Under the pieces are notes generated by a model. The model saw only the letters and a list, made by a program, of their open reading frames with translations. It did no database searches and was not told the origin of the DNA. Positions 1 through 32,617 of a stretch of 32,617 nucleotides of DNA are shown here, piece after piece. Made by a program: the position numbers and the translations under genes. Each line of letters starts with the position of its first letter. Within the stretch, counting starts at the first letter, position 1. This stretch comes from Lachnospiraceae bacterium (GTDB taxonomy: Bacteria; Bacillota; Clostridia; Lachnospirales; Lachnospiraceae): assembly GCA_017526745.1 (NCBI GenBank), contig JAFXQX010000002.1, positions 1 through 32,617 on the forward strand, read 5' to 3'.

Positions 1-59
1 AGGGGGACGGAGGTGTTGTCTCAAAGAATTTGAGACAACACCTCCGTCCCCCTGTCTCA
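1..59. repeat. REP-like 29-nt repeat, inverted pair (left copy cut by window edge)
   Basis: Bases 31-59 are a full copy in the C-rich orientation (TGAGAC at one end, GTCTCA at the other). Bases 1-23 are the right-hand part of an oppositely oriented copy, with its first 6 nt outside the window. The linker is 7 nt. The pair can fold into one long hairpin and lies just beyond the 3' end of the ddh gene. Confidence 0.9.
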
Positions 60-60
60 G

Positions 61-99
61 CTCCGTCCCCTGTCTCACTCCTGTCTCATCCCAGTCTCA
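61..99. repeat. Degenerate fragments of the 29-nt repeat
   Basis: A partial C-rich copy (CTCCGTCCCC followed by TGTCTCA) is followed by two isolated GTCTCA-type ends at about 82-88 and 93-99. It looks like decayed or abortive repeat ends, stopping 5 nt short of the ddh stop codon. Confidence 0.6.
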
Positions 100-104
100 A
101 TAAA

Positions 105-1085
105 TCAAAGCATATGTGCTCTTATATCCTCATCCGTTGCTGCTACCAGATATCTCGGAGCAATATCAAATACTGTACGGCATCCCGTCTGTCCTTCGCC
201 GCGCAGTTTGTGGATCGCACGCGCATATGCCAAGAGCACGGAAGCCGTAAACTCCGGATTGGAATCAAGCTTTAAGCTGTACTCTACGACATGACTGTGT
301 TCCTTATCGAATCCCGTCACACCGCTCCTGAACACAAATCCGCCATGAGGGATCCCCTGATGGTCGCGGTCAAATTCCTCTTCGGAGATAAAATGAACAG
401 TCGTATCATAATCGGCAAAATAGTTGGGCATCGTCTTGATCTCCTGCTCTATCTTTGCCTTGTCAGCTCCCTCTTTTGCCACCACAAAGCATTCCCTTGT
501 ATGCTTCTGCCGTGTCGTAAGTTCGGGATTTTCGCCCTTTCTGACACTCTCTAGCGCGGATGCCACGGGAATCGTGTACTGCTTTGCATTTTTGACTCCG
601 TCGATGCGGCGGACTGCATCGGAGTGTCCCTGGCTGACGCCCTTACCCCAGAACGTGTAGTCGCTGCCCTCCGGAAGGATCGCATTTCCGAGAAGCCTCA
701 TGACGGAAAACATCCCCGGATCCCATCCGCAGGAAATGAGCGCGATATGGCCGCTCTCATTTGCCGCTTTATCAACATTCGCGAAGTGCTCGGGTATCTT
801 CGCATGCGTATCGAAACTGTCTATAACGTTAAAATCACCTGCGTACTTCGGAGTCATCTCCGGAAGGTCAGTGGCCGATCCGCCGCACAGCACGAGCACA
901 TCTATCTCATCCTTATACTTCGCGATATCATCAACGTGTTTTACCGTAACTCCGGACGTCCTGACGCTGACAGTCGAAGGATCCCTTCTTGTAAACACGT
1001 ATTTCAGCTCGATATCATCATTCTGCGCTACGGCGCTCTCAACTCCCTTTGCAAGATTTCCGTAGCCGAGTATTGCTATCTTCAA
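105..1085 (-). CDS. ddh: meso-diaminopimelate D-dehydrogenase
   Basis: NADP-dependent enzyme (EC 1.4.1.16) that makes meso-diaminopimelate from tetrahydrodipicolinate in one step, for lysine and peptidoglycan synthesis in the cytoplasm. The product starts MKIAILGYGNLAKG, a Rossmann GxGxxxxG motif, and carries Ddh-type signatures such as CGWDPGM and QGHSDAVRRI; the length of 326 aa is close to the family norm. I chose a TTG start at 1085 because GGAGG lies 8 nt upstream of it. The in-frame ATG at 1100 has no ribosome site and its own bases form part of that GGAGG. The gene follows the secreted coiled-coil gene by about 26 nt and may be cotranscribed with it. Family assignment is firm; the start is inferred. 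Confidence 0.93.
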   Translation of the reverse strand: MKIAILGYGNLAKGVESAVAQNDDIELKYVFTRRDPSTVSVRTSGVTVKHVDDIAKYKDEIDVLVLCGGSATDLPEMTPKYAGDFNVIDSFDTHAKIPEHFANVDKAANESGHIALISCGWDPGMFSVMRLLGNAILPEGSDYTFWGKGVSQGHSDAVRRIDGVKNAKQYTIPVASALESVRKGENPELTTRQKHTRECFVVAKEGADKAKIEQEIKTMPNYFADYDTTVHFISEEEFDRDHQGIPHGGFVFRSGVTGFDKEHSHVVEYSLKLDSNPEFTASVLLAYARAIHKLRGEGQTGCRTVFDIAPRYLVAATDEDIRAHML

Positions 1086-1111
1086 TGATTTTTCCTCCAT
1101 GTATTAATAAG

Positions 1112-1819
1112 TTAATTGTTTAAAAGTCTGTCATATTTTGCGCAGATATCGTGAAAATCATTCCTGATCTGAGCCAGGCGGATCTTGTCGGAATCCGTGG
1201 GAAGATCCATTGTGGCCGTAAAATCATCATACTGCTTCTGAAGTTCCGCAACAGCGTTAAGATCGGCCTGGTACTCTGCCATCTTGGCATTATACTGATT
1301 TGTCAGATCGGCAACCTGATCGGTAAGGCCCAGTGCCGACTGGGAAGCGATCGCCTGCTGAAGGAGTTGTGCCTGATAAAGGTCTCCTTTGGCAACGTCC
1401 TGCGACCCCTGGATCTTTTGCTGCATCGGATAAAGCGATGCCTCGTTCTTGAACTTTTCCTGCATTCCAGCAAGGAAGATCTCATCATCCGATCTTGAAT
1501 TTACAAAATCAAGGATCCTTCCGGCAGCATCAACCTTATCCTGCTTTTTGTCAACCTGATCATCCCAGTAATCTCTCTCATGACGCGCATGTCTGATATC
1601 GTCATCACTGGCACCGCGATCCCTCAGATCATCGAGTCTGTCCTGTGCCCTGTCCCTCTTGGACCGTGCATAGTCAAGTTCATCCCTCGAAGAATTAAGA
1701 AGGCTCTGGGCCTGGGACACAAGAATATAATCCGTTGCTTTTACAGGCCTTACGGTCAATGCGGCAAACGCTGCGGCAAGACAAACAATAGTTAACACAG
1801 ATGCAATCTTTCTTTTCAT
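1112..1819 (-). CDS. Secreted coiled-coil protein of unknown function
   Basis: A 235-aa protein with a clear signal peptide (basic MKRK, hydrophobic stretch, cleavage near VKA-TD at residue 29). Residues about 36-100 and 140-215 are rich in charged heptad-like helices (repeated Lys/Arg/Asp and Gln), suggesting a long coiled coil. There is no cysteine-rich, lipobox, LysM or catalytic motif that I recognise. GAGAGG lies just upstream of the ATG. It may act as an exported scaffold or cell-wall-associated factor, but that is only inference from export and coiled coil. It is transcribed toward ddh and could share a transcript. Confidence 0.8.
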   Translation of the reverse strand: MKRKIASVLTIVCLAAAFAALTVRPVKATDYILVSQAQSLLNSSRDELDYARSKRDRAQDRLDDLRDRGASDDDIRHARHERDYWDDQVDKKQDKVDAAGRILDFVNSRSDDEIFLAGMQEKFKNEASLYPMQQKIQGSQDVAKGDLYQAQLLQQAIASQSALGLTDQVADLTNQYNAKMAEYQADLNAVAELQKQYDDFTATMDLPTDSDKIRLAQIRNDFHDICAKYDRLLNN

Positions 1820-1852
1820 TTTCCTCTCTCCTTATGACCGGTTTGATCCGTA

Positions 1853-2827
1853 TCAGTATCCGATCTTCTTAAGTATCGTATCGATGGTCCGTGCGTTTGC
1901 CACGGAAAAATCACGTGATACATGCGGATCCTCTCCGTTTATTATACAGCGTCCGAACTGTTCTGTCTCAAGTGCATAGTTCTGTCTGGCGCTTACAATC
2001 CTCTCTGTTGTCTTTCCGGCGGCTTGTACCATATACTTAAGTTCGCCGGCCTGATTGAATTCAACATCGGATCTTATCGTACCCTTTGATCCGTGAACAA
2101 AAAGCCTGTCCTGTCTGGCCTCGCATCCGGCAGGGAATATCATCCCGACGTTAAACGCCGCACGTAAACCGCTCTTGTACAGCATCATTACCGATGTAAA
2201 AATATCCACGCCCTTATCATTAAACTCCGCATTGGCCATCACAGTATCGGGCTGCATTCCTGTCAGGTATCCGATTATCGTTGTGCAGTAACAGCCGAGA
2301 TCATACACCGCACCGCCGCCTGTTTCCTTGCGTATGCGGATATCATCAAGATAGCCCTGGGTAACAAATGCGGTTTCGATATAATCGACATCGCCGATCA
2401 TGCCGCTGTCGATATCAGACTTAAGCTGTGTGATATAAGGACTGTGGAGATATGCATAAGCTTCCATCAAAAGTACATTGTTCTTTTCGGCGGCATCAAA
2501 CATCTCTTTTACATCCGCCTCGCTAAGCGACAAAGGCTTCTCGCACAGCACGTGCTTTTTTGCCTCCAAAGCCTTTATGACCCATTCCTTATGAAGGTTG
2601 TTCGGAAGCGGGATATAGACGGCAGATACTTCAGGATCTTCAAGCAGCTTCTCATATCCCGCATAGCCTTTTGCAAATCCGAACTCTTCTTTAAAATCAT
2701 TGACCTTTGCCTCATCACGTCCGGCTATGGCGTACAGATCGCAGTTGTCTGCCTCTTTCATTCCGGGGATCGTACAGCCCCTTGCGATGCCGGCGGTTCC
2801 CAAAACGCCCCATTTAACCTTTGTCAT
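1853..2827 (-). CDS. Gfo/Idh/MocA family oxidoreductase
   Basis: 324-aa NAD(P)-dependent oxidoreductase, probably acting on a sugar or polyol. The N-terminal Rossmann motif is GVLGTAGIARG (residues 7-17). The family EKP motif is in HVLCEKPLSLSE (about residues 92-103), and a C-terminal substrate domain follows (GGGAVYDLGCY near 169). AGGAG precedes the ATG by 6 nt. The small membrane-protein gene upstream is 19 nt away, so the two are probably one operon. The sequence does not fix the substrate; trans-1,2-dihydrobenzenediol dehydrogenase-like and glucose-fructose oxidoreductase-like members share this layout. Confidence 0.88.
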   Translation of the reverse strand: MTKVKWGVLGTAGIARGCTIPGMKEADNCDLYAIAGRDEAKVNDFKEEFGFAKGYAGYEKLLEDPEVSAVYIPLPNNLHKEWVIKALEAKKHVLCEKPLSLSEADVKEMFDAAEKNNVLLMEAYAYLHSPYITQLKSDIDSGMIGDVDYIETAFVTQGYLDDIRIRKETGGGAVYDLGCYCTTIIGYLTGMQPDTVMANAEFNDKGVDIFTSVMMLYKSGLRAAFNVGMIFPAGCEARQDRLFVHGSKGTIRSDVEFNQAGELKYMVQAAGKTTERIVSARQNYALETEQFGRCIINGEDPHVSRDFSVANARTIDTILKKIGY

Positions 2828-2846
2828 ACCTGTCTCCTTTCAGGGC

Positions 2847-3116
2847 TCAGAACCGGTTTGAAAGTTCTACCATAACTCCGGCACTCATCGTCATAAAGAA
2901 AATGATCGCACACACTATCAGCACGATTATCAGATAGCAGAAGTACGATCTTGCAAAATTCCTTAAGTTTACATTCTTTGCAGAAACCGCATATACGATC
3001 AGAAATATCAACCCTATGCAGGGGATTGAGAACAAAAGCTCATACCCGAAATATCCCCACATGGATATCGGCGTATATTCCGACGGAACATTTGCAATAT
3101 TATTATTTTCAGACAT
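2847..3116 (-). CDS. Small two-helix membrane protein
   Basis: An 89-aa protein with a polar Asn-rich N-terminus and two hydrophobic segments (around residues 22-42 and 55-77). The segments are separated by a short basic loop NVNLRNFARSY, a layout common in uncharacterised Clostridia membrane proteins. I place the start at MSENNN because GGGAGG lies 7 nt upstream; an ORF extension to 3137 would put that ribosome site inside the gene. It is the first gene before the Gfo/Idh oxidoreductase. The function is unknown. Confidence 0.75.
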   Translation of the reverse strand: MSENNNIANVPSEYTPISMWGYFGYELLFSIPCIGLIFLIVYAVSAKNVNLRNFARSYFCYLIIVLIVCAIIFFMTMSAGVMVELSNRF

Positions 3117-3200
3117 AATCATTCCTCCCTTGATCAAACTTCAGAACCTCCCAACACTACATAACAGTATATTCCGAAACTCCCCCACTTTCAATACGAA

Positions 3201-3290
3201 TGAGACAGGGGGACGGAGGTGTTGTCTCATGTCAGGTCCGCGAAGCGGGCGTGACTAATTTTGAGACTCGGGGACGGAGGTATTGTCTCA
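3201..3290 (+). repeat. Composite repeat: two direct REP-like copies around a GC-rich hairpin
   Basis: Full 29-nt copies lie at 3201-3229 and 3262-3290, both in G-rich orientation. Between them, 3231-3255 forms a hairpin with 11-nt arms (GTCAGGTCCGC and GCGGGCGTGAC) and a GAA loop, with one mismatch and one G-T wobble. The same spacer occurs at 8307-8331, so this is a composite unit and not chance spacing. Confidence 0.88.
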
Positions 3291-3481
3291 AAATGACCCT
3301 CTAAGCAGAACTGCCTCAATTATTCGACTTTAAATATTATTGTTGCACCGGAACATCACCGGTGTTAATATAAACAACATCTAGGCAGTTCGATTTTCAT
3401 ATCATTAAACGTTCGTTTATTTGAAATTCCTGCTTACAATCTGCAAACTCATATCTGTTTTATTCTAGAAAGAGGTGAATT
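3291..3481 (+). other. Structured leader / possible left end of the RAYT element
   Basis: No gene. An outer inverted repeat GAACTGCCT (3308-3316) and AGGCAGTTC (3383-3391) encloses an inner hairpin CACCGG (3346-3351) and CCGGTG (3359-3364). Together with the repeats at 3201-3290 this fills the gap between 3116 and the transposase start. It could be a cruciform substrate (left end) for the transposase or a leader structure. AGAGGTGA just before 3482 is the transposase ribosome site. Confidence 0.5.
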
Positions 3482-4261
3482 ATGCCAAGAATCCCCAGAA
3501 AACAAAGCAGTACTAACGTCTATCATGTAATGATCCGCGGCAATAACAGGCAGAACATTTTCATGGACAACATGGACAGGATGACCTTTCTCAAATATCT
3601 TGCCGAATGCAAGGCCAAATTCGGCTTCAAGATATACGCATACTGCCTTATGACCAATCACGTTCACCTGCTGATCAGGGCCGAAAGCAGCACTCTTGGG
3701 TTGATATTTCGGCGCATCGACTCCCGCTACGCGATGTGGATCAATAAAAAATACGACCGCGTCGGCCATGTGTTCCAGGATCGTTTTAAAAGTGAAAATG
3801 TCGAGAACGAGCGATACTTCCTGACCGTGCTCAGGTACATCATTCAAAATCCCGCAAAAGCCGGGCTTGAAAAGCAGCCGGGAAGTTATCCCTGGACGAG
3901 TTTCCGCGAATATGAAGGCGGCCCCGGAACACTGACCGATACATCGCTTGCGATAAAGATTGCAGGGTCGCAAAAAACACTTGCCAGGTATCTGCAAACT
4001 CCTGTAAGGGAAAAAGTGATGGATATGAACGAATCTGTGCAGCATATCTCAGATGAGGCAGCAAAAAGCATCATATCGCTGATCGCTGATCATTTATCGA
4101 TCGAGGACTTCAAAAACGCAGACAAAATAGTGAGGCGGAAAAGCATTGTAGAAATGCTGGATGCGGGTCTTGACATCCGTCAGATCGTCAGGCTGACCGG
4201 CATCTCCCGGGCGACGGTTTACCGGTGTGCAAATCAATTCGAACTCACCTCGCAGCCGTAA
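3482..4261 (+). CDS. REP-associated tyrosine transposase (RAYT), Y1/IS200-like
   Basis: A 259-aa single-strand DNA transposase of the HUH Y1 superfamily. N-terminal signature NVYHVMIRGNN (residues 12-22); metal-binding HUH motif H60-V-H62 in MTNHVHLL; GHVFQDRFKS (95-104); and the YxxxNP signature in LRYIIQNPAKAGL, where Y119 is the expected nucleophile. The C-terminal extension ends in a helix-turn-helix (about 224-255, DIRQIVRLTGISRATVYR), as in many Firmicute RAYTs. It is the only plus-strand gene in the first 19 kb, starts 11 nt after AGAGGTGA, and has inverted repeats on both sides. All key residues are present, so it is probably active. Likely substrates are the 29-nt repeats in this window (inference). 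Confidence 0.93.
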   Translation: MPRIPRKQSSTNVYHVMIRGNNRQNIFMDNMDRMTFLKYLAECKAKFGFKIYAYCLMTNHVHLLIRAESSTLGLIFRRIDSRYAMWINKKYDRVGHVFQDRFKSENVENERYFLTVLRYIIQNPAKAGLEKQPGSYPWTSFREYEGGPGTLTDTSLAIKIAGSQKTLARYLQTPVREKVMDMNESVQHISDEAAKSIISLIADHLSIEDFKNADKIVRRKSIVEMLDAGLDIRQIVRLTGISRATVYRCANQFELTSQP

Positions 4262-4282
4262 CTGATATCTAAACTCTTTAAG

Positions 4283-4358
4283 CCCGCGTTTCGGATCAGT
4301 CGGCTTAAAATCACATGCTCAACCTTAAAAATCACTGCCGATTGATCCGGGGCGCGGG
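4283..4358 (+). other. Long hairpin in the 3' flank of the transposase
   Basis: Bases 4283-4304 and 4337-4358 are 22-nt arms that pair along their whole length if G-U wobbles are allowed (three U-G and one G-U), with a 32-nt loop. It begins 22 nt after the RAYT stop. There is no U-run behind it, so it is not a canonical terminator. It may be the right end of an IS200/IS605-like element or a transcript-stabilising fold. Confidence 0.6.
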
Positions 4359-4395
4359 ATGCCAAGCGAAAGCGCGGCCAGATCCTGCCAACTTT

Positions 4396-4424
4396 TGAGA
4401 CGGCACCTCCGTCCCCGAGTCTCA
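4396..4424 (-). repeat. REP-like 29-nt repeat, single copy
   Basis: Full-length copy in C-rich orientation between the transposase and the EamA gene. Its loop variant ends GGTGCC instead of GGTGTT. Confidence 0.88.
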
Positions 4425-4452
4425 ATCCCGGATCATATTTACCGGCGAAGCC

Positions 4453-4881
4453 TTACCTGTAATTGATAAAGCCCAGGCCAACCAGACAGATAAGAGCCCC
4501 GACTATCTTATTCCATGTGACGGATTCGCGAAAAATAACGTAGCCCACGATTATCAGTAAGATCGCAAGAAACGCACTCTGGACAATGAAACCCGTGCTC
4601 ACTTGCCAGCCGGCTTTATAAGCATATATCCAGCCGACTTCCAGTCCTATGATCACAATCCCAAGAACAAAGGGCGCCCAGTTAAGCTTACTGTATTCGC
4701 GTATCAGGCTTGTGTTCTCCTTCAATACAAAAAATACGACCGCCGATGCTGCCGCAGCCACCAGATACGTTACTGTAAGCGACGCGAACGGGTTCATCCC
4801 GTTCGGCACCGACTTTGCACATATCTGATACACAACGTTCGATATTACAACAAGCGCTATAGGCCAAATATAAGAAAACAT
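4453..4881 (-). CDS. EamA-like (DMT superfamily) small membrane transporter
   Basis: 142-aa integral membrane protein with about five hydrophobic helices (roughly residues 3-22, 31-52, 68-88, 95-115, 122-140), i.e. a single EamA unit. The last helix pair has the typical pattern of a conserved Glu (FRESVTWNKIVGALICLVGL). Proteins of this size act as dimers in drug/metabolite export, but no substrate can be read here. The start at 4881 is set by GGAGG 8 nt upstream; a longer ORF to 4935 would overlap the preceding gene. It is the last gene of a cyclase-macro-EamA operon, 16 nt behind the macro-domain gene. Confidence 0.8.
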   Translation of the reverse strand: MFSYIWPIALVVISNVVYQICAKSVPNGMNPFASLTVTYLVAAAASAVVFFVLKENTSLIREYSKLNWAPFVLGIVIIGLEVGWIYAYKAGWQVSTGFIVQSAFLAILLIIVGYVIFRESVTWNKIVGALICLVGLGFINYR

Positions 4882-4897
4882 TCCTGACTCCTCCGTC

Positions 4898-5437
4898 CTA
4901 TATATCAAATGAATCAAACACCGATTTTGCCTCACTCATCTCGGATGCCGAGAAAGCGCACAATTTAACATCCACTTCATAGGAGGGAAAATCATCCGCA
5001 AACTTTTTGTACGCAAGAACACACTGCTCGACCGATCTGGCTGCAGGATGATTTGAAGGATCTCCTCCGAAAATCCCCGCACTTATAAGCGGAAATGAAA
5101 TGCTGTGATATCCGTTGTCCTTCAGCACTACGAGCGAATTGTAATACGCATCAAACAGCTTGTCGTATGCGCCGGGTGTTACAGACAGATTCGGTCCGAC
5201 GGCGTGGATTATCGCACGGGCATTTGTCATGTTAAAAGATGGAGTGATCACCGCATCCCCGTCATTTAACGGCACGCGTATCCGGCTGCATGCGTTAGTC
5301 AGCTCTGTCATGCCCGCTTTTTTAAAGATCACACCGCATATACCGCCTCCTGCCCAAAGTCCGTCGTTTGCCGCATTTACTACTGCATCCACCGTCTGAT
5401 CCGCACACGATGCGTTAATAAGTTCAATTTTGCTCAT
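4898..5437 (-). CDS. Macro domain protein (ADP-ribose / O-acetyl-ADP-ribose binding)
   Basis: 179-aa single macro domain. The ligand-binding signatures are present: VVNAANDGLWAGGGICGVIF (about residues 19-38), with the NAAN and GGG(I) elements, and FPLISAGIFGGDP, the phosphate-binding loop near 116-128. Members remove ADP-ribose from proteins or hydrolyse O-acetyl-ADP-ribose. The Asn and glycine loops needed for the MacroD-type reaction are visible. It lies 9 nt behind the cyclase gene and 16 nt ahead of the EamA transporter. No partner ADP-ribosyltransferase or sirtuin is in the window. Confidence 0.88.
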   Translation of the reverse strand: MSKIELINASCADQTVDAVVNAANDGLWAGGGICGVIFKKAGMTELTNACSRIRVPLNDGDAVITPSFNMTNARAIIHAVGPNLSVTPGAYDKLFDAYYNSLVVLKDNGYHSISFPLISAGIFGGDPSNHPAARSVEQCVLAYKKFADDFPSYEVDVKLCAFSASEMSEAKSVFDSFDI

Positions 5438-5446
5438 AATAACACC

Positions 5447-6067
5447 TCAGTCCCATAGTTTCATCAAAATTGCCCTGCAGGGTGCGCCGTCTGCACCTCC
5501 GAGATTAAGCGGTGCGGCGCTTAACATATATACACCATCTGGAACATCTGCCAGTCTTATCCCTTCAAGAAGTACGATCTGTGCCGAAAGCATCGTCATA
5601 TGAACCGCTTTGGGAGCATCCTCCGGTCCGACTGTCTGGGATTCGTTCCCGAACAGTTTTATCCCCTCTTTTGCAAATACATCTGCGGCTTCTTCCGATA
5701 CTACGGCTTTTCCTTTTACCAGTATCCGAAATGATGCCCGGTCATCCGGAAAGGGATGAACCTTATCAGCTTCCCTTGCCTTCTCCATGATATGCCGCGC
5801 ATCCTCTGCCTTGATCACCCCGTCAAACCCTGCCACATACGCCGGCCCGATGAACCTGTTAAGATCAACTTTATCTATCGTTGCAGCGCCGTCTATGAAA
5901 TGGAACGGCGCATCAACATGTGTTCCGTTATGGGCACACATTTTGATGCCGGTCAGATTGCAGACGCCTCCGTTTTCGATCTTCTCCATCCATATCCTCT
6001 CCGGCTGCGGGTCTCCCGGAAACACGGTACAGTCAAAAACTTCCTGCGAAATATCATATATTTCCAT
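5447..6067 (-). CDS. Cyclase family protein (kynurenine formamidase-like metal hydrolase)
   Basis: 206-aa metal-dependent amide/ester hydrolase. The family signature HNGTHVDAPFHF (about residues 47-58) supplies the His, Asp and His metal ligands; DISQEVFDCTVFPGDP at residues 5-20 is the usual N-terminus and GNESQT lies in the usual central position. The start at MEIYD is chosen because GGAGG is 4 nt upstream; the longer ORF to 6145 is translation through a repeat (MRLGDGG). No tryptophan-degradation genes are nearby, so the true substrate is unknown. First gene of the cyclase-macro-EamA operon. Confidence 0.85.
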   Translation of the reverse strand: MEIYDISQEVFDCTVFPGDPQPERIWMEKIENGGVCNLTGIKMCAHNGTHVDAPFHFIDGAATIDKVDLNRFIGPAYVAGFDGVIKAEDARHIMEKAREADKVHPFPDDRASFRILVKGKAVVSEEAADVFAKEGIKLFGNESQTVGPEDAPKAVHMTMLSAQIVLLEGIRLADVPDGVYMLSAAPLNLGGADGAPCRAILMKLWD

Positions 6068-6081
6068 ACATCCTCCAAAAC

Positions 6082-6144
6082 TGAGACAAGGGGACGGAGG
6101 TGTTGTCTCAAAAACTGAGACAACACCTCCGTCCCCCAGTCTCA
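6082..6144. repeat. REP-like inverted pair, 5-nt linker
   Basis: Copies 6082-6110 (G-rich) and 6116-6144 (C-rich) are separated by AAAAC. They form an almost perfect 29-bp hairpin that fills the gap between the FMN-reductase stop (6149) and the cyclase ribosome site. One loop-base pair differs between the arms. Confidence 0.92.
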
Positions 6145-6148
6145 AAAA

Positions 6149-6661
6149 TCATATCTTCCGTGCAAAATTCCTTACCTCATTAAGTTTGGCTTCCGAACGG
6201 TTCTCATCGCCGCATGCCGTGATGACTCCGGCCGGCTCGATACCGGTGTATCCGGCATAGGCCTTAAACTGTGCGATCGAAGCATCATAAACATTGGGGG
6301 AAGCCGACGACAGAAGAAGGGCCGTCTTCTTTGCCTTTGCAGGCTTTCCGATGCAGTACACTCTCTGGATCGCCGCCTCGATCTGCGCGGTCATCGTAAA
6401 GTAATATATGGGGGAAGCAAATACGATCACATCAGCTTCCTTATACGCAGGCATGATCTTTTCTAGATCATCTTTCTGAACACAGCTGCCCTCTCCCTTT
6501 GTGTGGCAGTACCCGCAGCCAAGGCATCCCGCTATCTTCATCTGGCCCACATGGTATATGTCCACCTCGTGGCCGGCCGACTCTGCTCCTTCGCGAAACG
6601 CCTCAACAAGCGCATATGTGTTTTCTTTTCTGGGACTTCCGTTAAAAATCGCGATCTTCAT
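6149..6661 (-). CDS. Flavodoxin-family NAD(P)H-dependent FMN reductase
   Basis: 170-aa flavoprotein of the iron-sulfur flavoprotein / NADPH-FMN reductase group. FMN phosphate loop NGSPRKENT at residues 8-16; SPIYYFTMTAQIEAAIQR near 84-101. The cysteine cluster CLGCGYCHTKGEGSC (about 46-60) resembles the compact cluster-binding motif of iron-sulfur flavoproteins. Whether an iron-sulfur cluster binds is inference. Its ATG overlaps the stop of the upstream small gene (ATGA), so the rhomboid, small-protein and reductase genes are translationally coupled. It ends 4 nt before a repeat pair. Confidence 0.87.
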   Translation of the reverse strand: MKIAIFNGSPRKENTYALVEAFREGAESAGHEVDIYHVGQMKIAGCLGCGYCHTKGEGSCVQKDDLEKIMPAYKEADVIVFASPIYYFTMTAQIEAAIQRVYCIGKPAKAKKTALLLSSASPNVYDASIAQFKAYAGYTGIEPAGVITACGDENRSEAKLNEVRNFARKI

Positions 6662-6840
6662 GCTTTCTCCTCCATTGAATAAGTCATCATTTCATATTTC
6701 AACCTGCTCCCTTCAACTATCTCGGGAGGAAGCAACGCCCTTGCAACAAGTTTCAGATCATCGGAATCAATATCCGTTCTCCGAAGATTCGCATAATCTC
6801 CGTCTATGCTTACCACTTCATAATACCACGTTTCCATCAT
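6658..6840 (-). CDS. Small conserved-looking protein (possibly DUF3006-like)
   Basis: 60 aa, acidic, beginning METWYYEVVSIDGDYANLRR. The pattern of a short beta-rich opening, GDYA, then LLPPEIVEGSRLKYE recalls small DUF3006 proteins (IDGDYAV ... EGDVL), but the similarity is weak and by eye only. The ATG at 6840 overlaps the rhomboid stop (TGATG), and its own stop overlaps the reductase start (ATGA). This supports it being a real, coupled gene. The role is unknown. Confidence 0.65.
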   Translation of the reverse strand: MMETWYYEVVSIDGDYANLRRTDIDSDDLKLVARALLPPEIVEGSRLKYEMMTYSMEEKA

Positions 6841-7418
6841 CAACCTGCCTTCCCCGATTTCTTGTTAAATGTGTATCCGAGCATTCCTCCGACGATCCCA
6901 CCGACGATATGAGCCGTATTGGATATATTATCTCTTGCAGTGATGCCCTCAATGATCTGCTGGCCTATGAAAAAGACCGCAACCAGAATGAATGTTATCG
7001 GGATCTCGCCCTCTTTAAAACTTGTGAACGAAGACAACAGTATGAATGCGAACACCACGCCGCTCGCTCCGCAAAGGGCAGAATTCGGAAAGAAAAAAAA
7101 GTTTACGAGACTTGTCGCAAATGCAGTTACCGCAACTACGCCTGCCAGCGTCCTTGAAGTATATTTCTCCTCAAGCATCGGTCCCAGCAGAAGTATGTAA
7201 CTCATATTTCCCACATAATGGGCAAAATCAGCATGCCCGAATATATGCGTGAACGCCCTAAGCCATGTGGTCGGATAATAGACGGGCGCCCTGTATGTCA
7301 TAAACAGCACCCTTCCTAAAAATCCCCCGGTAATAAAACTTAGGATTGTTGCAACAAGACTTATGCCTACAATGCCTAATGTCACCGGAGCATTCAACGT
7401 TATCTTAAATTTCTTCAT
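6840..7418 (-). CDS. Rhomboid-family intramembrane serine protease
   Basis: 192-aa polytopic membrane protein. The catalytic serine is in the GASG motif (CGASGVVFA, about residues 114-122) and the catalytic histidine in NTAHIVGGIVGG near 165-176. The conserved HIFGHADFAHYVGNM segment (about 53-67) is the oxyanion-side His/Asn region. Rhomboids cleave transmembrane helices of client proteins in the membrane plane; the client here is unknown. Start at MKKFK with GAGG 11 nt upstream; an alternative GTG lies 3 nt earlier. The longer ORF to 7466 is repeat-derived (MRQYLRP). Confidence 0.87.
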   Translation of the reverse strand: MKKFKITLNAPVTLGIVGISLVATILSFITGGFLGRVLFMTYRAPVYYPTTWLRAFTHIFGHADFAHYVGNMSYILLLGPMLEEKYTSRTLAGVVAVTAFATSLVNFFFFPNSALCGASGVVFAFILLSSFTSFKEGEIPITFILVAVFFIGQQIIEGITARDNISNTAHIVGGIVGGMLGYTFNKKSGKAG

Positions 7419-7436
7419 CACATCATCTTCCTCTTT

Positions 7437-7465
7437 TGAGACAAGGGGACGGAGGTATTGTCTCA
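7437..7465 (+). repeat. REP-like 29-nt repeat, single copy
   Basis: Full copy in G-rich orientation (loop starts AAGGGG), 19 nt upstream of the rhomboid start. Confidence 0.9.
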
Positions 7466-7504
7466 TTCATACAGTCCCAACAAATCCTACTCTCTATACC
7501 CTCA

Positions 7505-7732
7505 TCAAACTCCAAGGTCCTTAAGGGACGAAAACAACTCAAGATCGCTCTGGGTGACCTTCATGTTTGATGTTATGGGATCCTCTCCGGGCCTCGTCAC
7601 GGTGACTTCTATAACCGTTCCCTCATCAAATCCTCTTTTCAGCATCAACTGGACAAACCCTGCAAACTTCGGATGGTTTGACCTGAATGTATTGAGTGAT
7701 GCCAGAACTTTCATGGCTGATTGCGGATTCAT
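7505..7732 (-). CDS. Small protein of unknown function
   Basis: 75-aa soluble protein with a helical first half (MNPQSAMKVLASLNTF, then HPKFAGFVQLMLKRG) and a beta-rich second half (EGTVIEVTVTRPGEDPITSNMKV) ending SDLELFSSL. This looks like a compact alpha-beta fold, and I recall similar proteins in other Lachnospiraceae without a function. GGGAG precedes the ATG by about 10 nt. It follows the HD gene by 36 nt and may be cotranscribed with it. Confidence 0.7.
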   Translation of the reverse strand: MNPQSAMKVLASLNTFRSNHPKFAGFVQLMLKRGFDEGTVIEVTVTRPGEDPITSNMKVTQSDLELFSSLKDLGV

Positions 7733-7768
7733 TATCGTATCTCTCCCTTCCTGTTTATGCTGCTTGCT

Positions 7769-8236
7769 TCACGATCCTATTCCGAATTCCGTCCTGAGTT
7801 TTGCATATCTTGCCGCTTCCTTCTCCTTGACCTCCTTGGACAGATCACTGTAAATATGGTGCATTGCATCTGCATCTTTTAACACTTCATCCATGGGAGA
7901 ATCAACAGAAGCCTTATCGTCATGATGATAAATGGCCGAGCAGATGATCTCGGTCTCTTCAGAAGATGTCAAACCAAGCTTCTCAAGCGCCTTCCGCGCA
8001 AGATCAGCCCCCTTATGCGCATGATCGTCATACGAGCCGCTTTCATATGCATACAGATCGTGAAGCATCCCCGCCATACCGGCAAGTTCCGTATCCAGCC
8101 CGCGCTTTTGTGCTATAAGTTCCGCAGACATCGAAACACCGTACAAGTGCCCTGCGGCTTTGAGCATATCGTCCGGATCCTTCATTTCCGCCAACCGCTT
8201 ATTTACAAATTTATTCAATTCTTTTAATCTTCCCAT
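7769..8236 (-). CDS. HD-domain phosphohydrolase
   Basis: 155-aa protein with an HD metal-binding core: MLHDLYAYE (HD pair near residues 77-78), HAHKGADLA, and a later HHDDK with the distal Asp in KDADAMHH. Proteins of this size hydrolyse nucleotides or phosphate esters; no specificity motif is visible. Start at MGRLKE with GGGGAAA 4 nt upstream, not the longer ORF beginning at 8269. It is the first gene upstream of the 75-aa small protein and lies just inside a composite repeat at 8277. Confidence 0.82.
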   Translation of the reverse strand: MGRLKELNKFVNKRLAEMKDPDDMLKAAGHLYGVSMSAELIAQKRGLDTELAGMAGMLHDLYAYESGSYDDHAHKGADLARKALEKLGLTSSEETEIICSAIYHHDDKASVDSPMDEVLKDADAMHHIYSDLSKEVKEKEAARYAKLRTEFGIGS

Positions 8237-8276
8237 ATCATTTCCCCGCCTTACGGCAAAATCACACAACCGGTTT

Positions 8277-8349
8277 TGAGACTCGGGGACGGAGGTATTG
8301 TCTCATGTCAGGTCCGCGAAGCGGGCGTGACTAATTATGTGTTGTCTCA
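8277..8349 (+). repeat. Composite repeat with a truncated second copy
   Basis: A full copy at 8277-8305, then the same 25-nt hairpin spacer as at 3231 (here 8307-8331), then TAATT and only the last 12 nt of a second copy (8338-8349). It is the 3201-3290 composite with the 5' part of its right copy lost. Confidence 0.88.
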
Positions 8350-8378
8350 AAGCCACCGTCTCACTTTATCAATCCCAC

Positions 8379-8615
8379 CTACTGCCGCCCGGCCCAGGCA
8401 ATAAATGCCCAGATAAGTCTCCATATGAGCCTGTAGATAATAAACACTCCGACCGCGACAAGCGGAGCGATCCACAAAGGCTTTCCAAGAAATAAAATCA
8501 CAACTCCGGCGATCACGGTCACTGTCACAAGAAACTTCGCCGCAAAGATCCACCAGTTAAGCGTCAATATGACTCTTCCGAGTTTTTCGTCACGTTCGTC
8601 CTGCGAATCTGCCAT
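8379..8615 (-). CDS. Small two-helix membrane protein
   Basis: 78 aa with a charged cytoplasmic start (MADSQDERDEKLGR) and two hydrophobic helices (about residues 22-42 and 47-73) rich in Trp near the end. The start directly abuts the stop of the upstream 76-aa gene (TAG then ATG), so the two are coupled. Function unknown. Confidence 0.72.
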   Translation of the reverse strand: MADSQDERDEKLGRVILTLNWWIFAAKFLVTVTVIAGVVILFLGKPLWIAPLVAVGVFIIYRLIWRLIWAFIAWAGRQ

Positions 8616-8846
8616 CTACATGTACCCGCATCCGCTCTTGTCTTCTTTATCTATTTCACCCGAAACATACGAAGCCCTGAATTCCATGTTGATGTCGCGT
8701 AATTCCTTTTTCCCGTCTATGTACTCCTGATACATTTCGGCAAGGCCGGCCGCACATCCGTCGCATGCACCGTCTATGTTTCCGAGAGACTCGGAAACGA
8801 TCCGCTCACGTTCTTCTCTTGTCGTTTCACTTATCAGTAATCCCAT
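8616..8846 (-). CDS. Small acidic cysteine-containing protein of unknown function
   Basis: 76 aa, strongly helical and charged, with a central GACDGCAAG (a CxxC pair near residues 28-31) and a C-terminal GCGYM. The cysteines could bind metal but there is no known zinc-ribbon spacing. AAGGAT lies about 7 nt before the ATG. It is cotranscribed with the following two-helix membrane protein. No family recognised. Confidence 0.7.
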   Translation of the reverse strand: MGLLISETTREERERIVSESLGNIDGACDGCAAGLAEMYQEYIDGKKELRDINMEFRASYVSGEIDKEDKSGCGYM

Positions 8847-8862
8847 GATCCATATCCTTTAT

Positions 8863-8934
8863 TGAGACAATACCTCCGTCCCCGAGTCTCATTTTCCTCA
8901 AAAACTGAGACAGTTCCTCCGTCCCCGAGTCTCA
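8863..8934 (-). repeat. Two direct REP-like copies in C-rich orientation
   Basis: Full copies at 8863-8891 and 8906-8934, 14 nt apart. The second has a divergent loop end (GGAACT). Extra isolated GTCTCA ends follow to about 8950, suggesting repeated end-joining events. Confidence 0.88.
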
Positions 8935-8978
8935 CCAAGTCTCAAGTCTCATCCCAAAGTCCCAGCCAAGCTCACATA

Positions 8979-9455
8979 TCAAATGACCAGGTCTGCGATA
9001 TGACACGAGGCAGCCTCGATCAGGTCGGAAGGCGCCAGTTCGATCTGGCATCCGACCTTACCCGCACTGACGTAGATCCTGTCATATGCAGGCGCACTTT
9101 CATGGATAAAAGTCGAAAATGTCTTCTTCATACCGATCGGTGAGCAGCCGCCATGGACATATCCCGTAAGAGGCAGCAGCTCTTTTTGCTTTATCATCGA
9201 AACCGATTTTTCGCCGGAAGCCTTCGCCGCCTTCTTCAGATCAAGCTCATCCGTCACGGGAACAACGAAAACATGGTATGTCCCGCTCTTTCCCTGCGTA
9301 ACCAGAGTCTTAAAGACCTTCCGCGCATCTTCCCCGAGGATCTTCGCGATCTGCTCACCCGTAAGCGTCGGGTCGGGATCGTATGCGTGCGCCTCATATC
9401 CGATCTTTTTCTGATCGAGCACCCTCATAACATTAGTTTTGTCGGACTTCTTCAT
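8979..9455 (-). CDS. ybaK: YbaK/EbsC-type Cys-tRNA(Pro) deacylase
   Basis: 158-aa aminoacyl-tRNA trans-editing enzyme that removes mischarged cysteine from tRNA-Pro in the cytoplasm. Family features: TNVMRVLDQKKIGYEAHAY at the N-terminus; FKTLVTQGKSG with the conserved Lys (about residues 48-58); VPVTDELDLKKAAKA; and GYVHGGCSPIGMKK (about 98-111), the catalytic glycine loop of the INS superfamily. GAGG lies 5 nt upstream of the ATG. A second editing-type protein is encoded at 13382-13927. Confidence 0.9.
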   Translation of the reverse strand: MKKSDKTNVMRVLDQKKIGYEAHAYDPDPTLTGEQIAKILGEDARKVFKTLVTQGKSGTYHVFVVPVTDELDLKKAAKASGEKSVSMIKQKELLPLTGYVHGGCSPIGMKKTFSTFIHESAPAYDRIYVSAGKVGCQIELAPSDLIEAASCHIADLVI

Positions 9456-9514
9456 ACTGACCTCGGTTTGCTCTTTTCCTGACAGCCGTCTTTACGGCGA
9501 AAATCATATGCCCA

Positions 9515-9712
9515 CTATAGATAAAACTGCAGCCGGTCCAGGATGCCGTCAAGGTCTATCCCCGGATGAGTGGTATATATCTGCAGGATATCCTCGACCA
9601 GTTGTATATCAACGCAGTTCTTTTGAGCGATCTTTTCAACCGGCCTGTTTGCGTTCATATCCCTTATGACATTCCTTATCACCTTATCAAGATCTTTATG
9701 ATGATCCTTCAT
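9515..9712 (-). CDS. Small helical protein of unknown function
   Basis: 65 aa, rich in Asp, Asn and Ile: MKDHHKDLDKVIRNVIRDM, then VEKIAQKNCVDIQLVEDILQ, which looks like a helix-turn-helix-sized unit, then PGIDLDGILDRLQ. An AGGG-type ribosome site is about 10 nt upstream. It lies 16 nt downstream of nothing similar and 16 nt before the HAD gene stop, in the same direction. DNA binding is a guess from the helical pattern only. Confidence 0.6.
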   Translation of the reverse strand: MKDHHKDLDKVIRNVIRDMNANRPVEKIAQKNCVDIQLVEDILQIYTTHPGIDLDGILDRLQFYL

Positions 9713-9728
9713 ATATGCAGCACCCTAC

Positions 9729-10325
9729 TTACAATCCGCCAAGATCCTCAAGAAGAGACTCCTCGGAAGTCACAAGAACGGCATCGATCCCAAGTGCTCC
9801 GGCGGCATCGACATTGGCCTTAATATCATCAAAAAACATACACTCTTTCGGATCAAGATCATACTTATCCAGAAGATGCTTGTAGATCTCGGCCTCAGGT
9901 TTTATTGTCCCTGCCTGATAGGAGACTATCCCCCCGTCGATCATCTTCCTAAACGGCATGGGGTCCGTGTGTTTTTTGAATAGATACTCCGAATAATTCG
10001 ACAGGATATAGATGTTGTAGCCCTTTTCCTTGAGCTGTCTGATCCTCTCCCAGACAGCCTCACGCTCCGTCGCCATCTTGTCATTTCCGTAAAAAAACCG
10101 CCTCAGATCGTTTTCCATATCAGGATGACGCGAAACGTAATACTCTACGAGCGAGTCTATATCAACACATCCTCTGTCGAACTCGCGCCAAATAGGATCC
10201 TCGAAAATCATATGCGCCATCTTTTCGGCTTCATCATCAGACATGCCAAAATCAGCCGTGAGCATTTCCTTCCAGCGGTATCCTATGAGGACGCCGCCGA
10301 CATCAAAAATCAGGTTCTTGATCAT
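9729..10325 (-). CDS. HAD-family hydrolase (HAD-IA, epoxide-hydrolase/haloacid type)
   Basis: 198-aa phosphatase-like enzyme. Motif I is LIFDVGGVLIGY (D8 nucleophile, with Gly in place of the usual second Asp region DVGGVL, as in many HAD-IA members). Motif II is YILSNYSEY (Ser near 108), motif III the Lys in GTIKPEAEIY, and motif IV FFDDIKANVDAA (DD near 170). The cap is the helical C1 type. Start at MIKNL (10325), AGGAAG about 10 nt upstream. It follows the zinc-ribbon gene by 14 nt. Substrate unknown; sugar phosphates or nucleotides are typical. Confidence 0.87.
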   Translation of the reverse strand: MIKNLIFDVGGVLIGYRWKEMLTADFGMSDDEAEKMAHMIFEDPIWREFDRGCVDIDSLVEYYVSRHPDMENDLRRFFYGNDKMATEREAVWERIRQLKEKGYNIYILSNYSEYLFKKHTDPMPFRKMIDGGIVSYQAGTIKPEAEIYKHLLDKYDLDPKECMFFDDIKANVDAAGALGIDAVLVTSEESLLEDLGGL

Positions 10326-10339
10326 ATCTTTTGTACTTC

Positions 10340-10708
10340 CTAAAATCTGTTCCCGCATTTCGGGCAGAACTCAAAATCCTCGTCCGTTGTGTAACCGCAG
10401 TTTCTGCAGGTTTTTACAGGGTTTGGGCCGTTCATGACCCTCGTCAGATCATTCTGCCTTATCTCTACGTTTTCACCGCGGGCAATGCGTTTTCCGACCT
10501 CGGGATCGAGTTCATAAATACCGTGACAGCATGTCGTCTCGACATAGTATCTCTTTCCCCATTTAAACGTCGGGATGAAAAAAAGCGACAAAACGGTATA
10601 GGTCATAAAAACCCTGAAGCTTCCGTACGCGCCGCAAAGGCTGCATGTCATGAGCTGGTTTATGTCAAAATCCTTCCTGCCCTGTGTGATACCCATTATA
10701 AATAACAT
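10340..10708 (-). CDS. Zinc-ribbon protein with a central hydrophobic segment
   Basis: 122 aa. An N-terminal CSLCG pair (about residues 22-26) is followed by a hydrophobic patch VFMTYTVLSLFFIPTF (about 33-48), and the C-terminus is a classic zinc ribbon with CRNCGY and CPKCGNRF. The middle HGIYELD region resembles proteins annotated as zinc-ribbon domain-containing. AAGGAA lies 9 nt upstream of the ATG. It is transcribed into the HAD gene 14 nt downstream. Role unknown. Confidence 0.8.
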   Translation of the reverse strand: MLFIMGITQGRKDFDINQLMTCSLCGAYGSFRVFMTYTVLSLFFIPTFKWGKRYYVETTCCHGIYELDPEVGKRIARGENVEIRQNDLTRVMNGPNPVKTCRNCGYTTDEDFEFCPKCGNRF

Positions 10709-10724
10709 ATTCTATCATTCCTTT

Positions 10725-10787
10725 TGAGACTGGGGGACGGAGGTATAGTCTCAATCATTGAGACTGGGGGACGGAGGTATAGTCTCA
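10725..10787 (+). repeat. Tandem direct REP-like pair, 5-nt linker
   Basis: Copies 10725-10753 and 10759-10787 with linker ATCAT. Both carry the same rare loop variant ending TATA instead of TATT. The outer TCA of the second copy is the TGA stop codon of the DUF1284 gene. Confidence 0.92.
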
Positions 10788-11156
10788 GTGATTCTGTCCC
10801 GCACACAGATCATACCACTGACAACTGCTGCAGATCTCGTCAAACCGCCCGTCATCAAATATACGTTTCCCGACAAGTCTCTTCAGTTCCTTCCATGTCC
10901 GCCTCGCATTATAAGTAAGCCCGCACGCATCAACGATCCGGTTATCCATCCGGTCAACCTTCTCAAGCGATCGACAGGTATTCTCAATGTTATGCGGGCA
11001 GGCGCTGCATATGTCATCACAGCCTTCCCGTATCGTCACCTCGGCATCTGCCGAGAGCGCTTCCACTATCTGGTCCATATGATGTGTGAACTCATCGTTA
11101 TAGCCGTATCCGACATAGTTTTGAACACACAATAAATGATGAGGACGAATGTTCAT
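10785..11156 (-). CDS. DUF1284 domain protein
   Basis: 123 aa. It matches the DUF1284 pattern: MNIRPHHLLC at the start, GYGYNDEFTHHM, then cysteines in DDICSACP, NTC, and a C-terminal ICSSCQWYDLC. The seven-plus cysteines and two histidines suggest a metal or iron-sulfur site, which is inference. The function of the family is not established as far as I know. The stop codon TGA is the terminal TGA of the adjacent 29-nt repeat, so the repeat abuts the coding sequence with no gap. Confidence 0.85.
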   Translation of the reverse strand: MNIRPHHLLCVQNYVGYGYNDEFTHHMDQIVEALSADAEVTIREGCDDICSACPHNIENTCRSLEKVDRMDNRIVDACGLTYNARRTWKELKRLVGKRIFDDGRFDEICSSCQWYDLCAGQNH

Positions 11157-11199
11157 ATCACAACTGTTTTTTCTACGATCCGTTTTGCAGGCCGCCGGC

Positions 11200-11760
11200 T
11201 CAGAGAGCTTCGTAAAACGGACATCTTTCCTTTATACACTGGGGGTTACATGATGAAAATGAGCACTGCTCATCCTCGTATTCAAGCTTAACCTTATAAC
11301 GGGAATTGATATACAAAACCGCATTCTTAAATGCGATCATCGCATCTCTTTTGCAGCATCTCGGCCCATTGATCCTGCCAAGATCTCCGATCGCCTGTGA
11401 CGTAAACGACATGTGATCGCCCCATGTCCCGTCCTCGGATAAAGGCCCAGTTTTGTCAATGATGGCAAGGGCGGCTCCTACCGAAGTGACGGCGCCGCAC
11501 ACTCCCCACAGAGCGCACATCGCCCCCGGCATCCTTATTCCTTCCTGCATGAGCCTGGCAAGTGCGTCGTCAAGATCGATATCGCCCCCGGCATTATGAT
11601 AAGCCGCAAGAACACACGCACCATCCAGAATATGATGCTCCGGCCCGTGCATGCTGACATATTCTTTTTTCGCAATGTTCTTAAATATCCTGACGGGATT
11701 CGTTCCCTGTTCGGATTTGATATCGGAAATCATCTTTCCGGCTTTTTCGTCAACTGTCAT
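11200..11760 (-). CDS. DUF5714 domain protein
   Basis: 186 aa. DUF5714-type signatures: GPEHHILDGACVLAAYHNAGG (about residues 39-59), ALWGVCGAVTSVGAALAI (83-100), GPRCCKRDAMIAF, and a cysteine-rich C-terminus with QCSFSSCNPQCIKERCPF. In other organisms this domain is found alone or attached to SAM methyltransferases and may bind a metal centre; the function is not known. It is 43 nt upstream of the DUF1284 gene in the same orientation, an association of two cysteine-rich DUF proteins. Confidence 0.8.
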   Translation of the reverse strand: MTVDEKAGKMISDIKSEQGTNPVRIFKNIAKKEYVSMHGPEHHILDGACVLAAYHNAGGDIDLDDALARLMQEGIRMPGAMCALWGVCGAVTSVGAALAIIDKTGPLSEDGTWGDHMSFTSQAIGDLGRINGPRCCKRDAMIAFKNAVLYINSRYKVKLEYEDEQCSFSSCNPQCIKERCPFYEAL

Positions 11761-11817
11761 GTCATATCCCGTTGCGGCCGCGCTCCTCCGGCGGGCCGGA
11801 AAATCATCTGCCAGGGG

Positions 11818-12183
11818 TCAGTCAAATCTTGTCCCCATTGTTTTGTCCGTAACAAACTCTGTCCGGCAGAATCTGTCCCTCACCGTGTTAACAGCGTAGG
11901 CGGTCACCAGTCCGTCGGGCTTCATGTCGTTGATCATGATCCGCTCGCCTTCGCCGGCGTTGAAGATGATATGATCATACCTGACCTTGTTCTCCTCGAG
12001 AAACCGCATCGTGTGCGGCTTCTCGTAATCACTCCTGGCCGTCAGGAAAATGATCATATCCCTGCGTGGTATGGATTCGAGAAAATCACGTGCCCCGGGT
12101 AAAAACTCATCCTTTCCGCGTATATACGGGCCGTCATGTACCAAAAGCGTCCCGTCGAGATCAAGGATCCATGTTTTCGGCAT
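11818..12183 (-). CDS. Small HAD-like phosphatase
   Basis: 121 aa. Motif I is WILDLDGTLLVHDGP (DLDGTL near residues 7-12), motif II FLTARSDYEKP (Thr near 50), and motif IV is reduced to IMINDMKPDG (ND near 90). There is no large cap, so it is close in size to C0-type phosphatases and polynucleotide-kinase 3'-phosphatase domains. Start at MPKTW (12183) with GAGG 9 nt upstream; it begins 12 nt after the YunG-like gene stop. The longer ORF to 12324 overlaps that gene in another frame and is not the gene. Confidence 0.82.
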   Translation of the reverse strand: MPKTWILDLDGTLLVHDGPYIRGKDEFLPGARDFLESIPRRDMIIFLTARSDYEKPHTMRFLEENKVRYDHIIFNAGEGERIMINDMKPDGLVTAYAVNTVRDRFCRTEFVTDKTMGTRFD

Positions 12184-12194
12184 GGGTGATATCC

Positions 12195-12659
12195 TCAATT
12201 GTTCCGGTTCAAGTTCGTTTTGCATTTCTCCGACAATTCCTTTTCCAGTCTTTCCTTTAAAAGCTCGTACCTTTGCCTCTTCTCTTCCTTCGCAAAATGC
12301 ACTTTTCTGAATTGTTCGGAACAATCAGTATAATCGAGCTTTTCACCTTTAAACTGCTCACTCGTAAGATCAAATATGCAGCCGTCTACATCGTTAAAAC
12401 AATGGAATGTCCCGCCGCTTCTTTCTATACCGTATACTTTGCCTCCATAGATGTCCTGCATGGCAAATGCCGTAATGGAGCACTGCCCGAGCGTTCTGTT
12501 ATCTTCGCTCCAGTCTTTTCTTAAGCGCGGTGCGCACGTTTCTTTTGTCCAGATGTTCTCAAGAAGATCATAGTAATCCCTCGGCGTAAGTCCGCGCTCA
12601 TCCCTTATGTCGGCTCTCTCCCAGCCGTAAAACCTGTAGTTCATAATCTTATCTTTCAT
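12195..12659 (-). CDS. YunG-like protein (putative papain/transglutaminase-fold)
   Basis: 154 aa. The central block LGQCSITAFAMQDIYGGKVYG followed by GTFHCFNDVDGCIFDLTSEQF has the Cys, His and Asp order of the YunG-type proteins (GQC-A-T-A-L, then HYWN and DLTREQF). The C-terminal tail is a charged helix (residues about 122-150). A hydrolase role is inferred only from that arrangement. First gene of the YunG-like/HAD pair; upstream of it is a repeat pair at 12670. Confidence 0.7.
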   Translation of the reverse strand: MKDKIMNYRFYGWERADIRDERGLTPRDYYDLLENIWTKETCAPRLRKDWSEDNRTLGQCSITAFAMQDIYGGKVYGIERSGGTFHCFNDVDGCIFDLTSEQFKGEKLDYTDCSEQFRKVHFAKEEKRQRYELLKERLEKELSEKCKTNLNRNN

Positions 12660-12669
12660 ACTTTAAAAT

Positions 12670-12732
12670 TGAGACGACACCTCCGACCCCCGGTCTCAAA
12701 ACTTGAGACTGGGGGTCGGAGGTATTGTCTCA
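12670..12732. repeat. REP-like inverted pair sharing a private core variant
   Basis: Copies 12670-12698 and 12704-12732 with linker AAACT. Both have GGGGGTCGG where every other copy except the diverged one at 24018 reads GGGGACGG or similar, so the two arms changed together. The outer TCA at 12730-12732 is the flavodoxin stop codon. Confidence 0.92.
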
Positions 12733-13221
12733 TTCCGCCTTAAGGGCATTGGCAAATTCTTCTATCTTCCGATCGGTCTCTTCAGAATGCCTGGCCTTCG
12801 GATCAATAAATATGGCAGTCTGTTCAAACGCTGTCTCGTTCAGGCACTTTGAGAGCTTATCAAGGGCTTTCTCTGCTCCGGAACCGGCCTGGCAGGCAAA
12901 AGCAGCAAATCTCTTCCCCGCAAGTGCCTCCCTGTTATCCTCGATGAAAGTCCTTATCGGAGGAGCAAATGTTGATGCCCATACAGGAAAGCCGAATATA
13001 ATGCGGTCAATTTCCGAAAGGTCGATATCATAGCTTTCAAGCTCCGGCTTTTCCGCCATGACCGCACTCTTGCCGCCCCAGAAATACTTGGCAAACCCCT
13101 TGGTGCTGTATGCCTTCTTGGGTGTAAGGCAGCGAACGCGCGCATCAAGCTTTTCCTTGAGAACCTGCGCCACATATTCCGTGTTCCCTTCAAGTGAATA
13201 ATAAACAATAAGATCCTTCAT
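12730..13221 (-). CDS. Flavodoxin-family protein
   Basis: 163 aa. The FMN phosphate loop is YYSLEGNTEYVA (T/S-x-x-G-N-T, residues 8-19), then the 70s-loop FGFPVWASTFAPPIRTF (about 78-94) and FACQAGSGAEKA in place of the 90s loop, typical of flavodoxins used by FMN electron carriers in anaerobes. GGAGG lies 9 nt upstream of the ATG. The TGA stop is shared with the repeat terminus. Probable role: low-potential electron transfer or NAD(P)H-quinone-type reduction. Confidence 0.86.
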   Translation of the reverse strand: MKDLIVYYSLEGNTEYVAQVLKEKLDARVRCLTPKKAYSTKGFAKYFWGGKSAVMAEKPELESYDIDLSEIDRIIFGFPVWASTFAPPIRTFIEDNREALAGKRFAAFACQAGSGAEKALDKLSKCLNETAFEQTAIFIDPKARHSEETDRKIEEFANALKAE

Positions 13222-13250
13222 TTTACGTTTCCTCCATCAATCATATCCCT

Positions 13251-13384
13251 TGAGACAATACCTCCGTCCCCGAGTCTCATTGGTAAGAATAACAACCAAC
13301 ATTGAGTCCTCCCCTTGCGGGTCGAACTCAACGTCGCCGTGTCACGCCCGCGAAGTGAGACTCGGGGACGGAGGTATTGTCTCA
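13251..13384. repeat. Two REP-like copies in inverted orientation with a 76-nt spacer
   Basis: Copies 13251-13279 (C-rich) and 13356-13384 (G-rich). The spacer holds its own imperfect palindrome (TTGAGT at 13302 and AACTCAA ending 13331) and, at 13341-13355, half of the GC-rich hairpin seen at 3231 and 8307, cut exactly where the second copy starts. The last TCA is the stop codon of the ProX-like gene. Confidence 0.88.
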
Positions 13385-13927
13385 GTCTTCTCCGACAAGA
13401 TGTACCGTCTGGTACGTATGCCCCGTTGCCGGAAGAAATCTCTCGACAACATCAGCCGTTTTCAGCTTAAGGCTTGATGTACATACGCATGGATGGCACC
13501 CGAGATACTCATCCTTTAATACATCCTCATCTATCAAAAGCTTTACCGCATGTTCCCTGTCATTCATCAGGCCCATGATGCTCACAGCCCCGGGCTCTAT
13601 ATCAAGATATTTTAACATATCTTCCGGATCAGCAAACGACAATCTTGCGGAGTTGATCTGGGCTGACAGTTCCTTGGTCTTGAACTTCTTGTCACCAGGC
13701 ATCATCAGAAGATAAAACGCCGTCTTCTGGCGATTGCACAAAAACAGGTTCTTGCAGATGATCACACCGAGCACGGCATCGATCTCGTTGCATGCGGCCA
13801 TGTTGTCGGCCCTCTCATGATCGGTCCTCTCATATTCCATTCCCAGTTCATCGAGAAAATCATACGTCCGGACCTCTCTTTCCAGCCGGCCTTCTGTACT
13901 TGACGGTCTTCCTTTAAATAATTCCAT
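13382..13927 (-). CDS. ProX/PrdX-type prolyl-tRNA editing protein (YbaK domain)
   Basis: 181 aa. It belongs to the YbaK/INS editing superfamily, in the branch of free-standing ProX proteins that clear alanine from tRNA-Pro. Landmarks: VRTYDFLDELGMEYERTDHE, GVIICKNLFLCNRQKTAFYLLMM (Lys near 59), KELSAQINSARLSFA, LDIEPGAVSIMGLMND (glycine loop), LGCHPCVCTSSLKLKT. GAGG precedes the ATG by 5 nt. Distinct from the YbaK gene at 8979, so two different Pro-tRNA editing activities may coexist. Stop TGA lies inside a repeat. Confidence 0.87.
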   Translation of the reverse strand: MELFKGRPSSTEGRLEREVRTYDFLDELGMEYERTDHERADNMAACNEIDAVLGVIICKNLFLCNRQKTAFYLLMMPGDKKFKTKELSAQINSARLSFADPEDMLKYLDIEPGAVSIMGLMNDREHAVKLLIDEDVLKDEYLGCHPCVCTSSLKLKTADVVERFLPATGHTYQTVHLVGED

Positions 13928-13940
13928 ATTAACCTCACAT

Positions 13941-13969
13941 TGAGACTCGGGGACGGAGGTGTTGTCTCA
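13941..13969 (+). repeat. REP-like 29-nt repeat, single copy
   Basis: Full G-rich copy filling the gap between the ProX-like start (13927) and the end of the broken secreted-protein gene, whose TGA stop is the final TCA of this copy. Confidence 0.92.
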
Positions 13970-15082
13970 ATCAAAAAAGATCAACTCAAATGCGTAGCCT
14001 TCGATATCAAGGTCTATGGTTACGGAGTCGGACGACACATCGATATCATCGAACACCTTGACTTTGCCGTTCCTGTCGATGCCAAGTATGGCAAACTTTC
14101 TTCCTGTCTTAAGAAACTGTGTCGGGATCTTAAATGACAACGTACCTTTCTTCAGCGAATAGTCGGTCTTGCCGTTAACGGTCATATTAAAGGTGAATGC
14201 TTCCTTCCAGCCCTTGGGAGTATTTAACCTGAATGCGGCCTGAGCCAGGCTGCCCTGCACCTGAGGTCCGATCCCGACATTTGCGCCTCCAAATACTGTA
14301 GAGCCCGCTGCCCCTGTCACCGAAAACGTGGATGCTATGACCGCATTCGGGTTGGCCGGATTGGCCGGATTAGGAGCCGGTGCGGGATCATCTTCATGAT
14401 CATCATCGTCCTTATCCCGCGGAGTCGGCGTAGGTGTGGGAGTAGGAGTCAGCGTAGGTGTAGCAGTAGGTGTGGGAGTCGGTGTGGGAGTAGGAGTCGG
14501 CGTAGGCTTTACTGCAGAAAAATTGGCCTTTACCGTCACATCCGAATCTATCATCCTGAACCAAGCCGTATCGGCGCTTTTCGGATTAATGATATCTACA
14601 GCGCTTTCCGTGGTCCATCCGTCAAATTAATTTCCGCTATCGGGTGAAGCGGACAAATTGATCACGGCATCGTTTGATGCACTTGTCGGTGAAGCACCGG
14701 CAGTTCCGTGCCCGTCCTTTGTAACGGTGACGTTGTGAAGGCGTTTGAATACAGCCGTAAAATAAGCGTGGTTATTATCAGGAGGTTGTGGTAAGATAGC
14801 CGTTACCGTGGGTTGTTTTCTGCCTTCTTCAGGTATTAAATCAATGTTTGCACCGTCCCACCTGTCAAACTCATATCCGGGATTTGGGGTAGCCGAAAGT
14901 CCAATACTACCATACTCAAAAGCATACTCAGGCGAAACGGTACCGCCCACGCTCGGGGCTGCAGATACATGTATATGCCAACTGGACACCGCCTTCGTCT
15001 CCTGCGAAAAGGCAATGCCCAAGGCAAAACTCATCACCGCAATAGTAGCCATCCTCAAGACAAGTCCTGTTTTCTTCCTCAT
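13967..15082 (-). pseudogene. Secreted InlB-B-repeat-like protein interrupted by one nonsense codon
   Basis: One reading frame runs from MRKKTG (15082, GGGAGA ribosome site) to the stop at 13967, broken only by TAA at 14627-14629. The stop sits where the second repeat should read SGNEFDGW; a GAA-to-TAA change explains it. The intact product would be about 371 aa: signal peptide (to about residue 32), two divergent InlB-B/listeria-type beta repeats (GGTVSP...YEFDRWDG and HGTAGASP...FDGWTTES), a Pro-Thr linker (14421-14507), an acidic stretch, and a C-terminal beta domain. It would be a cell-surface or secreted protein. It could instead be a sequencing error or stop-codon readthrough. The TGA end is supplied by a repeat. 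Confidence 0.8.
14421..14507. repeat. Low-complexity Pro-Thr codon repeat
   Basis: A degenerate 6-nt repeat (GGNGTN on the plus strand) encodes alternating Pro-Thr on the minus strand, interrupted by a few Ala and Leu codons. It is a flexible wall-spanning type linker and a site prone to slippage. Confidence 0.9.
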
Positions 15083-15172
15083 AACCCATTCTCCCTGCAG
15101 TATAACCACAACAGTTACGCTGATAGAAATTATACCATAGACGCCTTTGGCTACAAAGTGATTTTCTGATGA

Positions 15173-15832
15173 TCATCCCCTGGAGCCGAAATCTTCCCTT
15201 ACTTCCTCATCCCAGCCGCAAAGCGCCTCATCCATGCGGGCCGCAGATGCCTTCCTGACTCTTGACACGGCTTTGCTTAATGCCGAATAGTTTACCGCCG
15301 TTCCGACTGCGTCGCAGCAGTAATTTGCCGCCCTGTCGGCCCTGATCCCGATATCGGCCGCCGCACTTATCGCATCCATGTTGGCACCGAGAAACAGGAA
15401 TTCCCAACCCTTCTTCTCCTGCTTTTTCTCGACCATCTTTTTGATCTTCTCATATGTAAAATCATGGGATGAGTTCTCCTGGCCGTCCGTCGTGATCACA
15501 AACACCGTTTTTGCGGGCCGCTCATCCTCGGGAAGCGCCTTGTGCACCTTATTGATGTGCCTGATAGTGTTGCCGAGCGCATCAAGCAGCGCCGTGCATC
15601 CTCCGACCTGATAATCACCGGCCGTCAGGTTTGCGATCTTGTCAAGCTTTGCGCGGTCGTGAATGATCTGCATCCTGTCATCGAACAGCACCGTCGAGAT
15701 CACGACATCGCCGTCCTCTTCGCGTTGCTTATCGAGCATCGAGTTGAACCCGCCGATGGTGTCCTTCTCCAGTCCGCTCATGGATCCGCTCTTGTCGAGT
15801 ACAAATACGAGTTCCGTTAAGTTTTCTCTCAT
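15173..15832 (-). CDS. VWA-domain (von Willebrand factor A) protein
   Basis: 219-aa cytoplasmic protein. Complete MIDAS metal site: DKSGSMSG (D13, S15, S17), GGCTALLDALG (Thr near 80) and TTDGQENSSHDFTY (Asp near 115). There is no signal peptide or membrane segment. VWA proteins of this stand-alone type usually work as adaptors for MoxR ATPases or regulators; neither is seen nearby. AGGAGG lies 8 nt upstream of the ATG. The HTH gene sits 97 nt upstream in the same direction with a palindrome between them, so the two form a likely module. Confidence 0.88.
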   Translation of the reverse strand: MRENLTELVFVLDKSGSMSGLEKDTIGGFNSMLDKQREEDGDVVISTVLFDDRMQIIHDRAKLDKIANLTAGDYQVGGCTALLDALGNTIRHINKVHKALPEDERPAKTVFVITTDGQENSSHDFTYEKIKKMVEKKQEKKGWEFLFLGANMDAISAAADIGIRADRAANYCCDAVGTAVNYSALSKAVSRVRKASAARMDEALCGWDEEVREDFGSRG

Positions 15833-15906
15833 GATGATTACCTCCTGTAAAGTGGCTGTTTACTGTTTCTGAGGCAATCATACCGTCATTCGGTCATAGG
15901 AAGGTC

Positions 15907-15924
15907 ACTTGTCAGGCGACAAGT
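15907..15924. promoter_or_regulatory. Perfect 7-bp inverted repeat, candidate operator
   Basis: ACTTGTC and GACAAGT are separated by 4 nt in the gap between the HTH gene and the VWA gene. No U-run follows it on the minus strand, so it is not a terminator. It could be a binding site for the adjacent HTH protein (inference). Confidence 0.4.
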
Positions 15925-15929
15925 AAAAA

Positions 15930-16769
15930 TCACACGGCCTGCGATCCCAAAAGCTGCTCACCGTGTTCGAAAAGCGCCATGTTTATCTCATAAATGTCAT
16001 ATGCGCCATGCTCAATAAAATACTGCACGATGACATCCTGTTTGCTGCACGGCGAGAGCGCAAATCCCGCTCTCGATAACAGGTCCTTTGTATCATCAAG
16101 TCCGAGCCGGAGCGCCACTGCAAGCGCAAGCGCCGTCCCCTTGCTCGGGTTCTTCGTGGTACCGCACTTCAGCTTGGAAAACGCCTTCCGGTCAAGGTTG
16201 GCTCTCTTCTGAACCTCTACATCCGTCATGCCCTTTTCATCGGCAAACGAAAAGACAAGCTCCATGAACGTCTTGTCAAGATTGTTTACAACATCGTCAA
16301 GACTGCGGGCTTCTGCAAACGAAATTGAGCACTCTTCCATAACCTCATCAGGCATAAAGGTTTCTGCCCGGGCGGCCGTACTCTTCTTCCTCGACATAGC
16401 CTTGAGCCCACCCACCGGCCTTGCCAGGGCCTGATCACAGATCGCGCTTCCGAAAAAGTGATTCTCTTTCTCTTTGACTTCTTCTACATAATTATTGCTG
16501 ATATACTCATCGATATCATTGCAACGATCCTGCGAAGGCGCTGACTGATCATCAGGCATGACGAGATATACCGTCATGTCATGATCTGTAAGAAACGTCT
16601 CAGTCTCCGAAAGAGCAAGGCTAAAAGGCGCCACGAGCGGCACCCTGAGGCTTTCGGCGTCCTCTCCGGCCGCCTTCATAAAGGCGCTTTTGTACCAGTC
16701 CCTTACAGACTCTTCATCAGAGCCAACCGGCAATTTCTGGATCTTATCCCTAATTATCTGAAATGGCAT
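15930..16769 (-). CDS. HTH-containing protein paired with the VWA gene
   Basis: 279 aa starting MPFQII (AAAGGG 8 nt upstream; a GTG three codons earlier is less well spaced). The N-terminal half has short segments reminiscent of an uncharacterised sensor (LVAPFSLALSETETFLTDHDMTV is split across about residues 45-67). The C-terminal third is an XRE-like helix-turn-helix: TDVEVQKRANLDRKAFSKL, then ALALAVALRLGLDDTKDLLSRAG, followed by a conserved tail SKQDVIVQYFIEHGAYDIYE. I recall the same C-terminal block beside VWA or nucleotide-processing genes in other Firmicutes. Transcription regulation of the VWA gene is inference. Confidence 0.75.
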   Translation of the reverse strand: MPFQIIRDKIQKLPVGSDEESVRDWYKSAFMKAAGEDAESLRVPLVAPFSLALSETETFLTDHDMTVYLVMPDDQSAPSQDRCNDIDEYISNNYVEEVKEKENHFFGSAICDQALARPVGGLKAMSRKKSTAARAETFMPDEVMEECSISFAEARSLDDVVNNLDKTFMELVFSFADEKGMTDVEVQKRANLDRKAFSKLKCGTTKNPSKGTALALAVALRLGLDDTKDLLSRAGFALSPCSKQDVIVQYFIEHGAYDIYEINMALFEHGEQLLGSQAV

Positions 16770-16792
16770 AACGCTCACCCTTTCTTAAAATA

Positions 16793-16855
16793 TGAGACAG
16801 GGGGACGGAGGTATTGTCTCATGTCATGAGACAATACCTCCGTCCCCCTGTCTCA
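16793..16855. repeat. REP-like perfect inverted pair, 5-nt linker
   Basis: Copies 16793-16821 and 16827-16855, linker TGTCA. The two arms are exact reverse complements over 29 nt, giving a 63-nt perfect hairpin unit in the gap between the zinc-ribbon gene end and the HTH gene start. Confidence 0.95.
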
Positions 16856-16869
16856 CTTCGTCCCTTTGG

Positions 16870-18027
16870 TTACTTGAATATTTTATAAACATCCGATGCT
16901 AAATGCGCAGTATTCACCAACGCATTTGCTGTGGATATTTTATTACCGCGTTTTTGGGCTTTAAGATTTTGTCTGGAGGTTTCTAGATTCTGTTTCGAAA
17001 CCTCCAGGTGCTGACGCTGCAGTTCATTGCTTTCTTTCTGCAGTTCAACATTCTGTCGTTCAAACTCCTCCATCTTACGTCTGTGATTACGCTCATCAAT
17101 AATAGAAAGAGCCTGGCGCATATTATCTGCTCTGTTGGTTGTAAAGATCTTATCAAGTTCCGTAAAAGTGTCTTCATCATAATAGTCTTCAGGTAGTTCC
17201 GGAAGAATCTCCGCTATACTCTCATAGCTCTTTTCAGTTTTTCTGATAATAGCATCAATCTCCTGCTCACTCGAAGCGATCGAACTTGCTTTCTCCACTT
17301 TTTCAACTTTAATCTTTACGATATAGGTTCGGACAAGAAACACTCCGACTCCAAGAAATACCAATCCCAATAATACGGGCAAAAGGGATAAGGACAGGAT
17401 CATCATCAAACCAAATCCGCCTAAAATAGCACCCCCTATCATAAAACCATTAGATTTATAAGAACTTGCCTTATATTTCTTTAACGCCTGCTGCTTCTGA
17501 ACAACCTGCTCATCATATTTATGATACTGATTGAGAAAATCGTGAGCTTTTCTGACCCTGTCCCGAAGTGATGCATCTCTGTCTTTGATCTTATCAACAA
17601 TGGCATCCATATCCTCAGAATCAAGTTTAATATTGTTATTTACAATATTAATTGCCTTCTCGACAATAAAGGGGGTACCACAGTGTTCACACACGGCGGC
17701 ATCCTTCGTCTTATCCACCTTTAGCTTCCCACCACACTGGGGACAAATCCCCGGAACCAGGCTTGCTCCTGTTCCAGATCCGTTGGATCTTTGGGCATTT
17801 GTAACTGAAGGAATAGACGGCTCAGGCTGTTTCATTACGTTCTTAATAGACTGTACTTCTTTCGAAACCGCAGCCTCAATGCAATCAAGCATCTGGTTGT
17901 TGTCCATAGAATTCCAAACTGAAATATCCACGCCAAGGTTCAGAAATTTTCCACCACACTTTGTACAGACAGGATTGCCGCTATACTCATCTATATTGTT
18001 ACATTTCGAACAAAATCCTACTTCCAT
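16870..18027 (-). CDS. Zinc-ribbon membrane protein with C-terminal coiled coil
   Basis: 385 aa. Two zinc ribbons: C6-C9-C21-C24 (FCSKC ... VCTKCGG) and a TFIIB-type one near 95-120 (CPQCGGKL ... CEHCGTPF). A charged helical region follows, then two transmembrane helices about 205-245, and a long Gln/Glu/Arg-rich coiled coil near 310-365 (repeated ESNELQRQHLEVSKQN and similar). AAGGACGG lies 7 nt before the ATG. It is 27 nt downstream of the SH3 gene and probably cotranscribed. The pair looks more AT-rich than the left neighbours. No specific function recognised. Confidence 0.8.
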   Translation of the reverse strand: MEVGFCSKCNNIDEYSGNPVCTKCGGKFLNLGVDISVWNSMDNNQMLDCIEAAVSKEVQSIKNVMKQPEPSIPSVTNAQRSNGSGTGASLVPGICPQCGGKLKVDKTKDAAVCEHCGTPFIVEKAINIVNNNIKLDSEDMDAIVDKIKDRDASLRDRVRKAHDFLNQYHKYDEQVVQKQQALKKYKASSYKSNGFMIGGAILGGFGLMMILSLSLLPVLLGLVFLGVGVFLVRTYIVKIKVEKVEKASSIASSEQEIDAIIRKTEKSYESIAEILPELPEDYYDEDTFTELDKIFTTNRADNMRQALSIIDERNHRRKMEEFERQNVELQKESNELQRQHLEVSKQNLETSRQNLKAQKRGNKISTANALVNTAHLASDVYKIFK

Positions 18028-18054
18028 GTTTAATCCGTCCTTATAAACTTATGA

Positions 18055-18642
18055 TCAATAGCACTTCTTGCAAGGCTCATAGCCTGCATTTATTGCATCG
18101 CTTTCAGACATGGATGACGGAGATCTCATATTGCTGCAATTGGGATTGCGATGATACTTACTTCCCGTACGTGGAATCCAAACCGTCCCGCCGGAAGATA
18201 CAGGCTGAGATTTGGTTACAGCAGGCGCTGTTGCTGCCACCGGTACTGATGATGCTGCCACTGCTGAAGTTGTTGCTGTCGGTAAAGCAAAATCAAGCCC
18301 CGTTGTTTCCGTAGCTGTCGGAAGTGAAACGCTTGCAAAGCCCATTGTATATGGGGTCAGAAATTCAGATTTAATATATGCCTTTTTTCCCGCATAGTCT
18401 ATGCAGCTCCAGCCATCTGCTCTTTCCTCGTTTCTGTTAAGCATAGTTCCTTTTGATACTTTGCCATAAGACTTACTTGTGGTAGTTGCCTGTGAACGAA
18501 CATTAACATCCGTAGCATTTACCATGACAATATCCGGTGCAGCCTTAACTTCCACAGTATTTACCGCACCTATTGCAACACTTATAATAAATCCTGCAAG
18601 TAAGCTTACAATGTACTTTACTAACGTTACTTTTCTACTCAT
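18055..18642 (-). CDS. Secreted SH3b protein with a C-terminal cysteine-rich module
   Basis: 195 aa. Signal peptide to about residue 35 (VEVKA-APD), a bacterial SH3 domain (about 38-97: ATDVNVRSQATTTSKSYGKV ... ADGWSCIDYAGKKAYIKSEFL), a Ala/Thr/Val-rich linker, and a C-terminal 45-aa module VWIPRTGSKYHRNPNCSNM ... GYEPCKKCY. The H-x-x-x-C ... C-x-x-C spacing of that module resembles an Ada-type zinc-binding fold that I have seen on other secreted SH3b proteins. Cell-wall binding is the usual SH3b role. AGGAG lies 11 nt upstream of the ATG; promoter and leader hairpin are listed below. Confidence 0.83.
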   Translation of the reverse strand: MSRKVTLVKYIVSLLAGFIISVAIGAVNTVEVKAAPDIVMVNATDVNVRSQATTTSKSYGKVSKGTMLNRNEERADGWSCIDYAGKKAYIKSEFLTPYTMGFASVSLPTATETTGLDFALPTATTSAVAASSVPVAATAPAVTKSQPVSSGGTVWIPRTGSKYHRNPNCSNMRSPSSMSESDAINAGYEPCKKCY

Positions 18643-18672
18643 TTTTCATTTCTCTCCTAAGACTAATAATAA

Positions 18673-18705
18673 AGATCGCATCAACACACCCGTGTAATGC
18701 GATCT
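18673..18705 (-). promoter_or_regulatory. Leader hairpin upstream of the SH3b gene
   Basis: AGATCGCAT and ATGCGATCT form a perfect 9-bp stem around a 15-nt loop in the 5' leader. On the minus strand it is followed by TTTATTATTA, a weak U-rich tract, so it might attenuate or protect the transcript. Confidence 0.5.
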
Positions 18706-18738
18706 CTCCTTACGCAGCCCCTTTTCTCCCTTATTGTG

Positions 18739-18744
18739 ATTATA
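18739..18744 (-). promoter_or_regulatory. Probable -10 element for the SH3b operon
   Basis: TATAAT on the minus strand, 34 nt upstream of the leader hairpin. The -35 region (TAGTTT at the proper distance) is poor, so a positively controlled or weak promoter is possible. Confidence 0.45.
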
Positions 18745-18805
18745 CATGATATCGACAAAAAAAACTATTGGTCAGAAGTTATTGTAACAATAGAATCTCA
18801 ATTTT

Positions 18806-18834
18806 TGAGACTCGGGGACGGAGGTGTTGTCTCA
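18806..18834 (+). repeat. REP-like 29-nt repeat, single copy
   Basis: Full G-rich copy between the divergent SH3b and tRNA promoters, 7 nt before the tRNA -35 element. Confidence 0.92.
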
Positions 18835-18841
18835 TTTTTGG

Positions 18842-18870
18842 TTCTCCTACTTTACTCTTCATGATATAAT
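18842..18870 (+). promoter_or_regulatory. tRNA-Ala promoter
   Basis: TTCTCC (18842-18847), a 17-nt spacer and TATAAT (18865-18870) with an extended -10 TG at 18862-18863. Expected transcription start is near 18877, 37 nt before the mature tRNA. Confidence 0.65.
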
Positions 18871-18913
18871 ACTATCATCCATCCGTCCACAGATATGCGA
18901 ACGGATCATGTCA

Positions 18914-18986
18914 GGGCCATTGGCGCAGCTGGGAGCGCGCTTCGTTCGCAACGAAGAGGTCGTCGGTTCGAATCCGATATGGTCCA
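18914..18986 (+). tRNA. tRNA-Ala (anticodon CGC)
   Basis: 73-nt cloverleaf: acceptor GGGCCAT with ATGGTCC (one G-U), D arm GCGC/GCGC, anticodon stem CTTCG/CGAAG with loop TTCGCAA giving anticodon CGC (reads GCG), T arm GTCGG-TTCGAAT-CCGAT, discriminator A. CCA is not encoded. Plus-strand repeats start 10 nt downstream. Confidence 0.93.
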
Positions 18987-18996
18987 TAAAAAATCA

Positions 18997-19077
18997 TGAG
19001 ACAGGGGGACAAACTGAGACAGGGGGACGGAGGTATTGTCTCAACCATTGAGACAATACCTCCGTCCCCCTGTCTCA
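18997..19077. repeat. REP-like perfect inverted pair plus a 5' fragment
   Basis: 18997-19010 is the first 14 nt of a copy (TGAGACAGGGGGAC) broken off, followed by AAAC. Copies 19015-19043 and 19049-19077 are exact reverse complements with a 5-nt linker ACCAT. A stray GTCTCA end follows at about 19080. Confidence 0.92.
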
Positions 19078-19104
19078 CCAGTCTCACCCAAGGAGGGCCA
19101 TGGC

Positions 19105-20088
19105 ATGTATACTGCTTCCGCGAACAGATATGAAACGATGAAATACAACCGCTGCGGCAACAGCGGGCTGATGCTTCCCGCGCTGTCACTCGGCCTGTGG
19201 CATAATTTCGGCGACACCGGCGATCCGGCAAATATGGAACAGATGATCTTTACCGCATTTGACAAAGGCATCACCCACTTCGACCTGGGCAACAACTACG
19301 GCCCCGCACCCGGAAGCGCCGAGCGCAATTTCGGCCGGATCCTCAAAGACCACTTTGCCTCGCACCGCGACGAGATGATCATCTCAACAAAAGCCGGCTA
19401 CGACATGTGGGAGGGCCCCTACGGCAACTGGGGCAGCAGGAAATACCTGATCGCCAGCCTCGACCAGTCGCTGCTTCGGCTCGGCCTTGACTATGTCGAC
19501 ATCTTCTACCATCACCGCATGGACCCCGAGACCCCTCTCGAGGAGACCATGGGCGCGCTTTCGCAGATCGTAAGCAGCGGCAAAGCCCTGTACGTGGGCC
19601 TGTCAAACTACGATGGCCCGACCCTGTCCCGCGCATCCGCGATCCTGGATGACCTGAAAGTCCCTTTCATCATCAATCAGAACTGCTACAACATCCTCGA
19701 CCGCACGGTCGAAAACAACGGCCTTAAGGAGACGTCCGCAAAGCTCGGCAAGGGCATCATCTGCTTCTCTCCTATGGCCCAGGGCCTGCTTTCCGGCAAG
19801 TATCAGAACGGCATTCCCGATGACAGCAGGATCCGGACCGACGGACGCTTCCTGAACGAGTCGCGCCTTACCGAATCAACAATGGCGAAAATCACGGCGC
19901 TCTCCCTTATCGCCAAAAAGCGGGGACAGCTCCTTCCCGAGATGGCCCTTGCCTGGCTGCTAAGGCAGCGCGAGATCACTTCCGTCCTTATCGGTGCGTC
20001 AAAGCCGGAACAGATAACAGCCAACATCAAAGCACTTGATAATACGGACTTTACCGACGAAGAACTTCAAGAGATAGACAGCATCTAA
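19105..20088 (+). CDS. Aldo/keto reductase (GpR/YghZ type)
   Basis: 327-aa NADPH-dependent reductase of the L-glyceraldehyde-3-phosphate reductase group. Catalytic tetrad: Asp in THFDLGNNYG (D and Y, near 52-57), Lys in ISTKAGYD (near 94) and His in IFYHHRMDPETP (near 133). VLIGASKPEQI near the C-terminus is the NADPH phosphate site. Start at MYTASAN (19105), AAGGAGG 8 nt upstream; the ORF upstream of it runs through repeats. First gene of a plus-strand operon with the HD-GYP and transporter genes (34 and 33 nt gaps). Confidence 0.9.
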   Translation: MYTASANRYETMKYNRCGNSGLMLPALSLGLWHNFGDTGDPANMEQMIFTAFDKGITHFDLGNNYGPAPGSAERNFGRILKDHFASHRDEMIISTKAGYDMWEGPYGNWGSRKYLIASLDQSLLRLGLDYVDIFYHHRMDPETPLEETMGALSQIVSSGKALYVGLSNYDGPTLSRASAILDDLKVPFIINQNCYNILDRTVENNGLKETSAKLGKGIICFSPMAQGLLSGKYQNGIPDDSRIRTDGRFLNESRLTESTMAKITALSLIAKKRGQLLPEMALAWLLRQREITSVLIGASKPEQITANIKALDNTDFTDEELQEIDSI

Positions 20089-20122
20089 ACCCTCCGCCAA
20101 GACAACCACACGAAAGGCCGCC

Positions 20123-22306
20123 ATGTTTCTTAAAAAAGTCAAGGAAACCGGAGTCGCAACCCACATCATCAAAGCGATCCTCATCATATTGTTTGCGGTA
20201 AACCTGATCGTTATGGTTTTTGCCGCCACCGACCGCGACAACATTGACGAAGCCCCCATGGGTTCATTCGGGGTCAAGGATTTCAACACCGGATGGACGC
20301 TGATGCATAACGGCGAAAAGGAAGCCGTCACTCTTCCCTTTTACGCAGACAGCGCTCCCGGAGATGAGCTGATCATATCAAACACCCTTCCCATGAACCT
20401 AAGCAACGGGATGACCCTGATGATCAGGGCTTCGATGGAAGATGTCGTTGTATATGTCGATGGCAGGAAGCGCACCGAATACTCCACGAATTCGGTCCGC
20501 GACATGAGCTTTTACATTCCAAGCGCTTACGTGGTCACCGAGCTTGACGAGCATGACTGCGGAAAGCCGATCGCAATACACTTTACGGTAAAATCACGTG
20601 GCAGCATCAATCCCATCACCATAGCGCACGGCAACAACGGCTGGTACAAGGTCATAAAGAGCTCTCTTGCGGTCAACGTCATCGCACTCATGGTATTTGT
20701 ATGCGGAGTATTGATAACGCTCGCGGCCCTCATTCTCGGCAAGCGCTACAAAACCGATTCCGCCGGATGCCTGGGCCTTCTGGTAATGGATGTTACCATG
20801 TGGATGTTTTCCGAATCGGCCCTCAGGCAGTTCATCTTTACGAGGCCCTCACTCACACGCATCTTCTCATATCTGACACTTGAGCTGATCGCGGCACTTG
20901 CATGCATGTATTTTGACGAGGTACAGCACAGGGTTTACCACAAACGATACCTTGTCGGCGAGGCAGCATCGGCACTGCTTGTAACGGTCAATATAATCCT
21001 GTGGGCAACGGGAGTGTGCGAACTCTACGAGTCCCTGCCCGCGTCCCACGCAATGGCCGCCGCAGTCTCTGTCATGATCATCATCAATATAATACAGGAC
21101 ATAAAGAGCGGGAGGATAAGATCATACCGGATCAACATGATCGGTGCGCTCGTGTTCATAGCGCTCTCGCTCATCGAACTTGCAAGGTTCTATTTTGCCG
21201 AGTTCGTCATCTTCGGCAGCTACATGTGCATCGGTCTTATAGGCCTGATGATAGCGACCGTCATGCAGACCATATACGATATCCTTGCCGAATTCCGAGC
21301 GCACGAAGGACAGCGCACCGCGATGATGAACAAGACGATAGAAACGATAGCCGGCGCCATAGATGCCAGGGATGAGTACACCGGCGGCCACTCGGAGCGG
21401 GTCGGTATGTACGCACATCTTTTGGCCAAAGAGATCGCAAACGAGTATGACCTGTCCGAGGAGGACATCATACGCATACACTACATAGGGCTTGTTCACG
21501 ACATCGGCAAGATCGGTGTTGCCGACAACATCCTCAACAAGGCCGGCAAGCTTTCCAATGAGGAATACAGCCTTATGAAGCGTCATACGGAGATCGGTTA
21601 CGAGCTTATGAGCTCGATGGGTGGGGAAATAGAAGGCGTCCTTGACGGGATCAGGTTCCATCACGAAAGATACGACGGTAAAGGTTACCCGGACGGTCTG
21701 ACCGGCGAAGATATCCCGCTTGTTGCCAGGATCCTGTGCATCGCCGACAGTTACGATGCCATGACATCGAACCGCGTGTACAGGAAGAGGCTGACCGGCG
21801 AAGAGGTCAGAAGCGAACTGCTGCGCTGTTCCGGTTCCCAGTTCGATCCGAAGCTCGCCAAGGCATTTACCGCGCTCCTTGAACATGGTGACCTTACGGA
21901 AAACACCGTCGAGGGAATGGCCGTCGACTCGCACGGCAACGTCACAGCATCCGCCCGCCTTGAATCAAGGCTTCAGAGCGACCTTCTTTCAGGAGCGAAA
22001 ATCATACACCCGTCGCACATCCGGATGCTGTGCTATATCATCAAGCTGATGGAGAAAAAAGGCATGGCCTACCGCGTGATATTCGCGGGCCCTTCCGATG
22101 AGACGACAGAAGGCACCGAACTTACCTCATACATTAAAAAGCTCTCAAACGCCGTATCATCAAAGCTCGACAACCATGATATATCGGTCCGCTACTCCGA
22201 CAGGCTCAGCATCATCGCCCTGTATGAAAAAGACAGCGCCGCAGCCGACAACATCATAAACAGCCTTAAGGCCGAATTACCCGGCCTTACGGCCGAGCTT
22301 TTTTAA
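20123..22306 (+). CDS. Membrane HD-GYP domain protein, probable c-di-GMP phosphodiesterase
   Basis: 727 aa. TM1 about 13-35, an extracytoplasmic domain 36-180, about seven helices 183-388 (7TM-sensor layout), then an HD-GYP domain (about 398-590) with H459-D460 (LVHDIGKIG) and G521-Y522-P523 (HHERYDGKGYPDGL); both metal and GYP motifs are intact. The last ~100 residues (from LSGAKIIHPS) look like a diverged GGDEF-type or regulatory module (VRYSDRLSIIALYE) without its signature. Predicted to hydrolyse c-di-GMP in response to an external cue. GAAAGG is 5-6 nt before the ATG. Confidence 0.9.
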   Translation: MFLKKVKETGVATHIIKAILIILFAVNLIVMVFAATDRDNIDEAPMGSFGVKDFNTGWTLMHNGEKEAVTLPFYADSAPGDELIISNTLPMNLSNGMTLMIRASMEDVVVYVDGRKRTEYSTNSVRDMSFYIPSAYVVTELDEHDCGKPIAIHFTVKSRGSINPITIAHGNNGWYKVIKSSLAVNVIALMVFVCGVLITLAALILGKRYKTDSAGCLGLLVMDVTMWMFSESALRQFIFTRPSLTRIFSYLTLELIAALACMYFDEVQHRVYHKRYLVGEAASALLVTVNIILWATGVCELYESLPASHAMAAAVSVMIIINIIQDIKSGRIRSYRINMIGALVFIALSLIELARFYFAEFVIFGSYMCIGLIGLMIATVMQTIYDILAEFRAHEGQRTAMMNKTIETIAGAIDARDEYTGGHSERVGMYAHLLAKEIANEYDLSEEDIIRIHYIGLVHDIGKIGVADNILNKAGKLSNEEYSLMKRHTEIGYELMSSMGGEIEGVLDGIRFHHERYDGKGYPDGLTGEDIPLVARILCIADSYDAMTSNRVYRKRLTGEEVRSELLRCSGSQFDPKLAKAFTALLEHGDLTENTVEGMAVDSHGNVTASARLESRLQSDLLSGAKIIHPSHIRMLCYIIKLMEKKGMAYRVIFAGPSDETTEGTELTSYIKKLSNAVSSKLDNHDISVRYSDRLSIIALYEKDSAAADNIINSLKAELPGLTAELF
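22282..22304 (+). terminator. Candidate intrinsic terminator overlapping the end of the HD-GYP gene
   Basis: CGGCC-TTAC-GGCCG (22282-22295) followed closely by six T (22299-22304) lies within the last codons. A competing stem AAGGCC (22268-22273) / GGCCTT (22283-22288) is possible, so it could attenuate transcription into the transporter gene 33 nt downstream. Confidence 0.5.
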
Positions 22307-22339
22307 GGCACGCACAACAATGCTATAAAGGTATCCAAG

Positions 22340-23998
22340 ATGAAGACAAGAATACTGAACGAAAAGAAAACAGTCACCGCCGACAAAACAGGTATCGCAG
22401 ATATCGTGCAGTTTGTACGGGAGAAAATCACGGGATGCGCTATCCCTGACAAGGAAACAGACCGCGCCTGCCTTGCAGCAGAAGAAGCAGCAACGATGAT
22501 CATAAGCCACGCCGCAGCCGATCATGTCGATGTGATCATCAGAAAGCTTGGCGGCTCGGTTACGGTCGACATATATTCAAAGGGCGAGCGTTTTGATCCC
22601 GTCGAAAAGGCCGGAGCGGACCTTCTAAGTGATACCGACAGCAGTGCGGCGACCCAAAGCATGATAAGCTCCATACTGCTGCGGTCGATGTCCGAGCACT
22701 TCAAGTACAGATACATCCTCGGCACCAATCTGATCCGCCTTAAGGTCGTAAGGTCAAAACGTGCCTTCCTGTACCGGACACTCGGAGCGATGGCGCTTGC
22801 GATCATCACAGGACTCATCCTGTCACAGACAATGCCCTCATCGTTTAACAACCTTCTTGACACCTATATCCTTACACCCGTAAAGACCATGTATCTAAAC
22901 GGACTGAAGATGGTCGTGGCACCCGTCGTGTTCTTCTCGATAGTATCGTGCATCGTCCGCTTTACGGACATATCGGAACTGGGGCACCTCGGCGGCCGGA
23001 TAATGTCACTGTATCTGATCACAACGATCATCGCGGTATTTGTGGGAATAGGCGCATTTTACCTGTTCAGGCCGGGCGGGGCGATCCCCGCAGACATGGC
23101 AGCAGATGCGGCAGAATCGATCACTTCCCAGACCATGAACGTTTCAATAAAGGACATGATCGTCGACATCGTGCCTTCCGATTTCGTCCAGCCATTTGTC
23201 GAATCCAACATGCTCCAACTCATCTTTCTGGCGATCATATGCGGCATAGCCGCCGGTGCAATCGGACAGTATTCCCAGATGGTCAAGAGCTTTTTCGAGG
23301 CGCTCAATGACCTGTTCCTTAAGATGACAACGATCATCATCAGCTTTATGCCCATAGCGGTATTTTGCTCGATATGCTCCATGATGCTGAAGATGGGGAT
23401 CAGGACCATCGCATCGGTCTTCGGGATCTTTGCGACCTTCCTGTTCGGACTTGTCTGCCAGATGGTTGTCTACTGCATAATGATGGTGGGAATATCCAGG
23501 ATGAGCCCCCTGCCCTTTCTCAAAAAATACCCGCAGACCATGATGCAGGTATTCTCGATGGCATCAAGCAACGCGTCCATCCCGTTAAACCTGGAAGCGT
23601 GCGAAAACATGGGCGTTGCCAAAAAGCTCTACAGCCTGTCTATACCGCTCGGAGCCACAGTGAACATGGACGGCGGCTGCATCTACATGGCAGTGTTTGC
23701 GCTCTCGCTTGCCAAGATCTACGGCGTGCAGGTATCAGGCGCAGCGCTTACCGCCATGATCATCTCTATAGTCGTACTGTCGATCGGAGCCCCCGGCATA
23801 CCCGGCTCCGGACTCATCTGCTTAAGCGTTCTCCTTACTCAGATAGGCGTTCCGACCGAAGCGATAGGCCTTATCATGGGAATAGATTCCCTCGTCGGAA
23901 TGTTTCGGTGCATGAGCAACTGTACCGGAGACGTCGCAGTCAGCATTGCAGTCGCCAAGCGCGAAAACCTGCTCGATACAGACCGCTACGCATCTTGA
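22340..23998 (+). CDS. SLC1/DAACS-type carboxylate symporter with N-terminal GHKL-ATPase-like domain
   Basis: 552 aa. Residues about 1-137 resemble an anti-sigma-type ATPase fold: LAAEEAATMIISHA in the N-box position (the usual Asn is Met53), VDIYSKGERFDP where a G1-box would sit, and a closing beta strand ILGTNLIRL. Residues about 141-545 form an SLC1 transporter with SSNASIPLN (409-417), NMDGG (442-446) and the C-terminal block D516 ... R523 ... N527 ... D531. The position that binds the amino group in GltPh (D394) is Gly520, while the Arg (R397) is kept, which favours a carboxylate rather than an amino acid. The stop TGA is the first triplet of a repeat-like TGAGAC. Ribosome site AAAGG about 10 nt upstream. 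Confidence 0.85.
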   Translation: MKTRILNEKKTVTADKTGIADIVQFVREKITGCAIPDKETDRACLAAEEAATMIISHAAADHVDVIIRKLGGSVTVDIYSKGERFDPVEKAGADLLSDTDSSAATQSMISSILLRSMSEHFKYRYILGTNLIRLKVVRSKRAFLYRTLGAMALAIITGLILSQTMPSSFNNLLDTYILTPVKTMYLNGLKMVVAPVVFFSIVSCIVRFTDISELGHLGGRIMSLYLITTIIAVFVGIGAFYLFRPGGAIPADMAADAAESITSQTMNVSIKDMIVDIVPSDFVQPFVESNMLQLIFLAIICGIAAGAIGQYSQMVKSFFEALNDLFLKMTTIIISFMPIAVFCSICSMMLKMGIRTIASVFGIFATFLFGLVCQMVVYCIMMVGISRMSPLPFLKKYPQTMMQVFSMASSNASIPLNLEACENMGVAKKLYSLSIPLGATVNMDGGCIYMAVFALSLAKIYGVQVSGAALTAMIISIVVLSIGAPGIPGSGLICLSVLLTQIGVPTEAIGLIMGIDSLVGMFRCMSNCTGDVAVSIAVAKRENLLDTDRYAS

Positions 23999-24046
23999 GA
24001 CAAAGGAACCGTTCTTTTGAGACAGAGGGACGGTTCTTTTGTCTCA
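23996..24046 (+). repeat. Diverged REP-like copies of the GGTTC subfamily
   Basis: 24018-24046 is a full 29-nt copy with the usual TGAGAC/GTCTCA ends but a different loop (GAGGGACGGTTCTTTT). A related partial copy starts at 23996 and shares its TGA with the transporter stop codon. I recall this loop version as common in other Clostridia. Confidence 0.85.
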
Positions 24047-24060
24047 AAGAGTGGGATCTA

Positions 24061-24651
24061 TCACAACTTCCTTGCGATAACATTTATCCAATAGGCATCC
24101 TTGTTGCGTCGCACATCATGCGATTGCCATATCTCTTCTACCTTAAATCCGGAAACACCGGCGAATAATTCCTGCACAGATACTTCATTCATATCATGAA
24201 AATATCTGCCATCTCTTTCTCCGAAATAATCTCCATATTTAAACGATGCATATAAAACTCCCCGGGGTCTTAACGCCAGCCTAACCCTGTCAAGTATACC
24301 GGGAAGTTCCTCCGGGCTGACATGGAGCAGTGACGCACAGGCAAATACCCCGTCATATCTGTCGGTTTCAGCAAGCTCCTCAAACCGCATGCACTTGACT
24401 TTGATCCCTGTGTACTCTGACGCTTTAATGCAAAGCTCCTGCGACGCATCTATTGCCTCCACCTTATAACCGGCATCAATGAAGCTCTTAGTGTCTCTGC
24501 CCGAGCCACATCCAAGATCCAGTATTTCTCCGCCCGGCGGTACATACTTCAGGAATCTGTCTCGCAGATCCCCGGTATCAACATTTATAGTCCCCTCGAT
24601 AAAATCACGGGCATTAGCATTGTAGTATTCAGTCGTATTTTTCGTATTCAT
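24061..24651 (-). CDS. Class I SAM-dependent methyltransferase
   Basis: 196 aa, small-molecule type (TehB/UbiE-like fold). SAM motif I LDLGCGSGRD (residues 44-53), acidic motif II in VEAIDAS, motif IV FACASLLHVSPEEL, then RPRGVLYASFKYG. No DNA-methylase DPPY/NPPF motif, so it is not a classical restriction modification enzyme. It is the last gene of the minus-strand operon; its ATG overlaps the stop of the gutted Nudix remnant (ATGA). A second, internally deleted version lies at 26016-26171. Confidence 0.88.
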   Translation of the reverse strand: MNTKNTTEYYNANARDFIEGTINVDTGDLRDRFLKYVPPGGEILDLGCGSGRDTKSFIDAGYKVEAIDASQELCIKASEYTGIKVKCMRFEELAETDRYDGVFACASLLHVSPEELPGILDRVRLALRPRGVLYASFKYGDYFGERDGRYFHDMNEVSVQELFAGVSGFKVEEIWQSHDVRRNKDAYWINVIARKL

Positions 24652-24796
24652 GATCTCGTCAACAGTTTATATCTGATATATTCAATCAGCTCCAGATCAG
24701 CCGGCAGCCTTTGAATTCTCCATATCCCCGCTGCGTAGCGAAAATCATACCACCATCCGTAATGACCGCCACAACCCTGACTGTTTTAAGCGCCAT
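24648..24796 (-). pseudogene. Gutted Nudix (MutT) remnant
   Basis: Starts MALKTVRVVAVITDGGMIF ... GYGEFKG, matching the N-terminus of the intact Nudix at 28378-28764 (MNTIRVVAAII ... GYGEFKG), then jumps to LPADLELIEYIRYKLL, matching its C-terminus (LPADRELVEIIKNNL). The whole Nudix box is missing; the joint lies at a shared GGC and shifts frame, so translation stops after about 36 aa. GGAG lies 4 nt before the ATG. The end keeps the ATGA overlap with the methyltransferase. Confidence 0.85.
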
Positions 24797-24828
24797 GTTT
24801 CTCCATCTTATAGCACTAATCTATATAA

Positions 24829-26016
24829 TCATATATTCTTTCCTAGTCTGTCCCATATCTCGTAACCCTGTCTTCTGGCAGAATCATAAATCGGCTGCAT
24901 ATTCTTCTGAAGAATTCCGTAAAACTCATCTTTTGAATTGCCTTTCCGATACAGCTCGCGTCCTGCCCATATGGAGTGAAGGTTATCTCTGTAGCACTCT
25001 TCGAATTTCTTATGTATCGCATCTTTTTCATGAATCAGGCTATATAGTAAGTATTGATTATTTGCAAACTTCTTGAAAAACGGCTCCCATTGCGGAAGAC
25101 GATTGCTCTTTGATGAATTAAGTGATGAATCCATCGGCATTAAGTTCCAGAGCTCATCGTTCATAACAAATGACCATGGGATAAAATGATCAACATCGTA
25201 TTTCTTCGGGATGATAGCATTGTCAGTGAATACATCTCTGATCTCGGTAATGCTTAATACCATCTCCCACAGTTCCCTAACCTTTCCGAGTTTTCGCATT
25301 TTCTCGTCCATAGGTGATAATTTATATACAAGTCCGGGAACCTCGGGATTATTATTCTGTAACCATTTCAGTTTTTCAAACCTTATCCACCCCAATATAG
25401 GGACGGTGTTATCCCTGATCATCTCAGACCAAGCAGGTTGAAAAAATATTTCCCTCTTTAATCCACTTGAATTACCCAGTGTATATGGTAATAGTTTTTC
25501 CGCGGCATTAAATCTCTCGACATATGCTATGATCCTTGATTTACTCTCATCGCTTTGAACAGGGTTTTTTACAGGCAGGAAACCGGCAAGTGCTCGGTAA
25601 GGAACCATATTGGTTAACTGGTTTTTTTCTACCCGGATTAAATCATCATACTTTTTTATGGCGTTCTTTATCTCAATCTCTGATGAATTCGCAGATAGAT
25701 TGCTGATCTCGGCCAGCTTAAGGACAGCTCTCTCCAGACCGTCCCTGACCATTCCATCAACTCTGAGTCCGCTTAAATGAATATGGAATTCACGTACAGA
25801 ATACCAGGCGCTGCAAATCATTTCGTTAATTACATCATCAAAAGTCGCCTGGTGAATATCCTCAGATATTAGAATTACTATGGCTTCAAGCCAATAGAAT
25901 TTATAACAATAAGAAGGATCTTTCATCATACGTGAAAATCCTTCTAGATCAAGCTTATTATTGTACAGCTCATCAATATGAATTGAAAAATCACCTGATC
26001 TCAGAGTGTAATCCAT
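24829..26016 (-). CDS. HNH-endonuclease domain protein
   Basis: 395 aa. The C-terminal third has an HNH core: VDHFIPWSF (H277), LWNLMP (N291) and SSLNSSKSNRLP (N300), a pattern seen in restriction-like and defence nucleases. The first 270 residues are a helical domain that I do not recognise, with a hydrophobic patch (FYWLEAIVILI). Start MDYTLR at 26016 overlaps the stop of the methyltransferase remnant (TGATG) and uses AAGGAA in that remnant as ribosome site; the longer ORF to 26046 reads into the remnant. Probable DNA cleavage, target unknown. Confidence 0.83.
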   Translation of the reverse strand: MDYTLRSGDFSIHIDELYNNKLDLEGFSRMMKDPSYCYKFYWLEAIVILISEDIHQATFDDVINEMICSAWYSVREFHIHLSGLRVDGMVRDGLERAVLKLAEISNLSANSSEIEIKNAIKKYDDLIRVEKNQLTNMVPYRALAGFLPVKNPVQSDESKSRIIAYVERFNAAEKLLPYTLGNSSGLKREIFFQPAWSEMIRDNTVPILGWIRFEKLKWLQNNNPEVPGLVYKLSPMDEKMRKLGKVRELWEMVLSITEIRDVFTDNAIIPKKYDVDHFIPWSFVMNDELWNLMPMDSSLNSSKSNRLPQWEPFFKKFANNQYLLYSLIHEKDAIHKKFEECYRDNLHSIWAGRELYRKGNSKDEFYGILQKNMQPIYDSARRQGYEIWDRLGKNI

Positions 26017-26171
26017 CACAACTTCCTTGCGATAACGTTTATCCAATAGGCAGCCTTGTTGCGGTGCACGTCATGCGATTGCCATATCTCTTCTACCTAA
26101 TACAGAGCTCCTTCGACAAAATCACGGGCATTAGCATTGTAGTATTCAGCCGTAATGTTGTCGGTATTCAT
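26016..26171 (-). pseudogene. Gutted methyltransferase remnant
   Basis: About 156 nt keep the first 22 or so codons of the methyltransferase (MNTDNITAEYYNANARDF, compare MNTKNTTEYYNANARDF) and the last 26 (VEEIWQSHDVHRNK ... WINVIARKL), with the SAM-binding core removed. The joint reads TAT-TAG, so translation ends at 24 aa; the tail stays in phase. Its ATG overlaps the MazG stop and its TGA overlaps the HNH start. It is not identical to the intact copy, so it came from a diverged paralogue. Confidence 0.9.
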
Positions 26172-26488
26172 AGTCTGTTATACTTGTCTGCTTTTCCTTT
26201 GGCTTTATCCACAGGATATTTCGACTCATTCTGAGACATTTTCATATTCACGATCTCATCGACATCAAGACCAAGCTTATCTAACATATTCTGACAATAT
26301 ACAATTACATCTGCCAATTCTTCTTTTATGTGATCCAGATCATAATTCTCATTATCCCACTGGAAACACTCAAGTAATTCTGCCGCTTCTATTACAATTG
26401 ACTTTGCAAGATTAGCCGGAGAATGAAACTGATCCCAGTCTCTTTCATCTGAAAATCTTCTGATTCTCTCAATCGTCTCCTGTTTCAT
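26168..26488 (-). CDS. MazG-like nucleotide pyrophosphohydrolase
   Basis: 106 aa, all-alpha NTP pyrophosphatase. The metal-binding signature is complete: E34-A-A-E37 (VIEAAELLECFQW) and E57-x-x-D60 (EELADVIVYC). It starts MKQETIERIRRFSDERDW, like the MazG/RS21-C6 group that hydrolyses dCTP or non-canonical dNTPs. The start overlaps the upstream helicase stop (ATGA, 26485-26488) and its stop overlaps the methyltransferase remnant, so it is translationally coupled in the operon. Confidence 0.9.
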   Translation of the reverse strand: MKQETIERIRRFSDERDWDQFHSPANLAKSIVIEAAELLECFQWDNENYDLDHIKEELADVIVYCQNMLDKLGLDVDEIVNMKMSQNESKYPVDKAKGKADKYNRL

Positions 26489-28362
26489 TTCTTAGCATGC
26501 TCCAATCTTTTCTTTAAGTACTCCTTCATACCTTTATCAGTGCAATAAATGTAACATCCTTTCATTCCGCGTGTCATAAGTGTACGATACGTATTCTTAA
26601 TAATCTCATCAGCTCGCGACAATGCCGCATCCGGCGATTCCTTATATAGTTTCTTTATACCTTTTAATGACTGGTCTGTTTTGGCACGTTTTGAGAAATC
26701 TGTTATAACCTTTCCGTTCTCATACCGTATATCATCTCCAACGATCACACCAACATAATCAAATTCAAGGCCCTGAGATGTATGAATACATCCGGCTTCA
26801 TTTATTGATGTTTCACTTACAGCAAACGGTTCGCCACTTCCAAGATTCCAGCTCATCTCAAAATCTCCGATCTTGATATCATGAACATCAGTTGAATTCT
26901 TTCCGCTTGCTATCCACTCCCAACAATAGCCCGCAAGTACTCTTGCCCTGTTGGCCTGCCTGTTCTTCTCGATCACTATTTCCCGCATCTCCTCGGGAGA
27001 GTCACATATTCTTATATCGTAGTCTATACCTTCCAGATCGTAATTAGCAGTCTCCCGGATATCCAATACATTATCTATCCAAGCAAGGTATCCATCTGAC
27101 CCGTTACACCTGAACTGTGATTTTAACTCCAGGTAATGAAGTTCTGATCCGGCATCCTTTGCCCACTTTTCTATTTCCGCAACAGAGCCGATGTCGTCCA
27201 TTGTCACTCGCTGACTCTCATCTATGAAGAAAACACTACAGTAAGCAGCGTGGATAATCTCTTTAATCTGATTTTCTCCAAGGTTATGAAACATTCCGGA
27301 TTTTTCATTGAGTCTGTGAGCTTCATCGACCAAAAGGCAATGGGCCATGTTTTCTCCGACCTCAGTATATGTCCCTGAGCCTTTGAACATATTATCAACG
27401 CTGCTCTTTTTTATCTGTCCTTTAAGTTTCTTCAAATAGACCTGCCGAGGGGCACTATTCTTGGAAACATACTGAACCATCTGATCTCTCCTTGTAAGTT
27501 CAGCAAGCAGATTGACTGCTATAACCGACTTGCCTGTTCCGGGTCCACCCTTGACGATAACAGTCCGCTTTTTAAGATCCTTCTGAGACTTGAGTGACAA
27601 TCGCAGAATTTCCTCATACGCAACCTTTTGTTCATCAATCATAATGAACTCGCGATTACCTTTCAGCATTGATCCAATTGCGTTTTGGAGGCTCTTGGAC
27701 GGCCTGATTTTTCCGTGATCTATAAGATATAAGACTTCCTTATGATCTCCTTTTTTGATGGATTGTTTTATGAAATCGCGAAGCTGCTGGAGCTGTCCTT
27801 TTGTATACGCCGGAGCTTCATCAAGATACTCTTGATACTGAATGGCATCGAGCGGATCATTCTCATGTCTGATATAATTGTGAAGACATGCACATGGAGA
27901 AAGCGTTACTGCGTTATCCTGAACAGCCTGATTATAATCCTGTATTAACTGAGCATATGACCACGCCTGATACGAAGGATGAACAAGTAATTGATTCCCT
28001 CCTCCAATATATGTTTCAACGAGCGCATCAGTTCCTGTCACTTCCTTTATGGAATCCCATTGTTTTAATTCCACAATAACCATTCCGGGTGAATCATTAT
28101 TCCCGTAACCTGATATCATAAAATCAACACGCTTCGATGTCTGCGGAATATTAAACTCTATCGCCACACCCGAATCATCAGGGATCTCATTATCATTCAG
28201 CACCTTGTACATATAGTTAAGTGAGTTTTCCCATGAACGGAATTCTGCTTTGGGAGTATGCTTTCCAAGCTTTTCCAAAACATTTTCTTCTATCTGTATT
28301 GCAATTGTGTCATTCTCACAGCTCTGTAAGAAGTCAGTTTTCAGACCATCGTACACGATCAT
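26485..28362 (-). CDS. DUF2075 (Schlafen group 3-type) helicase with N-terminal nuclease motif
   Basis: 625 aa. N-terminal PD-(D/E)xK-like core: D80 in KRVDFMI, E98-L-K100 in MVIVELKQW. Walker A GGPGTGKS (272-279), Walker B LLVDEAH, then QGLEFDYVGVIVGDD and YRTLMTRGMKG, the C-terminal helicase motifs of the DUF2075 family. The combination suggests an ATP-driven nuclease on DNA or RNA. AAGGGG lies 10 nt before the ATG. Gap to the upstream Nudix gene is 15 nt. Second of two such proteins in the operon; they are similar in layout but not close in sequence. Confidence 0.88.
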   Translation of the reverse strand: MIVYDGLKTDFLQSCENDTIAIQIEENVLEKLGKHTPKAEFRSWENSLNYMYKVLNDNEIPDDSGVAIEFNIPQTSKRVDFMISGYGNNDSPGMVIVELKQWDSIKEVTGTDALVETYIGGGNQLLVHPSYQAWSYAQLIQDYNQAVQDNAVTLSPCACLHNYIRHENDPLDAIQYQEYLDEAPAYTKGQLQQLRDFIKQSIKKGDHKEVLYLIDHGKIRPSKSLQNAIGSMLKGNREFIMIDEQKVAYEEILRLSLKSQKDLKKRTVIVKGGPGTGKSVIAVNLLAELTRRDQMVQYVSKNSAPRQVYLKKLKGQIKKSSVDNMFKGSGTYTEVGENMAHCLLVDEAHRLNEKSGMFHNLGENQIKEIIHAAYCSVFFIDESQRVTMDDIGSVAEIEKWAKDAGSELHYLELKSQFRCNGSDGYLAWIDNVLDIRETANYDLEGIDYDIRICDSPEEMREIVIEKNRQANRARVLAGYCWEWIASGKNSTDVHDIKIGDFEMSWNLGSGEPFAVSETSINEAGCIHTSQGLEFDYVGVIVGDDIRYENGKVITDFSKRAKTDQSLKGIKKLYKESPDAALSRADEIIKNTYRTLMTRGMKGCYIYCTDKGMKEYLKKRLEHAKK

Positions 28363-28377
28363 GATGAGTACCCCTTG

Positions 28378-28764
28378 TTACAAGTTATTCTTTATAATCT
28401 CAACCAATTCCCGATCAGCCGGAAGCCAATTCACGCTATCTATTGTATCTTTAGTTAACCATTTTGCAGCTTCAGCCTCTTTTAAAACAAGCTGGCCTTT
28501 CTCCACCTCTGCCCAGAAGCAGTCCATTGAAAGATGAAAGGTCGGATAATCATATTCGATCGTATGAATCAGATCTCCAACCTTAATCTCAGCCCCAAGT
28601 TCCTCTCTGATCTCTCGAACAAGTGCCTGTTGGGGAGTCTCACCTTCCTCGATCTTGCCTCCCGGAAATTCCCATTGGCCCTTGAATTCGCCATAGCCTC
28701 TGGCTGTGGCAAAAACCTTGTTGTTGTCTTTAATTATCGCTGCTACAACTCTGATCGTATTCAT
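28378..28764 (-). CDS. Nudix hydrolase, MutT/8-oxo-dGTP diphosphatase type
   Basis: 128 aa. A perfect Nudix box G36-x5-E42-x7-R50-E51-I-x-E54-E55-x-G57 (GGKIEEGETP ... REIREELGAE). The opening TIRVVAAIIKDNNKVFATARGYGEFKGQWEFPGG is split across residues 3-36 and matches small (deoxy)nucleoside triphosphate diphosphatases. The ATG overlaps the helicase stop (TAATG). With MazG it gives the operon two nucleotide-cleaving enzymes. Confidence 0.92.
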   Translation of the reverse strand: MNTIRVVAAIIKDNNKVFATARGYGEFKGQWEFPGGKIEEGETPQQALVREIREELGAEIKVGDLIHTIEYDYPTFHLSMDCFWAEVEKGQLVLKEAEAAKWLTKDTIDSVNWLPADRELVEIIKNNL

Positions 28765-30902
28765 TATATTTCTTCAAGGCCGAGGCTCTTAAGATATTTA
28801 TATGTTCCGTCATAATACTCCGGCAAGCGCGTATTGTCTTCCCAAAAACCACTGGCTGTTTTATGTGAATTTCCTTCCGGCACACATATGATCATTCCGA
28901 TCCGCGCTCTTGTTAGCAAAACCCTATAAGCATTAAGCATATATTTCATGAGCTCTTGTTTGGTTTCGCTAACAGGTAATACTTCGCCCCATTCCGTATT
29001 TCGATTAAACTTATAGAATCTCCATTTTCCATCTTCAAAACGCATATCCGCATCCCACAGAAGGCACGTATAATCTAGCTCTAATCCTTGTACCTGTATT
29101 TCTGTTGCCGCATCTTCTAAATAATTAGAAGACCTTGTATCACATTTATCATCGAGAAACCAATGAACTGCATTTTCATCACCCGATTGAAGAACATGTA
29201 TCCCCAAGGGTTTATACCTGGCAGATTCTTTTGTGATCAGCACACCTGTTCTTTCTGAGCCTCTGACTTTGTCGTGCAACCATCTTCTTGCTTTCTCCAT
29301 GTCTCTAGTCAGAATAATAGGATAATTCTCTTTTATCTCCTCGTAAATTGAAGAAGCATTACCATCTATTGCCAGTAACGAATGAACAAATGCAGAGAGT
29401 TTCTCTGCTCTAAAGGATCGCAAAGAGACAGCAAGATGTAATCGATCCGAATATACTACATTTTCATTATGTTTTAAAAGCTCATTGACTTTTCCCTCCG
29501 CATACTCTGTCTCTGTAAGTTTGGGAGAAATGTAAACCTTCCAATGTTTAAATAATTCGTTTAGAGCTCTGATCCACTCTGATATTCCGGCCTCGCCAGT
29601 ATTAATCTCTTGGCCACCGCCCACAAGACAGATTATTGTGGCCCAGTCTTCTCTCTGATCAAGAGACCAAATAAGAAAAGCGGCTTCTGACATCGGAAAG
29701 TTTGGTACCTTCAACTTGTTACCATAAGTGCCTCCCCTTTTTAAGTAATCGGACAGTCTCTTATGTGTCCATGATCGTTGCGCTTCATCAAATATTGCCA
29801 CATGCTCAACTTCTCCGAATCCCGAAGCATCCTGTTTGACTGCTTTTTGAGGATCAATTTCCAGAACACCATTTTCCACTGGATTCTTTATCTTAGCAAG
29901 CATATTGTCACGATATCGATGTATGATCTGTATAAATTTACCTACTTCTCTTCTTGAATCTGTTAGTTTCTTATTCTCTCCTCGTGCCTTACACTTTTCA
30001 CAGTTATCTTTTGCTAGTGCCTCATTTAGCACAGCTACAAGTGGGCCATTTCCGGAAAGATATACTGCTCCTTCATCCTCGGAAGGCTTATCTGTATTCT
30101 GATATGTTTGTTTTACAGCAACATCCAATCCGACCAACGTCTTCCCAGCACCGGGTACGCCAGTAACAAAACAGATACTCTTTTCTCCGTTCGTTTTGCT
30201 TTTATTAATCACATTCAAAATGAACGAAATTGTATCATCTGTAGTTACCTCATCAGCCTCATGTCGTGTAATATCCTCAACAGAATGGCTCTCATACAGT
30301 GTTCTTGCAGCTTCAATTATAGTAGGGGTGGGGGAATATGGACTAATAATCCAATTACTATCAACCGGTGTTTCCCCAGGGAAAAAGCTCAAAACCTCTG
30401 ATATCAGTTCTGATATTCCATCCTCACCTGTAATCAATGGATTAACAATCCGGTCATTGTAAACTGATTCCTGGATAAGAGACGATGAACCAGTATACTT
30501 TGTAGCAATCAGAATAGGAACAATCAATTTATCACGACTAAATTTGTGAAAATTCTTGAGATCCAAAGCATAATCCAAAACTTGATCCACATCCGCCTCA
30601 TGGATAACGGACTCACCCACTTTGAATTCAAGGCAGAATACAATACCACTAAGAAGTACTACCACATCAATTCGTTTACCAAGACGTGGAATATCATATT
30701 CGAAAACAATGCGGCCATCGGACTTTTCCCAAGGAATGAGTACTTCTTTCAATAATTCAATCTCGCGTTTCCATGCATCCCTGGTTGATGTCAATGCATC
30801 GCCATGATACTGATCGCATAATACTCCAAAAACGGATTCAGTTTCCCTATTTAGGAAAGACTCTATATCACTTTCATATAAACATCGCGGGGTTTTTCCC
30901 AT
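28764..30902 (-). CDS. DUF2075 (Schlafen group 3-type) helicase with N-terminal nuclease motif
   Basis: 712 aa from MGKTPRC (GAGG 7 nt upstream; the ORF to 30944 has no ribosome site for its first ATG). N-terminal PD-(D/E)xK-like motif D79 (GKRIDVVV) and E92-F-K94 (FCLEFKVGE). Walker A GVPGAGKT (248-255), Walker B VAIFDEAQRSW, later LELDYTCLLWDAD and YRVLLTRARIGMII as helicase motifs. It is the first gene of the operon. A CxxC pair (CEKCKA) lies near 317. Probable DNA- or RNA-acting motor nuclease; biological target unknown. Confidence 0.88.
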   Translation of the reverse strand: MGKTPRCLYESDIESFLNRETESVFGVLCDQYHGDALTSTRDAWKREIELLKEVLIPWEKSDGRIVFEYDIPRLGKRIDVVVLLSGIVFCLEFKVGESVIHEADVDQVLDYALDLKNFHKFSRDKLIVPILIATKYTGSSSLIQESVYNDRIVNPLITGEDGISELISEVLSFFPGETPVDSNWIISPYSPTPTIIEAARTLYESHSVEDITRHEADEVTTDDTISFILNVINKSKTNGEKSICFVTGVPGAGKTLVGLDVAVKQTYQNTDKPSEDEGAVYLSGNGPLVAVLNEALAKDNCEKCKARGENKKLTDSRREVGKFIQIIHRYRDNMLAKIKNPVENGVLEIDPQKAVKQDASGFGEVEHVAIFDEAQRSWTHKRLSDYLKRGGTYGNKLKVPNFPMSEAAFLIWSLDQREDWATIICLVGGGQEINTGEAGISEWIRALNELFKHWKVYISPKLTETEYAEGKVNELLKHNENVVYSDRLHLAVSLRSFRAEKLSAFVHSLLAIDGNASSIYEEIKENYPIILTRDMEKARRWLHDKVRGSERTGVLITKESARYKPLGIHVLQSGDENAVHWFLDDKCDTRSSNYLEDAATEIQVQGLELDYTCLLWDADMRFEDGKWRFYKFNRNTEWGEVLPVSETKQELMKYMLNAYRVLLTRARIGMIICVPEGNSHKTASGFWEDNTRLPEYYDGTYKYLKSLGLEEI

Positions 30903-30954
30903 GACAACACCTCGTGATTTTATTGATCCAAAACTTACAATCATTCTACCGCTT

Positions 30955-30960
30955 ATTATA
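30955..30960 (-). promoter_or_regulatory. Probable -10 of the helicase operon
   Basis: TATAAT on the minus strand 52 nt upstream of the first helicase start. The -35 region is T-rich (TTTTTT) with no good TTGACA match. No other promoter-like element precedes the operon in the 120-nt gap. Confidence 0.5.
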
Positions 30961-31025
30961 GTACATATACAAACAGTAAAAAAACAATACTCTTAGGGCG
31001 AAAATACAATTTGTTTATTAACTAT

Positions 31026-31307
31026 CTAAGCGGCGCCAAGTTTATGGCTTTTGTTGTATGAATCCATATCTTCGCTAGCTTTATCGATCACTTTGTTTCT
31101 GTCCTTTGCCGGCAGGGCAAGAATCTTTTCACACAGTACGTCCATGCAGTCTGCCAGGAAATATGCTGCATCCTCCGTGTGATCATCCTTGGCAAATTCA
31201 TAGATCCTGTCCCAATTCTCGGTAAGATCTTCCGCATTGAATTCTGCAAGCTCCCAGAAATCCATCTCCATGTTAAACATATAGCTGTTGTTAGATACGA
31301 TCGTCAT
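31026..31307 (-). CDS. Small acidic protein of unknown function
   Basis: 93 aa, soluble, pI low by eye: WELAEFNAEDLTENWDRIYEFAKDD, then AAYFLADCMDVLCEKILALP, then KVIDKASEDMDSYN. Two cysteines are in the middle helix. GGAGGGGAG precedes the ATG by about 8 nt. It stands alone between the helicase operon promoter and a repeat. It might be the first gene of the same locus, but a promoter separates it from the helicases. No family recognised. Confidence 0.7.
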   Translation of the reverse strand: MTIVSNNSYMFNMEMDFWELAEFNAEDLTENWDRIYEFAKDDHTEDAAYFLADCMDVLCEKILALPAKDRNKVIDKASEDMDSYNKSHKLGAA

Positions 31308-31416
31308 GATTTTCTCCCCTCCTGTTGTCGTATGCTGTCCTTCTTTGAGTCCTTCGGTAAACTAAGCATATGATTTTTACTGTCCAATAAAAATGGTGAA
31401 CAAATGTTTGCGGGGT

Positions 31417-31445
31417 TGAGACAACACCTCCGTCCCTTTGTCTCA
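31417..31445 (-). repeat. REP-like 29-nt repeat, single diverged copy
   Basis: Full copy in C-rich orientation, with loop AAAGGGACGG (three A where most have a G-run). The only repeat within the AT-rich right part. Confidence 0.9.
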
Positions 31446-31482
31446 AAAAAGAAAAGACGTATGAAACCAAATGTCTCATACG
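31446..31482 (-). terminator. Intrinsic terminator of the toxin-antitoxin operon
   Basis: On the minus strand, CGTATGA (31482-31476) and TCATACG (31464-31458) form a 7-bp stem with an 11-nt loop, followed by TC and TTTTCTTTTTT (31456-31446). It lies 18 nt beyond the toxin stop codon. Confidence 0.75.
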
Positions 31483-31499
31483 CCTCATAGGATTTATGA

Positions 31500-31829
31500 T
31501 TATAGCTTTGTAAATTCATCAAGTTGCTTATCTACATCTCTTCCGGAATGCATAACCCGAATCACTGTAACCAATTTCTTTGTCCTATCGGGGATATAGA
31601 AAATAACATAATTATCAACAGGCACAACTCGTGTATTTCGACTCTTCCAGGGCTCTCTTTCATATTGCCGGAACTTCTCCGGATACTCTCCCAAGGAAAG
31701 GATTTTTTCTTCGATCCGGTCAAGCTGTCCGGCTGCATTCTCAGGTGAAAGAAGATCAAATGCTATATACTCAAAGATACCGCGAAGATCGTTCTCAGCC
31801 TGCTCCGTAAAGGTAACATCATATTTCAT
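31500..31829 (-). CDS. RelE/ParE-family toxin
   Basis: 109 aa. Characteristic order: MKYDVTFTEQAENDLRGIFEYI, ENAAGQLDRIEEKILSL, then beta strands VVPVDNYVIFYI and VTVIRVMHSGRDVDKQL, as in ParE/RelE folds. R in RVMHSGRD matches the RNase or gyrase-binding end. The start overlaps the antitoxin stop (ATGA), the standard antitoxin-first order. Whether it cuts ribosomal mRNA (RelE) or poisons gyrase (ParE) cannot be told. Confidence 0.87.
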   Translation of the reverse strand: MKYDVTFTEQAENDLRGIFEYIAFDLLSPENAAGQLDRIEEKILSLGEYPEKFRQYEREPWKSRNTRVVPVDNYVIFYIPDRTKKLVTVIRVMHSGRDVDKQLDEFTKL

Positions 31830-32134
31830 GCATTATAATCCCTTCGGATATCCGCAAAAACCTGAGCTGCAGATTTGGTACGCCCTGCCTGCATATCCGC
31901 ATATCCTTTCTCAAGTTCCATGTCCAAAGTCTCTGCGTTCATTCTCGAAATATCAACAGGTCTCGCAGTTGGAATCTTTACCTCAAACGGAAGACCCCTA
32001 TTTAGAATGATCTGCTTATAAAACATATTGATAGCATTAGATGCCGTGATCCCCAAAGTAGCCAGAATTCCCTCAGCCTGTTCTTTAACATCCGGCTCTA
32101 TTCTTGCATAAAGATTTGCTGATTTGGCTGCCAT
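31826..32134 (-). CDS. RelB/DinJ-family antitoxin
   Basis: 102 aa from MAAKSANLY (AAGGGG 9 nt upstream). ANLYARIEPDVKEQAEGIL then LGITASNAINMFYKQII is the ribbon-helix-helix of RelB/DinJ; the C-terminal half wraps the toxin. The earlier in-frame ATG (32173) lies upstream of the mapped promoter start, so it is excluded. It should repress its own operon by binding the promoter below. Confidence 0.9.
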   Translation of the reverse strand: MAAKSANLYARIEPDVKEQAEGILATLGITASNAINMFYKQIILNRGLPFEVKIPTARPVDISRMNAETLDMELEKGYADMQAGRTKSAAQVFADIRRDYNA

Positions 32135-32161
32135 ATCATCACGCCCCTTTCTTTTACCCAT

Positions 32162-32190
32162 ATTATAAGTCAATGTACGGACAAGAGCAA
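32162..32190 (-). promoter_or_regulatory. Toxin-antitoxin promoter
   Basis: TTGCTC (32190-32185), a 17-nt spacer and TATAAT (32167-32162) on the minus strand. Expected start near 32155, giving a 21-nt leader with the AAGGGG ribosome site. Confidence 0.65.
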
Positions 32191-32346
32191 TACATTTTTC
32201 AAATCAGTGCCCTGATCTGCTCGTAAGGTGAATTTTTAATTTTGCTAGGTTTACATAACTATATGAAGTAGAAACTACTCTTGCACAGGGGAATTACAAC
32301 TATATATGATTGTGTCGGTTATCTGTCCGCCAAGAAAGGAGTCCCT

Positions 32347-32432
32347 ATGAGTAAAAATAAAAAGGGAAACGGACATCACCACCTAACACTGTCAGACAGG
32401 ATATACATAGAATCAGAACTGAATATATCACG
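32347..32432 (+). pseudogene. N-terminal fragment of an IS30-family transposase
   Basis: MSKNKKGNGHHHLTLSDRIYIESELN matches in two pieces the start of IS30 transposases (HLTLEDRIYIEQEL type), with AAAGGAG 5 nt before the ATG. After ELNIS the frame turns into unrelated sequence and stops at 32514, so about 28 of some 320 residues remain. GCACAGGGGAATTACAAC at about 32283 may be the old left inverted repeat. Confidence 0.7.
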
Positions 32433-32436
32433 CCCG

Positions 32437-32445
32437 TGGTATAAT
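32437..32445 (+). promoter_or_regulatory. Extended -10 promoter near the IS30 break
   Basis: TG-G-TATAAT, an extended -10 element, just after the truncated transposase and 70 nt before the following membrane-protein gene. The -35 is weak (AACTGA). It could be a hybrid promoter made by the IS deletion. Confidence 0.4.
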
Positions 32446-32514
32446 GGTCTCATCTATCCGTTTACGGATCGAAGAGCATCATTTTATCAAAGGAGTTGTT
32501 CTGAGATTGGATAA

Positions 32515-32617
32515 TATGACTGTTTTTGAGGCTGTTTTTCTTACCGTCGCATTCCTGTTCATGGTCGGCAGTATGTTCGGTTGGGGACTTGAGCTGTTTT
32601 TCAGAAGGTTCATCTCC
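32515..32617 (+). CDS. Membrane protein N-terminus, PF06541-like (putative ABC transporter type IV), cut by window end
   Basis: 34 aa are visible: MTVFEAVFLTVAFLFMVGSMFGW with a GLELFFRR continuation. The motif of a hydrophobic helix followed by GWxxExxxRR is typical of the CmpB/PF06541 membrane proteins of Clostridia. TTG at 32507 is an alternative start and AGGAG (about 32490) is nearer to it. The rest lies outside the window. Confidence 0.6.

What the first reader, a model, noticed from the sequence alone, without database searches (positions are those of the whole stretch)
24061..30902. Candidate defence operon: two helicase-nucleases, Nudix, MazG, HNH and methyltransferase
Order on the minus strand: DUF2075-nuclease, Nudix, DUF2075-nuclease, MazG, methyltransferase remnant, HNH, Nudix remnant, methyltransferase. 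Five or more junctions overlap by 1-4 nt. Schlafen-type helicases, HNH nucleases and dNTP-degrading enzymes are each known from anti-phage systems, but I do not recall this combination. Nucleotide depletion (Nudix plus MazG) along with two motor nucleases suggests a system that both cuts phage nucleic acid and starves or sanitises nucleotides. The grouping is seen; the function is inference.
Basis: partly seen in the sequence, partly recalled or inferred. Interest (0 to 1): 0.78.

Follow-up and report, generated by a model that had tools for sequence, protein, structure and literature searches.

The report
Operon pairing nucleases with nucleotide cleaners
A bacterium carries a run of genes in which DNA-cutting motor enzymes sit beside small enzymes that look able to destroy unusual DNA building blocks; one of these pairings recurs in distant bacteria and archaea, which suggests a modular defence against foreign DNA that may also keep the cell's own DNA clean.

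Summary
The operon is real (24061-30944, minus strand): SLFN_A helicase, Nudix, SLFN_B helicase, MazG, methyltransferase remnant, HNH, Nudix remnant, methyltransferase. It is not an accident: a rumen Lachnospiraceae contig carries all six families intact, side by side, in permuted order (L125). SLFN_B has MazG directly beside it in 45 of 79 named loci from Bacteria and Archaea. In 299 same-family genomes 35 of 39 with SLFN also have this MazG, against 32 of 260 without. SauUSI-like genes have a Nudix of the same family within 1.5 kb in 28 of the 30 best loci. By sequence the MazG is closest to an archaeal pyrophosphatase and dCTP pyrophosphatase 1, and the Nudix set closer to NudG than to MutT; NudG and DCTPP1 are reported to hydrolyse 5-methyl-dCTP. 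Best mechanism (inferred): ATP-driven nucleases attack foreign, probably modified, DNA, while pyrophosphatases remove modified dCTPs so the host's DNA is not marked. Against: 4 of 5 tested genomes whose SLFN_B lacks a MazG neighbour have none at all; NCBIfam calls the Nudix MutT. Function untested. SLFN_A and Nudix are already PADLOC candidates; MazG matched no PADLOC model.

The parts
28764..30944 (-). SLFN_A: PD-(D/E)XK-like motif + Schlafen-group-3 (DUF2075) helicase, 726 aa from the first ATG (start at 30902 more likely)
   Evidence: PF09848 6.3e-64; PADLOC PDC-S41 9.7e-242; invariant M15, D93, E106, K108, Walker A, DEAQ in 11 sequences
28378..28764 (-). Nudix hydrolase, NudG/MutT type, 128 aa
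   Evidence: PF00293 5e-20; PADLOC PDC-S07 3.4e-49; Nudix box intact; Asp117 invariant in the set A7
26485..28362 (-). SLFN_B: PD-(D/E)XK-like motif + Schlafen-group-3 helicase, 625 aa
   Evidence: PF09848 2.2e-105; invariant D80, E98, K100, Walker A in A1/A3; aligns to SLFN_A nearly end to end
26168..26488 (-). MazG-like all-alpha NTP pyrophosphatase, DCTPP1-like, 106 aa
   Evidence: PF12643 3.2e-18; closest solved chains 4qgp, RS21-C6 and dCTP pyrophosphatase 1
26016..26171 (-). methyltransferase remnant: both ends kept, middle missing
   Evidence: 96-nt and 50-nt direct repeats with the intact copy at 92% and 90%
24829..26016 (-). HNH endonuclease, Cas9-HNH type, 395 aa
   Evidence: PF13395 5.4e-11; invariant D276, H277, N291, N300 in 32 sequences
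24648..24796 (-). second Nudix, remnant with internal loss
   Evidence: tblastn 62% over the first 29 residues; nucleotide comparison
24061..24651 (-). small class I SAM methyltransferase, 196 aa, overlapping the Nudix remnant by 4 nt
   Evidence: PF13649 1.1e-13; motif I invariant in 19 sequences

Best explanation
It is a modular restriction-type defence system built from pairs: a nuclease plus a small nucleotide enzyme. SLFN_B goes with a DCTPP1-like MazG; SLFN_A, or in relatives a SauUSI-like (type IV restriction) enzyme, goes with a NudG-like Nudix; HNH goes with a methyltransferase or a third pyrophosphatase. Shown: the genes, their conserved catalytic motifs, the recurrent pairings, the genome-level co-occurrence of SLFN helicases with this MazG in one family, and the sequence kinship of the two pyrophosphatases to enzymes reported to hydrolyse 5-methyl-dCTP. 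Inferred: (1) the motor nucleases attack foreign DNA, probably DNA with 5-modified cytosines; (2) breakdown of such DNA feeds modified dCMP into salvage; (3) the pyrophosphatases hydrolyse the resulting modified dCTPs so that they are not built into host DNA, which would make it a target. They would thus do for a modification-dependent nuclease what the protective methylase does for an ordinary restriction enzyme, and would also blunt phages that make modified dCTP.
For: Six-family run intact in L125; variants with a SauUSI-like gene in place of SLFN_A and a PRA-PH-like enzyme in place of the methyltransferase (L169, L139). MazG directly beside SLFN_B on the same strand in 45 of 79 named loci (36 upstream, 9 downstream); MazG is 48 of 285 genes within two places of SLFN_B against 1 of 735 genes four or more away. 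35 of 39 SLFN+ versus 32 of 260 SLFN- genomes carry this MazG, Fisher p 1e-22; in six of the SLFN+ genomes it was found away from the SLFN gene (in one of them, G277, the SLFN gene ends at a contig end). Second sample: 4 of 5 SLFN_B genomes among 264 (the window's own included) have MazG, against 15 of 259 others. A SauUSI-like gene matches 7clg over its length at 1e-212, and such genes have a Nudix within 1.5 kb in 28 of the 30 best loci. MazG kin: 4qgp, RS21-C6/dCTP pyrophosphatase 1, with all 12 invariant residues of the set kept in the aligned RS21-C6. Nudix profile: E. coli CTP pyrophosphohydrolase 2rrk 106 bits versus MutT 90; Asp where the MutT-type 7syc has Asn. DCTPP1, RS21-C6 and Orf135 (NudG) are reported to hydrolyse 5-methyl-dCTP, which may come from degraded methylated DNA (PMC10742078), and DCTPP1 knock-down raised 5-methyl-dCTP and DNA methylation in human cells (PMC4491611). 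MazG also lies next to type I restriction R-subunit genes in two loci.
Against: 32 of 79 named SLFN_B loci have no MazG within two genes on the same strand (some end at contig ends), and 4 of 5 such genomes tested have none at E 1e-10, so MazG is not obligatory. In the phylum sample only 5 of 20 MazG loci other than the window's have an SLFN gene within 1.5 kb. No test shows that SLFN_A or SLFN_B needs modified DNA, and the window's genome has no SauUSI-like hit at 1e-60. NCBIfam places the window's Nudix just above the MutT equivalog cut-off (99.3 versus 97.9 bits), pointing to 8-oxo-dGTP. The methyltransferase is not explained. SLFN_A has a Nudix directly beside it in only 5 of the 11 loci seen, HNH a partner within two genes in 26 of 48. 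Shared ancestry of linked genes could give part of the co-occurrence.
Confidence: 0.4

Rival explanations
1. Nucleotide starvation: on infection the pyrophosphatases deplete dCTP or other dNTPs, stopping phage replication, while the nucleases cut phage DNA; pairing is for joint activation.
For: Close sequence kin hydrolyse dCTP itself; dNTP depletion is an established defence strategy (recalled: dCTP deaminase and dGTPase systems). A MazG domain is among predicted, unvalidated defence domains in DefensePredictor (PMC13092281).
Against: The same MazG occurs in genomes without a detected SLFN gene (32 by the cut-off used, an over-count) and in loci with no nuclease of these families within 1.5 kb, which sits badly with a dangerous effector.
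Confidence: 0.2
2. Offence against modified phages only: the pyrophosphatases destroy phage-made modified dNTPs (such as 5-hydroxymethyl-dCTP) and the nucleases destroy DNA already modified; host protection plays no part.
For: Same substrate kinship; SauUSI-like partner.
Against: Does not by itself explain why SLFN+ genomes keep the MazG even where it lies away from the SLFN gene (six genomes).
Confidence: 0.15
3. Defence island only: independently useful genes that travel together, without a joint mechanism.
For: Sampled neighbours near and far include known defence families; the window itself has two decaying gene copies; many HNH, SLFN_A and SLFN_B loci lack the partners.
Against: The SLFN_B-MazG pairing is directly adjacent (48 of 285 versus 1 of 735), holds on either side of SLFN_B and recurs across phyla; two Nudix-methyltransferase in-frame fusions exist.
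Confidence: 0.12
4. DNA repair or stress house-cleaning rather than defence: helicase-nucleases and MutT-type enzymes protecting against oxidised nucleotides.
For: TIGR00586 MutT match above cut-off; MazG and MutT are classic house-cleaning enzymes; a C-terminal Peptidase_S24 domain in some SLFN_B hints at a DNA-damage link.
Against: Patchy distribution (8 of 299 for SLFN_A, 39 of 299 for SLFN, 60 of 299 for HNH), low-GC stretch in the window, plasmid copies, SauUSI-like partner, PADLOC candidates.
Confidence: 0.1

Closest known systems
PADLOC candidates PDC-S41 and PDC-S07
   Same: SLFN_A and Nudix match these models over nearly their whole length
   Different: Listed as separate models; MazG matches no PADLOC model at E 0.1, and SLFN_B, HNH and the methyltransferase match only parts of others
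SauUSI-like type IV restriction enzymes (PLD + helicase + DUF3427)
   Same: ATP-driven nuclease; in relatives it takes the place of SLFN_A and is paired with the same Nudix
   Different: Not found in the window's genome at 1e-60; SLFN proteins have another helicase domain and a PD-(D/E)XK-like motif
Nhi / AbiO defence proteins
   Same: SLFN_B helicase region matches both models (1.7e-13, 3.2e-14)
   Different: Only part of the model matches; no pyrophosphatase partner in those systems (recalled)
dCTP pyrophosphatase 1 / RS21-C6
   Same: Closest named solved relatives of the MazG; the 12 invariant residues are shared
   Different: Here in operons with nucleases; activity not measured
E. coli NudG (Orf135, CTP pyrophosphohydrolase)
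   Same: Asp at the site where the MutT-type 7syc has Asn; profile scores above MutT
   Different: NCBIfam puts the window protein in MutT
Schlafen family
   Same: Group-3 helicase domain PF09848
   Different: No Schlafen RNase core domain reported by Pfam

Membership tests
PADLOC PDC-S41 (SLFN_A) | near full-length match to the model | tested here: met
   9.7e-242, profile 3-653 of 657
PADLOC PDC-S07 (Nudix) | near full-length match to the model | tested here: met
   3.4e-49, profile 3-130 of 135
Nhi nuclease-helicase | full-length match to the Nhi model by SLFN_B | tested here: not met
   1.7e-13, profile 179-356 of 470 only
Type IV restriction, SauUSI type | PLD + helicase + DUF3427 gene in this genome | tested here: not met
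   no match at 1e-60 in G000; found in relatives' versions of the operon
Type IV restriction in general | cleavage dependent on modified bases | not testable with these tools
   needs biochemistry
Type II restriction-modification | DNA methyltransferase of known type beside the HNH | tested here: not met
   196-aa Methyltransf_25-type protein, no DNA-methylase family matched in Pfam or NCBIfam; partial PADLOC mad2 match 5.6e-16
dCTP pyrophosphatase (DCTPP1-like) | best-matching named relatives and conserved motif residues | tested here: met
   12 invariant columns over 30 sequences, all kept in aligned RS21-C6
dCTP pyrophosphatase (DCTPP1-like) | hydrolysis of 5-methyl-dCTP | not testable with these tools
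   activity known only for relatives
NudG versus MutT | subgroup placement | tested here: inconclusive
   profile and Asp117 favour NudG; the single sequence is just above the MutT cut-off
Schlafen RNase | Schlafen (AlbA_2) RNase core | tested here: not met
   not reported in Pfam scan at E 0.1

The most novel reading that the evidence does not exclude
A general principle of modification-dependent immunity: motor nucleases that attack modified DNA carry their own dNTP-pool guard (a DCTPP1-like MazG or a NudG-like Nudix, two unrelated folds converging on 5-modified dCTP), which keeps modified bases out of the host chromosome and so replaces the protective methylase; the six-gene operon of this window unites three such nuclease/nucleotide-enzyme pairs.
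Probability: 0.35. Interest if true: 0.9.

Novelty: new variant of a known kind. Interest (0 to 1): 0.72.

Why it matters
Restriction that recognises modified bases poses a self-protection problem, because debris of modified DNA can be salvaged and put into the chromosome. A conserved coupling of such nucleases with pyrophosphatases for modified dCTP would be a simple answer, would give MazG and MutT-type 'house-cleaning' enzymes a role in immunity, and is directly testable with small enzymes. It also offers a partner gene by which to find further motor nucleases.

Tried and rejected
So no model exists, no fold search was run, the N-terminal nuclease rests on motifs alone and the HNH N-terminal half is unknown. 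PDB by sequence gave no convincing relative of SLFN_B (8 chains at E 0.0044 or weaker, best a 34-residue Walker A match to HelD) and, for HNH, short Cas9 HNH matches plus one weak other.

Defence-island enrichment: PADLOC scans of 115 of 224 near genes and 115 of 332 far genes (labelled families and genes under 120 aa left out) gave defence matches in both sets, of which the tool shows the first 25 of 113 and of 145 families. Near includes BrxC/BrxF, type I REase, DRT, AbiE; far includes type II methyltransferases, Thoeris ThsA, DndB. This does not separate near from far and no enrichment is claimed.

Considered and set aside: R-M system (methyltransferase not of a DNA type), toxin-antitoxin (the RelB/ParE pair upstream is separate), Nhi (partial match only). 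MazG as an obligate partner was dropped. The cut-off of 1e-30 missed more divergent SLFN genes that lie beside MazG, so the 32 'SLFN- MazG+' genomes are an over-count. A few loci were fetched twice under two ids (for example L060-L064; L041/L261, L079/L277, L084/L271, L099/L262), which inflates the ORF, cluster and Nudix lists slightly.

Literature: 10 searches, all that the cap allows. DUF2075+defence+Nudix: 0 papers. Two of Schlafen, MazG, 'phage defence': 12. Two of PADLOC, 'phage defence candidate', PDC-S: 17 (15 listed). PDC-S41: 0. PDC-S07: 6. Three of DUF3427, nudix, helicase, defense: 214 (15 listed). Five of MazG, nudix, HNH, helicase, anti-phage, pyrophosphohydrolase: 3. Two of SauUSI, nudix, MazG, pyrophosphatase, pyrophosphohydrolase: 1,034 (15 listed). 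SauUSI+nudix: 1, whose passages treat the two apart. 'type IV restriction'+MazG: 0. The library is open-access papers only. I saw passages of PMC11514479, PMC12839542, PMC7159879, PMC10742078 and PMC4491611, passages and one whole section of PMC13092281, and otherwise only search listings.
Full report
What is there. The window is the whole of contig C34 of a 2.6-Mb genome. The family sampled around it includes a contig (G213:C11) with the length, 442,649 b, of one named Lacrimispora saccharolytica An861 and a match at the same place, so the family is most likely Lachnospiraceae (inference). GC is 0.49 in 1-24000 and 0.36-0.46 in the genes of the operon. On the minus strand, 30944 to 24061, lie SLFN_A, Nudix, SLFN_B, MazG, a methyltransferase remnant, HNH, a Nudix remnant and a methyltransferase. 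Catalytic signatures are conserved: Walker A and DEA(Q/H) boxes and a D...ExK motif in both helicases, the Nudix box and an invariant Asp117, E34/E37/E57/D60 in MazG, D276/H277/N291/N300 in HNH, SAM motif I in the methyltransferase. SLFN_A and SLFN_B align nearly end to end, N-terminal motif included (hhalign probability 98.8).

The remnants. The methyltransferase piece between MazG and HNH and the Nudix piece between HNH and the methyltransferase keep their two ends and lack the middle. The methyltransferase piece and the intact copy share repeats of 96 and 50 nt at 92% and 90%. After these losses one intact copy of each family remains in the operon, which fits pruning of a doubled set (inference).

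The combination recurs. Starting from SLFN_B in 299 genomes of the same family (39 positive at 1e-30), from SLFN_A (8 of 299 at 1e-40) and from HNH (60 of 299 at 1e-20), neighbourhoods were fetched, and 1405 ORFs of 92 stretches (a few of them overlapping) were clustered. Eight families recur together: SLFN_B-like, SLFN_A, MazG, Nudix, HNH, methyltransferase, a SauUSI-like helicase and a roughly 100-aa pyrophosphatase-like protein ('PRA-PH-like', my label; no Pfam or NCBIfam match; its EE..E and EE..D pattern is that of the MazG superfamily by recall). Examples: SLFN_B-MazG-methyltransferase-HNH in L035 and L045, SLFN_A-Nudix-methyltransferase-HNH in L056. The named rumen contig L125 (JAILKT010000081.1) has SLFN_B-MazG-methyltransferase-HNH-SLFN_A-Nudix, all open; L169 (Pseudobutyrivibrio MAG) has SLFN_B-MazG-PRA-PH-HNH-SauUSI-Nudix; L139 has MazG-SauUSI-Nudix-PRA-PH-HNH-SLFN_B; L201, a Saccharibacterium, has SLFN_A-Nudix divergent from MazG-SLFN_B. 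In two genomes Nudix and methyltransferase are fused in frame, directly before HNH.

Is it more than chance? One locus (L197) had no intact focal ORF. Of the other 79, MazG is the direct same-strand neighbour in 45 (36 upstream, 9 downstream) and one gene away in 2; MazG makes up 48 of 285 genes within two places and 1 of 735 four or more away. Some of the 32 misses lie at contig ends; L139 has MazG further off in the same run and L157 has it beside SLFN_B on the other strand. For 41 adjacent pairs the two distance matrices correlate (Mantel r 0.45, 0 of 5000 permutations as high), but species phylogeny was not removed. HNH: neighbourhoods of 48 of the 71 matches were tallied; 26 of 48 have at least one partner family within two genes on the same strand, and 40 of 186 near genes belong to these families against 3 of 329 five or more away. 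SauUSI-like genes occur in 87 of 270 genomes; loci were returned for the 30 best hits only, and 28 of these have a Nudix of the same family within 1.5 kb. SLFN_A has a Nudix directly beside it in 5 of 11 loci (window, L056, L067, L125, L201) and two genes off in one more (L066).

Genome-level dependence. The MazG family was found in 67 of 299 genomes of the same sample at 1e-8. SLFN+ MazG+ 35, SLFN+ MazG- 4, SLFN- MazG+ 32, neither 228. In six SLFN+ genomes MazG lies away from the SLFN gene; in one of these, G277, the SLFN gene ends at a contig end. Of the four exceptions G249 has a broken SLFN_B, G045 a hit at a contig end, G079 a divergent SLFN with SLFN_A and Nudix beside it; G189 has an intact SLFN_B and no excuse. 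Of the 30 best MazG loci (window included, one by a 40-residue fragment) have an SLFN helicase within 1.5 kb and 2 more an HNH without SLFN; two of the remaining 11 adjoin type I restriction R-subunit genes. In a second sample of 264 genomes of the phylum 4 of 5 SLFN_B genomes (window's own included) have MazG against 15 of 259 others; the fifth, G531, has a partial SLFN hit. Of the 20 further MazG loci of that sample 5 have an SLFN gene within 1.5 kb and 15 do not. Against a strict need, of five named genomes whose SLFN_B lacks an adjacent MazG, only one (Floccifex) has MazG at 1e-10. So the dependence is strong in this family and not universal.

What the small enzymes look like. The MazG profile's best solved matches are a pyrophosphatase, 4qgp, and RS21-C6/dCTP pyrophosphatase 1. 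The Nudix profile's best are 5x1x, 3gwy (putative CTP pyrophosphohydrolase) and the CTP pyrophosphohydrolase 2rrk (E. coli NudG/Orf135 by recall; 106 bits), ahead of MutT 1mut (90 bits); the set has Asp, as 2rrk does, where the MutT-type 7syc has Asn. In one search, 2 of 54 Nudix entries were dropped for lack of a standard Nudix box; of 52 kept (48 distinct, four loci being listed twice) 49 show a PAD motif, two have Asp in a changed motif and one is truncated before it. That this site reads the base is recalled. NCBIfam, on the single window sequence, calls it MutT just above cut-off. Passages of PMC10742078 state that Orf135 in E. coli, RS21-C6 and DCTPP1 hydrolyse 5-methyl-dCTP, that MutT-type enzymes can too, and that its source may be degraded methylated DNA. 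Passages of PMC4491611 report higher 5-methyl-dCTP and DNA methylation after DCTPP1 knock-down in human cells.

What the nucleases look like. The SauUSI-like gene of L041 has PLD, helicase and DUF3427 domains and matches chain 7clg (953 residues, titled 'Putative helicase', SauUSI by recall) at 1e-212. A passage in PMC7159879 says DUF3427 is predicted to bind modified DNA from related domains in the type IV enzyme SauUSI. Nothing here shows that the SLFN proteins prefer modified DNA; that is inferred from SLFN_A sharing the partner and the slot with SauUSI-like genes.

Mechanism. The reading that best joins these facts is a nuclease plus pool-guard system, as stated in Best explanation, at 0.4. 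Starvation, offence against modified phages only, an unlinked island, and house-cleaning remain open. The methyltransferase is unexplained; its fusion to Nudix and its exchange with a third pyrophosphatase-like protein suggest that it too acts on a nucleotide (inference).

Known or new. SLFN_A and Nudix are PADLOC candidates PDC-S41 and PDC-S07. MazG gave no PADLOC match at E 0.1; SLFN_B, HNH and the methyltransferase match parts of other models only. In the searched library SauUSI and nudix meet in one paper, in separate passages, and 'type IV restriction' with MazG in none; subscription papers and preprints are not covered. DefensePredictor lists a MazG domain among predicted, unvalidated defence domains.

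Noticed in passing
L170, L171, L181, L184 (SLFN_B of 790-814 aa): SLFN_B variants carry a C-terminal Peptidase_S24 (LexA-like) domain, hinting at control by DNA damage; 4 of 4 such long proteins scanned (L170 below Pfam's cut-off).
   Followed up: partly
L099 6254-7837, L079 6035-7621 and similar ~530-aa proteins: A third SLFN helicase type replaces SLFN_B beside MazG; the one scanned, from L099, has a weak N-terminal GIY-YIG match (0.0019, below cut-off).
   Followed up: partly
L056 13073-14086; L081 3342-4355: In-frame fusions of the Nudix and the methyltransferase, each directly before HNH.
   Followed up: partly
L221, L230: DCTPP1-like MazG directly beside type I restriction R-subunit genes.
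   Followed up: partly
L243 1868-2875: MazG followed by an HNH_2 protein with a long N-terminal part of unknown type.
   Followed up: no
L163 4505-5080: A HEPN AbiU2-type gene lies between MazG and SLFN_B.
   Followed up: no
window 22-59, 3186-3291, 6067-6144, 8262-8306, 12661-12733, 16778-16856, 19000-19078, 31408-31445 and others: A short intergenic repeat (about 27 nt, TGAGAC...GGGGACGGAGGT...GTCTCA, in both orientations and often in facing pairs) in more than 20 copies, REP-like.
   Followed up: partly
window 3482-4261: A Y1 (IS200-like) transposase with a helix-turn-helix, flanked by the repeat above at 3186-3291 and 4387-4424; possibly a RAYT that mobilises it.
   Followed up: partly
window 31500-32173: A RelB/ParE toxin-antitoxin pair lies just upstream of the operon, with a 93-aa ORF without Pfam match (31026-31307) between.
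   Followed up: no
L049 7871-11629: Two tandem SLFN_B-type genes (36% and 64% identical to the window's) before one MazG.
   Followed up: no
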